Assembly: GCF_004358105.1 (NCBI RefSeq)
Contig: NZ_SMYL01000005.1
Coordinates: 186,001 to 250,000 of the forward strand
Source: Sapientia aquatica
GTDB taxonomy: Bacteria > Pseudomonadota > Gammaproteobacteria > Burkholderiales > Burkholderiaceae_D
Length of the DNA stretch: 64,000 nucleotides
Direction: 5' to 3'
The notes beneath the pieces were generated by a model. It was not told the DNA's origin. It worked only from the letters and a program-made list of their open reading frames with translations, and searched no databases. Of this stretch, positions 1 through 64,000 are shown one piece after another (position 1 is the stretch's first letter; each line of letters begins with the position of its first letter). The position numbers and the translations under genes were made by a program.

Positions 1-735
1 TCCGTCACTAAACTGGCTGCTTTGACTGTATTAGCTGCTTCAACTTCAGCTGCATTTGCTCAATCTGCTGGCGACACTATCGTTAGCGCAGGCTGGGCAA
101 ACATTGCACCACAAGATTCAAGCACACCATTACAGATTACTGGTCCTGCTCCATTGGCACGTACTTTGACTGGCACTGGCGCTAGTGTCGACAAAACCAA
201 TACATTAGGTTTTGCTGTGTCACGTTTTATCACCGACAACTGGGTAGCATCCTTGGATTTGGGTGTTCCGCCAACATACAAATTGTATGGCACCGGATCG
301 TTGTCGTCAGTTGGTCAAATCGGCGAAGCTAAACAATTAGCGCCAGCTTTGTTGGGTAAGTACTACTTTGGTGATGCTCACACTGCTTTCCGTCCATATG
401 TTGGCTTGGGCGTAACTCGTGTTAGCTACACTGGCGTGTCGTTGACATCAAATTTCCAAAATACTGTTGCCGGTACTTTGGGCTTGCTCAGTGGTGGTAA
501 AGTAGTTGCTGGTGGCACTTCGGCAAACTTGGAAAGCTCATGGGGTTCAGTATTTAACGTGGGCGCATCGTATGCAATCAATAAAGATTGGTACGCTGGT
601 CTTTCCGTTTCTTACGTTCGTTTAAAAACAACTGCTGATTTGACGACTTCTTCAAACATCGGCAACGTAACAAGCACAACCACATTGACATTGAATCCTA
701 TCGTGACTTACTTGTCAGTCGGCTACCGCTTCTAA
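1..735 (+). CDS. OmpW family outer-membrane protein (5' truncated by window edge)
   Basis: The reading frame is open from the first base, so the true start lies upstream. What remains begins inside a signal peptide (hydrophobic run ending in AAFAQ) and gives about 225 mature residues. The mature part starts QSAGDTIVSAGWANIAPQ and ends in the aromatic tail GYRF, typical of an eight-stranded OmpW beta-barrel. OmpW proteins form small outer-membrane channels for hydrophobic molecules. A clear paralogue sits at 28016-28756 and begins its mature part the same way (QSAGDNVLSLGWIHIMPQ). The gene ends at a strong bidirectional terminator shared with ETF-QO. Family assignment is confident; the substrate is unknown. 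Confidence 0.85.
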   Translation, partial: SVTKLAALTVLAASTSAAFAQSAGDTIVSAGWANIAPQDSSTPLQITGPAPLARTLTGTGASVDKTNTLGFAVSRFITDNWVASLDLGVPPTYKLYGTGSLSSVGQIGEAKQLAPALLGKYYFGDAHTAFRPYVGLGVTRVSYTGVSLTSNFQNTVAGTLGLLSGGKVVAGGTSANLESSWGSVFNVGASYAINKDWYAGLSVSYVRLKTTADLTTSSNIGNVTSTTTLTLNPIVTYLSVGYRF

Positions 736-748
736 GCTGAAGGTTTTA

Positions 749-817
749 ACGCCAAGCTGATTTAGCTTGGCGTCGAAAAGAAAAAAAAGCCGCTAATCAA
801 AAATTAGCGGCTTTTTT
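749..817. terminator. Two tandem hairpins, bidirectional terminator
   Basis: The first hairpin has 10-bp arms, ACGCCAAGCT (749-758) and AGCTTGGCGT (764-773). The second has 15-bp arms at 783-797 and 803-817, with A-runs on the left and T-runs on the right. It can therefore end transcription of ompW on the plus strand and of the ETF-QO gene on the minus strand. Confidence 0.85.
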
Positions 818-837
818 CTATTTCAGATGAATCCGAG

Positions 838-2508
838 TTACATGTTCGGGTAATTCGGCCCACCACCGCCTTCAGGCGTGACCCATACGATATTTTGTGT
901 CGGGTCTTTAATATCACATGTTTTGCAATGCACGCAGTTCTGCGCGTTGATTTGCAATCTGTCCTTACCTTCATCCGTTTTAACAAACTCATACACGCCA
1001 GCAGGGCAGTAACGTGCTTCTGGTCCGGCATATTGCGCCAGGTTAATTCCAACGGGCACATCTGGATTTTTTAAGGTCAGATGAATTGGCTGGTCTTCAG
1101 CGTGATTGGTGTTGGAAATAAATACCGACGACAGGCGATCAAAGGTCAGCTTGCCATCTGGCTTCGGATAAACGATCGGTTCAAATTCGGAAGCAGGGCG
1201 AAGGCATTCATGATCGGCATGCTGGTGACGCAACGTCCACGGCGCTTTACCTTTGAAAACAATCTGGTCCACTCCAACCATCAACGCACCCAAATATAAG
1301 CCTTTGGCTAACCACGGTTTTACGTTGCGTGCTTTATGCAATTCTTTATGCAGCCAAGAATCTTTGAATGCGGCGGTGTAGCTAGTTAATTCGTCGCCGG
1401 AGCGGTTTTCAGCTAGCGCAGCGAAGATGGACTCGGCGACTAACATGCCGCTCTTCATGGCGGCGTGGCTGCCTTTGATGCGGCTCATGTTTAAGAAACC
1501 TGCATCACAGCCAATTAATGCGCCGCCCGGGAAAGTCAGCTTAGGCAACGATTGCAATCCACCCGCAGTAATAGCGCGCGCGCCGTAGGAGATACGTTTG
1601 CCGCCCTCAAAAAAGGTCTTGATCGATGGATGGGTTTTGTAGCGCTGGAATTCTTCGTACGGAGACAAATACGGATTGGCGTAGCTCAAACCAACTACCA
1701 AGCCGACCGCAACTTGATTGTTCTCTAAGTGATATAAGAATGAGCCGCCGTAGGTGTCGGAATCCAATGGCCAACCCGCCGTGTGCACAACCAAACCGGG
1801 TTGATGTTTAGCGGGATCGATTTCCCATAATTCTTTGATACCGATACCGTAAGTTTGCGGATCGCATTCGGCGTTCAAATTGAATTTTTGCATCAACTGT
1901 TTACCCAAATGTCCGCGTGCGCCTTCGGCAAACAGCGTGTATTTGGCATGCAGTTCCATCCCTAGCTGGAACGCGGCGCTTGGCGTGCCATCGTGGCTGA
2001 CGCCCATATTGCCGGTTGCAACACCTTTGACGGAACCATCGTCGTTATACAGAATTTCTGCCGCTGGGAAACCAGGGAAAATTTCCACACCCAAGACTTC
2101 CGCTTGCTGCCCCAGCCAACGCACCACATTAGCCAGCGAAATGACGTAATTGCCGTGGTTTTGGAAGCAATCGGCCAACATCCAGTTTGGCGTTTGGTAC
2201 GAGCTGCTCTCGGTAAGCATTAAGAAACGGTCTTCCGTTACTGGTGTGTTGAGCGGCGCGCCGAGTTCTTTCCAGTTGGGGAAGAGTTCAGTGATCGCAA
2301 TTGGATCCATGACTGCGCCGGACAAAATGTGCGCGCCTAATTCGCCGCCTTTTTCTAAAACGCACACGGAAACTTCTTTGCCTTGAGCTTGCGCTAATTG
2401 TTTGAGTTTAATTGCCGCGGATAAGCCAGCTGGGCCGCCGCCAACGACGACAACGTCGTATTCCATGGTGTCGCGCGGGCCAAATTCTTCAAGCAGGTTG
2501 GTAGTCAT
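838..2508 (-). CDS. Electron transfer flavoprotein:ubiquinone oxidoreductase (ETF-QO)
   Basis: This 556-residue protein passes electrons from reduced ETF, the acceptor of acyl-CoA dehydrogenases, to membrane ubiquinone. An FAD-binding motif ([14 protein letters not shown]) lies near residue 20. The C-terminus carries the single 4Fe-4S cluster cysteines, one in CPAGVYEF and three in [13 protein letters not shown], and ends [10 protein letters not shown] as in the family. Length matches the usual 550-560 residues. The start chosen is ATG at 2508; a second in-frame ATG lies just before the FAD motif. It stands alone, divergent from the SDR gene. Functionally it should serve the three acyl-CoA dehydrogenases encoded further along; the ETF subunit genes are not in the window. 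Confidence 0.95.
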
Positions 2509-2806
2509 AAAGGAGTTCTCTGGTGTGATTTAGGATAAATTTAGTACGGTCGTGCTAATTTCTTTTCGGAATCATATAGGGAAGCGGTAAAATGGGCAAG
2601 GTAGGGCTTATTCGAAAGCGTTAAATTATCTCAGAGTGCCCCGCAATATGCATTAAATGACTGGTTTAGTTCAGTTTTCATCATAAGTTCTTCGGTTGAA
2701 ATTGCAACAGTTATGGCATCATGCGGCATAATCTTTTTTTGATATTCATTTTTTGCAGCGTGCAATCGCATCGGTCGGTTGATATTTATTATTTTTGGAG
2801 ACGGTA

Positions 2807-3583
2807 ATGGGAATAGAAGTCAATTTTGAGGGAAAAATTGCATTGGTTACAGGCGCATCGAGCGGTTTGGGTGCGCGCTTTGCGAAAGTATTAGCGCAAG
2901 CTGGTGCACAAGTTGTGTTGGCTGCTCGCCGGATTGACCGTTTAAAAGAATTGCGCGCCGAGATCGAAGCCGAAGGCGGCGCAGCGCACATGGTGGAACT
3001 GGATGTGACCGATTATGCCAGCATCAAATCGGCCATCGCCCACGCGGAAACCGAAGCCGGCCCGATCGACATTTTGATTAATAATGCCGGCGTTTCGACC
3101 ACGCAGCGCTTGCTCGATGTTACGCCCGATGATTACGCCTACGTAATGGACACTAATCAACGCGGTGCATTTTTCGTCGCACAAGAAACAGCGAAACGCA
3201 TGGTGGCGCGCGCTAAGGGCGATCCTAAGAAGCAACATCGCATCGTCAATATCGCCTCTGTTGCAGGCATGCGCGTTTTGCCGCAAATCGGAATTTACTG
3301 CGTCAGTAAAGCCGCTGTGATTCAAATGACCAAAGCGATGGCCGTTGAATGGGGTAAATATGGAATCAATACCAATGCGATTTGCCCGGGCTATATTTCT
3401 ACCGAAATTAATCAAAGTTATTTCGATAGCGAAGCCGGTAAAAAACTAATGAGCTTATTGCCGCGCAACCGTGTCGGAACGCCGGAAGATTTAGACGGTT
3501 TGTTACTGTTGCTGGCGTCAGAAGAATCGCGCTTCTTGAATGGTGCTATTGTCAGTGCCGACGACGGGTTGAGCGTGCAATGA
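2807..3583 (+). CDS. Short-chain dehydrogenase/reductase (SDR)
   Basis: A classical SDR of 258 residues: cofactor motif TGASSGLG at residues 15-22, NNAG further in, and catalytic Tyr164 and Lys168 in YCVSK. It should be an NAD(P)-dependent oxidoreductase of a hydroxy/keto substrate, plausibly a 3-hydroxyacyl thioester given its neighbours. The ATG at 2807 is preferred over an upstream in-frame TTG because TGGAG lies 6 bases before it. Its last bases overlap the next gene's start by 4 (ATGA), so the two are translationally coupled. The SDR at 43525-44301 has the same length and a similar N-terminal pattern. Substrate unknown. Confidence 0.85.
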   Translation: MGIEVNFEGKIALVTGASSGLGARFAKVLAQAGAQVVLAARRIDRLKELRAEIEAEGGAAHMVELDVTDYASIKSAIAHAETEAGPIDILINNAGVSTTQRLLDVTPDDYAYVMDTNQRGAFFVAQETAKRMVARAKGDPKKQHRIVNIASVAGMRVLPQIGIYCVSKAAVIQMTKAMAVEWGKYGINTNAICPGYISTEINQSYFDSEAGKKLMSLLPRNRVGTPEDLDGLLLLLASEESRFLNGAIVSADDGLSVQ

Positions 3584-4020
3584 GTGTAACGAGTTCAATC
3601 AATAAAGAAGTTGCTCAGCCTGAAATGAAGTTGGTTCACACCAGCGTAATGCCGGTACGTTGGGGCGATATGGATGCGTTTGGTCATGTCAACAACACAG
3701 TTTATTTTCGCTATATGGAGCAAGCGCGGATTGAGTGGATGGCGTCGTTTATGGACTTAAGTCAGCCAGCCACGGTTGCTCCTGTTTTGGTGAACGCGCA
3801 ATGCGACTTTTTGCGCTCGCTGAAATATCCCGATCAAATCGAAGTCGCGATGTATATTGCCACGCCGGGCCGTTCTAGTTTCGAGACGCACTATGAGATT
3901 TTTCGCTTAGGTGAGCAAAAAATCTTGTGCGCCCAAGGCAAAGGAAAAGTCGTTTGGGTGGATTCAATTTTAGAAAAATCCGTCCCGCTTCCTGAGTCGG
4001 TTCTGGCGCAGTTTAAGTAG
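3580..4020 (+). CDS. Acyl-CoA thioesterase, hotdog fold (4HBT/YbgC-like)
   Basis: This 146-residue protein carries the 4-hydroxybenzoyl-CoA thioesterase-type signature RWGDMDAFGHVNNTVYFRY; the Asp in GDMD is the expected catalytic acid. Such single hotdog enzymes hydrolyse acyl-CoA thioesters in the cytoplasm. It is translationally coupled to the SDR upstream (4-base overlap) and followed by a strong terminator, so the pair forms a two-gene operon. The chain length it acts on cannot be told from the sequence. Confidence 0.85.
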   Translation: MSVTSSINKEVAQPEMKLVHTSVMPVRWGDMDAFGHVNNTVYFRYMEQARIEWMASFMDLSQPATVAPVLVNAQCDFLRSLKYPDQIEVAMYIATPGRSSFETHYEIFRLGEQKILCAQGKGKVVWVDSILEKSVPLPESVLAQFK

Positions 4021-4039
4021 ATTTAAATCAGCAGCTCGT

Positions 4040-4081
4040 AAAAAACGCACTTGGCGCTTGATGGCGGCAAGTGCGTTTTTT
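4040..4081. terminator. Bidirectional rho-independent terminator
   Basis: The 14-base arms AAAAAACGCACTTG (4040-4053) and CAAGTGCGTTTTTT (4068-4081) pair perfectly. A- and T-runs on the two sides let it serve both the thioesterase operon and the convergent GtrA gene. Confidence 0.85.
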
Positions 4082-4093
4082 ATTGGGATAAAT

Positions 4094-4501
4094 TTAGTGC
4101 GCCTTATGTTTAAACGCCCACCATTTACTGCCTGAAAAATTCCAGATTAAGCCAATTCCGGTGGTGACGATTTGAGCTAGCCACAAATACCAGTTCCAAT
4201 AATCGTGGAATAAAATCATCAAGCCAAAGTTAATACACCAACCAACACCCAGCAGAGAAAAGTACTTGGTGGCGGCTTCTTTGTGCGATTTTTGGCTGCC
4301 AAAAGTGAAGAAGTAATTCAACACGTAATTGACTACCGAACCCAAAATATACCCAATGGCCGAGGCGATTGCTGCGTTCATTAGGAAGTAGTTCACGCCT
4401 ATCCATAGGCAGGCATATTGCACCAAGGTGCCGGATAAGCCGACAGCGGCAAAACGCAAAAACTGGTGGAATAGGGCGGTTAATTTGGGACTTAATTGCA
4501 T
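4094..4501 (-). CDS. GtrA family membrane protein
   Basis: A 135-residue integral membrane protein with four predicted hydrophobic segments and the GtrA features FAAVGLSGTLVQYACLW near the start, NYFFTF in the middle and a C-terminal WNFSGSKWWAFK. GtrA proteins are thought to help move lipid-linked sugars or anchor glycosyltransferases in the inner membrane. The gene follows a small lipoprotein gene with a 10-base gap, implying co-transcription. No glycosyltransferase is adjacent, so the specific role is open. Confidence 0.85.
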   Translation of the reverse strand: MQLSPKLTALFHQFLRFAAVGLSGTLVQYACLWIGVNYFLMNAAIASAIGYILGSVVNYVLNYFFTFGSQKSHKEAATKYFSLLGVGWCINFGLMILFHDYWNWYLWLAQIVTTGIGLIWNFSGSKWWAFKHKAH

Positions 4502-4511
4502 AGGGTTGATG

Positions 4512-4730
4512 TTATTTTTGATTGGTTTGTGCTTCGATGACTTTGCGCTGATTTTCCGCGTCGATTTGCATTTGCTTTTCTAATTCTTTGGATTTTTGCA
4601 GCGTATCACGTGCTGGCCCAGCGATAACAAACGCGGGTTTTTCTTCCTCTTGTTTTTTGTCGGTTTTGCCGCAGGCGCTTAAGCCGAATGCTAAGAGTAA
4701 TAAAGTGGAAGTCAGTAAAACTTGGCGCAT
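4512..4730 (-). CDS. Small lipoprotein
   Basis: A 72-residue protein with a hydrophobic signal ending in the lipobox LSAC (Cys20), so it should be lipidated and membrane anchored. The mature part is charged, with a KKQEEEK stretch and a predicted helix (LQKSKELEKQMQIDAENQRK). It has the general look of short cell-envelope lipoproteins, but I do not recognise a named family. It lies directly upstream of the GtrA gene. ATG at 4730. Confidence 0.7.
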   Translation of the reverse strand: MRQVLLTSTLLLLAFGLSACGKTDKKQEEEKPAFVIAGPARDTLQKSKELEKQMQIDAENQRKVIEAQTNQK

Positions 4731-4822
4731 GATAAGTTCTCCAAATGGGTTGTGGTTACGTGGTATTTGCTTGCAAATTGAGTACGATTGCCTGATGCGA
4801 AAAGCGCTAAAAAATCGGACCT

Positions 4823-6712
4823 TTATTTAGTCGGTTCAGTCGGTATCGATACTTCAATACTCGTCCCATGTTCATCGCCCGTAATCGTTAGTTCGCCCTG
4901 TAAAGCCCGCACTCGCTCGCGCATGCCGACCAAGCCAAACGATTGGCGCTTGCGGAAATCTTCCTGTGCAATTCCACGTCCGTTATCTTGAATTTTAAAA
5001 TGCACTTGACCTTCTGCTTGACTCAAACAGATTTGCACCTTGGTCGCTTGTGCGTGGCGCACGACGTTGGTGAGCGACTCTTGAATGACGCGATAAATCG
5101 TGGTGCTGATTTGATCATTCAGAATCAATTCACCTTCAACTGCGCTAAGTTCGCATTCGATCTGGTGGCGTTGATTAAACTCTTTTTGCAATGAAAGCAG
5201 TGCAAAAAATAATCCACCTTCGTCCAAAGCGCGTGGTCGTAAATCGGTAGCTATTCGACGTAGCGTAGAAATTGAATTCAACAACAACTTATCCATGCTC
5301 TGGAAAATAGGCTGGGCGGCTGGATTGTCGGGGATGCGCTTTTCTAAAACGGTTAAATCCATGCGCAGGGCCGCCAGTAATTGGCCTAAATCATCGTGCA
5401 ATTCGCGCGCGATATGCTTGCGTTCCTCTTCGCGCACAGTTTGTAGCGATTGGGATAAATTGCTTAACTCTTGGTGATACTGATCCATTTTTTCTTTGGC
5501 GAGCTTGCGATCAGTAATGTCTCTAAATATGACCGTGTAAAAGCGTTCCCCGTCTTCGACCAAGCTGGAAATCGATGCCTCAATCGGAAATTCTTGGCCA
5601 TTTTTCTTCAAGCCAGTAACCGAAAAATCCGCACTTTTTATCCCCATTTGGCGAATCGATACGCCGGTTTTACCAAATTGATCGACATGTTGCGCATGGC
5701 CTTTGCGATGATGCATGGGAATACATTGATTCAAATTCATCCCTATCATTTGCTCAGGCTCGTAGCCAAAAAAACCTTCGGCTGCGGCATTAACCAGCAC
5801 GATTCGATGTTGTGAATCGATGGTGATGATGCCATCGGTGGCGGTTTGGATGATGCCAGTTAAGCGACTGCGGTTTTTTTGAACTTCTAAGCGTGCTACC
5901 GTAAGTTGGTTGAACGGCACGCGGATACTTACTGTGACGATGCTGAAATACAGGCTTAAGGCTGCAATAAATTTATACAGTTGGCCGATCGTGATGAGCA
6001 ACTCATTGGTTTGGTGAAAATTGGATAGGCAAAATTCCGACATCGCCAAAACTGTGCAGGCTGCAAACAAGAACGATTTCTCGACCCGATCTGCATGGGC
6101 TTGGGCGATCTTGGTTTGGTAATAGAAAATCGCCCCAGAGACCAAGAACAATGCGATCAGCAAACCTTCCAATCCTTGCCTCACGGCGTAAGACCAGGTA
6201 TTGACTTGGTCTAGCGGCGGGATTTTGTCGAAATAGACAAATACTAAAAAACTGACTAGAGCAACGCCGCACAGCGAGGCTTCCAGCACCCAGCGTGAAT
6301 GCCGTTTAGACAAATCGCTTGAGAGCCGCTCAATGGCGACCAGTAACAAAATGATCGCAGCAGTAATGCGCCATAAAAAGCTAAATAGCAGCGTGGCTTG
6401 TTGGTAACTGCTTGACGTAAAACTGGGGATGGCGCTGGTAATGTTGAAGAAACTGAAAATCGCCACGCATAAAAAACCAATCGCCAACACCACCGAGCGC
6501 GATTGCCGGTGAATACTGTAGGCGTTCCAGCTCACGATAAAAATGGAAAAAAATAACACCACGCAAACGAGTTCGATTAAAAACCGAAATGGCACTGGTT
6601 TGAGTTCGCCCAAAGCGGGCAGATGCGTATTAAAAACTAGGGATAGTAGTAGGAAGGCAAATAGAGCAAACACGCTGCGGCGCGCGATGACTAATTCTCG
6701 TGGGAGCTTCAT
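4823..6712 (-). CDS. Membrane PAS-domain sensor histidine kinase (MASE3-like, HisKA_3/NarX type)
   Basis: A 629-residue kinase. Residues 1-270 form a multi-pass membrane sensor resembling MASE3; 285-405 is a PAS domain (GIIQTATDGIITID to FRDITDRK). A HisKA_3 dimerisation domain follows with phospho-acceptor His439 in ARELHDDLGQ, then a C-terminal ATPase with the G1 box DNGRGI and GLVGMRERV. This type normally pairs with a LuxR/NarL-family response regulator. None is adjacent; the nearest receiver is the isolated one at 8583-8969, upstream on the same strand. A terminator separates it from the UspA gene, so it probably has its own promoter. The signal is unknown. Confidence 0.9.
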   Translation of the reverse strand: MKLPRELVIARRSVFALFAFLLLSLVFNTHLPALGELKPVPFRFLIELVCVVLFFSIFIVSWNAYSIHRQSRSVVLAIGFLCVAIFSFFNITSAIPSFTSSSYQQATLLFSFLWRITAAIILLLVAIERLSSDLSKRHSRWVLEASLCGVALVSFLVFVYFDKIPPLDQVNTWSYAVRQGLEGLLIALFLVSGAIFYYQTKIAQAHADRVEKSFLFAACTVLAMSEFCLSNFHQTNELLITIGQLYKFIAALSLYFSIVTVSIRVPFNQLTVARLEVQKNRSRLTGIIQTATDGIITIDSQHRIVLVNAAAEGFFGYEPEQMIGMNLNQCIPMHHRKGHAQHVDQFGKTGVSIRQMGIKSADFSVTGLKKNGQEFPIEASISSLVEDGERFYTVIFRDITDRKLAKEKMDQYHQELSNLSQSLQTVREEERKHIARELHDDLGQLLAALRMDLTVLEKRIPDNPAAQPIFQSMDKLLLNSISTLRRIATDLRPRALDEGGLFFALLSLQKEFNQRHQIECELSAVEGELILNDQISTTIYRVIQESLTNVVRHAQATKVQICLSQAEGQVHFKIQDNGRGIAQEDFRKRQSFGLVGMRERVRALQGELTITGDEHGTSIEVSIPTEPTK

Positions 6713-6754
6713 CTGGCTGAATTGGTGGGAAAAGAATCAATTTTAGTTGATTCC

Positions 6755-6792
6755 AAGAAAAAACAGGATGTTTTCGTCAAAACACCCTGTTT
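6755..6792 (-). terminator. Rho-independent terminator after the usp gene (minus strand)
   Basis: The 14-base arms at 6761-6774 and 6779-6792 pair with a single mismatch around loop CGTC. Read on the minus strand, the stem is followed by a run of T. It should end the receiver-crp-usp transcript before the histidine kinase gene. Confidence 0.75.
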
Positions 6793-6838
6793 AAAGCACC
6801 ACGCACTTCGTTGATTGGATGGGGGAAAAGCCGTTAGG

Positions 6839-7672
6839 CTAGTGCGACATGAACACAGGAATAGTCATGCTCTCTAAAATAGTACGTGTTGCGCCGCCCA
6901 TAATCATTTCTTTAAAGCGGGAATGTCCGTAACCACCCATCACAATTAAATCGGAATTCAAATCGGCCGACAGCGACAATAAGGCGTTGCCAATGTCGAG
7001 CTTGGTGCGATGTACGGAGACTTCTAAGCGGATGCCGTGGCGCGCTAAGTAGGCCGCAATGTCAGCACCGGGTTGTTCGCCGTGCACATCGTTTTTGGGA
7101 TTAATAATGGCGACATGCACCAAGTCAGATTTTTTCAGTAAAGGAATGGCGTCCGTTATAGCGCGGGTGGCAGCGCGGCTGCCGTCCCAAGCGATTAGTG
7201 GGCGTTTGCCGATATGATGAAATTCGCCTGCGTACGGAATAATCAAAACTGGACGGCCAGAATTTAAGATCATGTATTCCGGAAAATCATCCATCACCGC
7301 AGGAGATGATTCTTCTGGATTGGTCTGTCCAACGACCACTAAATCACAATAACGTGCTCTTAAACCTATCCCGCCAACGGCGTCGTCTTGGGTCACCGCG
7401 CCATCGAAGGAATCGACACCGATTTGCTCGACCTGTTTCTTAAAGTCCGTCACATTTTGATTGGCTCGCTCGCGCAGATATTCGAGGTGGCTTAATAGGC
7501 TGGGATCAACGCCATTGATATTGCCGTCTTGGTAGATAAAGCGCGACACGCCAGTATCGGCAATCCCGACTAAATGGGCATCCAACTTAATCGCCAGTTC
7601 GGCGGCGAGTTGGATGCGATAAGGCGAACGCGAGGTGTCATCAATGTGCACCAAAATTGTTTTATAGGACAT
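6839..7672 (-). CDS. Universal stress protein with two UspA domains
   Basis: At 277 residues this is twice the length of a single UspA domain. The N-terminal half begins MSYKTILVHIDDT; the C-terminal half ends with the nucleotide-binding pattern GGYGHSRFKEMIMGG followed by T/S and IPVFMSH. Tandem UspA proteins bind ATP and support survival under stress or low oxygen. The start at 7672 is preferred to an in-frame one six codons upstream because AGGGAG precedes it. It lies 24 bases after the Crp/Fnr-type gene, so the regulator and stress protein are probably co-transcribed. Confidence 0.9.
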   Translation of the reverse strand: MSYKTILVHIDDTSRSPYRIQLAAELAIKLDAHLVGIADTGVSRFIYQDGNINGVDPSLLSHLEYLRERANQNVTDFKKQVEQIGVDSFDGAVTQDDAVGGIGLRARYCDLVVVGQTNPEESSPAVMDDFPEYMILNSGRPVLIIPYAGEFHHIGKRPLIAWDGSRAATRAITDAIPLLKKSDLVHVAIINPKNDVHGEQPGADIAAYLARHGIRLEVSVHRTKLDIGNALLSLSADLNSDLIVMGGYGHSRFKEMIMGGATRTILESMTIPVFMSH

Positions 7673-7696
7673 GGTAACTCCCTGTGACAAATCGAC

Positions 7697-8551
7697 TTAA
7701 TTCAGTGCCGGTGCCATGCCCCATGCGGAGATGGTCGAGCTTTGAAAGCATTCTGAGATTTTGGCTTTCAGTTTGTTGGATGGCAACTTGCGCAAATTTC
7801 TTAACGCTTCCGCGTCATTGATGCAAATATGACGTTGGCTGACCGATATTAAACCTAATTCATTGAGCGCGGACAGAGTGCGGCTCACGGTTTCCAAGGT
7901 TAAACCGAGGTAGCTCCCGATATCATTGCGTGTCATGCGTAAATTGAAGGTCGATTTGGAATAGCCTAATAAGAAGAAACGTTCCGACAAAGACAGCAAG
8001 AATTTCGCAACGCGGGCTTCGGCGCTGGCCGAGCCATGAATGCTTAAACGTGTTTGTTGACGGGCTAATTCCTTGCTCATCAAACCAAAGATGGCTTGGC
8101 CGAGTTGATCGTAGCTGTGGCTTAAGGTCGCGATGGTTTTGTATGGGAGCAAAATAATGTCGCAGTCCGATAAAGCAATCGCCTCGGAACTGTGATGGGC
8201 GCAGTGAATACTATCCATGCCCAAAACGTCGCCCTTCATTGGGAAACTGAGCACTTGTTCGGTACCGAACTCATCAAACAAAATCGTTTTGATAAAGCCG
8301 GAATTAACCAAGTACAGCGAATCAAAATTTTGACCCAATGTATGAATCCGTTGGCCCGCTTTAAAGTGCATATGTTGGAACAATACGTTTTCGCGCTGCA
8401 ATGCTTGTGGCATCGGCACGTGTAAGAATTCGGCGACTTCGGCTAGGTTAGACCACAATTTATTTTGCGATGTCCAGTTGGTGCAAATTGGAGCGGACTC
8501 TTTTTGCATCATGTGAGCGACTGGGCGTTCTAAGGTAGATTCTTGTAACAT
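7697..8551 (-). CDS. Crp/Fnr family transcriptional regulator
   Basis: About 284 residues: an N-terminal extension, a cyclic-nucleotide-binding-type beta-roll (FKAGQRIHTLGQNFDSLYLV), a dimerisation helix and a C-terminal winged helix with RNDIGSYLGLTLETVSRTL. The E-x-x-S-R recognition helix predicts binding to Fnr-type TTGAT-N4-ATCAA sites. It lacks the N-terminal cysteine cluster of true Fnr: only one Cys is near the start, with two more singly in the core. Direct 4Fe-4S oxygen sensing is therefore unlikely. The ATG at 8551 has a purine-rich AGAGAGA before it; an upstream ATG at 8581 is possible. Encoded between a receiver and a UspA gene. Confidence 0.88.
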   Translation of the reverse strand: MLQESTLERPVAHMMQKESAPICTNWTSQNKLWSNLAEVAEFLHVPMPQALQRENVLFQHMHFKAGQRIHTLGQNFDSLYLVNSGFIKTILFDEFGTEQVLSFPMKGDVLGMDSIHCAHHSSEAIALSDCDIILLPYKTIATLSHSYDQLGQAIFGLMSKELARQQTRLSIHGSASAEARVAKFLLSLSERFFLLGYSKSTFNLRMTRNDIGSYLGLTLETVSRTLSALNELGLISVSQRHICINDAEALRNLRKLPSNKLKAKISECFQSSTISAWGMAPALN

Positions 8552-8582
8552 GAGGATCTCTCTTTCTTGGTTGTGAGCCATA

Positions 8583-8969
8583 CTAGTTATGTAGCCAAAG
8601 TTGTAATAAAGGGATAAGTTGATCGCTGTCGGTCGATTTGTCTAAAAAACTATCTGCTCCGGCGCGCATTGCTAATTTTCTGCATTCTTCATCGGCGTGA
8701 TTGCTAAATACGACTACCTTGATTGTTGGGATGGATGCTTTAATTGTTTTTAATAATCCCAAGCTGTTTCCGTCTGGTAGCTGTGTATCTAAAATCACCG
8801 CTTGTACTTCTTCCGTGTCTTCCACGTATTCATTGTTTTTTAAAATTAACCGCGTTGCCGTTGCCAAGTCGCCTGCAATACTGCTGACGTGGATTTCAGG
8901 AAATTGCTCGATCATATTTTTTAAACGTTCTTGAATATGGACGGAGTCTTCAACGATGCATACATTCAT
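8583..8969 (-). CDS. Single-domain response regulator (receiver only)
   Basis: A 128-residue CheY-like receiver with no output domain: acidic pair in IVEDS near residue 6, phospho-acceptor Asp in VILDTQLPDG, the Ser/Thr switch in VVFSNH and the conserved Lys in FLDKS. It could act as a phosphate shuttle or by protein contact. It heads a minus-strand group with the Crp/Fnr-type regulator (31-base gap). The MASE3/PAS kinase further down is a plausible but unproven partner. ATG at 8969 is chosen because the receiver fold begins immediately; the longer frame upstream has no family character. Confidence 0.85.
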   Translation of the reverse strand: MNVCIVEDSVHIQERLKNMIEQFPEIHVSSIAGDLATATRLILKNNEYVEDTEEVQAVILDTQLPDGNSLGLLKTIKASIPTIKVVVFSNHADEECRKLAMRAGADSFLDKSTDSDQLIPLLQLWLHN

Positions 8970-9071
8970 AGTCTTGCTTGCGGTTCTGTTTTCATGCGAG
9001 CAGTATCTGGCATTTGCGTCAGATAAGAAATCAGCGTTGGCTGATTCACAATGTCGGAAATTGGACAGCCG

Positions 9072-9089
9072 TGTAGGAGATTTCCTACA
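9072..9089. promoter_or_regulatory. 18-bp palindrome upstream of the receiver gene
   Basis: TGTAGGA and TCCTACA form perfect 7-base arms around GATT, about 100 bases upstream of the minus-strand receiver gene. There is no T-run, so it looks more like an operator than a terminator. The size fits a dimeric regulator, but no specific protein can be named. Confidence 0.45.
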
Positions 9090-9165
9090 GGCGAGCTTGC
9101 GCCAGCGCAAGCAGGTTGCGCTGATTGGGAAGGGATCTTGCGAGGGAGTTTGAGCTAAGCGCGCC

Positions 9166-9852
9166 TTAGGTTTGAGCCCATTGGCGCAGTACGTTGTGAT
9201 AACAACCGACTAAAGTGCGGCGTGCGTTTTCGTCCGCATTAGTTTGGTTGAGCTGCTGAATCGCGTTATCCATGTCAAACAAGATGGCGCGTTGCGCATC
9301 GTCTCTGACCAAACTTTGAATCCAAAAAAAACAAGCCACACGCGTGCCTCTGGTTACCGGCGTGACTTGATGCAAGCTCGTGGATGGGTAGAGCACCATA
9401 TCACCCGCGTTGAACTTAGCGCTGTGCATCCCATAGGTGTCGTTGATTTGTAATTCGCCGCCATCGTAGTCGCTTGGCTCGGCTAAGAATAAGGTGGCGG
9501 AAATATCGGTACGTAATTTTTGTCCGGTATGCGGATGAATTCTTACGCTGCCATCCACATGCGCGCCAAAAGTCATACCTTCGCTATAACGATTAAACAT
9601 TGGCGGATAAACGACATTGGGCAGCGCTGCGCTGATGAATAAGGGATTGCGCTCCAAGGCCGATAACACGATGCGCTGACACTGATGCGTGATCTCGGAC
9701 TTTTCATCGCATTGCTGATTAAACTTCACCGGCGCGCCTTGATAGCCCGCGGTCGCACGCCCATCCACCCACGCCTCAGGATGTTGCGCTAACAGCGTTT
9801 GTACCGCGTTTAGTTGCTCCAAATTGAGCGCGTTGGGGATGTGAATGAGCAT
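9166..9852 (-). CDS. PKHD-type Fe(II)/2-oxoglutarate hydroxylase (PiuC/YbiX family)
   Basis: This 228-residue protein matches the PKHD hydroxylase family in length. It has the iron-binding H-x-D in FGAHVDGSVR, the distal His in STSLHQVTPVTRG, and the following Arg expected to bind 2-oxoglutarate. Members are found next to TonB-dependent siderophore receptors and are iron-repressed; their substrate is not settled. Here the gene lies 7 bases downstream of such a receptor, so both should share the Fur-like box at about 12150. Family call is firm. Confidence 0.92.
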   Translation of the reverse strand: MLIHIPNALNLEQLNAVQTLLAQHPEAWVDGRATAGYQGAPVKFNQQCDEKSEITHQCQRIVLSALERNPLFISAALPNVVYPPMFNRYSEGMTFGAHVDGSVRIHPHTGQKLRTDISATLFLAEPSDYDGGELQINDTYGMHSAKFNAGDMVLYPSTSLHQVTPVTRGTRVACFFWIQSLVRDDAQRAILFDMDNAIQQLNQTNADENARRTLVGCYHNVLRQWAQT

Positions 9853-9859
9853 AGTTTTC

Positions 9860-12085
9860 CTACATGCGATAAGTCAATGACAACATAGCGGAGCGTCCGG
9901 TGCCCGGAACCGCGCGACCGCCATCGGATGGGATTAAATTATCGTAGTACATCTTGTCGGTTAAATTAAATAAATTTAACCGCACGGTGTAGTTTTGCTT
10001 GTTATACGCCACCGTTGCATCCCAGCGAGTAAATCCGCCGACCCGCACTGTATTGGCAGAATTAGCAAAGCGTTCCGACATATAGACCGGTCCGCCGCCG
10101 ACTTCCCACCGTGGAGTCAACTCATAAGTCAGCCAGCCGGTGAAACTGTTTTGCGGAGTGTTTGTGGTGCGTAAGCCGTTGGTTCCATCTACTGCAGAAA
10201 TCACCCTAGCATCAAGGTAGGTGTAGTTGGCCGATAATTGCAATTGCTTGTTCACCCGCCCACTCAGACCCGTTCTAAAACCATCAACGCGGACTTTGCC
10301 GACCAAATCATACACGCCGGGGCTAATTTGGTTACGGGCGTTTTCTTTGGTGATTTGAAACACCGCAGCGGAAGCATCGAGTTTGTTGTCGGCTAATTCC
10401 CATTTACCACCGAGTTCATACGAGTGATTTTTCTCCGGATCGAGATTTTGTTGGCCGGCTGTACCGGTTAATTGCTCCAGCGACGGATTGAATGAAGTGC
10501 CATACGACACATAATACGATTGCGCCCGATCAGGCTGCCAGATTCCGCCCAAACGCACACTGGTAAAGCCAACGGTTTGGTCCGCACCAGCTAAGGCAGT
10601 GCTGCCCGGCGTATTCACTTTATTGATCGAGTTACTAATGCTGGCCACAAAGCGGTCATAGCGCAAGCCGCCGGTTAATTTAAAGTTAGGCGAAATGGTC
10701 CACGTATCGTTGAGATAAGCCGCTACCGTATTAGCGGAACCGCCCGCGCGATTACCGGTAAAGCGTTTAACGCTTGTCGCCGTGCTGGTGTGAGTTGGAT
10801 CGGTGAGCGAGAGGCAATCGACTACGCCGGTCGTTGATCCTGGTTTATTGAGTGGCACGCCGTTGCAATTGCCTTGGCGGTAGTGGCCTTGATTGTCGTA
10901 ACCATCGTGACCGACTTCAATGCCGCCGATTAAGTCATGAGTGAATTGTCCGGCAGTTACTTTGGCGATGATTTCGCTTTGATTGAAGATCGAATAATCG
11001 CTAATCTCACGATCACGACTTTGACGTCGCACACTCAAACTCGATAACGGTAGATTACCAGCCCCGCTTGCAGGCAACGCTGTAAAGCCCGCTGCGCTGA
11101 CGGTGCCAATTGATAATGGGGCGGTTTCGACTGCATCAGTTTTTACCGAATTGAATTGCACCTGATTACGCAGGGTAACCGTTGGTGTCAACTTGTGTTC
11201 GATGGTGTTATTGAGGTTGGCGATGGTGGAAATAGTGCGGTCGCTATCCAAGCCGTAAGCCGCATTGCGATCAACTTGCACTGGTTTGCCATTGAGCGGT
11301 AGCACGCCCCAATCGGGTTCGTCGTGATTTTTTTGCAGCAGGGCGGATAGGGTAATTTCGGTTGGTGTGTTCATGCCCCATTTGATTGACGGGGCAATCC
11401 CTGCGTCGCGTTGATTGCTCAAATCACGTGTGGTGGCATCGCCGCCTTGCGCCATCCCCATAATGCGCACAGCCGACGTTTCGGACAGCGGTGTATTTTT
11501 ATCGAAGGTGCCGCGCACTTGGCCGTTGGTGCTGACCGAACCTTGGAGTTCGGTGAAATCTTTAGTGACTGGCTTTTTGCTGACTTGATTAATCACGCCG
11601 CCGGTTGAGCCGCGTCCGAATAACATCGAAGAAGGCCCCATTAGCACTTCCACCGCGTCGAGTGAAAACGTATCGCGGTAATACTGACCGCGATCTCTAA
11701 AGCCATCTAAATAAATGTCGGTGCGCGCCGAAAAGCCGTTTAAGTTGATGTTGTTCCCGATCTGCCCACCCTCGGCAGCGCCCAAGGTGATGCCGGACAC
11801 ATTACGCAAGGCCTCAGCCAGAGAATTAGCACCTTGCGATTCCATCAGCTCTTTATTGACCACCGTGACTGACTGGGGAATATCGCGCAACTCAGCGTGT
11901 AATTTGCCTACGTTGATGTTACCGGGTGCGAAGTTATTCTTGGTGCCGTCAATATCGACTTGATGAACTGGTGCGGGCGACGCTAATGGAGCAGGTGCGG
12001 GCGCAGGTACTGGGTCAGCGTGGACTATTGCAGGGCTAGTTGTTAGCGCAAACAGCGCGGCGGCGATCGGGGTGCGGCGAATCAT
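9860..12085 (-). CDS. TonB-dependent siderophore receptor (Fiu/CirA type)
   Basis: A 741-residue outer-membrane receptor: signal peptide (residues 1-23, ending VHAD), a proline/alanine-rich linker, then an N-terminal plug (DIPQSVTVVNKELMESQG, GFSARTDIYLDGFRDRGQ, GRGSTGGVINQVSKKP) and a long 22-strand barrel ending in the aromatic tail SLTYRM. It should import a ferric siderophore, probably catecholate by analogy with Fiu, using TonB energy. It is first in a two-gene operon with the PKHD hydroxylase. The upstream Fur-like box predicts induction by iron limitation. The ligand is inferred from family only. Confidence 0.93.
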   Translation of the reverse strand: MIRRTPIAAALFALTTSPAIVHADPVPAPAPAPLASPAPVHQVDIDGTKNNFAPGNINVGKLHAELRDIPQSVTVVNKELMESQGANSLAEALRNVSGITLGAAEGGQIGNNINLNGFSARTDIYLDGFRDRGQYYRDTFSLDAVEVLMGPSSMLFGRGSTGGVINQVSKKPVTKDFTELQGSVSTNGQVRGTFDKNTPLSETSAVRIMGMAQGGDATTRDLSNQRDAGIAPSIKWGMNTPTEITLSALLQKNHDEPDWGVLPLNGKPVQVDRNAAYGLDSDRTISTIANLNNTIEHKLTPTVTLRNQVQFNSVKTDAVETAPLSIGTVSAAGFTALPASGAGNLPLSSLSVRRQSRDREISDYSIFNQSEIIAKVTAGQFTHDLIGGIEVGHDGYDNQGHYRQGNCNGVPLNKPGSTTGVVDCLSLTDPTHTSTATSVKRFTGNRAGGSANTVAAYLNDTWTISPNFKLTGGLRYDRFVASISNSINKVNTPGSTALAGADQTVGFTSVRLGGIWQPDRAQSYYVSYGTSFNPSLEQLTGTAGQQNLDPEKNHSYELGGKWELADNKLDASAAVFQITKENARNQISPGVYDLVGKVRVDGFRTGLSGRVNKQLQLSANYTYLDARVISAVDGTNGLRTTNTPQNSFTGWLTYELTPRWEVGGGPVYMSERFANSANTVRVGGFTRWDATVAYNKQNYTVRLNLFNLTDKMYYDNLIPSDGGRAVPGTGRSAMLSLTYRM

Positions 12086-12147
12086 TACTAATTTCTCCTG
12101 AGTGAATATGATTGATTGAATCTTACTAAAACGAACTGAATTATAAT

Positions 12148-12166
12148 CTAAATGCGAATCATTCCT
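12148..12166. promoter_or_regulatory. Fur-like box
   Basis: The sequence CTAAATGCGAATCATTCCT matches the classical 19-bp Fur consensus at 11 positions, including the inverted AATG...CATT core. It lies about 65 bases upstream of the siderophore-receptor start, where iron repression would be expected. Confidence 0.6.
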
Positions 12167-12739
12167 ATTTAATTTTAGAGAATTTATTTAATTTTTGTGC
12201 CGAATAATAGTTTGGTCTTGACAACTAAATCGACTATTGAGCCCAGCGTATCGTGCTTGAAGTTACGGTAATAGTCGGAAGATAGGCGAATAAAGCCGTA
12301 ATAAAAGCGAGTTTGGTTACTTTTCGAGGGATGTGAAGTGACATCGAAGTCATCTAATTGTGAATTAATTTCAGATAAATCTTGAATTACGGCCAGCGCT
12401 AAACCAATAATAAATTGATAAACCGCCACCAAACGGCCTCAACGAGAATTGCAAGCGCGACAAATGTAGCGATGTGCCGTTCAAAGTGCGTCGTGTTTAG
12501 TGCAGTGAGCGCGCGTTTAAATTGGAAAGTCTTCTTAATCCGAGCCCAATGGCGAGTATCTCTGCGAACTATCAACTGCACACAAAGCCCGAGAAAAATA
12601 AGGTCGAACTCCCGCCATAAATCATTACCGCGATGTAGTTTGGCAAATAATTTGAAACATAAAGTATTGTTCGCCAGCAAATTTTGTAAATTAACGTTAA
12701 TATGTTTTGCTGGAAACAAAATGCAAAGAAATTATTGAA
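12167..12739. other. Intergenic stretch with no convincing gene
   Basis: This AT-rich stretch separates the siderophore receptor from the binding-protein gene. Two overlapping minus-strand frames (12399-12719 and 12184-12432) each encode a short hydrophobic segment. Together they could be a frameshifted remnant of a small membrane protein, but neither resembles a family I know and neither has a good ribosome-binding site. I leave them uncalled. Confidence 0.4.
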
Positions 12740-13519
12740 ATGCTCAAACGATTTTTACCCTGCTTGTTGTTCTTTCTGGTGCAAGCCCTGCACGCGCAAA
12801 CCGCCACGCCTACCAAAATTTGCGGCGATCCCAATCCAAGTGAATGGATCACGCCCGCCACCCTAGCGCAACATCCAGAGTTGTCTGCGGTCACCGGTAT
12901 CTCGGTCGATATGATGCGAGCGGTGTTTAATGTGCTGGGCAAAGAAGTGATTGTTACTGCCGATTTGCCGTGGAAGCGCTGCTTAAACGAAGTCCAAAAC
13001 GGCAATATCGATTTTGCGATGGGCGCTTATTACGATCAAGAGCGCGCCAAGACGTTTGATTATTCAATCCACTACAACACGCTCACACCACAAATTTTTT
13101 ATTTGAGCTCCAACCTAGTAACGGCAGCCAGTTTGAATGAACTCAAACGCTATAAAGGTTGCGGTAATTACGGTTCTAGTTATGAACACTATGGTTTGAG
13201 TGCAGCCCAACTTGATTTAGGGGCGGGTTACGATTCCATGATTCGAAAACTGCGCGCTAAGCGTTGTGATTATTTTGTTGAGGAGCTGGAAATCATCGCC
13301 AGTTTTAAAATGTTTGGTAAAGATATTTTGAGCGAACCCGAAATTGCTCACTCGAACGCACCGTGGGCGGTGGCTCCATCGCGCTATGTGATTACCGCCA
13401 AGGGCAAAAATGCCAAGCTGCTAGAACAAATTAATCACGCGCTAGAAGGCTTGATTAAATCCGGCAAAGCTGCCGAAATCTGGAAGACTGGCCTTGGTGC
13501 GATTCCCTACAAGCCTTAA
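12740..13519 (+). CDS. Periplasmic substrate-binding protein (SBP_bac_3-like)
   Basis: A 259-residue protein with a cleavable signal peptide (MLKRFLPCLLFFLVQALHAQ) and the bilobal solute-binding pattern: an early GISVDMMRAVFNVLGK, then LPWKRCLNEVQNGNIDFAMG and YDQERAKTFDYS. This family binds amino acids or similar small solutes in the periplasm. No permease or ATPase gene is adjacent, so it is an orphan that either works with a distant transporter or acts as a sensor. The ATG at 12740 is chosen because it opens directly into the signal peptide. A strong terminator follows. Confidence 0.8.
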   Translation: MLKRFLPCLLFFLVQALHAQTATPTKICGDPNPSEWITPATLAQHPELSAVTGISVDMMRAVFNVLGKEVIVTADLPWKRCLNEVQNGNIDFAMGAYYDQERAKTFDYSIHYNTLTPQIFYLSSNLVTAASLNELKRYKGCGNYGSSYEHYGLSAAQLDLGAGYDSMIRKLRAKRCDYFVEELEIIASFKMFGKDILSEPEIAHSNAPWAVAPSRYVITAKGKNAKLLEQINHALEGLIKSGKAAEIWKTGLGAIPYKP

Positions 13520-13559
13520 ATTACTCGCGGGTGAATTTATCCTTAACATGGCACGAAAA

Positions 13560-13591
13560 AAAACGGCGTACAACTCAATGTACGCCGTTTT
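13560..13591. terminator. Bidirectional rho-independent terminator
   Basis: Arms AAAACGGCGTACA (13560-13572) and TGTACGCCGTTTT (13579-13591) pair perfectly around loop ACTCAA. It lies between the plus-strand binding-protein gene and the end of the minus-strand borosin operon and can serve both. Confidence 0.85.
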
Positions 13592-13651
13592 CTATTTCCG
13601 AATCACGCCTTAGTCAGCGTTAATTATTCCGCATAAAACAGGGCAGGGACT

Positions 13652-14467
13652 TCACGCCGCAGCGCGTAAGCGTTCCAATTCTTTTAGTTGGTGCATGATG
13701 TCTTCGTCGTATTGCATACTTTGCGCCGCTGGAATAACTAACGTGGTGTGCTGCTTCAAACTGGCACTGGGCAAATCACCCAAACGAATTTTTTCAGCTC
13801 GTGTTTGCTCTAGCGCGTGGGTCGCTGCTTCGTACAAAATCACCTCATGGTCGAGCGAATAGGTGCGCGCTAATTTATTAACGATGATCTGTAAATGCGC
13901 TGGCTCGGTGTCGTAACGTTTTAAGGTCAAGTCACCAGCAATCCCGATTTGCCACACCACAAACAGGGCGGACGGGTCGATGACGCGCTCAAAAATCATA
14001 AACTGTGTGGCTTCCATCGAAATCATGCCGTTGTTGCCCGGATCAATGCCCAGATCAGCAACCAAACAATCCAATGCCGAGATGCCTGGTTCCATGTGCG
14101 CTTCAAATCCTTCAGCGCGTGCATCTTTAATGGCCATGTGCGAGATGCAGGCGAAGATGCCGGGGTGTCCATAAAACGCAGCGCAGACTTTTTTTCCAGC
14201 GCGGACTTCTGCCAAAATCGTGTCAGCCATGCGGCGATAGGTATCGCGTCGATTTTTACCGTCGAGTTGGGCGTCGTCGTAATGATCGAGAATGCACACG
14301 TAGTTCTTGGCGACGCCTTTAAGCCATTCACGGGTGAACATATTCGGAACCGCCGCAAATACGACATCAAACGATTCAATATAGCTCTTAGATAACGGTG
14401 TTAATTGTCCTGCCATGCGCAAGCCCGTGCCGACGCACACTAATTTGCCTATTTTTTTCTCGGTCAT
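13652..14467 (-). CDS. Split-borosin peptide backbone alpha-N-methyltransferase (tetrapyrrole-methylase fold)
   Basis: A 271-residue protein of the tetrapyrrole methylase fold, but with the pattern of borosin N-methyltransferases (fungal OphMA, Shewanella SonM), which methylate backbone amides of a ribosomal peptide using SAM. Seen directly: the SAM-binding start VCVGTGLRMAGQLTPLS; a Tyr at 63 with the NRRDTYRRM block at 72-80, matching the catalytic Tyr-Arg-Tyr set of OphMA; FYGHPGIFACISH at 98-110; MEPGISALDCLVADLGIDPG at 125-144. No C-terminal core peptide is fused, so it is the split type acting on a separate precursor. A matching precursor gene lies two genes upstream in the same operon. 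Cobalamin and siroheme biosynthesis genes are absent nearby, which argues against a corrin or porphyrin substrate. Confidence 0.85.
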   Translation of the reverse strand: MTEKKIGKLVCVGTGLRMAGQLTPLSKSYIESFDVVFAAVPNMFTREWLKGVAKNYVCILDHYDDAQLDGKNRRDTYRRMADTILAEVRAGKKVCAAFYGHPGIFACISHMAIKDARAEGFEAHMEPGISALDCLVADLGIDPGNNGMISMEATQFMIFERVIDPSALFVVWQIGIAGDLTLKRYDTEPAHLQIIVNKLARTYSLDHEVILYEAATHALEQTRAEKIRLGDLPSASLKQHTTLVIPAAQSMQYDEDIMHQLKELERLRAAA

Positions 14468-14485
14468 TTTGGTTTCTTTTAAAAT

Positions 14486-16324
14486 TTATGCTGCGATAGA
14501 ACTGGATTCGTTTGCCTTGGTTGTAGGCGTTGGGGTCTCTGGTAAGCCCATTGATTTAGAGACGACAACACAATTACGGCCTTCGGCTTTTGCTTGGTAG
14601 AGCGCTTTATCGGCTGCTTCTAATAAAGCGGGGAAGTTACGATCATCGTTGAGACCTAAGTAGGCAATGCCAAAGCTTGCGCTAAGTGGGAATTGCACGC
14701 CCGAGGGCTCGGTATTAATTTTTTCAATCGCGGCACGGCAGCGCTGGGCGATTTGCCATGCGGTAGTGACATCCGTATCGGGCAAGCAAATCGCAAATTC
14801 TTCCCCACCCAGACGACCAAATAAATCACCGCTACGCAATTGCGTGCTGACCGTTTGGCAGACCGCCAGCAAAACCCAGTCGCCAACGGCGTGACCATGG
14901 TTATCGTTAATGCGTTTAAAGAAATCCATGTCGAACAAGATTAAGCTGACAAATTGGTTGTGCGCTTCAACGATTTCCTCGGTACACGACAGGAAGTGAT
15001 CGCGTGTGCTGATGCGCGTTAAGGCATCGATTTGCGTCTTGATTCGGAAGACATTTTTTTGCAGAGTGACTTTCCACACATACAATCCAAGTGCTGCGGA
15101 AACGATGAAGGCCAATGCAATAATCAGTGTCAGATTTTCGCTATTCTTTTTCTCTAATTGCTTTTCAATTGCTAGGATTTTATTTTGACGTTCAAGCATG
15201 GTGACTTGATTCGACTGATCTTGAACGTTAAATTTTACCCGTTGGTAGGCAATATTTTTTTGTAGTTCCTCGTCCAGTAACGCATTCTTTTTCTCGATCG
15301 CTTTTTCGGCATAGTCAAGCGCGCTGGCATACTGACCCTGGGCGCGTTTAATCAGTGCAAGGGTTTCTAAGGATTTTTCAGTTTGCTGAGCTAGTTTCTG
15401 AGAATCGGCAGTTTTATATGCCATCAACGCAAAGTGTTCAGCTTCCTCTAATTTTCCTCTATGGAGGTATGCAGTAGCGAGGCTCTCCTCCAACCTTGTG
15501 GCATCCTTGGTATTTAGAATTGACTCAGGAAACGCTTTCAACGCGGTTAATCCGGCATCAATTCCATTTTGGTAGTGATGATTTTCGATTAAATCGATAG
15601 CGCCGATCGATTCAACTATCAGAGAAATATAATGCCAGTTAATGGCGTCGCAAGCCTCTATCGCAGTTTTAATATGATCGTTAGCAACGGAGCTCTGCTT
15701 AAGCATCACATATATGTCAGCCCGATCTGCACTAGCGATACATTTTGCAGCAGATATATCGAGTTTTGATCCTTGTATATCAAACATTCGCTGAGCGTAT
15801 TCCAGGGATTCTTGGTAGGCGTGGATTGAGTTGTGCAGATCTATTGCGCTCTGTAATGTGTCGATTTGTGCAATAGCATCGGTGACCTTAGGCAAAATTG
15901 CTATGCCTTGATTCATGGTATTCAGTGCTGACTCATATTCGCCCAGAGCGAGGTAGGAAATAGTCAGTTGGTAAAGAAATTTAGACTTGGTATTGGCTTC
16001 ATCTTCGGAGTTTAAAAAGCCATTAATAAATGAAATATTTTCTTGGTGCTTACCAAATAAAGCTAACAGTGAAGCTTTTATTAAGCGAAAGTGCAGAAGT
16101 TGTGCGGGGGTAAACTTGTCTTGCTGCGCCTGCAATTCCTCTAGTTCCTTGCTTGCTAGTTGCTGATTGCTGGTCGAAATTTGCTGAACGTGTTTGAGTG
16201 ATTTTTCGACTTCGTCACTTTCCGATGCGCGCACAATTGACAGAAAGCCCCCAGCGAAAAATAGAAACACCACGACTACAAAAAATTGTAGAAGTGCTCT
16301 ATCTCGTGAGGACTTAGTTGCCAC
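14486..16324 (-). CDS. Membrane TPR-GGDEF diguanylate cyclase inside the borosin operon
   Basis: A 612-residue protein. An N-terminal hydrophobic segment (about residues 13-33) is followed by tetratricopeptide-like helices to about 340, a coiled-coil stretch (ERQNKILAIEKQLEKKNSEN), a second membrane segment (about 398-418) and a C-terminal GGDEF domain. The active site is GGEEF at 506-510, with an intact RxxD inhibitory site (RSGD, 497-500), so it should make c-di-GMP and be product-inhibited. The TPR part is predicted periplasmic. The GTG start at 16324 lies 4 bases after the precursor stop, and the methyltransferase begins 18 bases after its end, so all three are one transcript. The signal it senses is unknown. 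Confidence 0.9.
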   Translation of the reverse strand: MATKSSRDRALLQFFVVVVFLFFAGGFLSIVRASESDEVEKSLKHVQQISTSNQQLASKELEELQAQQDKFTPAQLLHFRLIKASLLALFGKHQENISFINGFLNSEDEANTKSKFLYQLTISYLALGEYESALNTMNQGIAILPKVTDAIAQIDTLQSAIDLHNSIHAYQESLEYAQRMFDIQGSKLDISAAKCIASADRADIYVMLKQSSVANDHIKTAIEACDAINWHYISLIVESIGAIDLIENHHYQNGIDAGLTALKAFPESILNTKDATRLEESLATAYLHRGKLEEAEHFALMAYKTADSQKLAQQTEKSLETLALIKRAQGQYASALDYAEKAIEKKNALLDEELQKNIAYQRVKFNVQDQSNQVTMLERQNKILAIEKQLEKKNSENLTLIIALAFIVSAALGLYVWKVTLQKNVFRIKTQIDALTRISTRDHFLSCTEEIVEAHNQFVSLILFDMDFFKRINDNHGHAVGDWVLLAVCQTVSTQLRSGDLFGRLGGEEFAICLPDTDVTTAWQIAQRCRAAIEKINTEPSGVQFPLSASFGIAYLGLNDDRNFPALLEAADKALYQAKAEGRNCVVVSKSMGLPETPTPTTKANESSSIAA

Positions 16325-16328
16325 AGAC

Positions 16329-16547
16329 TTAGTGATTGATGAACTGCGGCACTGTGATCATTGGCATTTCTGCTGCGCTAATGCCAATGGCCTGGGCCAC
16401 TTGCTTGTGATCACCAGAGAGCATGGCTTGCTTCTCGTCATCTGATAAACCAAAATTGTCCATCGCTTGATGCGGGTCTTGAGTATGTGCAGCGATACCA
16501 TCGGCGTTTTGATCAAGGTGATTCAAGTAGTCGAGTAATTTAGACAT
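16329..16547 (-). CDS. Split-borosin precursor peptide (LigA-like leader plus C-terminal core)
   Basis: This 72-residue peptide begins MSKLLDYLNHLDQNADG. Residues 1-55 look like the helical LigA-like borosin-binding domain: a QDPHQAMDNFGLSDDEKQAM block followed by LSGD and VAQAIG, the same layout as the Shewanella SonA precursor. The C-terminal 15-17 residues (SAAEMPMITVPQFINH) are unlike the leader: short, hydrophobic, beta-branched, with two prolines. They are the likely core whose backbone amides are methylated. The ATG at 16547 gives the family length; an upstream in-frame start adds 13 residues with no family character. It is first gene of the operon, with a GTG-started cyclase 4 bases downstream. 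The nature of the final product and any export or proteolysis genes are not visible. Confidence 0.8.
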   Translation of the reverse strand: MSKLLDYLNHLDQNADGIAAHTQDPHQAMDNFGLSDDEKQAMLSGDHKQVAQAIGISAAEMPMITVPQFINH

Positions 16548-16590
16548 TGTTAAAAGATTCCAAAAGGTAAAGTTGATTGGGAGCAAGTAT

Positions 16591-16620
16591 ATTATGTCAT
16601 TTCGACACAGTTGTAACCAA
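16591..16620 (-). promoter_or_regulatory. Candidate sigma-70 promoter of the borosin operon
   Basis: On the minus strand, TTGGTT (16615-16620) and CATAAT (16591-16596) are separated by 18 bases, about 45 bases before the precursor ATG. The -10 is good and the -35 only partial. Confidence 0.4.
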
Positions 16621-16766
16621 TTGTTTTACCGTTTGGCGATAATTTGCAACAAGTCATTAAATTGTCATCGTTTTCATCGCTGGTCGTGAATGTATTTAGG
16701 CTCTGGGTGCTCGTAAATCGATTGGTTTGGATTTAGGTTGATTTTGTCGAGGCCAACATTGGCTAA

Positions 16767-16784
16767 ATCGTCTTTTCGGACGAG
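16767..16784. promoter_or_regulatory. Catabolic-island operator, copy 1 (CGTC-N6-GACGA)
   Basis: ATCGTC-TTTTCG-GACGAG, about 100 bases before the acyl-CoA synthetase start. It is one of six intergenic copies of the same interrupted palindrome in the island, and the only one with G instead of T as its last base. Confidence 0.6.
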
Positions 16785-16884
16785 GTCTGGCCGCGCAATT
16801 GTTCGTACGATGGATGTCCATGGTTGGTGCCTGTGAAATCAAGCCAGAGCAACGACTATAAGAACAATGAAAAGCGGAGATAGC

Positions 16885-18441
16885 ATGAATCTTACTCAAG
16901 CACTGCATCATGGATTGCGGGAGCGACCTCATCAAACGGCGACCGTATTTCGTAAACGTCGGCAAACCTATACTCAATTTGTGGAGCGCGTCGCACGCTT
17001 TGCCGGGCTGTTGCAAGGAGTGGCTGTTAAGCGTGGGGCGCGGGTCGCTATCTTGAGTTTGAATTCGGATTATTACCTTGAGTATTTATATGGCTGCTTT
17101 TGGGCGGGGGCGGTGATTAATCCGGTCAATATTCGCTGGACCGTCAACGAAATTGCTTATTCACTCGACGATTGCACCACGGCGGTATTACTCGTTGACG
17201 ACACCTTTAAACATTTGATTGAGCCCTTGCGTACTTTATCGAGTTCGTTACAAACCGTGATTTATATCGGTGAGGCCGCTTGCCCAGAAGGGATGCTCAG
17301 TTTCACTACGTTGATGCAGGACGCGCCAGCTGTGCCGGATGCTAATGTAAATGAACAAGACTTAGCCGCTATTTTATATACCGGCGGGACAACAGGTCAG
17401 CCTAAGGGTGTGATGCTCAGTCACGCTAATTTATGCTCAGATGCGTTGAGTGCGATTGAGGTATTCCAAAGTGGCAAAATGGTCACTGGCTTACTGACGG
17501 TTCCGCTATTTCATGTTGGTGGAATTGCGGTATTGATTCAACTAATAACCCGATTGTCGACGGCGATTGTTCTGCCATCTTTTTCATCCAAAGCGGTACT
17601 AGCCATGATTGAGAAAGAGGAGGTGACGGAGTGCTTTCTAGTTCCGACGATGATCAAGATGCTAATAGAAGATTCTGATTTTGCTAAGTACGACACGTCG
17701 AGTTTGATTCAGATCTTTTATGGTGCCGCACCGATCGACAGCAATTTATTAAATCGTGCAATTACACAATTTCCTCGTACCGATTTTGCTCAGGTGTACG
17801 GTATGACCGAGCTCTCGCCAGTGGTTGCGGTGTTGCCTTCTTGGTACCACACGGTGGATGGACAAAAGCAGGGCAAGTTGGGTGCAGCCGGACGTCCTAT
17901 ACCCAACGCAGAGATCAAAGTCGTGAATGAGGTTGGTGAGGAGGTCGCAAGCGGTAGCTTCGGCGAAATTATTGCCCGCGGCCCGATGCGGATGATGGGA
18001 TATTGGAACAAGCCAAAGCAAACGGCCAAAGCGTTGCGTAACGGCTGGATGCACACCGGCGACGCAGGATACATCGACGCTGATGGTTTTTTATACGTAG
18101 TTGATCGGCTCAAAGACATGATCGTCACCGGTGGCGAGAACGTGTATTCGGCTGAAGTAGAAAACGCGATTTTAACATTACCGCAAATTTCGCAGTGTGC
18201 AGTCGTCGGTGTGCCGGACGACAAATGGGGCGAGCGGGTGCACGCGGTAGTGGTATTGCGCGACGGTCAAACGATCAACGATCAAGCGATTATTACCCAT
18301 TGTAGAAAAATCATTGCCGGCTACAAGTGCCCGAGCAGTATCGAATACCGTTCAGCCTTGCCAATCTCCGCAGCAGGAAAAATATTGAAATACGAATTGC
18401 GCGATCCACACTGGCAAGGCCGATCCCGCAAGGTTGGGTAG
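16885..18441 (+). CDS. Acyl-CoA synthetase (AMP-forming, FadD-like)
   Basis: A 518-residue ANL-superfamily ligase that activates a carboxylic acid to its CoA thioester via an acyl-AMP. Motifs in order: P-loop YTGGTTGQPKGVMLSH, QVYGMTELSP, WMHTGDAGYIDADGFLYVVD, RLKDMIVTGGENVYSAEVE and the late catalytic Lys in SAAGKILKYELR. The ATG at 16885 is chosen because CGGAGA lies at the right distance; an in-frame ATG at 16867 has no such site. It stands at the head of the catabolic island, preceded by an operator copy. Acid chain length or type cannot be read from the sequence. Confidence 0.9.
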   Translation: MNLTQALHHGLRERPHQTATVFRKRRQTYTQFVERVARFAGLLQGVAVKRGARVAILSLNSDYYLEYLYGCFWAGAVINPVNIRWTVNEIAYSLDDCTTAVLLVDDTFKHLIEPLRTLSSSLQTVIYIGEAACPEGMLSFTTLMQDAPAVPDANVNEQDLAAILYTGGTTGQPKGVMLSHANLCSDALSAIEVFQSGKMVTGLLTVPLFHVGGIAVLIQLITRLSTAIVLPSFSSKAVLAMIEKEEVTECFLVPTMIKMLIEDSDFAKYDTSSLIQIFYGAAPIDSNLLNRAITQFPRTDFAQVYGMTELSPVVAVLPSWYHTVDGQKQGKLGAAGRPIPNAEIKVVNEVGEEVASGSFGEIIARGPMRMMGYWNKPKQTAKALRNGWMHTGDAGYIDADGFLYVVDRLKDMIVTGGENVYSAEVENAILTLPQISQCAVVGVPDDKWGERVHAVVVLRDGQTINDQAIITHCRKIIAGYKCPSSIEYRSALPISAAGKILKYELRDPHWQGRSRKVG

Positions 18442-18459
18442 TCTACGAATTCACTTCAT

Positions 18460-18489
18460 CTGGGGCGCTGCGCTGGATTGGCGCCCCAG
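18460..18489 (+). terminator. Hairpin after the acyl-CoA synthetase gene
   Basis: Arms CTGGGGCGC (18460-18468) and GCGCCCCAG (18481-18489) form a GC-rich 9-bp stem 18 bases after the stop codon. No T-run follows, so it may be a weak or rho-assisted terminator. Confidence 0.45.
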
Positions 18490-18544
18490 TCTCTAGATAC
18501 ATCGGTGTCAACCACGTTATCTAAAGCATTATTCAAGCAGCGGA

Positions 18545-18562
18545 AACGTCGGTTCCGACGAT
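18545..18562. promoter_or_regulatory. Catabolic-island operator, copy 2
   Basis: AACGTC-GGTTCC-GACGAT, about 93 bases before the thiolase-like gene at 18655. Same CGTC-N6-GACGAT pattern and spacing as the other five copies. Confidence 0.65.
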
Positions 18563-18654
18563 GCGACTGCTAGGCTTCCAAATTTACACTTCCTTGTCTG
18601 AGTGCTTGAACGCGAGCGCGGCTAAATATGCATTTATAAAAAAGGAGTCAGGAG

Positions 18655-20196
18655 ATGAATTCGGTGCTTAAGCCTTTCAATATTCCGGTCATCGTTGGTG
18701 TTGGTGAAATCACCGATCGGTTGCATGAAATTAGTCAAGGGATGGAGCCGGTCGAATTAATGGCCGAAGCCCTACGTCGTGCTCAATCGGACGCCGGTGC
18801 AGAGCTACTCGCTGGCGTTGATTCGTTGGATGTGGTGTCCGAATATTCATGGCCTTATCACGATGTGCCATCTTTACTTAGCGAGCGCCTTGGTATTGAT
18901 CCGCAGCGGCGCTTATATGGCGACGCCGGCGGCGAGAGTCCGCTGCGCTTTATTCACGAGGCGGCCTTGCGCATTGCGCGTGGCGAGAGCAAAGTGGCCG
19001 CCATCGTTGGTGCTGAATCCAATTACACGGTCAATACAGCAGCTAAAGCGGGCATTGATTTGCCTTGGTCCGTGCGTGATCCGCAAGCCAAATTGATGCG
19101 CGGCGCCGATATTGTGGATGAATTAGCCGTCAAACATGGCATGGTGAGCCCGGTCAATGTGTACCCGTTTTATGAAAACGCCAGTCAAGCTGACTGGGGA
19201 CAAACGCAAGGACAAGCATTACGCGAATCAGCCGAATTATGGTCGCGCTATTCCAGCGTAGCGGCCAACAATCCGTATTCGTGGATTAACAAAGAGTACT
19301 CGCCCAGTGAGATCGCCACTGTCGCGCCCAATAATCGTTTAATTGCTTGGCCCTATACCAAATACATGGTCGCAAATCCCATGGTCAATATGGGAGCGGC
19401 CGTGTTGGTGACTAGTTTGGGATACGCAATTGCCCAAGGAATTGCTCCTAGTAAATTGATCTACATCGTCGGTGGCGCTGCTGCCAAAGAACCACGTGAT
19501 TATCTCAAGCGCGATCAATTCCGTCATTCGCATGCTCAAGATGCAGTATTGAGAGCAGCATTGGAATTGGTTGGCGGACACGTTCAGGATTTTTCCATGT
19601 TGGAGTTGTATAGCTGCTTCCCAGTCGTGCCGAAAATGGCGCGTCGCACTTTAGGCTTGCCCGTTAGTGCGCAAATGACTTCTACCGGTGGTTTGAGCTT
19701 TTTTGGTGCACCACTCAATAACTACATGACGCACGCGGCCGCTGGCTTGGTGCGTTCACTGCGCGCTCAAGCCAATAATCAAGCCAATAATCAAGCCAAT
19801 AATCTGGCGTTGTTGTACGGGCAGGGCGAATTCGTGACCAAACACCACGCCTTAGTGCTGTCCTCAAGCTTGCCGGATACTGATTTACTGACTAATCAAT
19901 ATAGTGTGCAAAACATCGCCGACGAGCTCTGCGGACCGGTGCCGCCGTTAGTTTACTCATATCATGGTGTGGCAACCTTAGAAACTTTCACCATCGTTTA
20001 TGGCCGTGACGGTAAGCCAGAATTTGGCACCGCAATTGGATTGACACCCAATGGAGAACGGTTGATGGCGCGGATTCCAGCTAGTGACGAAGCCAGTATC
20101 GCCTATTTGACTAATTTAAATAATGCGCCAGTGGGTAGCGCTGGCGACGTAGTTGATGGTGGCGACGGACTATTGCATTGGAGGGTGAGGAACTAG
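18655..20196 (+). CDS. Thiolase-like protein (acetyl-CoA acetyltransferase family) lacking the usual nucleophilic Cys
   Basis: A 513-residue thiolase-superfamily protein, longer than canonical thiolases (about 390), resembling the SCP-x-like group. An AGGAG site lies 5 bases before the ATG. The N-terminal half runs VIVGVGEITDR, then GDAGGESPLRFIHEAALRIA and VGAESNY. At the position where thiolases have the acylated Cys (usually CASG) this protein reads DAGGES, so classical thiolytic chemistry is doubtful. The C-terminal half holds ELYSCFPVVPKMARR. A 12-base unit is repeated three times at 19768-19803, giving QANN x3 in a likely surface loop. It may be a carbon-carbon bond enzyme for a branched or side-chain substrate, or non-catalytic. 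Confidence 0.8.
   Translation: MNSVLKPFNIPVIVGVGEITDRLHEISQGMEPVELMAEALRRAQSDAGAELLAGVDSLDVVSEYSWPYHDVPSLLSERLGIDPQRRLYGDAGGESPLRFIHEAALRIARGESKVAAIVGAESNYTVNTAAKAGIDLPWSVRDPQAKLMRGADIVDELAVKHGMVSPVNVYPFYENASQADWGQTQGQALRESAELWSRYSSVAANNPYSWINKEYSPSEIATVAPNNRLIAWPYTKYMVANPMVNMGAAVLVTSLGYAIAQGIAPSKLIYIVGGAAAKEPRDYLKRDQFRHSHAQDAVLRAALELVGGHVQDFSMLELYSCFPVVPKMARRTLGLPVSAQMTSTGGLSFFGAPLNNYMTHAAAGLVRSLRAQANNQANNQANNLALLYGQGEFVTKHHALVLSSSLPDTDLLTNQYSVQNIADELCGPVPPLVYSYHGVATLETFTIVYGRDGKPEFGTAIGLTPNGERLMARIPASDEASIAYLTNLNNAPVGSAGDVVDGGDGLLHWRVRN
19768..19803 (+). repeat. In-frame tandem repeat, 12 bp x 3
   Basis: CAAGCCAATAAT occurs three times head to tail inside the thiolase-like gene and encodes QANN three times. 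It keeps the frame and looks like recent slippage expansion. Confidence 0.9.
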
Positions 20197-20650
20197 GGCG
20201 TGTTGACATAGGATTTGGGAGGTGTGGTCAATCCAAATCGTGGGCTGGCAGGGCGAAAGAAACTTTGGTCGCTAAGAAAGCTTCCCTTGCAAGCTAAGTT
20301 CGTTGCGCAGGCGTGCTGCAGGCACCAAGAAACTTCTGCTACATCGGAGCGCTGTTGGGGTTGGTGCCACAACAAGTGGTTCAACGCTGCCCAGCAAGTG
20401 TTTTGGTGTGAATCCGCAGGGAAAGGGGCTTAATGGGCGCATGGCTGCGCTGCTAACAGCGCAGCCATGCGTCGCAGTATGCGCCTTGACCTGGATCTAT
20501 TCTGTCGCTTTCGCACCCTCCAATCCTATGGCAGCACGCGCTAGATTCGAAAAGATATCGATTCAATTCGATCCGACCAATTTGTGCTGTTAATTAGACG
20601 TTCATGAAGCGGCACTAGCGAGAACATAAATGACACCGATAGGATATTCA
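20197..20650. other. Intergenic stretch with one long hairpin
   Basis: This 454-base gap between the thiolase-like and crotonase genes holds no convincing gene. Its main feature is a perfect 15-bp stem at 20438-20471, annotated separately. No copy of the island operator is present here. Confidence 0.5.
20438..20471. repeat. Perfect 15-bp inverted repeat (hairpin, no T-run)
   Basis: Arms CGCATGGCTGCGCTG (20438-20452) and CAGCGCAGCCATGCG (20457-20471) around loop CTAA. It is very stable but not followed by T, so it may be a 3' RNA-stability element, a rho-assisted terminator, or a protein site. Confidence 0.7.
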
Positions 20651-21457
20651 ATGATTGCAGAATCAACCCCAGCCGCAAGCTTCGATGCTGCTGTTTTATT
20701 TGAACGTATTGATAACCACATTGCACTGGTTACACTCAACCGCGCCCAAGCACGCAATGCCATTAATGGAGCGGTCGCACAGGCCTTGGACAGTATTGTG
20801 CGGGCAACAGAAAATGATCCACAGATCAGAGCGGTGATACTCACCGGCGCTGGCGCTGGTGTGTTTTGTGCAGGAGCTGACTTGAAAGAGCTCGCATCGG
20901 GCAAGGGATCAAGTTTAAGTACAGAGAACGGCGGCTTTGCTGGTTTTGTGTTCGCAAAGCGTTCCAAACCGTGGATTGCCGCCGTGAATGGTAAGGCAAT
21001 CGGTGGTGGATTTGAGCTTGCCTTGGCCTGCGATTTGGTCGTGGCGTCGGACTCAGCGAGTTTTTGTTTGCCTGAAGTGTCGCGCGGTTTAGTGGCGATT
21101 GCCGGTGGCGTGATGCGTTTGCCGCGCCAATTGCCGCGGGCTATCGCGCTGGAATTGATCGCGACAGGTGCACCATTAACTGCCCAACGTGCGGAGCACT
21201 TCGGGCTGGTTAATCGCGTGGTGGGAGCAGAATTCTTGTTATATGAAACGCTGGCGTTAGCACAAGCGATTGTGAATAACGCACCGATTGCAGTCTGCGA
21301 GAGCTTAAGCATTGCGCGTCAAACCTATGATTTATCGGAGTCTGAACTTAAGCAGCTCAGCTCAAATAGTTGGAACAAAGTAATTGCGAGCGACGATTTT
21401 ATCGAAGGCCCGCGCGCCTTCCTTGAAAAACGTGCTCCGAGTTGGACTGGCGCTTAA
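20651..21457 (+). CDS. Enoyl-CoA hydratase/isomerase (crotonase family)
   Basis: A 268-residue crotonase-fold protein, probably hydrating a 2-enoyl-CoA. Oxyanion-hole and active-site segments are CAGADLKELASGKG, NGKAIGGGFELALACDLVVA and the Glu in CLPEVSRGL. The ATG at 20651 has AGGA 7 bases before it; another ATG at 20630 is possible. It leads an operon with the acyl-CoA dehydrogenase, which starts 17 bases after its stop. Chain specificity is not evident. Confidence 0.88.
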   Translation: MIAESTPAASFDAAVLFERIDNHIALVTLNRAQARNAINGAVAQALDSIVRATENDPQIRAVILTGAGAGVFCAGADLKELASGKGSSLSTENGGFAGFVFAKRSKPWIAAVNGKAIGGGFELALACDLVVASDSASFCLPEVSRGLVAIAGGVMRLPRQLPRAIALELIATGAPLTAQRAEHFGLVNRVVGAEFLLYETLALAQAIVNNAPIAVCESLSIARQTYDLSESELKQLSSNSWNKVIASDDFIEGPRAFLEKRAPSWTGA

Positions 21458-21474
21458 TTAAGGATTCTGCTGCG

Positions 21475-23265
21475 ATGCCTACTTACGTTATTCCTCAACG
21501 CGACATGGAATTTGTCCTATACGAATTGCTCAACATTAAACAAACTCTGGCACAGCTGCCGGCCTTTACTGACGTGGATGTTGAGACGATTAATCAAACC
21601 ATTGATGCCGCTGGCCGTTTTGCTAAAGAAGTTTTGGCGCCGTTAAATGGTATCGGCGACGCGCAGGGTTGCAGCATTATTGATGGCAAGGTAAAAACAC
21701 CGGATGGATTTCCAGCCGCTTACCAACGCTTTGTCGAAGCCGGTTGGCCGACCTTATCCGCCTCGGAACAATACGGTGGACAGCACTTTCCCAGCGTTGT
21801 GACCAATGCCTTGTTTGAACTATTTCAGGCGGCTAATTTAAGTTGGTGCATGTTTGTGGGAATTGCTCATGGCGCGTACAAATGTATACATCGGTACGGC
21901 TCGTCCGAACTCAAGGCAATTTATTTACCGTACCTCGTCAATGGACAGTGGACTGCCACTATGTGTTTGACGGAGTCGCACTGCGGTTCTGATTTGGGAT
22001 TAATTCGTTCGCAAGCTGTGCCACAAAATGATGGCTCGTTTCGAATCACAGGTTCCAAAATATTTATCTCGGGTGGCGATCATGATTTAGCGCAAAACAT
22101 CGTGCATTTGGTGTTGGCGCGCTTGCCCGGTGCACCCGTTGGTAGCAAAGGAATTTCATTATTTCTGGTCCCTAAATTTGTCCCCAATGCCGACGGATCG
22201 TTGAAACCTCTTAATAACGTGACTGCAACTTCGCTCGAACATAAAACCGGTTTGCGCGGCAGCGCTACTTGCGCAATGAATTTTGACGGGGCGTCCGGCT
22301 GGCTCGTGGGCGAAGAAGGTCGCGGCGTAATGAATCTGTTCTTGATGATGAACGAAGCACGTCTTGGTGTCGGAATTCAGGCGGTTGGCGTGTCACAGCA
22401 GGCCCATCAAAACGCGGTGGACTACGCGCGCGAACGCTTGCAAATGCGTTCAGTGCGGGGGGCGAAATTTCCTGATCAAGCGGCTGACCCGATCATGGTC
22501 CATGCGGACGTGCGGCGCATGTTATTGACGCAAAAGGCGTGGACCGAGGGTGCGCGGATGTTGGTCTATTGGCTTTCGTTACAGTTAGATATTGAAGCGG
22601 CGCACCCTGATCCAATTGCACGCCGTCAAGCAGCTGATTTGGTGACATTGCTGACACCAGTTGCCAAAGCTTTTAGCTCCGAGAATGCCTCCAGTGTTGC
22701 CGACTTGACCGTACAAGTTTATGGTGGGCACGGCTATATGGTTGACTGCGGTGTTGAGCAATTTGTGCGGGATGCGCGGGTTCAGCAAATTTATGAAGGT
22801 ACCAATGGTATCCAAGCACAGGACTTATTGGGACGTAAGGTATTGGCCGATGGCGGAGAGAAACTTGGCGCATTGCTGCAACTTATTAGTGATTTTGTGG
22901 CTGATCACTGGACTAATTTAGCGATGCGTGAGTTTTTGAGTCCGCTAATCAATTTGCCGCAACAATTACTGCAATTGACGGAGCAGTTGACGCAGGCGGC
23001 GGACAATAATCCTGATGAAATTGGTGCCGCGGCCAACGATTATTTGCGCATTCTTGGTCACGTGGTCTTCGCCTATTTGTTCGCACGAGCTGCTGCTGTG
23101 GCGGGCGCTAAAATTGCATTTCACGATCCGTTTTATGGCGCCAAATTGGCTACAACGCGCTTTTACTTTGCCAAGCTATTACCCGAAGTGGCTTACCGCT
23201 TTCAGTCCGTGCAAGCTGGCACCGCTGTGCTAGATCAGTTGGAAGAAACGAGCTGGTTTCTGTAG
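21475..23265 (+). CDS. Acyl-CoA dehydrogenase, large type with extra C-terminal domain (DmdC-like)
   Basis: A 596-residue flavoprotein of the long acyl-CoA dehydrogenase group, about 200 residues longer than classic enzymes because of a C-terminal extension. Seen: MCLTESHCGSDLG (flavin contact), HKTGLRGSATCAMNFDGASG, and the catalytic Glu in QIYEGTNGIQAQDL. It oxidises an acyl-CoA to the enoyl-CoA and passes electrons to ETF, then to the ETF-QO at 838-2508. The ATG at 21475 is chosen because AAGGA precedes it and family similarity begins there. DmdC itself acts on methylmercaptopropionyl-CoA, but relatives have varied substrates, so that specificity is not claimed. Confidence 0.9.
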   Translation: MPTYVIPQRDMEFVLYELLNIKQTLAQLPAFTDVDVETINQTIDAAGRFAKEVLAPLNGIGDAQGCSIIDGKVKTPDGFPAAYQRFVEAGWPTLSASEQYGGQHFPSVVTNALFELFQAANLSWCMFVGIAHGAYKCIHRYGSSELKAIYLPYLVNGQWTATMCLTESHCGSDLGLIRSQAVPQNDGSFRITGSKIFISGGDHDLAQNIVHLVLARLPGAPVGSKGISLFLVPKFVPNADGSLKPLNNVTATSLEHKTGLRGSATCAMNFDGASGWLVGEEGRGVMNLFLMMNEARLGVGIQAVGVSQQAHQNAVDYARERLQMRSVRGAKFPDQAADPIMVHADVRRMLLTQKAWTEGARMLVYWLSLQLDIEAAHPDPIARRQAADLVTLLTPVAKAFSSENASSVADLTVQVYGGHGYMVDCGVEQFVRDARVQQIYEGTNGIQAQDLLGRKVLADGGEKLGALLQLISDFVADHWTNLAMREFLSPLINLPQQLLQLTEQLTQAADNNPDEIGAAANDYLRILGHVVFAYLFARAAAVAGAKIAFHDPFYGAKLATTRFYFAKLLPEVAYRFQSVQAGTAVLDQLEETSWFL

Positions 23266-23292
23266 CGCAAAATTACAACAGTGCGCTGGGCA

Positions 23293-23310
23293 AACGTCGT
23301 TTTCGACGAT
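23293..23310. promoter_or_regulatory. Catabolic-island operator, copy 3
   Basis: AACGTC-GTTTTC-GACGAT, 135 bases before the thiolase start at 23445, in the gap after the dehydrogenase gene. Its position suggests the thiolase-FadJ-like unit has its own promoter. Confidence 0.65.
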
Positions 23311-23444
23311 GTCGTGTGGTGAGTCGCCCGCTACAGTGGTCCCCAACCAAGGCTTTTCTTACTAACGCGATCAAGCAATGTCGATCTAATTCTTTCGCAA
23401 GCGACTCCGCGTAAATGGAGGGCTACGCCTCAAAAAGGGAATCA

Positions 23445-24650
23445 ATGAAAGCAGCATATATTTACGATCACGTCCGCACACCGCGCGGCAAAGGTCGCTC
23501 CGACGGGGCGATACACGAAATCACTCCGGTGCACTTAGTCAGCCAAGTGCTAGCCGCATTAAAAGATCGCAATCATTTTGACCCAACCGCCATTGAAGAC
23601 GTTGGCTTGGGAGTGGTGATGCCGGTGTCAGAGCAAGGCGCCGATATTACCCGTTCTGCTCTGCTTTGTGCTGGTTATGGCGATAGCGTCACGGGCTTTC
23701 AGCTCAACCGCTTTTGTACTTCCGCACTCGATACTGTAAAGCTGTGCCACGCCATGATTGTGTCTGGTCAAGTGCAGGCCGCGATAGGTGGCGGGGTGGA
23801 ATCGATGTCGCGTGTGACGATAGGATCGGACGGTGGCGCCAGTTACAGTGATCCACAGGTTGGCCGGCACTTTCCCTATATTCCCAATGGCGTGGCTGCT
23901 GATTTAATGGCGACCTTGGATGGTTTTACTCGTCAACAAATCGATGCCTATGCGCTTGAAAGTCAGCAGCGCGCTGCGGTGGCCCAAATCAGGGGCTATT
24001 TCGACCAGTCGCTCGTCCCGGTGCGCGATGTCTTGGGAGACATATTGCTGTACCAAGACGAAGCACTGCGGCCAAGTATTTCGATGGCCGATCTGAGCAA
24101 ACTAAAGCCTGCTTTTGCGGCGCTGGGTGAAGCCGGTTTTGATTCGATCCTACTACAGCGCTATCCGCATTTAGAAAGTGTGCAACATGTGCATACCAAC
24201 GGAACTTCAAGCGGTATCGTAGACGGAGCAAGTGCGGTGTTGTTGGGTAGTGAGAGTTTTGGCAAGAGCAATGACTTACTGCCTCGCGCTCGTATCGTTG
24301 CAGTAGCTTCGTGTGCGACAGAGCCGCTGCTAAGTTTAGGTGGGCCAATTCCAGTTACATACAAAGTGCTGGCCCACGCGAAAATGAGCATTCGCGATAT
24401 TGATTTATTTGAAGTCAACGAAGCTTTCGCTGTCGTCCCGATGCGCTACATGCGCCACTTTAATATTCCGCGCGACAAAATTAACGTCAATGGCGGTGCA
24501 ATTGCGCTCGGCCATCCGCTGGGTGCAACTGGCGTGATTCTGCTTGGCACGGTGTTGGACGAGTTGGAGCGACGTGATCTACGCACCGCCTTAATTACCT
24601 TATGTGCAGCGACTGGTCAGGCTACGGCGGTCATTATCGAGCGGATATAG
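23445..24650 (+). CDS. Acetyl-CoA acyltransferase (thiolase)
   Basis: A 401-residue thiolase. It has the acylated Cys in RFCTSALDTVKLC, GGGVESMSR, the His of GGAIALGHPLGATG, and a second Cys in TLCAATGQATAVIIERI, where most members have a CxGGG pattern. It should cleave 3-ketoacyl-CoA to acetyl-CoA plus a shortened acyl-CoA. The start is the ATG at 23445; the longer frame upstream lacks similarity. The FadJ-like fusion gene starts 47 bases later, giving the usual trifunctional pair. Distinct from the second thiolase at 38250. Confidence 0.9.
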   Translation: MKAAYIYDHVRTPRGKGRSDGAIHEITPVHLVSQVLAALKDRNHFDPTAIEDVGLGVVMPVSEQGADITRSALLCAGYGDSVTGFQLNRFCTSALDTVKLCHAMIVSGQVQAAIGGGVESMSRVTIGSDGGASYSDPQVGRHFPYIPNGVAADLMATLDGFTRQQIDAYALESQQRAAVAQIRGYFDQSLVPVRDVLGDILLYQDEALRPSISMADLSKLKPAFAALGEAGFDSILLQRYPHLESVQHVHTNGTSSGIVDGASAVLLGSESFGKSNDLLPRARIVAVASCATEPLLSLGGPIPVTYKVLAHAKMSIRDIDLFEVNEAFAVVPMRYMRHFNIPRDKINVNGGAIALGHPLGATGVILLGTVLDELERRDLRTALITLCAATGQATAVIIERI

Positions 24651-24697
24651 CGTTCTAGCGCCTACTTTGTTTTAAATCCTAATTCCTAAGTTTTACT

Positions 24698-27851
<3,154 letters not shown>

Positions 27852-28015
27852 TCACTTTTTTATCTAAATTTAAAGCCTAGCAAGCCTCGCCAGAATTGCC
27901 ACTGGCAGTTGGTTTGCACGATGTTATCAAACGCATTATTTATAGAATTGGCATAGACCAAAGAAGAATTTCCACCAACGAGTGGCTTTTCAAAGTAGTA
28001 CCAAAAGGAGACAGC

Positions 28016-28756
28016 ATGAAAATGCAAACAATGAAACAACGAGCAAACCGGGTCGGAGCAGCACTGGTTTTGTCCAGCGCAAGTTGGGTTGCGCAAGCTC
28101 AAAGCGCCGGCGACAATGTGCTCAGCTTGGGCTGGATACACATCATGCCGCAAAATCGATCTTCCCCGTCGATATTAGAAAGCGTCGCTGGCAAGCCGCA
28201 AAATATGGTTCTAGCCGGAACTGGCTCGGCTGTGCAAAATGGTGATACGGGCGGAATCAATTTAGCCCATTTTTTTACTGATAACTTTTCGATTGAGTCG
28301 GTCGGAGGTATTCCCAGTCCGCTCAAAACCAAAGGCGAGGGCAAACTAGCGCCATTTGGCGTTATTGGGCAAGCAACTCCCATGGCACCAACCCTGTTTG
28401 CGCGTTATCATTTTTGGGATTCAAAGGTGTCACTGCGCCCCTATCTTGGCATGGGGATCAACTACACCCGCTTTGTGCATAGTAAGCTGACTAATAACGC
28501 CTTTGTGGAAAGTGTGGGGGGACCAGGTAGTAGTGGAACCCTCTCGGTTTCTAGTTCTTGGAATCCAGCCTTTCTTGCAGGACTCAACTACGCCTTAGAT
28601 TCTCACTGGTCTTTGGGCTTATCGTTGAGCTATATCCCATTAAAAGAGACGGCCACGACGACCGTTACCACTGCAAACAAAGTCGTTATCGTAACGACGG
28701 GGGACGATAAGATCAGGCCAATCAGTACATATTTGAATCTTGCTTATTGCTTCTAA
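28016..28756 (+). CDS. OmpW family outer-membrane protein (paralogue)
   Basis: A 246-residue protein: signal peptide ending in WVAQAQ, mature start SAGDNVLSLGWIHIMPQ, beta-barrel strands with RPYLGMGINYTRF, and a C-terminal aromatic residue (YCF). The ATG at 28016 has AAGGAGACAG before it and opens directly into the signal peptide. OmpW relatives help hydrophobic compounds cross the outer membrane, which fits a position among acyl-CoA catabolic genes. It is related to the truncated gene at the window start. A strong terminator follows. Confidence 0.9.
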   Translation: MKMQTMKQRANRVGAALVLSSASWVAQAQSAGDNVLSLGWIHIMPQNRSSPSILESVAGKPQNMVLAGTGSAVQNGDTGGINLAHFFTDNFSIESVGGIPSPLKTKGEGKLAPFGVIGQATPMAPTLFARYHFWDSKVSLRPYLGMGINYTRFVHSKLTNNAFVESVGGPGSSGTLSVSSSWNPAFLAGLNYALDSHWSLGLSLSYIPLKETATTTVTTANKVVIVTTGDDKIRPISTYLNLAYCF

Positions 28757-28785
28757 GTTTCCTAAGAATGGCTGAATTAAATTAA

Positions 28786-28817
28786 CCCTTAGCAGCGCGA
28801 TCAAGTGCTGCTAAGGG
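28786..28817. terminator. Hairpin between convergent ompW and amidase genes
   Basis: Arms CCCTTAGCAGC (28786-28796) and GCTGCTAAGGG (28807-28817) pair perfectly. The T-run is short on either side, but the position between convergent genes supports a terminator. Confidence 0.65.
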
Positions 28818-28826
28818 AAATTAAGT

Positions 28827-30170
28827 CTACGAGTTAGCAATCCAACCAGCTACTTTAATTGTGCTGGCATCATCGAACAGCGGTCCGATTACTTGCACGC
28901 CAAGCGGTAGACCTTGTTCATTTTTACAGACTGGCGCAACCGTAGCGGGTAGCCCTACCAAGGTTGCTAAGCCTGACCATGCTAATTGGTCACGATACAT
29001 ACTCAATTGTCCATCTATCTCAATTTGGGTTGAGGCCATATTGGGCGCCGATAGATGCGCAAATGCGCTGCGGCTAAACGCTGGGGCGATGATCACGTCA
29101 ACGCTGTCAAACAGGACTTTCCATTGTTGCTGCCAATATAATCGCCGATCCATTAGTGTCATCCACTGATGTGCTGTGAGCGGCGCTTCGGCTACAGGCA
29201 TACCACGGCTAATTATGGTTCGCAGGATGGCGACATAGTTACCATGGATGGCTTTGAGGTCGGGCACTAGGGTGGTATTTTCGCTGATTAAAGCACCTTG
29301 CAGACGTAAGCGTTCGGCCGCTACATCGACAGCATGTGCTACTTCAGCACTGGTTGGAATAATGGGATGATCTTTTACCACTAGCACACGCAAACCCTGC
29401 GGGTTTGACAGTTTCGCTGGGCGTAATTCCAAGCGATAGGCTGATTGCTGCCAGTCGTCCGGACCCGCCAAAACGTTCAAAGCGAGCTGTAAATCTTCGG
29501 CGCTACGCGCCATTGGCCCAATCACGGCAAGCGGATCTGGCGCGACGGCGAAATTGGATAGTTCATGTCCACGTATAGGGATTAAGCCATAAGTTGATTT
29601 GTGTCCCATGACGCCGCAAAAATGGGCTGGAGCGCGGATGGAACCACCTATGTCGGAACCGAGTTCCAATGGGACCAAACCGGCGGCTAATGCTGCCGCC
29701 GAGCCGCCCGATGAACCGCCCGGCGTGCGGCTGCGATCGATTGGATTAACAGTGCGTCCGTACACTGGGTTATTGCTCTCAAAGTCGCCCAACGCCTGTG
29801 CGACGTTGGTTTTACCCAAAATAATTGCCCCAGCACTTTTTAGCCGAGTCACCGCCACGGCATCCTCTTGCGCAATATTGTTGGCGTAGGTTGTCAGTCC
29901 CCAAGAGGTCGGAAGTCCAGCAACGTTAAAGGACTCCTTAACCGTCATCGGAACGCCTAATAATGGCTTGCGCTCCTTGCGCCGGATTGCCTGATCGGCT
30001 AACTTTGCCTGCTCACGCGCTCGATCAAAATCTTTGACGACTACGGCATTCAATTCGACGTCATCGTCGATTCGAGCAATAGCATCGTCACACAGTTCTA
30101 ACGCGCTGACTTTGCCTGAATTGAGAGCGGCTACCATTTCAGTGGCGCTTAAAGGAAGGTTTTCTTTCAT
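28827..30170 (-). CDS. Amidase (amidase signature family)
   Basis: A 447-residue amidase-signature hydrolase with the Ser-cisSer-Lys triad visible: Lys in PMTVKESFNVAG, cis-Ser in GGSSGGSAAALAAG, and nucleophile Ser in GSDIGGSIRAPA. It hydrolyses a carboxamide to acid and ammonia; substrates range widely. Its acid product could feed the acyl-CoA synthetase or CoA-transferase nearby, but that is inference. It is followed on the same strand by nothing and preceded by the shortened porin gene. Confidence 0.9.
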   Translation of the reverse strand: MKENLPLSATEMVAALNSGKVSALELCDDAIARIDDDVELNAVVVKDFDRAREQAKLADQAIRRKERKPLLGVPMTVKESFNVAGLPTSWGLTTYANNIAQEDAVAVTRLKSAGAIILGKTNVAQALGDFESNNPVYGRTVNPIDRSRTPGGSSGGSAAALAAGLVPLELGSDIGGSIRAPAHFCGVMGHKSTYGLIPIRGHELSNFAVAPDPLAVIGPMARSAEDLQLALNVLAGPDDWQQSAYRLELRPAKLSNPQGLRVLVVKDHPIIPTSAEVAHAVDVAAERLRLQGALISENTTLVPDLKAIHGNYVAILRTIISRGMPVAEAPLTAHQWMTLMDRRLYWQQQWKVLFDSVDVIIAPAFSRSAFAHLSAPNMASTQIEIDGQLSMYRDQLAWSGLATLVGLPATVAPVCKNEQGLPLGVQVIGPLFDDASTIKVAGWIANS

Positions 30171-30200
30171 TCTGTATCTCGCTGAAAAAGTTGGTCAGTA

Positions 30201-30497
30201 TTAAAATGCGCGGCTGATGCCTATCTCAAACGCATCTTTCATATTGGCTATTTTGCTGTCATAGGCATAATTTGCATATACGCTAGTGAGTTTTGAAAGC
30301 CAGTATGAAACACCAACTGCGGTCTTGGCGCTGGCCACAATATTGCTAACGGTTTGTTGACCGTAGGCCATGCTATAGATCAATGAGCCCACTGGAATGA
30401 CGCTGGATAAATACCAACCTTTTAGTTCGGCGCTACTTTGTGCATGGGTGAAACTACCACTGAGGGCTAAAACCAATACTAGTGCAACTTTTTTCAT
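30201..30497 (-). CDS. Shortened porin (signal peptide plus C-terminal strands only)
   Basis: A 98-residue product. Its first 22 residues (MKKVALVLVLALSGSFTHAQ) are a normal porin signal peptide. Its last 40 (KTAVGVSYWLSKLTSVYANY to the terminal Phe) match the final beta-strands of Burkholderiales trimeric porins. The 250 or so residues that normally lie between are missing, though the frame is intact. It is probably the relic of an internal deletion; a functional mini-protein cannot be excluded, because start, signal and the terminal Phe sorting signal survive. Confidence 0.65.
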   Translation of the reverse strand: MKKVALVLVLALSGSFTHAQSSAELKGWYLSSVIPVGSLIYSMAYGQQTVSNIVASAKTAVGVSYWLSKLTSVYANYAYDSKIANMKDAFEIGISRAF

Positions 30498-30794
30498 GTT
30501 TTGTTTCTCCGATTTTTCGATTATTAATTTTGTCCAGTGGATGGACTTATTTCCTCACTAGGTACAACTGAATAATCTGCCGTGAGTGTAAGCAGATTGA
30601 TCTTGCGAAAAAAATGGATACTGGTATTTCCTTGTCACTTGATTGCTGGTTAGCAGTACGATCGCACCGCAATTCAATAGCAACGCGCTGAGTGGAATCG
30701 TGTCATTGGATTCATCTCGAGTTCAACCGCGCCGCAAAATCCAATTCGAATTAATCTTACTGTTCGCTTCTCCTCAAGGACTTGATTCAGTCCG

Positions 30795-31307
30795 CTAACA
30801 GTTGAGTGCATCAACTTGGTTGAGTCCAGTCGAGGTATGCTCCGGTTTGGAGCTTGTTAGGCTCGGCGACAATATTAGTGCTGCGTTAGCGTTTGAATTA
30901 TTGTTTGGCTGACTTAGCGTTTTGCCGATGGACATTGCACTCAGTTGTAACGAAAAATACGTGCCGGAGGACACGATGACTTCCTTTTTTGCTCGTAATT
31001 GAGGTAATTGGCCGTCCTGCTTGACGGTGATACTGGCGATGTCCAAACTGGCAAATTCAATCGCAGTAATTAGCGTATGACTAATCGCAGTTAAAGTGGT
31101 ACGGTGCAAATTGGCGCGGATCGAGGCAAGCTCAGCATGGCAGTGTTGGCCTTTTTTTTGAGTCAACTTAATAAAGTTTGAATCGTCTGGCTCGCTTGCT
31201 TCAAGCAGGCCAACACGGACGCTGGGCGGTTCACTGAGGCGACTGGCTAATAAACATCCGGTCGAGCCACCACCAACGATTACATAGTCAAACTGTTGCA
31301 GTTTCAT
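30795..31307 (-). pseudogene. Decayed GMC-family FAD oxidoreductase
   Basis: The frame opens with an intact dinucleotide motif (FDYVIVGGGSTGCLLASRLS, then LLEASEPDD) as in GMC alcohol/choline dehydrogenases. It then jumps to a degraded middle segment (RANLHRTTLTAISH, RAKKEVIVSSGTYFSLQL) that normally lies about 200 residues further on. The C-terminal catalytic His-containing domain is absent. At 170 instead of about 540 residues, the product cannot be active. It is oriented with the CoA-transferase gene, which ends about 60 bases upstream. Confidence 0.8.
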
Positions 31308-31366
31308 TTGCCGCTCCGGTTAGTTTGGTCACATTGAGGTCGCCTAATTTGCGCGTGCTGGGCGAT

Positions 31367-32551
31367 TTAGCTATCGGTTGCTAGATTTGCTAAGCCTAAT
31401 TCAAGTTCGACTTCTTCGGAGTGTTCACCGATCGTAGGTGCGTGACGTGATTCCGTTTTTGTTTGACGGGAAAATCGTACCGGTGAATTAACTTCGATGT
31501 AGTTACCTTCTGTCGGATGAACGCGCTCTTGAAATAAACCCGTCGCCTTGAGCTGCGGGTCTTTTAATAAGTCTTCTAAACTGTTGATGTGCATCGCAGG
31601 AATGTTGGCGACTTTGAGTAGTTGCAGCCATTGTTTAGTCGTTTTTTCTTGTGCAATTTGCGCCAATAATTGGTACATTAAATCGGTATTTTTTCGCCTT
31701 GCGGCCGCATCAATTAGACGCTCGTCCTGCAAAACCTCTTGATGACCTGCGACCACAAAAAAGCGGACCCAACGATCGTCGAGGTAGGGTGCAATGCTGA
31801 TATAACCATCCTTTGTTTTGAGCGGTTGGCGCACTGGATCTAATTGGCGGGTGTATCCGGAGGGACCAGTTGGAGGCACAAAGCTTAAGTCACATAAATG
31901 CTCAGTTAAATTAAAGCTGGCCATTACTTCAAACATCGGGACTTCAACTCGTTGACCTTCGCCAGTGCGTAAGCGGTGGATGATGGCTGCTAGGACGGCA
32001 TACACGCCATGTAATCCAGAAACTTTGTCCGCTACAGCCATCGGGAAAAAGCGTGGCTGTGGGTTGCCATCAACACGTGGCAGTAATGACGCCATGCCAG
32101 AGGCTGACTGAATAATGTCGTCATAGGCTTGTAGTCCAGCGTAGGGGCCGCGGGTGTCAAATCCGGTGCAGTGCACATAAATAATGTCGGGTCGAATCGC
32201 GCGCACGGTTTCGTAGTCTAAACCGAGTCGATTTGCTGCTTCACTGCGTGTGTTATGAATGAAGACATCGCTAGTGGCGAGCAAACGTCGGATCGCCGTT
32301 TGCCCAAACTCGGATTTTAAATTCCACGCAACCGATCGCTTGCCGCGATTAACACGCATGTGCACCGGTCCCATAAATGGAGTCTTTGCTGGTGTGCCGA
32401 TGAGGCGAACAGAGTCACCCTCGGATGCTTCTACTTTAATAACCTCTGCTCCGAGGTCGCTCAATATTTGGGTGCAGTAAGGGCCAAAGATGACGTTGCT
32501 CATGTCGGCAATACGAATGCCTTCGAGCATAGTTTTATTGTTTTTGTCCAT
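31367..32551 (-). CDS. CaiB/BaiF-type (family III) CoA-transferase
   Basis: A 394-residue enzyme with the family start GIRIADMSNVIFGPYCTQIL, then LGAEVIKVEASEGDSVR, the RGKRSVAWNLK block and the active-site Asp in AVADKVSGLHGVYA. These enzymes move CoA from a donor thioester to a carboxylic acid, offering an ATP-free activation route beside the acyl-CoA synthetase at 16885. An operator copy lies about 120 bases upstream of its start. The donor and acceptor are unknown. Confidence 0.9.
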   Translation of the reverse strand: MDKNNKTMLEGIRIADMSNVIFGPYCTQILSDLGAEVIKVEASEGDSVRLIGTPAKTPFMGPVHMRVNRGKRSVAWNLKSEFGQTAIRRLLATSDVFIHNTRSEAANRLGLDYETVRAIRPDIIYVHCTGFDTRGPYAGLQAYDDIIQSASGMASLLPRVDGNPQPRFFPMAVADKVSGLHGVYAVLAAIIHRLRTGEGQRVEVPMFEVMASFNLTEHLCDLSFVPPTGPSGYTRQLDPVRQPLKTKDGYISIAPYLDDRWVRFFVVAGHQEVLQDERLIDAAARRKNTDLMYQLLAQIAQEKTTKQWLQLLKVANIPAMHINSLEDLLKDPQLKATGLFQERVHPTEGNYIEVNSPVRFSRQTKTESRHAPTIGEHSEEVELELGLANLATDS

Positions 32552-32669
32552 TGTTATTCGTTATGTGAAGCACACTCGTGGCGTGCAATGTGGATTTCAA
32601 TCGGCCTCTGAAAGAAGCGTTTTGTCAGCATTGTTGGCGTTAGAGTAAGGCGAGCAGGGATGCTGGACA

Positions 32670-32687
32670 ATCGTCTATTAAGACGAT
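32670..32687. promoter_or_regulatory. Catabolic-island operator, copy 4 (fully palindromic)
   Basis: ATCGTC-TATTAA-GACGAT: both 6-base arms are perfect inverted repeats, the best of the six copies. It lies in the 242-base gap upstream of the minus-strand CoA-transferase gene. Confidence 0.65.
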
Positions 32688-32793
32688 TTTGGCTGAGGTG
32701 GACTTACGACGAACTTCATGCATCCTTAAGTCAGAGTCAACAATTAAGGGCGCATTGATAGGATAGTAATAGGGCGCGCTGTTGAGCAGCGGT

Positions 32794-35520
32794 TTATTGA
32801 ATCAATCCAAGATGACGTGCAATTGCTACCGCTTGGGTGCGGCTTTGGGCGTTTAGTTTGGCATTGATATTGCGCAGATGGGTTCGCACGGTGCTGTCCG
32901 AGATAAATAATTTTTCAGCCATCGCGTTATTAGAATAGCCTTCTGCCAGCAATAGCAAGACACGTACTTCCTTTTGGGTGAGCGCTTCAATTAATTGATG
33001 CCTTGTTTTGGAGGGGGCGGCTACGCTTTCGTTAATAGGTGGTGGACCGAAGGCATCAACGAGGCGCTGCAGGTATTCTGCAAAAATTGGATTTTTTAAT
33101 TCCGGCACGGTGATGACGTTGGATGCTTGGAATTGTCGCACTAGAATACCCATGAGCGCACCTTCATCTAAGATTAATCGGATATAGCCCTCTGCACAGG
33201 TGATGTTTAAGACCTCAGTGAGCGCACTTAATGCAGCGCGCCGATCGCCATTCTTTTGTAGTGCCAGAGTTTCTAAGATGCGCAGTTTGAGTACACGCCG
33301 CTGGCGTCCTGCCTGATTCGCAGCGCTGATTTCAACACCCAATTGCGATAAAGCTTTTTTACTATCGCCGAAGTGGATTTCCCAGCGTAGATCGGCCAAT
33401 GCGGGATACTCAATGTCATGGGAATAAAGACGCATCTGTTGCAATCGCTCGCACAATAGATTGCCATTAGCGCGTTCTAATTCTTGCTTGGCTGCTTGGG
33501 CGTGATTTTGTAACAGGAGTACGCGAGCACGTTCTAACTTGGCGCTGGTCGTAATCCGAGGAATTTGGCGACGGTGTCCAAGTTGTTCTAATTCACTTAA
33601 CAGTTGAAACCCGTGATCAATGTCACCGCGCACAAAGGCGCTGCGCGATAACATGATGTAGCCGATGATGATGTGGTCCGGCATGACCACATCTTTGGCT
33701 AACGGCACATAAATATTGAGCAGATGCTCAGCCTGTTCCAAATTATTGACCTCATAGACACTGCTGGCATAGAGCACACCAGCCCAGGCATTGCCATTGG
33801 TGTAATTTTTAGGGGCAGGAGTTGCGGAACTTACTGCCATACGAAACCGTGCACTCGCTTGCCGGAATCGGCCTTCGATTAAATCAATTACGCCCTCTAC
33901 CGATTCGGTGTACATCTTATTAAACGATCCATCGTCGAACTGTTGGTTGCGACGTGCCGTTTCTAGAATATTTTGCGAATCGCGATGGTGTCCTACAACG
34001 GCAAAGACATAGGCCATGGCATTGGACAAAACGCTGTCAGCAAATGGTTGTGTGGTTGGTAAGGACGCTAGATTCTTTACACCCTCAGTGTAGGCCTCAT
34101 CGTAACGATCCATCATCGCCAGTAGCAGGGGCCGTAGCGCTAAAACATGGGCTTGTATATCGGGGTCATTATTATTGAGGCAGCCAGATCGCTCCAGTAA
34201 CTCCATCGCCTCCCAGGGGCCGGTCGTAAAGCAGCGCGACCAAACATGAATCATGGATAACATGGGATAGTTGCTCAATAGTTTTTCTGGGATCGCCTTT
34301 AACCAACGTGCTAGCAAGCGCATGCGGCCATGCGCCAAATAGGCTTCCTTATGTTGAGACAGTAAATCTAACGCTTGCTCAAAATCTCCGCCGTCCAGCG
34401 CGTGTTCAATTGCGGGCGTTGGTTGCTGCTGCGTTTGGTACCACTTTGACGCTGCGCTATGTAGTCGTGGCAATTCGTGTGGCGCTGTTCGTACTAGTTG
34501 CTCGCGCAAAAAGTCTGCGAACAGGCGGTGATAGCGGTACGATTTTTGTTCGCCTTCAATCGGGATAACAAAAAGGTTAGCGGCATCAAGTTGGCTTAAG
34601 GTAGTTGCCGCGTTTATTCCGGGGACTAGCGCAGCGCACAGAGATGGGTTTAATTCACCTAGGATGCTGGTGCGAATTAAAAAGTGTCGAATCGCTTGAG
34701 TCTGTTTGGACAGCACATCTTCTGCTAAATATTGGGCCACCGCTTGGTTAGAGCCAGAAAATCGTTGGATAAAATTTGTTCGCGTTTCTATCGGCTCCAA
34801 CCCGCCAGACGCTAACCATAAGGCCGCAATCCAGCCTTCGGTTTTGTGGTGTAGCTGGTGGATGTGTTCAGAAGAAATGGCAATCTGGCGATTTTCCGTA
34901 AAAAACTCAGTCGCTTCAGTCAGATTGAAGCGTAAGCGGGTGGAATCAATTTCTACTAGTTGTCCGCGTGCGCGCAATTTTCCTAATCCTATTTCTGGCA
35001 ATCCGCGTGTGCCAATGACTACTTGTCCGCGACGTGGGAGTCGTTCGATGATTTCCCGCACTAAGCCCAAGACGGCCCATTCTCGAATTTGTTCAAAGTC
35101 ATCTAAAAAAATAGCGAATGGCGCGTCATGCGCAGCCAATTGACTAATGATGTTGAGTGTCGTGTCACCGAGCGCAAAACCCATCGTTACAGCACTGCTC
35201 TTTTTATCTTCAGATACTTCATCGTCCATACCATTAATGGCTGTTGCTAAACAGCTTAAGAATCGATACGGGTCGTTGTCGCCGGAATCCAAGTTTAGCC
35301 ACGCGGTATCAATTCCATTTGTTTGAAATTTGGCGCGGATTTGTGCCATGGTCGTGGTTTTTCCGAATCCAGTCGGTGCGCGAAAGACGATGAGCTTGGA
35401 AGCTTGAGAGCTGGAAATTAGGGCGTCAATGCTTGCACGAATTACTTCCGACGAACCGCTTGAAATCGGATTTAATTTAGCCGCAAGTAGCGCCGGAGAA
35501 AGTGTATTGGATGCGTTCAT
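32794..35520 (-). CDS. LuxR-family regulator, large ATP-dependent MalT/AlkS type
   Basis: About 908 residues: N-terminal STAND-type NTPase with Walker A APTGFGKTT (residues 48-56) and Walker B FAIFLDDFEQI, a long helical TPR-like sensor region, and a C-terminal LuxR helix-turn-helix (LTQKEVRVLLLLAEGYSNNA, then DSTVRTHLRNINAKL). Such proteins bind an inducer and ATP, oligomerise and activate catabolic operons. Being the only regulator encoded in the island, it is the first candidate to control it. The ATG at 35520 gives a normal N-terminus; a TTG 99 bases upstream adds unsupported residues. The inducer is not predictable. Confidence 0.88.
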   Translation of the reverse strand: MNASNTLSPALLAAKLNPISSGSSEVIRASIDALISSSQASKLIVFRAPTGFGKTTTMAQIRAKFQTNGIDTAWLNLDSGDNDPYRFLSCLATAINGMDDEVSEDKKSSAVTMGFALGDTTLNIISQLAAHDAPFAIFLDDFEQIREWAVLGLVREIIERLPRRGQVVIGTRGLPEIGLGKLRARGQLVEIDSTRLRFNLTEATEFFTENRQIAISSEHIHQLHHKTEGWIAALWLASGGLEPIETRTNFIQRFSGSNQAVAQYLAEDVLSKQTQAIRHFLIRTSILGELNPSLCAALVPGINAATTLSQLDAANLFVIPIEGEQKSYRYHRLFADFLREQLVRTAPHELPRLHSAASKWYQTQQQPTPAIEHALDGGDFEQALDLLSQHKEAYLAHGRMRLLARWLKAIPEKLLSNYPMLSMIHVWSRCFTTGPWEAMELLERSGCLNNNDPDIQAHVLALRPLLLAMMDRYDEAYTEGVKNLASLPTTQPFADSVLSNAMAYVFAVVGHHRDSQNILETARRNQQFDDGSFNKMYTESVEGVIDLIEGRFRQASARFRMAVSSATPAPKNYTNGNAWAGVLYASSVYEVNNLEQAEHLLNIYVPLAKDVVMPDHIIIGYIMLSRSAFVRGDIDHGFQLLSELEQLGHRRQIPRITTSAKLERARVLLLQNHAQAAKQELERANGNLLCERLQQMRLYSHDIEYPALADLRWEIHFGDSKKALSQLGVEISAANQAGRQRRVLKLRILETLALQKNGDRRAALSALTEVLNITCAEGYIRLILDEGALMGILVRQFQASNVITVPELKNPIFAEYLQRLVDAFGPPPINESVAAPSKTRHQLIEALTQKEVRVLLLLAEGYSNNAMAEKLFISDSTVRTHLRNINAKLNAQSRTQAVAIARHLGLIQ

Positions 35521-35957
35521 GCGTTGGACTGATGCGGCGTGGTTACAGGCTAAATTAGCGAAAAATAGTTGCTGGATATTACTATGCGTTAATTTTATTA
35601 TCAATAAATATTCGGACAAGTGGCGATGAGTTTTGCCGCTTGATGCTGCATTGTTTAGTTTGAATTATCGAAAAATATTTAATATAAATAATCATAGTAA
35701 GCACTCTGCAATGTTCGTGTATGTTTGCTTAATTATGGTGATCAATTACATAAGCATAACTCGCTCGTTAGCGTCGCCATCCCATCCTCACTGCATCCAA
35801 ACTAGTGGTCTATCTTTGCCCTCAAGTCGTCCATTGCGACGATGTGTATTACGGTAACTCGGGCTAAACTTTAAACAATGATCGTTGCTTATCACAGCAT
35901 TGATCGTCGGGGAAATTTGCTGCCAAAAATTATTTAAAAATCCAAGGAGGCACATAG
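35521..35957. other. Divergent promoter region (LuxR regulator / FadB-like)
   Basis: A 437-base AT-rich gap between the divergent regulator and FadB-like genes. It holds one operator copy at 35826-35843 and no gene. One operator here could affect both promoters. Confidence 0.6.
35826..35843. promoter_or_regulatory. Catabolic-island operator, copy 5
   Basis: GTCGTC-CATTGC-GACGAT, 115 bases before the FadB-like GTG start and about 300 bases before the divergent regulator start. Confidence 0.65.
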
Positions 35958-38108
35958 GTGTTCAAGGGTACAACGATACAGGTCTTTGCGCTGGATAATG
36001 GTTTTATTGAGCTTTGCTTTGATCGGATTGGTGTTGCCATCAACAAGTTAGATCGGCGCACAGTGGACGAGCTTCGTGAGGCAATCACTTTCATTTCAAC
36101 AGCACAAGATGCGCGCGGCGTGATCGTTACGAGTGCTAAAGAAACATTTATCGTGGGCGCGGATATTAATGAATTTGCCGAAATGTTCAGGCTCAATGTG
36201 CATAATTTATCTGCCAAGATTAAGCGTTCCAATGACGTATTTATAGCTTTTGAAGATCTGCATGTACCGACCGTGGTGGCGATTAATGGATTGGCATTAG
36301 GTGGTGGACTAGAGATGGCTTTGTCAGCATCGTTGCGCGTGATGTCCAGCACAGCACAAATTGGGTTGCCGGAAGTTAAATTGGGACTCTTCCCAGGCTT
36401 TGGTGGAACGGTGCGTATGCCACGAGTCGCTGGACCAGCGGTAGCGATTGATTGGATCGCGAGTGGTAAGCTAAATAAGGCAGAGGCGGCCAAGGCGGCT
36501 GGTGTAGTCGATGAAATTTGCACGCCTGAAGCGCTGCGCGAGAAGGCCTTGGCATTACTTGAGCAAGCAGCAAGCGGTCAGATTAACTGGCGCGAACGTC
36601 AACAGCGTAAATTGAAGCCACTGGCGTTACCGATAAATGAAATCAGTACGATTTTTGCGCCCGCCAAGCTCAAGCTTGCGGGCAATACGGCCAAGCATCA
36701 ACCGGCGGCCCTAGCTGCCATCGAGACGATGGAGCTGGCCTCGGTTAGAGATCGTGCGGGTGCACAATTGCTGGAATGCGATGCGTTTGCTAGGATCGCC
36801 AAAACCCAAGCTGCTGGCTCGATGATTCAGACCTACCATAACGAGCAAGCGTTAAAAAAAATGTTTCAACGGCACCAGAGAGATGCGCGCGCTCTACAGC
36901 ATGGAGCGGTGCTGGGCGCGGGAATTATGGGCGGTGGAATTGCCTACGCCAGTGCCTTGCGCGGCACGCCGGTATTACTGAAAGATGTAGTGCAATCTCA
37001 ACTGGATTTGGGTGCTTCTGAAGCGCGCAAGCAACTTACAAAGCAGGTTAAAGCTGGTCGCCTTGCGCAAGAAAAATCGGACCATATCCTATCAACAATT
37101 ACGCCGCAACTTGACTATGCCAATTTCAGAACTGTCGATGTGGTGATAGAAGCGGTCGTTGAAAATATCCATGTCAAACGGAGTGTGTTACTCGAAGTAG
37201 AGAAAGCAGTGCGTGACGATGTAGTGATTGCGTCCAATACGTCTAGTCTGCGTATCGACGATCTGGCCGCCGTAATGGAGCGCCCAGAAAATTTTGTCGG
37301 GATGCATTTCTTTAATCCGGTTCCGGTTATGGCTTTGGTTGAAGTGATCAAAGGATCTCGAACCAGCAATAGCACGGTTTCAACTGCGGTCGGCTATGTA
37401 CTGGCAATGGGCAAGACGCCGATTGTGGTGAAGGATTGTCCAGGCTTTTTGGTGAACCGAATCCTAACACCCTATGTGAACGGCTTTTTAAAGCTGGTGG
37501 CCGATGGCGCAGATTTTCTACAAGTTGACCGCGTGATGGAGCAGTTTGGTTGGCCGATGGGACCTGCTTATTTGCAAGACGTGGTGGGCATGGATACGGG
37601 CAGTCATGTAAGTGACATGATCTCTGCTGGTTATCCTCAACGTATGACGCCATTGGTCAATAATGCAGTGAAGTTGATGGTGCAGCATGGTCGCTTAGGA
37701 CAAAAGGCCGGCAAAGGTTTCTATCAGTACGAACTCGATCCTAATGGTAAGCCAAAAAAATCGGTCTCTCCCGAAACCGCAGTGTTGCTAGCGACAATTC
37801 AGCCGAATGGATTGCGCGAGTTTAGCGAAAATGAAATCGTTGAGCGTATGATGCTACCGATGATTATCGAAGCTGCACAAGCTTTGGAGGATGGCGTCGT
37901 AGCTACCCCAGCCGAGTTAGATATGGCGATGCAATTGGGCGTGGGCTTTCCGCAATATTTAGGTGGTCCGCTGAAATATGCAAGCTGGCTTGGCTTGGCT
38001 AGGGTTGTTGCTATGTGCGATAAGTATGCGTATTTGGGTCCGTCGTATCAGGCCCCCTCGGGTATGCGCAAAATGGTAATCAAATCGCAGAGCTATTACC
38101 AAAGTTAA
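35958..38108 (+). CDS. Fatty-acid oxidation complex alpha subunit (FadB-like)
   Basis: A 716-residue fusion like E. coli FadB (729). The crotonase half has NGLALGGGLEMALSAS and LPEVKLGLFPGFGGTVRMPR with both catalytic Glu present. The dehydrogenase half has LGAGIMGGGIAYASAL and HFFNPVPVMALVEVI. The GTG start is supported by a strong AAGGAGG 8 bases before it. It does the hydration and 3-hydroxyacyl oxidation steps of beta-oxidation and should form a complex with the thiolase at 38250. It opens a plus-strand run of six genes ending at 43424. Confidence 0.93.
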   Translation: MFKGTTIQVFALDNGFIELCFDRIGVAINKLDRRTVDELREAITFISTAQDARGVIVTSAKETFIVGADINEFAEMFRLNVHNLSAKIKRSNDVFIAFEDLHVPTVVAINGLALGGGLEMALSASLRVMSSTAQIGLPEVKLGLFPGFGGTVRMPRVAGPAVAIDWIASGKLNKAEAAKAAGVVDEICTPEALREKALALLEQAASGQINWRERQQRKLKPLALPINEISTIFAPAKLKLAGNTAKHQPAALAAIETMELASVRDRAGAQLLECDAFARIAKTQAAGSMIQTYHNEQALKKMFQRHQRDARALQHGAVLGAGIMGGGIAYASALRGTPVLLKDVVQSQLDLGASEARKQLTKQVKAGRLAQEKSDHILSTITPQLDYANFRTVDVVIEAVVENIHVKRSVLLEVEKAVRDDVVIASNTSSLRIDDLAAVMERPENFVGMHFFNPVPVMALVEVIKGSRTSNSTVSTAVGYVLAMGKTPIVVKDCPGFLVNRILTPYVNGFLKLVADGADFLQVDRVMEQFGWPMGPAYLQDVVGMDTGSHVSDMISAGYPQRMTPLVNNAVKLMVQHGRLGQKAGKGFYQYELDPNGKPKKSVSPETAVLLATIQPNGLREFSENEIVERMMLPMIIEAAQALEDGVVATPAELDMAMQLGVGFPQYLGGPLKYASWLGLARVVAMCDKYAYLGPSYQAPSGMRKMVIKSQSYYQS

Positions 38109-38249
38109 GTCGCTATTTTTTGAATGACCACATGAAACTAGAATTTGGTGGCGTGTTTTAGGCCAAAACTGGTGTATTGAATTCCGAGCACGATAGGATA
38201 CGAGTTCGATAAAAATAGAATAAATCCAAAGAATTGAAAGGAAAATAAA

Positions 38250-39425
38250 ATGGCTGGAGCATACATTGTCGCCGCAGCGCGCACTGCCGGTGGACGCAAA
38301 GGTGGACGTTTATCAGGTTGGCATCCAGCTGATTTGGGAGCGCAGATTTTAAACGCCTTGGTTGATCGTACCAAGATTGATCCGGCCACAATTGACGATG
38401 TGATCATGGGATGCGTTAGTCAGGTTGGTGAGCAAGCGAGTAACATCGCACGCAATGCTATTCTTGCATCTAAATTACCGGAGTCCGTTCCAGGAACTTC
38501 AGTCGATCGTCAATGCGGTTCGTCCCAACAAGCTCTGCATTTCGCGGCGCAGGCCGTGATGTCGGGCACGATGGATGTCGTTATTGCCGCCGGTGTTGAA
38601 AGCATGACTCGCGTGCCCATGGGCTTGCCAAATCAACTGCCGTACAAAAATGGCTTTGGCTATTACGTCAGTCCAAGTCTGCAACAACGTTATCCGGGTG
38701 TGGAATTTAGTCAATTCACTGGCGCGGAAATGATTGCTAAAAATTATGGACTCTCTAAAGACCAGCTCGATGAGTTTGCGTTCCTGAGTCACCAACGCGC
38801 CGGCGCCGCAGCCCAAAGTGGCTTTTTCAACCAAGAGACGATTGCGGTCGAAGTGCGCACCGTTGACGGGCCAACTGGTCAACTGCATTTAGTTGATGAA
38901 GGAATTCGCTTTGATGGAACTTTAGAAGGTATCCGTGGCGTTAAGTTAATCCAACAAGGTGGTTGTATCAGCGCTGCTAACGCGAGCCAAATGTGCGATG
39001 GCGCGTCCGGTGTGATGGTGGTCAACGAACGAGGCCTAAAGGCGCTCGGCATAGAACCGTTAGCGCGTATTCACCATATGTCGGTGATTGGTCACGATCC
39101 AGTCATTATGTTGGAAGCTCCAATTCCAGCGACCAAGCAAGCCCTAAGAAAGACTGGATTAACGATTAATGATATCGATTTGTTTGAAGTCAACGAAGCC
39201 TTCGCCTCGGTTCCGCTTGCATGGTTGCAAGCCACCGGCGCTGATCCAGAACGCTTAAATGTGCATGGTGGAGCAATTTCATTAGGCCACCCATTGGGCG
39301 CATCGGGTACTAAATTAATGACGACATTAATTTATGCTCTCAAACAACGTAACAAGCGATACGGCTTGCAGACCATGTGTGAAGGCGGTGGTCTAGCCAA
39401 CGTGACGATTATTGAGCGGCTTTGA
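38250..39425 (+). CDS. Acetyl-CoA acyltransferase (FadA-like thiolase)
   Basis: A 391-residue thiolase of canonical length: acylated Cys in VDRQCGSSQQALHFAAQ, AAGVESMTRVPMG, His in GGAISLGHPLGASG and the second catalytic Cys in TMCEGGGLANVTIIERL. AAGGAAAATAAA precedes the ATG. It should work with the FadB-like subunit encoded just upstream to remove acetyl-CoA units. Thiolases with the CEGGG ending are common in long-chain and sterol-side-chain clusters, but the substrate is not proven. Confidence 0.92.
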   Translation: MAGAYIVAAARTAGGRKGGRLSGWHPADLGAQILNALVDRTKIDPATIDDVIMGCVSQVGEQASNIARNAILASKLPESVPGTSVDRQCGSSQQALHFAAQAVMSGTMDVVIAAGVESMTRVPMGLPNQLPYKNGFGYYVSPSLQQRYPGVEFSQFTGAEMIAKNYGLSKDQLDEFAFLSHQRAGAAAQSGFFNQETIAVEVRTVDGPTGQLHLVDEGIRFDGTLEGIRGVKLIQQGGCISAANASQMCDGASGVMVVNERGLKALGIEPLARIHHMSVIGHDPVIMLEAPIPATKQALRKTGLTINDIDLFEVNEAFASVPLAWLQATGADPERLNVHGGAISLGHPLGASGTKLMTTLIYALKQRNKRYGLQTMCEGGGLANVTIIERL

Positions 39426-39478
39426 AGTACGGTCTTTGCAATTAACCCACTTGCGCAATATCGAATGAGGAGAATGAA

Positions 39479-40279
39479 ATGACTACCATGAATGTATTAT
39501 GTGAGTATGAAGACGATATTGCCATCGTTATCTTGAACAACCCGACTAAGCTCAATCCGTTGTCGTCCGACACGCTGTGCCAGTTACGCGCTGCGTTAGC
39601 CGATATTCGTAATAAAAAATCCGTGCGCGCGGTCATACTTACTGGCAGTGGTAAAGCATTTTGTTCGGGTTTTAATCTGAGTGCAAAGTCAGCCGCTGAT
39701 GATCCCCAAGGGCGTAGTCTAGGCAATCAAATTGCCGATTCAATGTTGATGACGTCCGATCCACTGATTCTTGAACTGCACGAGTTTCCCATTCCAGTGG
39801 TATGCGCACTAAATGGCGCGGCTGTCGGCGGCGGTGTTGGTTTGGCGTTAGCTGCTGATATCGTTGTGGCCGCGCGATCATCGTATTTTTACTTATCGTC
39901 GATTCCACGGTTAGGGATAGTCCCCGACCTTGGATCTACTTGGTTCTTGTCGCGTTTAATTGGGCGTGCTCGAGCTACCGCGATCACCTTGTTAGGCCAT
40001 CGCCTGCCGGCAGAGCAGGCCGCGCAGTGGGGTATGGTTTGGCTGTGTGTGGACGATGCTGATCTGATGACTAAAGCGCGCTCGATTGCGCATCAGTTGG
40101 GCGCCTTGCCAGTTCACGGGGTTATCGAGGCGCGCCGAGCTTTTGATGCGGCGGACAAAAATAATCTAGCAAAGCAACTCGATTACGAGCGCGGGCGGCA
40201 ACGCGAATTAATCGATTTACCATCGTTCGCGCAGGGGGTGCAAGCCTTTATAGAAAAACGTGTACCGGTGTTTTCTTAG
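39479..40279 (+). CDS. Enoyl-CoA hydratase/isomerase family protein
   Basis: A 266-residue crotonase-fold protein with FCSGFNLSAKS, NGAAVGGGVGLALAADIVVA and IVPDLGSTWFLSRLIG. At the usual glutamate of GGGxE it has Gly (GGGVG), and the later PDLGSTW pattern recalls the PaaG-type isomerases that use an Asp. Isomerisation of a double bond (delta3-delta2) is therefore at least as likely as hydration. GAGGAG precedes the ATG. It sits in the FadB-like operon. Confidence 0.85.
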   Translation: MTTMNVLCEYEDDIAIVILNNPTKLNPLSSDTLCQLRAALADIRNKKSVRAVILTGSGKAFCSGFNLSAKSAADDPQGRSLGNQIADSMLMTSDPLILELHEFPIPVVCALNGAAVGGGVGLALAADIVVAARSSYFYLSSIPRLGIVPDLGSTWFLSRLIGRARATAITLLGHRLPAEQAAQWGMVWLCVDDADLMTKARSIAHQLGALPVHGVIEARRAFDAADKNNLAKQLDYERGRQRELIDLPSFAQGVQAFIEKRVPVFS

Positions 40280-40368
40280 TATAAGGTTTCGCCCCGTTGG
40301 CGCTTGAAGTTTTGGAGTTTAGGTTCACCGATCAAATTCATTATTCATCAACTTTTAAAAAATACCCT

Positions 40369-41439
40369 ATGACGAATGCGCCTGTCCCTACAACGCCCGC
40401 TAAGCCGGTGGTGCAGGATGTTGATCCTGGCTTTGAGGTCGGGCATTTAGATCGCTTCTTAAAACAGGCGCTGCTTGATTTGCAGGGCAATATGCAACTA
40501 GAACGCATTGGTGGCGGTCAATCTAATCCGACTTTTTTTGTCAGTTACGACAACCGTTCGGTGGTTCTTCGTAAGCAACCGAGGGGCGCTAATTTGCTGC
40601 CATCAGCACATGCCATTGATCGTGAATATCGGATCATAAATGCCTTAGCTAAGAGCGCGGTTCCGGTCCCTAAGACGCTGTTGTACTGCGAGGATACAAG
40701 CATTATCGGTACGCCGTTTTATCTCATGGAACGGCTCAATGGACGCGTTTTTCCTAAATATGCCTTATCGGAACTGCCCAAAGAAGAACGTCGCGCCATC
40801 TATTTGGCGATGGCAGAAACGATGGCGCAATTGCATCAGGTTGATTGGGCAAGCGTTGGTTTGGCGGGCTTTGGCCGTCCGGGAGAATATTTTTCACGAC
40901 AAATTTCGCGTTGGACACGTCAGTGGCAAATGTCCCGCACCAGCGACAATGAAGACATCAATCGCTTAATTGATTGGCTGCCAAAACATATTCCGGAAGG
41001 CGACGAGACAAGTATTAATCACGGTGATTTTCGGCTGGGGAATTTAATGTTTCACCCGACCGAGCCGCGCGTGATTGCGGTGCTAGATTGGGAACTTTCT
41101 ACCTTAGGGCATCCCTTGGCCGATGTTGCCTATAGCTGCTTGGCATGGCATATGCGGCCAAATGAATTTGATGGAATTCGTGGTTTAAATTTAGTCGAGT
41201 TAGGAATCCCAACGCTAGATGACTACTTAGATCACTACTTGGCGCATAGCGGACGCCGGCAAGGTATCGCTATTTTTCACTTGGTGTTTTCCATGTTCCG
41301 TTTTGCGGTCATATTGGAAGGTATAGCCGCCCGAGCCCGCGCTGGCATCGCATCATCCGACAATGCCGCTGAAGTGGGCGCGCAGAGTATAGCCTTTGCG
41401 CGGCGCGCAGTTGAACTGATTCAACGCCAATCCAAATGA
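40369..41439 (+). CDS. Phosphotransferase family protein (APH fold, ACAD10/11-associated type)
   Basis: A 356-residue aminoglycoside-phosphotransferase-fold protein with the catalytic loop INHGDFRLGNLMFHP and the metal-binding AVLDWELSTLGHPLADVAY. In animals the same domain is fused to acyl-CoA dehydrogenase (ACAD10/11), where it phosphorylates 4-hydroxyacyl-CoAs so they can be degraded. Here it is a separate gene directly before an acyl-CoA dehydrogenase, which suggests a related role in clearing hydroxyacyl-CoAs. That function is inference. The ATG at 40369 is used; an upstream TTG frame start has no similarity. Confidence 0.85.
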   Translation: MTNAPVPTTPAKPVVQDVDPGFEVGHLDRFLKQALLDLQGNMQLERIGGGQSNPTFFVSYDNRSVVLRKQPRGANLLPSAHAIDREYRIINALAKSAVPVPKTLLYCEDTSIIGTPFYLMERLNGRVFPKYALSELPKEERRAIYLAMAETMAQLHQVDWASVGLAGFGRPGEYFSRQISRWTRQWQMSRTSDNEDINRLIDWLPKHIPEGDETSINHGDFRLGNLMFHPTEPRVIAVLDWELSTLGHPLADVAYSCLAWHMRPNEFDGIRGLNLVELGIPTLDDYLDHYLAHSGRRQGIAIFHLVFSMFRFAVILEGIAARARAGIASSDNAAEVGAQSIAFARRAVELIQRQSK

Positions 41440-41559
41440 CACAGTCAGCCATAGCGGCATTAAGCATAGTTCGGTTTGATTAGCATAATGTCCTGTAACC
41501 GGATTGGGTGAAAATTTCAAAGACGCTTGCTCTAGTCGACCATAAATAGGGGAAATACG

Positions 41560-42723
41560 ATGGCATTACCACGGACAATATTTGATTCGGATCACGAATT
41601 ATTTCGCGATTCGGCACGTAAATTTTTTCAACATGAAATCGGGCCAAATGCGCGACGTTGGCGCGAGCAAGGATACTGTGACCGCGACGCGTATCGCAAA
41701 GCTGGTAAGCAAGGCTATTTGCTCATGTGGGCCGATGAAGAGTTGGGTGGATTGGAATTGCATGATCTGCGTTATGAGCAGATTTTGATCGAAGAAAATG
41801 CGCGTTTTGGCGATAGTTCTTTGTATCTCAATTTGCACTCGATGGTAGTGGCGCCCTACATTAATCAATTAGGCAGCGCCGAGCAGCGTAAAAAATACTT
41901 AATTCCGGCTGCAACGGGTGAATCTATTTTAGCAATCGCCATGACCGAGCCCGGTGCTGGCAGCGATCTGGCTGGTATGCGTACGCGTGCCGAAGACAAC
42001 GGCGATCATTGGTTATTGAATGGTTCGAAGACATATATTTCTAACGGAATCCAATCCGATGTGGTGGTCGTCGCAGCGCGCACCGTTCCAGATCAACCTT
42101 ATGGTATCGGTTTATTCATCATCGAAGCTGGCATGCAGGGCTTTGAACGAGGGCGCAAGCTCAAAAAAATGGGATTGCACGCGCAAGACACCTCGGAACT
42201 ATTTTTTGATCAGTTGAAAGTTCCCAAGGAAAATGTGCTAGGTGATCCAACCAAAGGCTTTTCTTATTTGACGGATTTTCTTGGTTTGGAACGTTTGCAG
42301 ATTGCGATTGCTGCAATTGCAGAGGCTCAAATTGCATTCGACCTAACGTTGGAATTCGTTCAGCAACGTACAGCCTTTGGTAGGCCGATTGGAACGCTAC
42401 AAAATACGCGCTTTCAGTTGGCCGAGATGCGTTCCCAAATTGATGCCGTTCAATGTTTTATTGATCAATGCGTGATGTTGGGTAATGACGCTAAGCTCAC
42501 TGCCGATGTGGCAGCTGAAGCTAAATTGGTGGCGACTGAATTACAAGGTGTGGTGCTCGACAAATGTGTGCAATTGCATGGGGGTGCCGGCTTTATGGAA
42601 GAATACCAGATCAGTCGCATGTACACCGATGGGCGAGTGTCGCGAATTTTTGGTGGAACCAGCGAAATCATGAAAGAAATCATTGGTCGCAGCCTTGGCT
42701 TAGGCGAGCGTAAATTGGCGTAA
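41560..42723 (+). CDS. Acyl-CoA dehydrogenase (long-chain/isovaleryl-type catalytic base)
   Basis: A 387-residue acyl-CoA dehydrogenase. Seen: AIAMTEPGAGSDLAGMRTRA, HAQDTSELFFDQLKVP and QLHGGAGFMEEYQISRMYTD. The usual C-terminal catalytic Glu is replaced by Gly (IFGGTSEIMKE), as in long-chain and isovaleryl enzymes, whose base is a Glu in an earlier helix; GLERLQIA provides one. This favours a long or branched substrate. AGGGGAAATACG precedes the ATG. Electrons should pass to ETF and ETF-QO. Confidence 0.92.
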   Translation: MALPRTIFDSDHELFRDSARKFFQHEIGPNARRWREQGYCDRDAYRKAGKQGYLLMWADEELGGLELHDLRYEQILIEENARFGDSSLYLNLHSMVVAPYINQLGSAEQRKKYLIPAATGESILAIAMTEPGAGSDLAGMRTRAEDNGDHWLLNGSKTYISNGIQSDVVVVAARTVPDQPYGIGLFIIEAGMQGFERGRKLKKMGLHAQDTSELFFDQLKVPKENVLGDPTKGFSYLTDFLGLERLQIAIAAIAEAQIAFDLTLEFVQQRTAFGRPIGTLQNTRFQLAEMRSQIDAVQCFIDQCVMLGNDAKLTADVAAEAKLVATELQGVVLDKCVQLHGGAGFMEEYQISRMYTDGRVSRIFGGTSEIMKEIIGRSLGLGERKLA

Positions 42724-42728
42724 TCAAA

Positions 42729-43424
42729 ATGAGTGTCCTGACTTTATTGCGTCACGGCCAAGCCTCGTTTGATGCGGATGACTACGATCAATTATCGCCA
42801 CTAGGAATCAAGCAAGCCCAAGCGAGCGCGCAATTTTTTGCGGATCGTGAGCTTGTATTTGATCAAATTCTTCATGGTCCACGTCGTCGGCATCAACAAA
42901 CGGCTGCTGTTGTCTCGTCACGTTTGAGCCTAAGTAGTGGGCTAGAGATAGAGTCTGCCCTGGATGAATTTGCAGAGCCGTATCAGATTTTTGGTGCTGC
43001 AGAAATTTTTTCTCGCCAAGCACAATTGGCAGGGGGACGTATCGCGTCTCAGTCATCGGCTAAAACGGTCGCTAAACAACGCATGCGTCAGTATGAATCA
43101 GTGATCAACTTATGGGCGCGCGGTAGAGTGGTTTTGCTAGGAACGCCCTCTAATACTGAGTTTGTGACTGTAGTCTCTGGTTGGATGTTGTCAGTAATTG
43201 TTAATCAACCTTCGCACACGCGTATTCTTGCAGTCACCTCCGCAGGCGTAATTGCCGCGTGCGTATGCCAGATTTTGAATTTGCGTGACGATCAATTGGC
43301 CGACGTTATGGCGGTAATTCGAAATTGCTCAAGGACCGAAATCGTGTTCTCGCCGACGCGTCGCAGCTTACTTAGTTTTAACAATACATCTCACTTGCCG
43401 GAATCATCGGTGAGCTTAATTTAA
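42729..43424 (+). CDS. Histidine phosphatase family protein with altered second motif
   Basis: A 231-residue phosphoglycerate-mutase-fold protein. The N-terminal catalytic motif is intact (LTLLRHGQASFD, then SPLGIKQAQ). In place of the second catalytic His motif (usually HGG) it reads VTSAGVIAA. Some fatty-acid-cluster relatives have a TSGG version, so this may define a subgroup rather than a dead enzyme. The gene begins 5 bases after the dehydrogenase stop. If the upstream kinase-like gene phosphorylates hydroxyacyl-CoAs, a phosphatase would be a natural partner, but this is inference. Confidence 0.8.
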   Translation: MSVLTLLRHGQASFDADDYDQLSPLGIKQAQASAQFFADRELVFDQILHGPRRRHQQTAAVVSSRLSLSSGLEIESALDEFAEPYQIFGAAEIFSRQAQLAGGRIASQSSAKTVAKQRMRQYESVINLWARGRVVLLGTPSNTEFVTVVSGWMLSVIVNQPSHTRILAVTSAGVIAACVCQILNLRDDQLADVMAVIRNCSRTEIVFSPTRRSLLSFNNTSHLPESSVSLI

Positions 43425-43455
43425 AAAATGTCGTTCAGATAAATTTCCTAGTTTG

Positions 43456-43495
43456 GCGATGGCAAGAAGCCGGATTTTTGCTGTCGCTTTTTTTT
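43456..43495 (+). terminator. Rho-independent terminator of the FadB-like operon
   Basis: GCGATGGCAA (43456-43465) pairs with TTGCTGTCGC (43478-43487) through ten positions including two G-T pairs, followed by eight T. It ends the plus-strand operon that starts at 35958. Confidence 0.75.
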
Positions 43496-43524
43496 GCCCA
43501 AAATTTTAATCGCAATTGGCTTGC

Positions 43525-44301
43525 TTAAAGGGCGCTAACTAGATGCCCGCCATCGACGGCTAGACAAGCGCCGGTTATATGACGTCCTGCTTCGGAGGCA
43601 AGCAGTAATAGTGGGCCATCGAGATCGCCAGCTGCGCCAAACCGCTTGCTTGGAATGCGAGCGCGCAGCTTTTCTCCTGCGTCGCTGTTGAGGAAGTCTT
43701 GATTGAGATTGGTAGCGACGTAACCCGGCATGAGCGCGTTGACTCGAATCCCATAGCGCGCCAATTCGAGCGCTAGTGCTTTTGTGGCTTGTAATACGCC
43801 CGCTTTGGAGATGGAGTAGGGCGCGACATGGCCACTCACCCTTTGGCCCAAAATTGAAGCAATATTGACGATGCTGCCTGGACGATTTGCAGCGATCATA
43901 CGTCTTGCTGCTTCGGTCGCCATTAGCCAGGTGCCCTTTAAGTTGGTTTGCAATATCGCATCCCATTCGTCTTCCGTTTGTTGCACCGCAGGCTTGGTGT
44001 TGGAAAGGCCAGCATTATTGACCAACACATCTACAGTGCCAACGAGTTGATCAATCTGATCAAAGCACTCGAGTACGCTGGCGCTGCTGGTAATGTCGAG
44101 TGAAATTGCATGAGCACGTCCACCGTTGCTGCGGATGTGTTCAACCAGTTGGTGCAACTTGAAAACGTTACGTGCCGCTAGCACTACATGGACGCCATGC
44201 TGCGCCATTACTTGTGCAAAGTGCTCACCCAAGCCGCTTGATGCACCAGTGATGAGTGCTTTTTTACCTTCAAGTTGAAATAGTGCGTTTAGATCTGTCA
44301 T
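43525..44301 (-). CDS. Short-chain dehydrogenase/reductase (SDR)
   Basis: A 258-residue SDR: ALITGASSGLGEHFAQVM, VDVLVNNAGLSN, catalytic YSISK and the late MPGYVATNLNQDFL. It resembles the SDR at 2807-3583 in length and motif order, so the two are paralogues. It probably interconverts a hydroxy and a keto acyl substrate in the island's pathway. It is divergent from the acyl-CoA dehydrogenase at 44635, and the shared gap holds an operator copy. Confidence 0.87.
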   Translation of the reverse strand: MTDLNALFQLEGKKALITGASSGLGEHFAQVMAQHGVHVVLAARNVFKLHQLVEHIRSNGGRAHAISLDITSSASVLECFDQIDQLVGTVDVLVNNAGLSNTKPAVQQTEDEWDAILQTNLKGTWLMATEAARRMIAANRPGSIVNIASILGQRVSGHVAPYSISKAGVLQATKALALELARYGIRVNALMPGYVATNLNQDFLNSDAGEKLRARIPSKRFGAAGDLDGPLLLLASEAGRHITGACLAVDGGHLVSAL

Positions 44302-44452
44302 AAAAGGCCTCCGATTGATTGGCCCTTATTACATGCTAATTGGATTTTTATTAGATCGTCGTTTTAGACAGAAATGACGTTGGGATTTTCTAGACAATTA
44401 CCTACACTTTTAGTGATCTGGAGCGACTAAATTGGCGCACTAGCAAGCCTAA

Positions 44453-44470
44453 TTCGTCCTAATCGACGAT
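44453..44470. promoter_or_regulatory. Catabolic-island operator, copy 6
   Basis: TTCGTC-CTAATC-GACGAT, in the 333-base gap between divergent SDR and dehydrogenase genes, about 150 and 165 bases from the two start codons. Nothing else was recognised in this gap. Confidence 0.65.
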
Positions 44471-44634
44471 GCGATGTGTCAAGTCGGTGCTTATCATAGA
44501 TGCTCATCAATTTAAGTGCGGCGCCGCAGCTGCGTGTATGCATCGCCGACTTTGGATTGAGATTGGATTACCCAATCTGCCGTTCAGGGCAACGCAAAGC
44601 CATAGCAACTTTGTTCAACTCTCACTTGGTCAAT

Positions 44635-45792
44635 ATGAATTTTAGCCTTTCTCCCGAATTACGCGATTTACAGGAACGCACTCGTCGCTTTATTAGCGAA
44701 GAAGTTATCCCATTCGAACATGACTCGCGTTTGAGTTCACATGGGCCCAGTGAAGGATTGCGTGAAATGCTTGTGGATAAAGCCCGCAAGCACCAATTGC
44801 TCACGCCGCACGCTAATAAGGAATTCGGCGGACTTGGCTTATCGCACTTAGCTAAAGCCATCGTATTTGAGGAAGCCGGATATTCCCCACTCGGGCCGGT
44901 CGCGTTAAACATCCATGCTCCGGATGAAGGCAATATTCATTTGTTAGAAGTCGTGGCAACCGAGGCGCAAAAAGAGCGTTGGCTTCGCCCACTAGTTTTG
45001 GGATTTATCCGCTCTTGCTTTTGCATGACCGAACCTGCACCGGGATCAGGATCTGATCCTGGAATGTTGCGAACCACTGCGGTGCGCGCTGGCGATGACT
45101 ACCTGATCAATGGCACCAAATGGTTTATCACCGGTGCCAGCGGTGCTTCCTGTGCCATTATTATGGCGCGTATGGAAGATGGCACCGCCACTATGTTTTT
45201 AGTCGACACCGATCAGGCGGGATTTAATATTGAACGCCAAATCGATACGCTCGACACCTGTTTTGTAGGTGGTCATTGCGTGGTCAAACTGGATAATCTG
45301 CGTGTTCCCGCAACTGATGTTTTGGGCCAAGTTGGTGAGGGATTTCGCTACGCCCAAGTGCGTTTAGCACCAGCCCGCTTAACCCACTGCATGCGCTGGC
45401 AAGGCGCGGCAAGACGCGCGCATGATACTGCCGCAGACTACGCTCGCACCCGATACGGTTTCGGTAAGCCACTGATTGAACACGAAGGCGTTGGCTTTAA
45501 ATTGGCCGATAACCAAATCGATCTGCATAGCGCCCGCCTAGTCATCTGGCATTGCGCCTGGCTGTTAGATCAAGGCGAACAAGGCCGTCACGAATCCAGT
45601 CTCGCTAAGGTGCTTTGCTCCGAAGCCCAATGGCGCACGGTAGATCGTTCAGTGCAAATTTTAGGAGCTAGCGGCGTATCCGACGAAACCATCGTAGCGC
45701 GAATTTTTCGCGATATGCGCGCATTTCAAATCTATGACGGGCCGTCTGAGACACATCGGTGGAGTATTGCGAATAGGATTGCGCGCGAATAA
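44635..45792 (+). CDS. Acyl-CoA dehydrogenase (ACAD10/11-like)
   Basis: A 385-residue acyl-CoA dehydrogenase with CMTEPAPGSGSDPGMLRTTA, GTKWFITGASGASCA and the C-terminal IYDGPSETHRWSIANR. The DGPxE ending, with Asp at the usual catalytic Glu position, is shared with ACAD10/11-type enzymes that accept 4-hydroxy (phospho) acyl-CoAs. That would fit the ACAD-associated phosphotransferase at 40369. The ATG at 44635 is chosen because similarity starts there (MNFSLSPELRDLQERT); the frame stays open for 45 codons upstream without family character. Confidence 0.88.
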   Translation: MNFSLSPELRDLQERTRRFISEEVIPFEHDSRLSSHGPSEGLREMLVDKARKHQLLTPHANKEFGGLGLSHLAKAIVFEEAGYSPLGPVALNIHAPDEGNIHLLEVVATEAQKERWLRPLVLGFIRSCFCMTEPAPGSGSDPGMLRTTAVRAGDDYLINGTKWFITGASGASCAIIMARMEDGTATMFLVDTDQAGFNIERQIDTLDTCFVGGHCVVKLDNLRVPATDVLGQVGEGFRYAQVRLAPARLTHCMRWQGAARRAHDTAADYARTRYGFGKPLIEHEGVGFKLADNQIDLHSARLVIWHCAWLLDQGEQGRHESSLAKVLCSEAQWRTVDRSVQILGASGVSDETIVARIFRDMRAFQIYDGPSETHRWSIANRIARE

Positions 45793-46235
45793 TGGTTTTA
45801 TGTGGTTCGAGCCAAAATTGATAGGGAAGTGCCTATGAATGCCTACCAAATACACGCGCCTTCGGGCTGGCTGATCATTGCTAGTGGTGTATTCATCAAA
45901 TCTGCTTAAACAGAAGCAACAATCAATTCTAGGTAGAATTAATCGCTGAATATGGGTAGTTGGCGCTGCGCAATGTATACCAGCACATTCAGTCTAGACA
46001 GTGCTAGTTTGGCCTTCAACGGTACATTGAACAGGAACGTAAAAGGCATCCTCAATACCGAGTGGGGTGGTCACTCAATAGCAAGCAACCAGTGAAGCCC
46101 ACGCAGTGACAGTTTTAATTGTGCAAATCGACTTTAGCGATGCACTGGTGCGCGCCGACTAGTTCAGTAGCGATGCATTCAGACGCTATTGCATCCAATT
46201 CAATACGGAGCTCACTGTTAGTCTGGCACGCGGAT
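45793..46235. other. Intergenic stretch, nothing recognised
   Basis: A 443-base gap between the convergent acyl-CoA dehydrogenase and hydrolase 1 genes. I see no gene, no clear terminator and no repeat. It marks the boundary between the catabolic island and the XrtA/PEP-CTERM locus. Confidence 0.5.
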
Positions 46236-47105
46236 TTACTTAATCTTTTTTAGACATATCCATTCCGAAGTCCAGCCTGCAACTTGATCGCGCCATACTT
46301 TGCTGGAAAACGTGTGATCGGCCAGCGGCAGTACCTTTTGGCAAACGCGCGCTTGCTTCAGGAGCGCACGCCATTGATCGGAGCTATCGGCTACAACGAT
46401 GAACTCTTTTGCCGTCAAATCGTTGCCGCTCAAAATGATTAATACATTTCCGGAAAACAGTTGCAGCGAATCTAATACACGCTCGGGCAATTGTGGGCCT
46501 GCGGTTGGTTTTTTGAATGCTTGCTTGCATTGCTCGATCAGCGAGCGTGTAACCGCCGCTAGTTGCAAGCGATTATTAAATAGCTTGCGCCAAAATTCGG
46601 CGTCCATCAATCGCTGGCGGTAATAATGTTTTAAATGTGTTTGTGCTTGCGTCTGGGTCGTTCGCACCCATGGATTTAATAAAACCAGTCCCGTGACACG
46701 ACTATCATGTTGCGCGTAAAACGTCGCCGCGCTGGCTCCGTCGCACAAGCCCCACAGAATACATTCCTTAACCGTCGGTTGTTCGGTCATCAATAGATCA
46801 ACCGCGCAACGAATATCGTCGCTCACCTGTTCAAAATCACGTTGTTCGCCGCTTGCGTCACCCATTCCGCGGTAATCAAAGCGCAATACGGCCACGCCGT
46901 GTTGGGCTAAGTGGCGCGCCAGCAAAACAAACTGGCGATGGCTGCCAATCCGATATTGCGGGCCGCCGACCACAATGACAACGCCGACGGCGGCAGGTTG
47001 GGCGGGGCGGTGAAGGATGCCAGTCAGACGTTCGTCCTGGCAAACAAAGCTCACGGCTGTTTCGGTCGGCGCGCTCAAGCTTGATCCGTAAAAACAGCAG
47101 CGCAT
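46236..47105 (-). CDS. Exosortase A system-associated hydrolase 1 (alpha/beta hydrolase)
   Basis: A 289-residue alpha/beta hydrolase matching the hydrolase-1 type found only with XrtA loci. It has VVIVVGGPQYRIGSHRQFV, FDYRGMGDASGE, and a nucleophile elbow with Cys (LWGLCDGASAA). It lies at the end of a minus-strand operon and its start overlaps the hydrolase 2 gene by 31 bases. Its role is unknown; with the acyl carrier protein, ligase and decarboxylase it is thought to make or transfer a small acyl substituent on the exopolysaccharide. Confidence 0.88.
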   Translation of the reverse strand: MRCCFYGSSLSAPTETAVSFVCQDERLTGILHRPAQPAAVGVVIVVGGPQYRIGSHRQFVLLARHLAQHGVAVLRFDYRGMGDASGEQRDFEQVSDDIRCAVDLLMTEQPTVKECILWGLCDGASAATFYAQHDSRVTGLVLLNPWVRTTQTQAQTHLKHYYRQRLMDAEFWRKLFNNRLQLAAVTRSLIEQCKQAFKKPTAGPQLPERVLDSLQLFSGNVLIILSGNDLTAKEFIVVADSSDQWRALLKQARVCQKVLPLADHTFSSKVWRDQVAGWTSEWICLKKIK

Positions 47106-47914
47106 GCGGCAAGCCACGTCTCGGATGTGCACACCTCCGGAGTTTGCCAAAACGGTTCTCCTTGGACGCAATGTAGTTGTATCGGATTGCCGATTTCACG
47201 CCATTGATCGAATACCTTTTGTCGGGCCGGTGGCAGAGTTGCTGGTAATTGTTTGACGATCTCGATCCAATGAATTTGCCTAGCTGCTAGTGCGTTGTTG
47301 CTAATTGATAGATTGCGAATGGCGTGAATTAAGGCGTCCGACAGCTCGTAGCCCGCGATTTCTGTATGCAATTTTGTGACTAGCGCCGCATCGCTGCCTT
47401 GCGGGTTAAGCATGGCGCGGGCAACTAAGCTGCGCTGCAACTGATGAATATACTGGTCGCCGTCAAAAACCGGTTGGGAGAGCAAAATTTGATCGATTTG
47501 CGCGTTGTGCGTGGTAATTAGTTCTGCTGCGAGCAATGTGCCGAGGCGATCAGCCCACAAGTGGAGTTTGCCTTCGTGGCGTTGGCGCAGGTACTGCATT
47601 GCGGCCAGCAAATCTTGCTGCCAGATTGTCCAATCCGCGTCGGCAAATTCGCCGCTGCTATCGCCGCAACCCAATAAATCAATTTGCAATACGGCAATTC
47701 CTTCGTTAGCCAACTTTCTAGCCAAGAGTGCAGCGCTACGGCGGCATTTATTCATTTCTTCTGCAAACGCATGAATGTGCAAAACGCAATCCGAGGACGA
47801 ACGGGTTGAGGCTGCAGGGTGATACAAGCAGAAACGTTGACCGGATTCAAGCGCAAGAAAAAACGGGATGGGAAAAGGCCTAACGGTGTCGGCGCCCAAG
47901 CTTGCTACCTTCAT
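47075..47914 (-). CDS. Exosortase A system-associated hydrolase 2
   Basis: A 279-residue alpha/beta-hydrolase-fold protein. It has LHIHAFAEEMNKCRR, IDLLGCGDSSGEFADADW and, at the usual nucleophile elbow, LWADRLGTLLA with no Ser or Cys nucleophile. The related family members I recall also read GxRxG here, so it may be a non-hydrolytic or acyl-transfer member. It overlaps the acyl carrier protein gene by 4 bases (ATGA) and hydrolase 1 by 31, giving a tightly coupled three-gene operon. Confidence 0.88.
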   Translation of the reverse strand: MKVASLGADTVRPFPIPFFLALESGQRFCLYHPAASTRSSSDCVLHIHAFAEEMNKCRRSAALLARKLANEGIAVLQIDLLGCGDSSGEFADADWTIWQQDLLAAMQYLRQRHEGKLHLWADRLGTLLAAELITTHNAQIDQILLSQPVFDGDQYIHQLQRSLVARAMLNPQGSDAALVTKLHTEIAGYELSDALIHAIRNLSISNNALAARQIHWIEIVKQLPATLPPARQKVFDQWREIGNPIQLHCVQGEPFWQTPEVCTSETWLAACAAVFTDQA

Positions 47915-48171
47915 TTATTGGTGTGCGCTAGTTTTTGGTCAACCGTGGCTGCAAGGCTGCCCAGCGTGGCAAAGACGTTGCCATTGATTTCTGAGTCGTC
48001 AAACTTGAGTCCGTAATGTTCTTCGATTTGCACGATGACGTTAATCACAGTGACCGAGTCCAGTTCAGCCAAGCTGCCCAGTAAAAAAGTGTGTTCATTG
48101 AGCGTGGCGGCGCGTTCTTCGAGTTGCAAAGTGGAAATTAATATATCTTTGACGTCGTTTAGTGAATTCAT
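47911..48171 (-). CDS. Acyl carrier protein of the XrtA/PEP-CTERM locus
   Basis: An 86-residue acyl carrier protein with the phosphopantetheine Ser39 in AELDSVTVINV and acidic helices (VQIEEHYGLKFDDSE). It should carry an acyl or aminoacyl group as a thioester, probably loaded by the acyl-CoA ligase-like protein at 57055. It is the first gene of the minus-strand operon with hydrolases 2 and 1, divergent from the Tat-signal protein gene. Confidence 0.9.
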   Translation of the reverse strand: MNSLNDVKDILISTLQLEERAATLNEHTFLLGSLAELDSVTVINVIVQIEEHYGLKFDDSEINGNVFATLGSLAATVDQKLAHTNK

Positions 48172-48381
48172 CTGGTTATCCGTTTTGGCGTTGACTTTTG
48201 CAGAGCGCTAGTCTGAAGCGGATTTAGATTTTTATCACTAGTTGCTGTGAGTTTGTTGTTAATTCCAGACAACAATTGCGCCAGACAATGTTTCTTGGAA
48301 TTATTAAAAAATCTTAAGTTGGTCGGTTGAACCAGAAGTAAAACGTGTTAAATTAGCCGGCTAGAATTGTAGGGCGATGAG

Positions 48382-48399
48382 TGTCGAGAATTTTTACAT
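48382..48399 (+). promoter_or_regulatory. Candidate PrsR upstream activator site, copy 1
   Basis: TGTCGAGAATTTTTACAT fits the pattern TGTCRR-N6-TTACAY shared with sites at 51672 and 63400. It lies 111 bases before the -24 element, against 77-78 for the other two. Confidence 0.45.
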
Positions 48400-48459
48400 A
48401 TTAATTATAGTAAATTAATTGATTTGTGCTAGGGTATTTTCGAGACTTGCTAACGCATT

Positions 48460-48472
48460 GAAAATATTGATT
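48460..48472 (+). promoter_or_regulatory. IHF-like site, copy 1
   Basis: GAA-AATA-TTGATT matches the reversed IHF consensus YAA-N4-TTGATW at 8 of 9 defined positions. It lies between the candidate activator site and the -24/-12 promoter, as expected for DNA bending at a sigma-54 promoter. Confidence 0.45.
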
Positions 48473-48492
48473 ATTTTAATAATTCGCTAAGC

Positions 48493-48508
48493 TGGAATAT
48501 TTGTTGCT
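48493..48508 (+). promoter_or_regulatory. Sigma-54 promoter of the Tat-protein/HPr-rel-A operon
   Basis: TGGAAT-ATTTG-TTGCT keeps the invariant GG-N10-GC spacing and the full -12 element; the -24 half (TGGAAT) departs from TGGCAC. It lies about 100 bases before the ATG at 48611. Confidence 0.5.
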
Positions 48509-48610
48509 TAGGTATTGCGTTAAATGTTTGAATTGCTATTACGTTAATTCAAGCCAACTTTTTCAGTAATGACCTATTCGCACTTTGATTAAAGTCTCAG
48601 GGATAAACCA

Positions 48611-49204
48611 ATGTCGGCCGAACAACCTACCAACAAAGACGAAACTTCAGCGTTGCCCAACGCTGTGCAGCAAGCGAGCGTTCAATCTGGTGTCAACAGC
48701 GGGCGGCGTCGCTTTACCAAAGCGGGTATCGCAGCTTCGGGCGTGATCGTCACTTTGGCAAGCCGTTCTGCGTTAGCAGCGGAAGCAATTTCTCCATCAG
48801 GTTTTGTCTCAGTCAATCAAAGTCGTCATGGCGCGCATCAAGAAAGCCGTGCCCGTCGCCCACAATATTGGGCCACTGCAAGCCACTGGCCGATCGACAA
48901 AGACACCAAATTCAATCAGATCTTTCATCAATGCTCCCATAGCTCGGCCTATCACAACATGTCGTGCGCTGAAGTGATCGAAGGCAAGCGTGGTCATCAA
49001 GGCTCGACAGCAAATGGTGTAGGTCCGTATTTGGTGGCAGCCTATTTAAATGCCGCAATGGGATGGACTGAAGATTATTTGACCACTTCGCAGTGCGTCA
49101 TTATGGGCAACGAATGGCTGACCACCGGCATCTTCCGACCGACCGCCAATGTCACCTGGAGCAGCGCTCAAATCATTAATTATTTTCAGAATACGCAAGT
49201 CTAA
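48611..49204 (+). CDS. Tat-signal protein of the HPr-rel-A cassette (unknown function)
   Basis: A 197-residue protein with a hydrophilic 30-residue N-terminus, then a twin-arginine motif (RRRFTKAG, residues 32-39), a hydrophobic stretch and an ALA-AEA cleavage site near 56. It should be exported folded. The mature part starts SPSGFVSVNQSRHG, contains a YWATASHWP segment recalling the GYWKNHP-WP motif of some surface proteins, has three Cys (in HQCSHS, MSCAEV, SQCVIM), and ends with YFQNTQV. It precedes three genes of the HPr-rel-A system and is the plausible protein they act on. That link rests on position only. Confidence 0.75.
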   Translation: MSAEQPTNKDETSALPNAVQQASVQSGVNSGRRRFTKAGIAASGVIVTLASRSALAAEAISPSGFVSVNQSRHGAHQESRARRPQYWATASHWPIDKDTKFNQIFHQCSHSSAYHNMSCAEVIEGKRGHQGSTANGVGPYLVAAYLNAAMGWTEDYLTTSQCVIMGNEWLTTGIFRPTANVTWSSAQIINYFQNTQV

Positions 49205-49237
49205 TTTTGATTTACCTCTGAGAAATCGGGTTGAGAA

Positions 49238-49522
49238 ATGGACTCTGATAAGACTTGGTCAACTCACATTGTGAGCGGCGTGCATTTGCTCCCAATGAGT
49301 GAAGAATTCGTCGTCTATGAACCCGTTTCGGGCAATACCCATCTGCTCGGTTACGTTGCGGGCGAGATTTTGCAGCAGCTATATCAAGCCCCATCCAACT
49401 TGGCCAAACTCACCGCTACGCTCGCTGCCCAATGGCAGGAAACCTCTTCGCCTGACATCTTGCAAGCAGTTGCCGATGTGCTCGACGAGTTGCGGGCGAT
49501 GGAACTCGTTGAGTGTGCCTGA
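49238..49522 (+). CDS. PqqD-like peptide chaperone (HPr-rel-A system)
   Basis: A 94-residue PqqD-family protein: winged-helix pattern with FVVYEPVSGNTHLLGYVAG near residue 24, then a helical C-terminus. PqqD domains are the peptide-binding elements that hand a precursor peptide to a modifying enzyme. In this cassette it is always seen with an HprK-related kinase and a nucleotidyltransferase-like protein. It lies between the Tat-signal protein gene and the kinase, whose TTG start abuts its stop codon. The peptide it binds is not known. Confidence 0.85.
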   Translation: MDSDKTWSTHIVSGVHLLPMSEEFVVYEPVSGNTHLLGYVAGEILQQLYQAPSNLAKLTATLAAQWQETSSPDILQAVADVLDELRAMELVECA

Positions 49523-50434
49523 TTGAAGCTTGCCGAACTTTCCCAATCGAATTTGAATCACCAACTGCAGCGCGGCCTGTCGCTGCAAACCGGCAGCTTT
49601 GTGGTCAAGATCAAGTCGTCTATTCCTGCTGTTGCTCGTGGGCTTGCATTGCTATATGCCGAGTATCCGATTATTGAAGACAGCTTTGCCGATTTTCATG
49701 TGACCATTTCCCAGCCATCGACGTGGCGGCGCTACTTCAAGCCGCAAGTGCTGTTTGGTTTTGAAGGTGTTTCGCCGTTTAGCCCACTCCCTTACGATCA
49801 AGCTTTTCCGATGTTGGAATGGGGCATGAATTGGTGTGTGACCAATCACGCGCATACCTATTTAAGTATCCACGCCGCGGTGTTAGAGAAAAACGGGCGC
49901 GCGGTGATCCTAGCTGCGCCACCCGGATCAGGTAAAAGCACGTTGTGCGCTGGTTTGATGATGCGCGGTTGGCGCTTGTTGTCGGACGAAATTACCTTGG
50001 TGCGCTTGAGCGATGGATTAATTGAGCCGCTCCCGCGCCCGGTGAGCTTGAAGAATAATTCGATCGACGTTATCAAGCAGTTCGCCCCCGATTCCGTATT
50101 TAGTCCAGTGGTGCATGACACGGTCAAGGGCACGGTGGCCCATCTAAAACCATCCAGTTCAAGTGTCACCCGTGCGCATGACGTGGCTACGCCTGCGTGG
50201 ATTATTTTCCCGAAATATGTCGCTGGCTCAGCAACCTCGTTGACTTCGGTCGCACCGTCACGCGCCATGATGCAGGTGGCTGAGAACGCGTTTAATTACG
50301 GATTGTTAGGGCAAAACGGCTTTCATGCCTTGGCCAAGTTAATTCAATCGTGCCAAAGCTACGATTTTCAATATAGCGAATTGGACCAGGCGATTGTGCT
50401 GTTCGATCAGTTGTCGTTGGCGGTGGCGGCATGA
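49523..50434 (+). CDS. HprK-related kinase A
   Basis: A 303-residue protein related to the C-terminal kinase domain of HPr kinase/phosphorylase, with a P-loop at 134-141 (AAPPGSGKSTLC) and the following RGWRLLSDEITLVR that holds the catalytic Asp. No HPr or phosphotransferase-system gene is near, so the substrate is probably not HPr. The start is TTG at 49523, directly after the PqqD-like stop (TGA-TTG), and its MKLAEL beginning suits the family. The next gene's start overlaps its stop by 4 bases, so translation is coupled along the operon. Confidence 0.87.
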   Translation: MKLAELSQSNLNHQLQRGLSLQTGSFVVKIKSSIPAVARGLALLYAEYPIIEDSFADFHVTISQPSTWRRYFKPQVLFGFEGVSPFSPLPYDQAFPMLEWGMNWCVTNHAHTYLSIHAAVLEKNGRAVILAAPPGSGKSTLCAGLMMRGWRLLSDEITLVRLSDGLIEPLPRPVSLKNNSIDVIKQFAPDSVFSPVVHDTVKGTVAHLKPSSSSVTRAHDVATPAWIIFPKYVAGSATSLTSVAPSRAMMQVAENAFNYGLLGQNGFHALAKLIQSCQSYDFQYSELDQAIVLFDQLSLAVAA

Positions 50435-51525
50435 TGGGCATTCCACTCATTGTCAGCGCTTTTCGCGAACCAGCGGTGCTGTGTGATTGGGATGTACGGC
50501 GCTGGGATTTGTTATTGCGTCAATTACGCCAAGCTAATATGACCAGCAGTTTGTATGAATTGATGGACGCGCGCGGGCTATTGCATTCCATTCCCGCGCA
50601 ACCCTTGCGTCATCTTAATTGGGCGGCGCAATTGTCTGAGCGACACAGGAATTCGGTGCAATACGAAGTGGCTGCGATTTGGCGTGCGCTAGAGTCCACA
50701 GGCGTTCAAATTGTGCTACTCAAAGGTGCCGCTTATGTCATGGCCCAGTTGCCCAATTTTGCCGGACGAATTTTTTCGGACATCGATATTTTGGTCGCCA
50801 AAGAACACATCGACGAAGTTGAATCAGCGTTGATGATGGCCGGATGGCATTCATCCCATCACGATGAGTACGATCAGCGTTATTACCGCGTGTGGATGCA
50901 TGAGTTGCCGCCGATGACGCACGTCAAACGTGGCACGATGATTGATGTGCACCACGCGATTTTGCCGATCACAGCCCGTCTGCAACCCGATTCCGATAAG
51001 CTGTTACGGAGTGCTGTGCCGCTCGCTGGTCACGCGCATTTGTTCACCTTGGCAAATACCGACATGGTGCTGCACAGCGTAGTGCATTTGTTTTACAACG
51101 GCGAATTTGAGCATGGCTTCCGCGATTTGGCGGATATTCATAATTTGCTACGCCAGTTTTCCGAGCAGCCACAATTCTGGATGCAACTAGTGCCGCGTGC
51201 CGTGGAGCTTGAATTGACCCGGCCTTTGTTTTATGTCCTGCGGTACGTTAGTTTGTTCTTCCAAACGCCGATTCCGGTCGAGGTGATGCAGCAGGCCGAC
51301 GTCGGGCGACCGAATGCGCTGCTGTTGGCGTTGATGGACCCATTATTCGAGCGTGCATTGCTGCCGCATCATGTTAGTTGCCAAGATCAGTTTTCAGAAT
51401 TGGCTAATTTTTTACTCTACATACGCGGTAATTGGTTGCGCATGCCGCCCTTACTGTTAGTTCGCCACTTATTCCACAAAGCCTTTATCTCGAAACGGGA
51501 AGCAGTCGCTGCAAAGCCGCAGTGA
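50431..51525 (+). CDS. Nucleotidyltransferase-like protein (HPr-rel-A system)
   Basis: A 364-residue protein of the NTP_transf_5 group: an N-terminal helical part, then the core VLLKGAAYVMAQ and GRIFSDIDILVAKEHIDEVE with the metal-binding D-x-D (DID). A His-rich segment (MIDVHHAIL, LHSVVHLFYNGEFEHG) follows. It should transfer a nucleotide to a protein or small molecule. It ends the four-gene operon with the Tat-signal protein, PqqD-like chaperone and HprK-like kinase. Its acceptor is unknown. Confidence 0.85.
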   Translation: MMGIPLIVSAFREPAVLCDWDVRRWDLLLRQLRQANMTSSLYELMDARGLLHSIPAQPLRHLNWAAQLSERHRNSVQYEVAAIWRALESTGVQIVLLKGAAYVMAQLPNFAGRIFSDIDILVAKEHIDEVESALMMAGWHSSHHDEYDQRYYRVWMHELPPMTHVKRGTMIDVHHAILPITARLQPDSDKLLRSAVPLAGHAHLFTLANTDMVLHSVVHLFYNGEFEHGFRDLADIHNLLRQFSEQPQFWMQLVPRAVELELTRPLFYVLRYVSLFFQTPIPVEVMQQADVGRPNALLLALMDPLFERALLPHHVSCQDQFSELANFLLYIRGNWLRMPPLLLVRHLFHKAFISKREAVAAKPQ

Positions 51526-51671
51526 TGTTGCACTCGCTAGATTTTCTGGCCTTATTTCAACTTCGGTTTGTTCGCCTCGATCTAGGTTTGCTAGATCACG
51601 CGTCGTTTGCCACATCAGCCGCCGCTTCAATTTTGTACCCACCTCAGTCGAGTAGCCTAATCCGACAAATC

Positions 51672-51689
51672 TGTCGGACTTTCTTACAC
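51672..51689 (+). promoter_or_regulatory. Candidate PrsR upstream activator site, copy 2
   Basis: TGTCGGACTTTCTTACAC, 77 bases before the -24 element. It overlaps the right arm of the perfect palindrome at 51661-51678. The matching motif at 63400 has the same length and a distance of 78. Confidence 0.55.
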
Positions 51690-51717
51690 TTTTTTATTTA
51701 ATTTAAAAAGTCATTTT

Positions 51718-51730
51718 TAACTCATTGATT
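51718..51730 (+). promoter_or_regulatory. IHF site, copy 2
   Basis: TAA-CTCA-TTGATT is a full match to the reversed IHF consensus. Its TTGATT core begins 24 bases before the -24 element, the same distance as at 63447-63459. Confidence 0.6.
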
Positions 51731-51748
51731 TTATTGAATTTAACAATT

Positions 51749-51764
51749 TGGCACAAAATTTGCT
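51749..51764 (+). promoter_or_regulatory. Sigma-54 promoter of the exopolysaccharide operon
   Basis: TGGCAC-AAAAT-TTGCT is a perfect match to the -24/-12 consensus TGGCAC-N5-TTGCW. It faces the sugar transferase, PrsK and PrsR genes, which would make the PrsK/PrsR system autoregulated. Confidence 0.85.
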
Positions 51765-52172
51765 TTTGTTAAATTCTCAACTTTTAAATCGTCAATGTGC
51801 GGCGGATTGTGTGCCGATTTGAATCGTGAGAATAGCGACAAAACCAGCTCAGGGAAAAAATATCGTTGCAAAGTGGCTTGGTCGTTGTGCATTACAGCAG
51901 CAAATTTTGAACGTAAAAACCAGCAATAAAAATCAATGCGGCAATACAACACAAAGCGAATCGGTTGAGGAATTTCGGGCGCAAATTGTTAGCAATTTGT
52001 TTCTGAAATGCAAATTATCGACTACACTATGCGCGCCGTGACGAAATAATCTGGTTTTAGTTCAATTAATTTACAAACTTAATAAATTTTCTATGAAATG
52101 CGTCGGGACCCGAAGGCTCTCGATGGCTTGAGATGTACCTGCGGTCATTTTTAATGCGGAAATTTTTAGATT

Positions 52173-53567
52173 ATGCGAATTGCCAATCATCACGTTCCAC
52201 AGTTCACGGTGCTTTTTCTGTTGTTAGAGACTTCGTTCGCAATTCTGGCTGTTTATCTCGCGGCGTATTTGCGCTTTCCACCGGAGTTTATTCACTACAT
52301 CCAAACTCACGATAATTTCTTTCTCACCGCCGTCATTTTCGCGGTGATTTTAATTTTTAGCATGAGCGCGCTGGGGATGTACCACATCAATTTTCACAAG
52401 GATTTACGCGGCACGTTTTTACGCTTGCTGCCTGCCTTGTTGCTAACGTTCATCCTCTTGATTTTAGGTTTTTATTTGTTTCCTGATCTGTATATGGGCC
52501 GCGGTATTTTGTTTTTGATGATGATTAATGCGACCGTATTTATTTTTATTGCGCGCATCTTGATTTACAAATCATCGGATTCAGCCTTGATCAAATCGCG
52601 TGTGGCTTTTCTGGGTTCTGGCGAGTTAGCCAAAGAATGCTACCGACTGGCCTTAAACAGTACCTCCTACAACCGTTATTCGGTGGTTGGCTTTGTGCCA
52701 ATGGAGGGCGAAGAATCGACTGTGCCGCAAGACAAAATCTTAGTTAGTGAAGGCGGACTCGCTAGTTTTTTTCAAAAAAATAAAGTGGTCGAAGTCATCG
52801 TGGCAGTCAGCAATCGGCGCGGGCAGCAGTTCCCGTTGCAAGAATTATTGGCCTGCAAATTGGCGGGAATTAAAGTCATTGATGCGACCGCTTTTTTCGA
52901 GCGTGAAACCTGCCAAATTCGCGTCAACACCATGCAACCAGGTTGGCTGGTGTTTGGCGAAGGGTTTAACCAATCGTTTTTGCGTGCTGCGGTTAAGCGC
53001 TGCTTCGATCTGATCGCTAGCTTGATTCTATTAGTGCTCACCGCAGGGATTATGGTGGTCACTGCGCTGTTGATCGTGTTGGAAGACTTCGGGCCGGTGT
53101 TTTATAAGCAGGAGCGCGTAGGGCTAAACGGTAAAACGTATAACGTACTTAAATTTCGCAGTATGCGTACTGATGCAGAAGCCAGCGGCAAGCCGCAATG
53201 GGCTAGTAGCAATGATCAGCGTGTGACGCGCGTGGGCAAGGTGATTCGCTTGCTGCGTATCGACGAGTTGCCACAAATTCTTAACGTGATTCGCGGCGAT
53301 ATGAGCTTTGTTGGTCCGCGTCCTGAACGTCCGTTTTTTGTCGATAAGTTGATCGAAGAAATCCCCTTTTACAACATGCGTCATAGCATCAAACCGGGCA
53401 TTACCGGCATGGCGCAAGTGCGTTACGGTTACACCGCGACCAAAGAAGACACCATTCAAAAGCTGCAATACGACCTTTACTACGTGAAGAACAACAGTTT
53501 GTTCCTCGATTTACTCATCATGCTGGAAACCATACAAGTGGTGTTGTTCGGTAAAGGGGCGCGTTGA
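52173..53567 (+). CDS. XrtA/PEP-CTERM system sugar transferase (TIGR03013-like, EpsB2)
   Basis: A 464-residue initiating glycosyltransferase. Four or five N-terminal membrane segments are followed by a nucleotide-binding middle domain (RVAFLGSGELAKECYRLAL). The C-terminal bacterial sugar transferase domain has KRCFDLIASLILLVLTAG, QERVGLNGKTYNVLKFRSMR, RLLRIDELPQILNVIRGDMS and the PGITGMAQVRYGY block. It should move a sugar phosphate to undecaprenyl phosphate as the first step of exopolysaccharide synthesis. It is first in the plus-strand operon behind the sigma-54 promoter. ATG at 52173. Confidence 0.92.
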   Translation: MRIANHHVPQFTVLFLLLETSFAILAVYLAAYLRFPPEFIHYIQTHDNFFLTAVIFAVILIFSMSALGMYHINFHKDLRGTFLRLLPALLLTFILLILGFYLFPDLYMGRGILFLMMINATVFIFIARILIYKSSDSALIKSRVAFLGSGELAKECYRLALNSTSYNRYSVVGFVPMEGEESTVPQDKILVSEGGLASFFQKNKVVEVIVAVSNRRGQQFPLQELLACKLAGIKVIDATAFFERETCQIRVNTMQPGWLVFGEGFNQSFLRAAVKRCFDLIASLILLVLTAGIMVVTALLIVLEDFGPVFYKQERVGLNGKTYNVLKFRSMRTDAEASGKPQWASSNDQRVTRVGKVIRLLRIDELPQILNVIRGDMSFVGPRPERPFFVDKLIEEIPFYNMRHSIKPGITGMAQVRYGYTATKEDTIQKLQYDLYYVKNNSLFLDLLIMLETIQVVLFGKGAR

Positions 53568-53583
53568 GTGGAAGTGAAACACT

Positions 53584-55656
53584 ATGCCAAATAACATTGC
53601 CATCTATAGCTACGGCAGCGCCGCGCTAGGCTATGTGCTTTTGGCGGGAACCTTAGCCTTAAAGTGGAAAAAGCAGTGGCAGTGGGGCATGTTTTTTGCG
53701 TCATCAGTCGTCTCGGCGATCTGGGCTGCGCTATTCGTGGCCTTGTTTGGTTACGGACTTAATGTCGGTTCGGCGGCGCAAATAGTGGAAGTATTGCGCA
53801 GCGTTGGGTGGATTGTTTTCCTCCTCATGCTAATGCGCCCAGCGAGTACTAACGCTGGCAGAAAACTGGTCAATACACGCCCCTTTATTATTACCATCTT
53901 GACCTATTTATTGGTCTTGTTTGTCGGCACCATTCTAGTCAACCTCAAATTGATACCGAGCTTGGTTGGCTTAGTCGCCATCTCGGGTCGGGCAATCATG
54001 GCGGTGATCGGCATGCTGCTGGTGGAGCAGTTATTCCGCAGTTCTACGGAACATGATCGCTGGAGCATGAAGTTTGCCTGCTTGGCCTTGGCTGGCTTAT
54101 TCGTGTTCGACTTTTATTTGTATTCCGACGCGATGTTATTCCATGTGCTTAACGGAGAAATCTTAGCGGCTCGTGGATTTGTGAATGCGCTATTGATTCC
54201 GCTATTTATTATTTCGCTTAATCGCAATTTGGAATGGACGACTGGCATCGCGGTATCGCGGCGTATTCTGTTCCAATCCGCGACCTTAATCGGCTCGGCG
54301 GTGTATCTGCTCATCATGGCTGCCGCTGGCTACTATTTACGTTTTTTTGGCGGCCAGTGGGGCGGCGTTTTGCAAATGGCGTTTCTGTGCGGCGCGTTTA
54401 TTTTGCTGTTTGTGGTGCTGTTTTCCGGTTCGATGCGCTCCAAATTGCGCGTGTTTATCAGCAAACACTTCTACCAATATAGCTACGATTACCGCGAAGA
54501 GTGGATTTGCTTTACCCGTGTTTTATCCGCCGAAGGCCCCGGTTTGGGGGAACGTGCCATTGCGGCCGTGGCCCAGTTGGTGGAAAGCGGCGCGGGTACT
54601 TTATTTCTGAATCGGCAAAACAACGAGTTCCAAGTGACCGCGCAATGGAATACTAATATCGTGTGCCAAGCCGTCGCCGTCGATAGCGACTTAAGCCAGT
54701 TCATGCAAGAAAAACAGTGGATTATCGACTTGCACGATTACCGCAGCGACCCAGCCAAGTACGACGATGTTGAAATCGAATCGTGGCTGGTGAATTTGCC
54801 TGGTGCTTGGTTACTGATTCCTTTATTTTTTCAGGGACGCTTGCTCGGTTTTATTTTGCTCGAACAAGCGCGTAGCAAAATCGAATTGAATTGGGAAATT
54901 CTCGACGTGCTTAAAATCGCCGCCAGCCAAGCCGCGAGTTATTTAGCTCAGCAAGAATCTGCGGATGCGTTGATGATCGCGCGCCAGTTTGAATCGTTCA
55001 ATCGCATGTCCACTTTTATCGTGCACGATTTAAAGAACATGGTGGCGCAGTTGTCCTTGATGATGGTGAATGCCGAAAAGCATAAACACAATCCAGAGTT
55101 CCAAGAAGACATGCTGCAAACCATCGATCATTCCATCCAAAAAATGAAAACCTTGTTGCAAAAGCTCGCGCGCGGTGTGGAAGCGGATTACGTCACACCG
55201 TTAGAGTTGGATGAATTACTGCGCCGTGTGCTGGAAACCAAATCGCCTTATGAGCCTAAGCCAGTGTTGGAAGTTGCTCAGTCGGGCATCGTGGTGTACG
55301 CCAATCGCGATCGACTAGAGCGCGTGATTGGGCATTTAATACAGAACGCGATCGACGCTACGCCGCGCGAAGGTTCGGTCAACGTCAAACTGACCCACAG
55401 CAACCAGACTGTGGTGATTCAAATTAAAGATAACGGCGCTGGCATGAGCGAAGACTTCATTAAAGAAAAATTATTCTCGCCCTTTGTCTCGACCAAGGTC
55501 GCTGGCATGGGGATTGGTGTGTTTGAGACTCGGGAATATATACAACAATTAGGTGGCCGACTTGAAGTAACTAGTGAACCACAGGTCGGAACCTGCTTTA
55601 CAATCATCTTGCCAGATAACAATAATCAGGACTTCGCAATCGCCAAGCTTGCGTAA
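53584..55656 (+). CDS. prsK: XrtA/PEP-CTERM system histidine kinase PrsK
   Basis: A 690-residue kinase: eight or so N-terminal membrane segments, a GAF-like middle domain (from about residue 300), phospho-acceptor His481 in FIVHDLKNMVAQL and a C-terminal ATPase (NLIQ-type HLIQNAIDATPREG, DNGAGM, GMGIGVFETR). It senses an unknown signal and should phosphorylate PrsR, encoded 16 bases downstream. Length and domain order match the PrsK family, which is restricted to genomes with PEP-CTERM proteins. Confidence 0.93.
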   Translation: MPNNIAIYSYGSAALGYVLLAGTLALKWKKQWQWGMFFASSVVSAIWAALFVALFGYGLNVGSAAQIVEVLRSVGWIVFLLMLMRPASTNAGRKLVNTRPFIITILTYLLVLFVGTILVNLKLIPSLVGLVAISGRAIMAVIGMLLVEQLFRSSTEHDRWSMKFACLALAGLFVFDFYLYSDAMLFHVLNGEILAARGFVNALLIPLFIISLNRNLEWTTGIAVSRRILFQSATLIGSAVYLLIMAAAGYYLRFFGGQWGGVLQMAFLCGAFILLFVVLFSGSMRSKLRVFISKHFYQYSYDYREEWICFTRVLSAEGPGLGERAIAAVAQLVESGAGTLFLNRQNNEFQVTAQWNTNIVCQAVAVDSDLSQFMQEKQWIIDLHDYRSDPAKYDDVEIESWLVNLPGAWLLIPLFFQGRLLGFILLEQARSKIELNWEILDVLKIAASQAASYLAQQESADALMIARQFESFNRMSTFIVHDLKNMVAQLSLMMVNAEKHKHNPEFQEDMLQTIDHSIQKMKTLLQKLARGVEADYVTPLELDELLRRVLETKSPYEPKPVLEVAQSGIVVYANRDRLERVIGHLIQNAIDATPREGSVNVKLTHSNQTVVIQIKDNGAGMSEDFIKEKLFSPFVSTKVAGMGIGVFETREYIQQLGGRLEVTSEPQVGTCFTIILPDNNNQDFAIAKLA

Positions 55657-55672
55657 TAGAAGGGGAGCTAAG

Positions 55673-57025
55673 TTGGATCAGGATAAGAAAAAGCTATTGG
55701 TGGTGGAAGACGACATTGGCCTGCAAAAGCAGCTCAAATGGAGTTTAGACGCCTACGAAGTGCTGTTGGCCGCCGATGCCCAAAGCGCGATTGCGCTATT
55801 GCGCCGACATGAACCCGCCGTGGTCACAATGGATTTGGGCTTGCCGCCGGACCCCGATGGCGCGTCCGAAGGATTGTCGCTGCTGAAACAAATTTTGACT
55901 TTATTACCGGACACCAAAGTCATCGTCATCTCTGGTAATCAAGACCGCAAAAACGCCGTCCAAGCAATTGCCATGGGCGCTTACGATTTTCATCAAAAAC
56001 CGTGCGATCCAGAAGTATTGGGCTTGGTGATTCAACGGGCTTTTTATCTGCACGAGCTGCAAACTGAAAATCGGCGCATGGTGCAAGAACGCAATGCCAC
56101 GCCACTAGCGGGTGTCATCACGCGCGATCCGGCCATGTTAAAGGTGTGCCGCAGTATAGAAAAAGTTGGCCCATCGTCTGCGTCAGTGATGTTATTGGGC
56201 GGTAGTGGAACCGGTAAAGAAGTGTTAGCCAAAGCGTTGCACCAACTCAGTCCGCGTAAAGATAAACGCTTCACCGCGATTAATTGCGCGGCGATTCCCG
56301 AGAATTTGCTAGAGAGCGAATTGTTCGGCTACGAAAAAGGTGCGTTCACCGGTGCGGTAAAACAGAATATTGGCAAGATCGAGTTATCGCACGAAGGTAG
56401 TTTTTTCCTCGATGAAATCGGTGATTTGCCGATGGCTTTGCAAGCCAAGTTATTACGCTTTTTGCAGGAACGCGTGATTGAGCGGATTGGCGGTCATAAA
56501 GAAATTCCCGTGGATGTGCGCATCATTTGCGCGACCCATCAAAACTTAAAAGCGCTGGCTGAATCGGGGCGTTTCCGTGAAGATTTGTATTACCGTTTGA
56601 GCGAAATCGTTATCACCATTCCGCCGTTAGCGGAGCGGGTAGGCGATCCTGCTTTGTTAGCGCACCATTTCAAAAATAAATTCAATTCGCAAGAAGGCCG
56701 CCCAGGACTGAAATTTAGTCCCGAAGCCTTAACCTTAATTGAAAATCACCCGTGGCTAGGCAATGTGCGCGAGATGGAAAACTGCATTAAACGCGCCGTC
56801 ATCATGGCCGAAGGCCCGCAAATTTTGCCGGAAGATTTGGGTTTAATACAGGGCGATGGTGTGGTCGAGCGCATCAATTTACGTCAAGTACGCGAAGAAG
56901 CTGAATACAAAGCGGTCTTGAAAGCGTTGTCCTATGTCGATGGAAATATCGCCAAAGCGGCGGAGTTATTAGGTATCAGCCGCCCGACCATGTACGACGT
57001 GATGAATCGTCATTCGATTAAATAG
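55673..57025 (+). CDS. prsR: PEP-CTERM-box response regulator PrsR (sigma-54 activator)
   Basis: A 450-residue NtrC-type activator: receiver with Asp54 (VVTMDLGLPP), AAA+ domain with Walker A GGSGTGKE (176-183), the sigma-54 contact loop GAFTGA (223-228) and a C-terminal Fis-type helix-turn-helix (NIAKAAELLGISRPTMYDVM). It is expected to activate the -24/-12 promoters annotated at 48493, 51749 and 63478. The TTG at 55673 is chosen because AGGGGAG lies 7 bases before it and the receiver begins at once; the longer frame overlaps prsK. Confidence 0.93.
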   Translation: MDQDKKKLLVVEDDIGLQKQLKWSLDAYEVLLAADAQSAIALLRRHEPAVVTMDLGLPPDPDGASEGLSLLKQILTLLPDTKVIVISGNQDRKNAVQAIAMGAYDFHQKPCDPEVLGLVIQRAFYLHELQTENRRMVQERNATPLAGVITRDPAMLKVCRSIEKVGPSSASVMLLGGSGTGKEVLAKALHQLSPRKDKRFTAINCAAIPENLLESELFGYEKGAFTGAVKQNIGKIELSHEGSFFLDEIGDLPMALQAKLLRFLQERVIERIGGHKEIPVDVRIICATHQNLKALAESGRFREDLYYRLSEIVITIPPLAERVGDPALLAHHFKNKFNSQEGRPGLKFSPEALTLIENHPWLGNVREMENCIKRAVIMAEGPQILPEDLGLIQGDGVVERINLRQVREEAEYKAVLKALSYVDGNIAKAAELLGISRPTMYDVMNRHSIK

Positions 57026-57054
57026 TTTTGGCGTGAATTTCTACTTAAAACACA

Positions 57055-58656
57055 ATGACTGAACTTGTTCATCAGCTACTTTCAGAGACGGCAAAACGAC
57101 AGCCCGATGCGGTGGCGTTGCGCTTTCAAGAGCAATCGCTGAGCTATGCAGCGTTGGATGCACAAGTTAATTTGTTGGCCCAGTCATTATTGGCATGTGG
57201 TGTGCAACGCGCTGAGCGTGTGGCCGTTTATTTGGAAAAGCGTTTTGAAAACGTGGTGGCCATGTTCGGCACTTGGCAAGCGGGCGCGGTGATGGTTCCG
57301 ATTAATCCGCTGCTAAAGCAAGAGCAACTGAGCTACCAACTCAACGATAGTCAGGCTGCGCTGCTGATTACTTCTTCCGAGCGTTTTGCGGCGAATGCTG
57401 CGGCGTTGCGTCACTGTGCATCGTTGCGGTATGTGCTTGTGCTAGGAAGTTCGGTTGAACATGAGGTGGAGTTTCCTTTCACCGTAATTCGTTGGGATGA
57501 GGCGCTCAGTGCGCGGCCAGTATTAGCCACGCCTCGCGCCATTGATATGGATATGGCGGCGATTTTGTACACGTCTGGCAGCACAGGCAAACCCAAAGGC
57601 GTGGTGTGTTCGCATCGCAATTTAGTTGCGGGGGCGCGCAGCGTGGCGACCTACCTTGGCAACAGCGCTGAGGACCGTGTGCTATGCGTTTTACCGTTTA
57701 GCTTTGATTATGGTTTGAGTCAGCTAACAACAGTATTTTTAACCGGCGGCACGGCGGTATTGCTCAATTATTTGCTGCCCAATGATGTGCTGCAAACCGT
57801 GCGCGCTGAGAAAATTACTGGCTTGGCGGCTATCCCGCCGTTATGGGGGCAATTGGCGCAACTGGATTGGTCGGGCATTGGCAGTATGCGCTACATCACC
57901 AATTCGGGTGGCGTGATGCCGCGTCCGGTATTAAGCGCCTTGCGGCGTAATTTGCCCAGCACGTCGATTTATCTCATGTATGGATTAACCGAAGCATTCC
58001 GCTCTACCTATTTGGACCCTGCACAAGTGGATGTGCGCCCCGATTCGATTGGTAAAGCAATTCCAAACAACGAAGTGTTGGTATTGCGCGCCGATGGCAC
58101 CGAATGCGATGTGGATGAAGTCGGTGAACTAGTACATCGCGGCGCGGTGGTTTCGCTCGGTTATTGGAACGATGTTGCGGCTACGGCGCAACGATTCAAA
58201 CCACTGACTCCACCAGTAGGCGCATGGCGTTTGCCTGAAATGGCGGTGTGGTCGGGCGATTTGGTGCGTAAAGATAGCGAAGGTTATTTGTATTACGTGG
58301 GGCGCAATAACGACCTGATCAAAATTTCGGGCTACCGCATCAGTACTGTTGAGATCGAAGAAGTTTTGTTCAACGTGCCGGGTGTGACCGAGCTGGCCGT
58401 GGTCGGCGTGCCGCATCCAGAATTCGAGCAAGCCTTGATCGCCGTTGTGTTACAAAACCCGCAACAGACATTGACCGTGGATGTACTGCGAAAGCATTGT
58501 CAACGGCATTTGCCCGCCTACATGCAGCCCAAGCATTTCGTATTAGAACATTCCGCTTTGCCACGCAACGCTAACGGTAAGATTAACCGCCTAGCCATCG
58601 GACAACAGTTCGCCACTTTTTTCCAGCAGCCCATTAATGCAAACCAAGAAACCTGA
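57055..58656 (+). CDS. Acyl-CoA ligase (AMP-forming), exosortase A system-associated
   Basis: A 533-residue ANL-superfamily enzyme with P-loop ILYTSGSTGKPKGVVCSH, LMYGLTEAFRSTYLDP, WSGDLVRKDSEGYLYYVGR, NDLIKISGYRISTVEIEE and the late Lys in NANGKINRLA. This subtype occurs with XrtA loci beside a PLP decarboxylase and acyl carrier protein. It probably activates an amino or carboxylic acid and loads it on the carrier protein encoded at 47911. It overlaps the decarboxylase gene by 20 bases. Confidence 0.9.
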   Translation: MTELVHQLLSETAKRQPDAVALRFQEQSLSYAALDAQVNLLAQSLLACGVQRAERVAVYLEKRFENVVAMFGTWQAGAVMVPINPLLKQEQLSYQLNDSQAALLITSSERFAANAAALRHCASLRYVLVLGSSVEHEVEFPFTVIRWDEALSARPVLATPRAIDMDMAAILYTSGSTGKPKGVVCSHRNLVAGARSVATYLGNSAEDRVLCVLPFSFDYGLSQLTTVFLTGGTAVLLNYLLPNDVLQTVRAEKITGLAAIPPLWGQLAQLDWSGIGSMRYITNSGGVMPRPVLSALRRNLPSTSIYLMYGLTEAFRSTYLDPAQVDVRPDSIGKAIPNNEVLVLRADGTECDVDEVGELVHRGAVVSLGYWNDVAATAQRFKPLTPPVGAWRLPEMAVWSGDLVRKDSEGYLYYVGRNNDLIKISGYRISTVEIEEVLFNVPGVTELAVVGVPHPEFEQALIAVVLQNPQQTLTVDVLRKHCQRHLPAYMQPKHFVLEHSALPRNANGKINRLAIGQQFATFFQQPINANQET

Positions 58657-59884
58657 ACACGCGCCGCAAACTCAGTTTGCTGTGGCCGATAATTGTTTGT
58701 TAGTCGGCGGCATACCTTTGCCAAGGGTGGTGCATCGCGCTGGCGCAACGCCGTTATATGCCTATGACCGCGCTTTACTCAGTGCCCGAGTACAGGTCTT
58801 GAAACAAGTCTGTCCGACTGAGTTACGCATTAATTATTCGCTCAAGGCCAATCCGTATCCAGCGCTAGTTCAGCACATGGCGAGCTTGGTAGATGGCTTT
58901 GATGTGGCCTCATCCGCTGAAATGCAAACCGCACTTTCCACTGGAATCGATGCTGGTCACATCAGTTTCACCGGTCCGGGCAAAACCGATGCTGAGCTGC
59001 GCCAAGCCATCGCCGCAGGCGTGATGATTCATGTGGAATCGACCAATGAATTGCGCCGAATCGATCAACTTTCGCGCGAGCTAGGCTACCTTGCACAAGT
59101 CATGCTGCGCATCAATCCCGACTTTGAATTGAAATCGTCGGGGCTCAAAATGGCAGGTGGGGCTAAGCAATTCGGTATCGACGTGGAGCAAATTCCCGCT
59201 GTGTTAAAAGCGCTGGCAGACATGACTATCCAATGCGTTGGGTTTCATATCTATGCAGGTTCGCAAAATTTAAACGCTGCTGCGATCAACGAGACCTTGA
59301 CCAAAAGCTGCGAGCTGGCGATCTCGTTAGCCCAAATCGCCATTGGCGCACAGCGCCACTGGGTGCGGCGTATCAATCTTGGTGGCGGCTTTGGGATTCC
59401 GTATTTTCCCGGCGATACGCCGCTCGACATCGCTGCGATTGGACAGCATTTACAGGATTGCGTGGCGAAGTTACAGAAGACTATTCCCCATGTTGAGACT
59501 GAAATCGAATTAGGGCGCTATTTAGTCGGCGAAGCGGGGATTTACGTCACGCGTGTAATAGATAAAAAATTCTCGCGTGGACAATGTTTCTTGGTCACCG
59601 ATGGCGGCATGAATCATCATTTGGCGGCATCGGGAAATCTGGGGCAAGTCATTCGTAAAAACTATCCGGTAATCGTTGGTAATAAAGTTAAGGTAGAGTC
59701 CGAACAGCCAGCCTCAGTGGTCGGCCCGTTGTGCACGCCATTAGATTTGCTGGCCGATCAAATGCCGTTGTCGCATGCCGAAGTAGGGGATTTCATTGTT
59801 GTGTTTCAATCCGGGGCGTACGGAGCGAGTGCGAGCCCGGCCAATTTTTTATCGCGTCCCGCGGCAGTTGAAGTGTTGGTGTAG
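58637..59884 (+). CDS. PLP-dependent decarboxylase, exosortase A system-associated
   Basis: A 415-residue fold-type III decarboxylase related to diaminopimelate/ornithine decarboxylases: PLP Lys70 in INYSLKANPYP, GFHIYAGSQNLN, the phosphate-binding NLGGGFGIPYF, ELGRYLVGEAG and the C-terminal catalytic Cys in VVGPLCTPLDLLAD. It should decarboxylate an amino acid whose product may be attached to the exopolysaccharide via the ligase and carrier protein. It starts inside the ligase gene, so they are co-translated. Confidence 0.92.
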   Translation: MQTKKPEHAPQTQFAVADNCLLVGGIPLPRVVHRAGATPLYAYDRALLSARVQVLKQVCPTELRINYSLKANPYPALVQHMASLVDGFDVASSAEMQTALSTGIDAGHISFTGPGKTDAELRQAIAAGVMIHVESTNELRRIDQLSRELGYLAQVMLRINPDFELKSSGLKMAGGAKQFGIDVEQIPAVLKALADMTIQCVGFHIYAGSQNLNAAAINETLTKSCELAISLAQIAIGAQRHWVRRINLGGGFGIPYFPGDTPLDIAAIGQHLQDCVAKLQKTIPHVETEIELGRYLVGEAGIYVTRVIDKKFSRGQCFLVTDGGMNHHLAASGNLGQVIRKNYPVIVGNKVKVESEQPASVVGPLCTPLDLLADQMPLSHAEVGDFIVVFQSGAYGASASPANFLSRPAAVEVLV

Positions 59885-59936
59885 GCAGAGTCGTACTGGT
59901 CTTTTGTTGCAATGTTTCTTCAATCAGGGGTGTCAC

Positions 59937-62048
59937 ATGCTAGCCAAACGTATTGTCGTTTTAACGCTGTTGTTGCTTGATGTCGGCCTAGGTAATGTAG
60001 CGCAAGCGCAGACCAGTTCCGGAACTTCCCCTAGTCAATCGGCCACGATTACGCGGGTTAAAATCCAACGCGCCAGTGGGCCGAGCGGCAGTTCACCTAC
60101 TTCAGCGACTGCCCCGGTAACCTTTGGACAGGTTTTTGCCCAAGGCGATTTACCTAAATCTGGCTCGCTGAGTGCCAGTTTGGACGATGGCACCGCAGTC
60201 CGCTTACAGGTCGATCCTAAAGCGAGCAATCCGGATGGTTCTATCCGCCACGCGGTCATCACCGCGCTAGTTCCGTTTGATCGTTACGGCAAAACGACGC
60301 TGTTATTAAACCGTAATGCAAGCGCACCAGCCATCTCCCAAGGAGCTGGCCCCGCTGAGTTGCTGTCGAATGGTTTCAAAGCCGATGTGCAAATTAAGCT
60401 GAACGGCGAAACCTACACGGCGTCCGCCGATGAATTGTTGCGCAGTACGAGCAAACCAAGCGTTTGGTTATCCGGTCCGTTGGTCAACGAATGGCACGTT
60501 TCGGCGCCGCTAAAAAGCGACAAAGGCCAAGCACATCCGCACTTGACTGCGCGTTTCGCGATTCGCTCCTACACCGGCATGCACAGCGCGACGGTGGATG
60601 TGGTGATTGAAAACAATTGGGCCTATGCCCCAGCGCCGCAAAACTTGATCTATGACGTGGTCGTCTCGGTGGCGGGCAAAGCGGTGTATTCGAAATCAGC
60701 CTTAACCCATTTTCACCATGCACGCTGGCGTAAAGTGTTCTGGTGGGGTAGTGATAATACCGTTGCGATTCAACACGACACCGCTTATTTGATCGCGACA
60801 AAGGCGGTGCCGAACTACGATCAATCGATTCGGATTGCGCCGCTTGCCATTCAAAAAATGGATGCGCGTTTTGTTGGTGCAGCGACCGAGCCGATGGGCA
60901 ACGGCTTAGCTGTTCCGTACATGCCGACGACCGGCGGGCGCAGCGATATCGGTTTGCTGCCGGGATGGGCGGTGAGTTACTTGCTGAGCATGAATGAAAT
61001 TACCCGCAAAGTGACCTTGGGCACAGCGGATATGTCGGGCACGTGGTCAATGCATTACCGGAATCAAATCACTGATCGGCCAGTGAGCTTGATAGATTTC
61101 CCCTATATGACTTTGGTCGGAAGTGCTTCGGATACTTACAATCCTAAGACCAAGAAAAGTGAGGCTTTCCCGCCCTGCGGCGGCGATTGCGCTACGCCTT
61201 ATAGCGCTGACACTGCGCATGAACCGGCGCTGACTTATCTGCCTTATCTAGTCACGGGCGACTACTATTATTTGGAAGAGCTGCAGTTTTGGACGATGTA
61301 CGATCTGTTCCAGAGCAACCCCGGTTATCGCGCCAATATAAAGGGCTTGTTCCATCAAACCCAAGTGCGGGCGCAAGCGTGGAGTTTGCGTGATTTGACT
61401 TATGCCGCTTACATCACGCCGGATGCCGACCCATTTAAAAAACAATTCGAGCAATTTTTATCGGACAACCTAGATTGGTATAACGCGACTTATCAACCTA
61501 AAGGAAGTCAGGCCAATGTGTTCGGTGCGTTGATCGATGCGAATGCGCGCGAATACCTCGATCAAACCGCGATCTCACCGTGGCAAGACGACTTTTTTAC
61601 CTCGGCTGTTGGACGTGCTATGGAACTTGGATTTGATAAGGCTAAACCATTGCTGGCATGGAAGGCGCAATTCCCGATCAAGCGCATGACCGATCCGGGC
61701 TATTGCTGGATTGCAGCAGCGGTATACACCTTTAAAGTAACTGACCACAACGGCGCTCCGTTTTACACCGATATGTCGAGCGCGTACCTGGCCAGCAATC
61801 CAAGCGACATCACCGCGCTCCCTTGTGCCAGTTCAGCGATGGCGTCTGCACTTAAATTAAAAACCAACGAAATGATTGGTCATTCGGATGAGCCAGAAGG
61901 TTTTCCGTCCAACATGCAACCAGCGCTGGCCTTGAGCGTACATTCTGGCGTTCCGGGCGCGCAGCAGGCGTGGCAGCGTTTTGATTCGCGCTCGGTGAAG
62001 CCGGATTACTCGGTTGCGCCGCAGTTTGCCATTATTCCTAGAAATTGA
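59937..62048 (+). CDS. Secreted RIFT-barrel / alpha-toroid protein, putative polysaccharide-active enzyme
   Basis: A 703-residue exported protein with signal peptide (MLAKRIVVLTLLLLDVGLG, cleavage near AQAQ). The N-terminal domain (VTFGQVFAQGDLPKSGSLSA, NPDGSIRHAVIT) resembles the RIFT barrel of PcRGLX/YetA-type proteins related to rhamnogalacturonan lyases. The C-terminal half is helical with many aromatic residues (YLPYLVTGDYYYLEELQFW, AWSLRDLTYAAY), as in toroid glycan lyases. AGGGG precedes the ATG at 59937. Lying between the decarboxylase and a pyruvyl transferase, it probably trims or processes the exopolysaccharide. No catalytic residue could be assigned. Confidence 0.65.
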   Translation: MLAKRIVVLTLLLLDVGLGNVAQAQTSSGTSPSQSATITRVKIQRASGPSGSSPTSATAPVTFGQVFAQGDLPKSGSLSASLDDGTAVRLQVDPKASNPDGSIRHAVITALVPFDRYGKTTLLLNRNASAPAISQGAGPAELLSNGFKADVQIKLNGETYTASADELLRSTSKPSVWLSGPLVNEWHVSAPLKSDKGQAHPHLTARFAIRSYTGMHSATVDVVIENNWAYAPAPQNLIYDVVVSVAGKAVYSKSALTHFHHARWRKVFWWGSDNTVAIQHDTAYLIATKAVPNYDQSIRIAPLAIQKMDARFVGAATEPMGNGLAVPYMPTTGGRSDIGLLPGWAVSYLLSMNEITRKVTLGTADMSGTWSMHYRNQITDRPVSLIDFPYMTLVGSASDTYNPKTKKSEAFPPCGGDCATPYSADTAHEPALTYLPYLVTGDYYYLEELQFWTMYDLFQSNPGYRANIKGLFHQTQVRAQAWSLRDLTYAAYITPDADPFKKQFEQFLSDNLDWYNATYQPKGSQANVFGALIDANAREYLDQTAISPWQDDFFTSAVGRAMELGFDKAKPLLAWKAQFPIKRMTDPGYCWIAAAVYTFKVTDHNGAPFYTDMSSAYLASNPSDITALPCASSAMASALKLKTNEMIGHSDEPEGFPSNMQPALALSVHSGVPGAQQAWQRFDSRSVKPDYSVAPQFAIIPRN

Positions 62049-62049
62049 T

Positions 62050-63375
62050 ATGGAGTTAGCCTCATTAATGAAGCATCCCGAACACGCTAACAAGGTAGGT
62101 AAGCCAAGTTTGCTTATCCACCTGCACGTGGCCATTCCAAGCATTAAGGAAAATCGCCTAGTCGCAATATCGGCGTTGGCAAGAGCAAAAATCGCGCTGC
62201 ACCGACTGCTAGATTGGTCGGCGTGGTTAGTGCTTGGGAAGTTTCAATTTAAAGGCTACAACTACGCGCGTCGTGAATACAGTAACCGCGGCGATATCGC
62301 GATTAAATTAGCGATTAAAGAATTGTTGCGCGCCCAGTTCGCTGAAGCTGATGTGACGTTTACCGAAAGCGAGTGGGGCAACTTAAGCGACCTTACAGTG
62401 CGTGAGATTAACGCGCAGGCCGCGTTGTTTGTGGTCGCTGGCGGCGGTTATTGGGTGTTTGACCGCGCCAAGCGCATGAGTCCGTCTTTCTTAGCTGACC
62501 TGCCTTATTTTGAGCAAATAACTTGTCCTGTGACGGTGCTGGGTTCTGGTGTGAATTTCAATATGCCTAAATCCGACTCGGTGATCGATGTGGATATTGA
62601 ACCGGAATTACGTTCGGCACTGTTGCGGTTTGATCGGCGCGTAGATTTATTGGCGGTGCGCTGTCGCTCAACGTTTGAATTTTTTAACGCGATTGGCATG
62701 CAAAAAGCGCGTTTGGTTTGCGATCCTGCGGTGTTCAAAGCGATCACTCCCGACCTAGTGCCAACCCAACACGATGTGCTGGCCATCGGCATTAATCTGG
62801 CCTTTCATGGCAAATTTGTGGAGCGCTTGTTTGAGCAAAATATTGCGCTGTATATCGCTTTTCTAAAAACGATAGCGCAGCAATTTAAATCGGAATTTTA
62901 TTATTTCATTCATTCTGACGAAGAATTTTTGGTGGCACAAATACTGAAGGCGGCTGGAATAAAACTTACGGTTGTCGATGTGCCTGCCAATGATTTGGCC
63001 GGTGCTTATTGCCAAGTGGATGTACTGCTGTGCCAAATGATGCATTCCAATATTCTCAGTTTTTGCGCGGGCGTACCCGCTCTCAACATTGCCTATGATT
63101 CAAAGAATATTGGTTTTAATGATTTGATCGGTATGCAGGAATTTTGCATTAGCGCTTACGCTGTGACGCAAGAAAATCTAATCGAAAAGATGACCAAGCT
63201 CATTCAACAGCGCGTCGCGCTCAAGGCGCAATTAGCGGCGCGCAAGGCGGAACTTGACTTAGCGATGCAAGCTATTTTGCGGGATTTAGGTGAACTGGCA
63301 CATCAGCGCGCTCGGGGCTTGGCCGATCATTCTCAGCCGCTGACGCAGCTAACGCCATATCAAAAAGCTAGTTAA
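62050..63375 (+). CDS. Polysaccharide pyruvyl transferase family protein
   Basis: A 441-residue protein with the pyruvyl-transferase fold pattern: an early NRGDIAIKLAIKELL, VVAGGGYWVFDRAKRM, CDPAVF, YYFIHSDEEFLVAQILKAAG and a late DVLLCQMMHSNILSFCAGVP. The family adds ketal pyruvate to exopolysaccharide sugars, making them acidic. Its start lies 1 base after the preceding stop, so it belongs to the same operon, and it is the last gene before the secreted protein's own promoter. ATG at 62050. Confidence 0.85.
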   Translation: MELASLMKHPEHANKVGKPSLLIHLHVAIPSIKENRLVAISALARAKIALHRLLDWSAWLVLGKFQFKGYNYARREYSNRGDIAIKLAIKELLRAQFAEADVTFTESEWGNLSDLTVREINAQAALFVVAGGGYWVFDRAKRMSPSFLADLPYFEQITCPVTVLGSGVNFNMPKSDSVIDVDIEPELRSALLRFDRRVDLLAVRCRSTFEFFNAIGMQKARLVCDPAVFKAITPDLVPTQHDVLAIGINLAFHGKFVERLFEQNIALYIAFLKTIAQQFKSEFYYFIHSDEEFLVAQILKAAGIKLTVVDVPANDLAGAYCQVDVLLCQMMHSNILSFCAGVPALNIAYDSKNIGFNDLIGMQEFCISAYAVTQENLIEKMTKLIQQRVALKAQLAARKAELDLAMQAILRDLGELAHQRARGLADHSQPLTQLTPYQKAS

Positions 63376-63399
63376 TCCTTATAAAAAAAGAAATTTTCC

Positions 63400-63417
63400 T
63401 GTCAGTTTTTTTTACAC
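63400..63417 (+). promoter_or_regulatory. Candidate PrsR upstream activator site, copy 3
   Basis: TGTCAGTTTTTTTTACAC, 78 bases before the -24 element. It agrees with copy 2 at 51672 in the outer TGTCRG and TTACAC and in total length. Confidence 0.5.
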
Positions 63418-63446
63418 ATTATTGTTGGGCGTTAATTAAATAAGTG

Positions 63447-63459
63447 TAAGTCATTGATT
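63447..63459 (+). promoter_or_regulatory. IHF site, copy 3
   Basis: TAA-GTCA-TTGATT fully matches the reversed IHF consensus. Its core begins 24 bases before the -24 element, exactly as in copy 2. Confidence 0.6.
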
Positions 63460-63477
63460 TAATATGTATTTAATTTC

Positions 63478-63493
63478 TGGCACAGCATTTGCT
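63478..63493 (+). promoter_or_regulatory. Sigma-54 promoter of the secreted protein gene
   Basis: TGGCAC-AGCAT-TTGCT is a perfect -24/-12 element, 62 bases before the ATG at 63555. Confidence 0.85.
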
Positions 63494-63554
63494 TATATTG
63501 ATGCGAAGTGAAATTTTTATTGGACAGATTAACTTAATTCTCGGGATGGAAAAA

Positions 63555-64000
63555 ATGAACACTCTTAAATCTTTGTCTCTCGTTGCTGCTACCGTAGTGG
63601 CAATGTCGTGTGTTTCAGCTAATGCGTCTTCGCTCTCAAGCGATAACGGCAAAAATACTGACGGTGTTGTGATTAATCTCACTAATCAAGACGTCACCGG
63701 TGGCAACTTGGTGGCAAGTAATGTTGCTAAGTTCAACGGTGCAACTCGACCAAATGGTGTCGTTGGTAATTGGTTAGCAGGTCAACCAAACAATATCGGC
63801 GGTACAGCCGTTTTGGATCTGGTAAATTTGGACAAGGGAATTTACGGCTATTCGGACGTCAGTTTCTTGTGGGGTACTCCTGACGGCTACAACACATTGA
63901 TCGTTACTCAAGCAAACGGCGCTATCACCAATTTGTTCTCATCAATGTTTTCGTTGAATGGTCAAGGCTACGTCAATCTTTCTGAAACCGGCTCACCAAT
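63555..64000 (+). CDS. Secreted protein, probable PEP-CTERM substrate (3' end outside window)
   Basis: The frame is open from the ATG at 63555 to the window end (148 codons seen). GGGATGGA precedes it. A signal peptide (MNTLKSLSLVAATVVAMSCV, cleavage near ANA) is followed by a mature part rich in Asn, Gly, Ser and Val with few charges (NNIGGTAVLDLVNLDKGIYG). That composition, the sigma-54/IHF promoter shared with the exopolysaccharide operon, and the position next to the XrtA locus suggest an extracellular PEP-CTERM protein. The sorting signal itself would lie beyond the window, so this is not yet seen. Confidence 0.7.
   Translation, partial: MNTLKSLSLVAATVVAMSCVSANASSLSSDNGKNTDGVVINLTNQDVTGGNLVASNVAKFNGATRPNGVVGNWLAGQPNNIGGTAVLDLVNLDKGIYGYSDVSFLWGTPDGYNTLIVTQANGAITNLFSSMFSLNGQGYVNLSETGSP

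Follow-up and report, generated by a model that had tools for sequence, protein, structure and literature searches.

A type IV split-borosin operon of Sapientia aquatica with a TPR-diguanylate cyclase gene between precursor and methyltransferase

Why would a membrane sensor be encoded between the precursor peptide and the modifying enzyme of a borosin pathway? The question is raised by three genes on the (-) strand of a 64,000-nucleotide stretch of the Sapientia aquatica genome (the window), which form one operon in the order precursor, TPR-diguanylate cyclase, backbone N-methyltransferase. The first gene encodes a 72 aa precursor peptide of the SonA type (16329..16547; ATG at 16547, stop at 16329), and its stop is 4 nt from the start of the second, which encodes a transmembrane TPR-diguanylate cyclase of 612 aa (14486..16324; GTG start; GGDEF and TPR in Pfam). 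After a gap of 18 nt follows the gene for a borosin backbone N-methyltransferase of 271 aa (13652..14467; ATG at 14467, stop at 13652). A preliminary description of this DNA had named the methyltransferase and the 72-residue peptide, and both genes are present at these coordinates. It had also placed the peptide at the start of the operon, correctly, but it omitted the 612-residue TPR-GGDEF gene, which fills most of the interval that it described.

A split-borosin enzyme and its precursor

The methyltransferase matches SonM in the PDB at E 3.4e-81 and the fungal borosin enzymes at E 1.7e-38 to 2.5e-46. Its residues Y63, R73, Y77 and Y99 align with Y58, R67, Y71 and Y93 of SonM and, together with H101, are invariant in all 76 aligned rows. 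The Tyr/Arg/Tyr block (Y63, R73, Y77) and the YGHPG segment (residues 99-103) on which the borosin assignment had been based are thus present and aligned to SonM. By its sequence the product of 13652-14467(-) is a borosin backbone N-methyltransferase, encoded by a single-copy gene in this genome, and it very probably methylates the backbone of the precursor.

The precursor leader (borosin binding domain; residues 1-53 by SonA register, 16389..16547, (-) strand) aligns to SonA 1-59 without gaps, with domain boundaries taken from the description of SonA (PMC8429565 section 8). The peptide by itself matched SonA at E 0.00098, and a leader profile drawn from 15 beta-proteobacterial rows, none of them from Shewanella, matched SonA at E 1.9e-9, no further PDB entry reaching E <= 1. 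A 25-row profile reached E 5.6e-20, a value that flatters the match because two SonA-like Shewanella rows are inside that profile. The peptide had been called LigA-like, which is correct, with the qualification that the Pfam match is weak (17.8 bits against a cut-off of 25.3). At E <= 0.01 it is the sole match in the genome to its precursor profile.

The putative core, again by SonA register, comprises residues 62-72 (PMITVPQFINH; 16332..16364, (-) strand). Over 17 loci the mean pairwise identity is 54% for the leader and 14% for residues 62-72, so the unlike tail noted earlier is indeed far more variable than the rest. Prolines, here at positions 62 and 67, cannot be N-methylated. In SonA the methyl sites are L63 and I65 (PMC8429565), and by the same register M63 and T65 are the predicted methylated positions here. 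The SonM-type enzyme, SonA-type leader and variable core support the original reading of the locus as a RiPP system of the borosin kind.

The locus adds a member to the type IV split borosins, a known group. It shares with SonM/SonA of Shewanella oneidensis (PMC8429565; PDB 7LTC and others) the enzyme family, the active-site residues, the leader domain and a separate precursor of about 72 aa, but its enzyme has diverged clearly from SonM, and its core is different. In OphMA and other fungal borosins a homologous methyltransferase domain shares one chain with the precursor, while here the two are encoded by separate genes.

Downstream of the methyltransferase gene, a hairpin followed by a U-tract (13559..13592, (-) strand; region -23.8 kcal/mol, z -5.06) is likely the operon terminator, a call that rests on folding and reading of the sequence; the pattern scan did not list it. 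The promoter scan returned three sites against 5.5 in shuffled sequences, and no promoter is therefore claimed. The three-gene operon contains neither an exporter nor a leader peptidase gene. A defence system was considered and rejected: a PADLOC search returned nothing for the enzyme or the precursor and one weak match for the TPR region (E 0.0039).

The sensor and its linkage to the borosin genes

The product of the middle gene has a predicted signal peptide, a TPR array, a transmembrane helix and an intact diguanylate cyclase domain (Pfam GGDEF E 2.1e-38, plus TPR), and its AlphaFold2 model has a mean pLDDT of 90.2 and a pTM of 0.61. From the alignment and this model, residues 36-395 (15140..16219, (-) strand) form a predicted periplasmic TPR sensor region. 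The transmembrane helix at residues 398-416 (15077..15133, (-) strand) was assigned from the hydropathy of the truncated L001 copy, shifted by 119 residues. The GGDEF domain (residues 428-588; 14561..15043, (-) strand) contains GGEEF at 506-510 and an I-site-like RSGD at 497-500. Residues D465, D467, F469, K470, N473, D474, G507, E508, E509 and F510 are invariant in 41 of 41 rows; judged from this alignment, the protein has the GGDEF/GGEEF active site and the metal-binding residues of a diguanylate cyclase. All 50 Foldseek matches listed for it are GGDEF-bearing entries, and these 50 say nothing about a TPR ligand. We do not claim kinship with RRNPP-type peptide receptors, because the match of the TPR region to RapF (E 0.03) is no better than that to kinesin light chain.

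The search for relatives found 74, or 72 once two loci cut by contig ends (L021 and L076) were omitted; the short loci L001 and L002 were left out of every tally. In every one of the 72 loci the enzyme is accompanied by a TPR sensor from this family, encoded on the same strand no more than 1,063 nt from an enzyme gene or as part of the enzyme's own chain; the profile used for scoring was built from 23 of the loci and did not include the other 49. The weakest match, L072 at 4e-13, is little better than the partial matches (2.7e-11 and 3.6e-11) in two genomes that lack the enzyme. The sensor output is GGDEF in 69 loci and a histidine kinase in three (L059, L066 and L072). Lacking a cyclase, these three could pass for exceptions, but Pfam shows TPR histidine kinases there. 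Elsewhere L106 likewise has a histidine kinase output and L105 has both a histidine kinase and GGDEF, and because the output varies in this way the TPR sensor is the constant part.

The linkage persists over two gene orders and one clade of cyclase-methyltransferase fusions (17 rows, mostly Lysobacterales; support 98/90). The GGDEF motif is present in the alignment of all 17 fused rows; an AlphaFold model of one fused relative had a mean pLDDT of 76.9, with the methyltransferase part poor. L030 has another GGDEF gene besides its TPR-diguanylate cyclase (7694-9523), and in L046, from a MAG, the TPR and the GGDEF-methyltransferase are in different frames. An iterated profile found precursors at E <= 0.01 in 70 of the 72 loci, L051 and L056 having no match at that threshold. 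The match in L028 is weak (0.005), and the precursors of L029, L071, L073 and L074 lie inside over-long reading frames.

The S. aquatica genome contains 38 GGDEF matches in 4.43 Mb, so the expectation of chance adjacency is small. Among 300 genomes of the host's order (its own included) the two with the enzyme are also the two with the TPR region; in the genome surveys the TPR candidates scored were the top 5 or 6 of each genome. Ten of 369 genomes of the host's class (again with its own) have the enzyme. In four of these, the host's among them, it has both a leader-type precursor and a TPR sensor beside it, and in the other six neither was found there. One genome has two TPR-diguanylate cyclase relatives away from its enzyme (L108, L109), and the 8 kb surrounding each of them contained no match to the precursor.

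The arrangement extends to a close relative of SonM/SonA. In L026 the enzyme is 74% identical to SonM, the precursor matches SonA at 3.8e-20 and a TPR-diguanylate cyclase begins 15 nt past the precursor. This gene comes after both precursor and enzyme in L026 and L031, which are Shewanella loci, whereas in the window it lies between them. The main text of PMC8429565 contains no occurrence of GGDEF or diguanylate. The Figure 1 legend of PMC11395268 (2024) lists GGDEF among borosin architectures, so that, going by this legend, the linkage of sensor and borosin is at least partly in print; our guess is that the architecture meant there is the fused form. Given these observations, we consider it very likely that sensor and borosin are functionally connected in some way.

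Rates of change and competing explanations

The swaps of the output speak for a receptor role of the TPR sensor, and so do the rates at which the parts change. Over 17 loci (L006, L012 and second precursors left out), mean identity is 17% for the core, 35% for the TPR region, 54% for GGDEF and 67% for the methyltransferase, and the core and the TPR region are the fastest-changing parts. With methyltransferase, leader and GGDEF similarity controlled, core similarity tracks TPR similarity in the 17 loci (r 0.36, p 0.0005) and in the 13 beta loci (r 0.37, p 0.011), while it does not track the methyltransferase (r -0.02, p 0.57). Core and TPR are not alone in co-varying, however: leader similarity follows that of the TPR region as well (r 0.32 to 0.38, p 0.008 to 0.02), and core similarity follows that of GGDEF over the 17 loci (r 0.24, p 0.01) but not over the 13 (p 0.31), which leaves the signal unspecific. 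The test was exploratory, and shared ancestry is only partly removed from these values.

The sensor might instead act upstream, its TPR region responding to an unrelated periplasmic or redox cue through Cys195 and Cys225, and its c-di-GMP or phosphorelay output switching the expression or activity of the borosin enzyme, with the peptide an ordinary effector natural product. Conservation of the linkage fits this too. The two cysteines are invariant in 41 of 41 rows of diguanylate cyclase-type TPRs and sit on neighbouring helices of the AlphaFold2 model (187-207 and 211-227); the histidine-kinase type TPRs of L059, L066, L072 and L106 are without the pair. GGDEF domains work as dimers. SonM is a homodimer, according to an extract of PMC11285071, so the fusion of cyclase and methyltransferase would suit allosteric control. 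Against this, there is no need for the sensor of a common cue to diverge as quickly as the TPR region does or to track the precursor, and Pfam found no c-di-GMP-binding domain in P0001 or P0002. We regard such upstream control as rather unlikely.

It is more doubtful that the full-length methylated precursor remains in the cell and works there as a small regulatory or inhibitory protein, with methylation as a conformational lock and no release of a peptide. The operon's lack of peptidase and exporter would agree with this, and the conformations of the SonA core differ greatly between unmethylated and methylated forms (PMC8429565 section 16). A cytoplasmic product would, however, miss the periplasmic TPR region. 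A borosin precursor reportedly inhibits a pepsin-like protease, and a gene for such a protease (PF00026, one member tested) is near the enzyme in six loci, but all six fall outside the window's clade. Among the 25 most recurrent neighbour families in flanks of up to 6 kb, none was seen to be common to the whole set; an M14 carboxypeptidase recurs in seven loci, and genes read as an RND-type efflux system are neighbours in four loci each. Since protease, carboxypeptidase and RND-type genes recur, a processing or export gene is possible in parts of the family.

That the cyclase is a hitch-hiker in a mobile cassette, with no role alongside the borosin, is highly improbable: the cassette is patchy (two of 300 genomes) and blastn of window positions 3001-27000 against the nearest relative, L003, aligned the three genes only, but sensor and borosin genes have stayed linked although two gene orders occur, the cyclase is fused in one clade and the output domain has been exchanged. 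The preliminary description had named best matches to cobalamin or siroheme methylases as evidence against its reading, and the sequence comparison refutes that identity, since the shared TP-methylase fold (PF00590, E 5e-20) is accompanied by a best cobalamin methylase match in the PDB (precorrin-2 C20-methyltransferase) of only E 0.0018 against 3.4e-81 for SonM, by NCBIfam corrin scores far below their cut-offs and by invariant borosin residues.

A possible signalling module

We infer that the borosin product and the sensor form one signalling module. The helical leader of the precursor would dock on the methyltransferase homodimer, and the backbone amides of the core would be methylated from N to C in a SAM-dependent reaction, most likely in the stretch between prolines 62 and 67, at M63 and T65 or close to them. 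Homology supports this docking and methylation strongly, and we hold it to be highly probable. The methylated product, whole or cleaved, would then be recognised by the cognate TPR domain on the predicted periplasmic side, and binding would be relayed along a long helix (residues 332-431) to the GGDEF domain in the cytoplasm, changing c-di-GMP; this receptor direction is put forward tentatively. To the explanation of the operon as a whole, with methylation followed by TPR recognition and then a change in c-di-GMP, we assign a probability of roughly 50%. Counting against it are the lack of an exporter or leader peptidase gene in the operon, the limited specificity of the co-variation, the TPR-diguanylate cyclase relatives away from the enzyme (L108, L109), the weak L072 match and the missing cysteine pair in the histidine-kinase type TPRs.

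On this reading the cassette would act like ComQ-ComX-ComP of Bacillus, where ComX and the ComP sensor are variable. As an extract of PMC4008528 describes it, modifying enzyme, precursor and membrane receptor are encoded adjacently there, as are enzyme, precursor and proposed receptor here. The modification is isoprenylation in that system and backbone methylation in this one, and the likeness is in the way of working, not in membership. We know of no parts shared between the two.

As of 2021, a final natural product had yet to be assigned to any split borosin pathway (PMC8429565 Discussion). It is conceivable, if somewhat speculative, that bacterial type IV borosins are cell-made signals of ComQXP-like modules in which a TPR receptor is joined to an interchangeable output (diguanylate cyclase, diguanylate cyclase-methyltransferase fusion or hybrid histidine kinase). 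That close relatives carry the sensor too suggests a possible signalling role for this known class of modified peptides. Since a sensor whose output can be GGDEF or histidine kinase accompanies both precursor and enzyme, the purpose of bacterial borosins becomes accessible to direct binding and c-di-GMP experiments and, if the receptor reading is true, backbone N-methylation would join the chemistries of bacterial peptide signals.

A borosin methyltransferase and its precursor

The preliminary description of this stretch had proposed a split borosin operon comprising a backbone N-methyltransferase and a separate precursor peptide, and both genes were found at the positions claimed. The precursor (16329-16547, minus strand) is the first of three genes, followed after 4 nt by a TPR-GGDEF protein with a GTG start (14486-16324, minus strand) and, after a further 18 nt, by the methyltransferase (13652-14467, minus strand). 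A hairpin with a U-tract (13559-13592, minus strand; z -5.06) lies 3' of the methyltransferase. Elsewhere, a TonB-dependent receptor adjoins a PKHD-type 2OG-Fe(II) hydroxylase (window 9166-12085), probably an ordinary iron-uptake pair, with the gene for an SBP_bac_3 protein next at 12707-13519.

The assignment of the enzyme as a borosin N-methyltransferase is borne out by its match to SonM of Shewanella oneidensis (E 3.4e-81), which spans nearly the whole length, and fungal borosin enzymes match at E 1.7e-38 to 2.5e-46. A corrin methylase identity was rejected, the best such match being E 0.0018 versus 3.4e-81 for SonM. Mutating SonM Y58, R67, Y71 or Y93 reduces activity (PMC8429565); the corresponding Y63, R73, Y77 and Y99 are invariant in 76/76 aligned rows. 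The enzyme's chemistry would be that of its homologue, a protein of solved structure and assayed activity. A search of the genome gave one copy of the enzyme.

The peptide aligns with the precursor SonA without gaps over residues 1-59 (E 0.00098), in keeping with its proposed role. A profile of 15 beta-proteobacterial relatives of the precursor found SonA at 1.9e-9 and, SonA aside, no PDB entry at E <= 1; a 25-row profile, which includes two SonA-like Shewanella rows, reached SonA at 5.6e-20. SonA has a linker at residues 54-61, a core from 62 and methyl groups on L63 and I65 (PMC8429565). By this register PMITVPQFINH would be the core of the window precursor, with M63 and T65 the predicted methyl sites. 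Across 17 loci sharing the gene order, mean identity is 54% for the leader, 17% for residues 57-72 and 14% for residues 62-72. The genome search found one precursor of this type.

A TPR sensor linked to the enzyme

At its N-terminus the TPR-GGDEF protein has a hydrophobic stretch and a V-R-A site, which together resemble a signal peptide. TPR helices are followed by a long helix (332-431) passing through a transmembrane stretch (398-416) and then by a GGDEF domain that retains GGEEF together with its metal and substrate residues; from this topology we infer that the TPR part is periplasmic. Cys195 and Cys225 of the TPR region are invariant in 41/41 relatives and sit on consecutive helices in the structure model, so a disulfide between them is possible. 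GGDEF is among the borosin architecture elements in the Figure 1 legend of PMC11395268.

Scanning genome contigs with the window enzyme as query gave 74 loci, a sample biased towards close relatives of the query, ranging from Oxalobacteraceae to Shewanella, Ferrimonas, Dyella, Luteimonas and others; the nearest is Solimicrobium silvestre (85%). Two loci are cut by contig ends and linkage was counted in the other 72. A TPR sensor was found in 72/72: it shares the strand of an enzyme gene and lies no further than 1,063 nt from it, or else belongs to the enzyme chain (49 of these loci were absent from the profile used in the TPR search). GGDEF lies nearby on the same strand, or within the enzyme chain, in 69 (52 split, 17 fused), and the other three (L059, L066 and L072) have, directly after the precursor, a TPR protein that carries a histidine kinase. 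The sensor is no peculiarity of the window, since L026, a close relative of the SonM/SonA locus, also has a TPR-GGDEF cyclase right after its precursor.

In L066 (8206-12718), a REC-GGDEF response regulator comes after the TPR hybrid kinase, so the kinase form too may lead to c-di-GMP. The Solimicrobium locus (L003) has a second precursor between cyclase and methyltransferase (5647-5976) whose end letters resemble a GGDEF-domain tail, as if precursor and cyclase had been duplicated and the second cyclase mostly lost. Lysobacter profundi (L030:6834-7673) has three precursors in a row ahead of the cyclase. Two precursors are present at several further loci, and L032 has two whole cassettes.

In a wider sample of the class (369 genomes, counting that of the window), 10 carry the enzyme. 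In four of these, own included, a leader-type precursor and TPR sensor adjoin the enzyme, and in the other six neither was found within ~6 kb (a shorter span where one contig ended); by hand calculation the Fisher probability of this split is 1 in 210, and 1 in 84 when the window is excluded. Among the four, L106 has a hybrid histidine kinase as output and L105 combines a TPR kinase with a TPR cyclase. Within the order, 2 of 300 genomes, own included, have the enzyme, and the TPR region was found in these two. In both samples TPR scoring covered the best 5 or 6 candidates per genome. One genome carries two TPR-GGDEF cyclases distant from its enzyme (L108, L109).

Gene order on the enzyme tree

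In a 76-row enzyme tree, in which the tree program flagged several long branches, the window pairs with Solimicrobium (100/97), surrounded by beta-proteobacterial rows that share its gene order. Fused rows make up a single clade (98/90), and gene-order labels need four changes versus 35.3 when shuffled. GGDEF or GGEEF is kept in 17/17 fused rows, and in none of them is an RxxD spaced as an I-site usually is. When window 3001-27000 was compared with the nearest relative by blastn, only the three operon genes aligned.

Some relatives have peptidase genes close to the enzyme: a pepsin-like aspartic protease (PF00026) in six gamma-proteobacterial loci (L022, L027, L028, L034, L047 and L075, e.g. 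L075:3590-5278; one member tested) and an M14 carboxypeptidase in seven, mostly Undibacterium (one member tested), including L006 (2207-3913), where it is encoded immediately 5' of the precursor in the same orientation. The M14 recurrence may be plain synteny, since other neighbours are also shared. A GNAT acetyltransferase family is found close to the enzyme in 15 loci (e.g. L022:5294-5848; one member tested).

A possible reader of the borosin product

As of 2021, bacterial borosins had no established function (PMC8429565, Discussion). Because the sensor is constant while the output changes, the most likely reading in our view is that the TPR domain senses the borosin product. Against this counts that the window operon has no exporter or peptidase gene, although peptidase genes occur near the enzyme in the relatives named above. 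In the main alternative, which is also plausible, the sensor would govern borosin production. The core co-varies with the TPR domain when the other genes are controlled for (r 0.36, p 0.0005), which agrees with the TPR domain reading the product; as the leader likewise co-varies with TPR, and the core also with GGDEF in the larger of the two locus sets, this lends weak support. According to the abstract of PMC8429565, backbone methylation promotes permeability through membranes, and we speculate that it might ease passage of the product.
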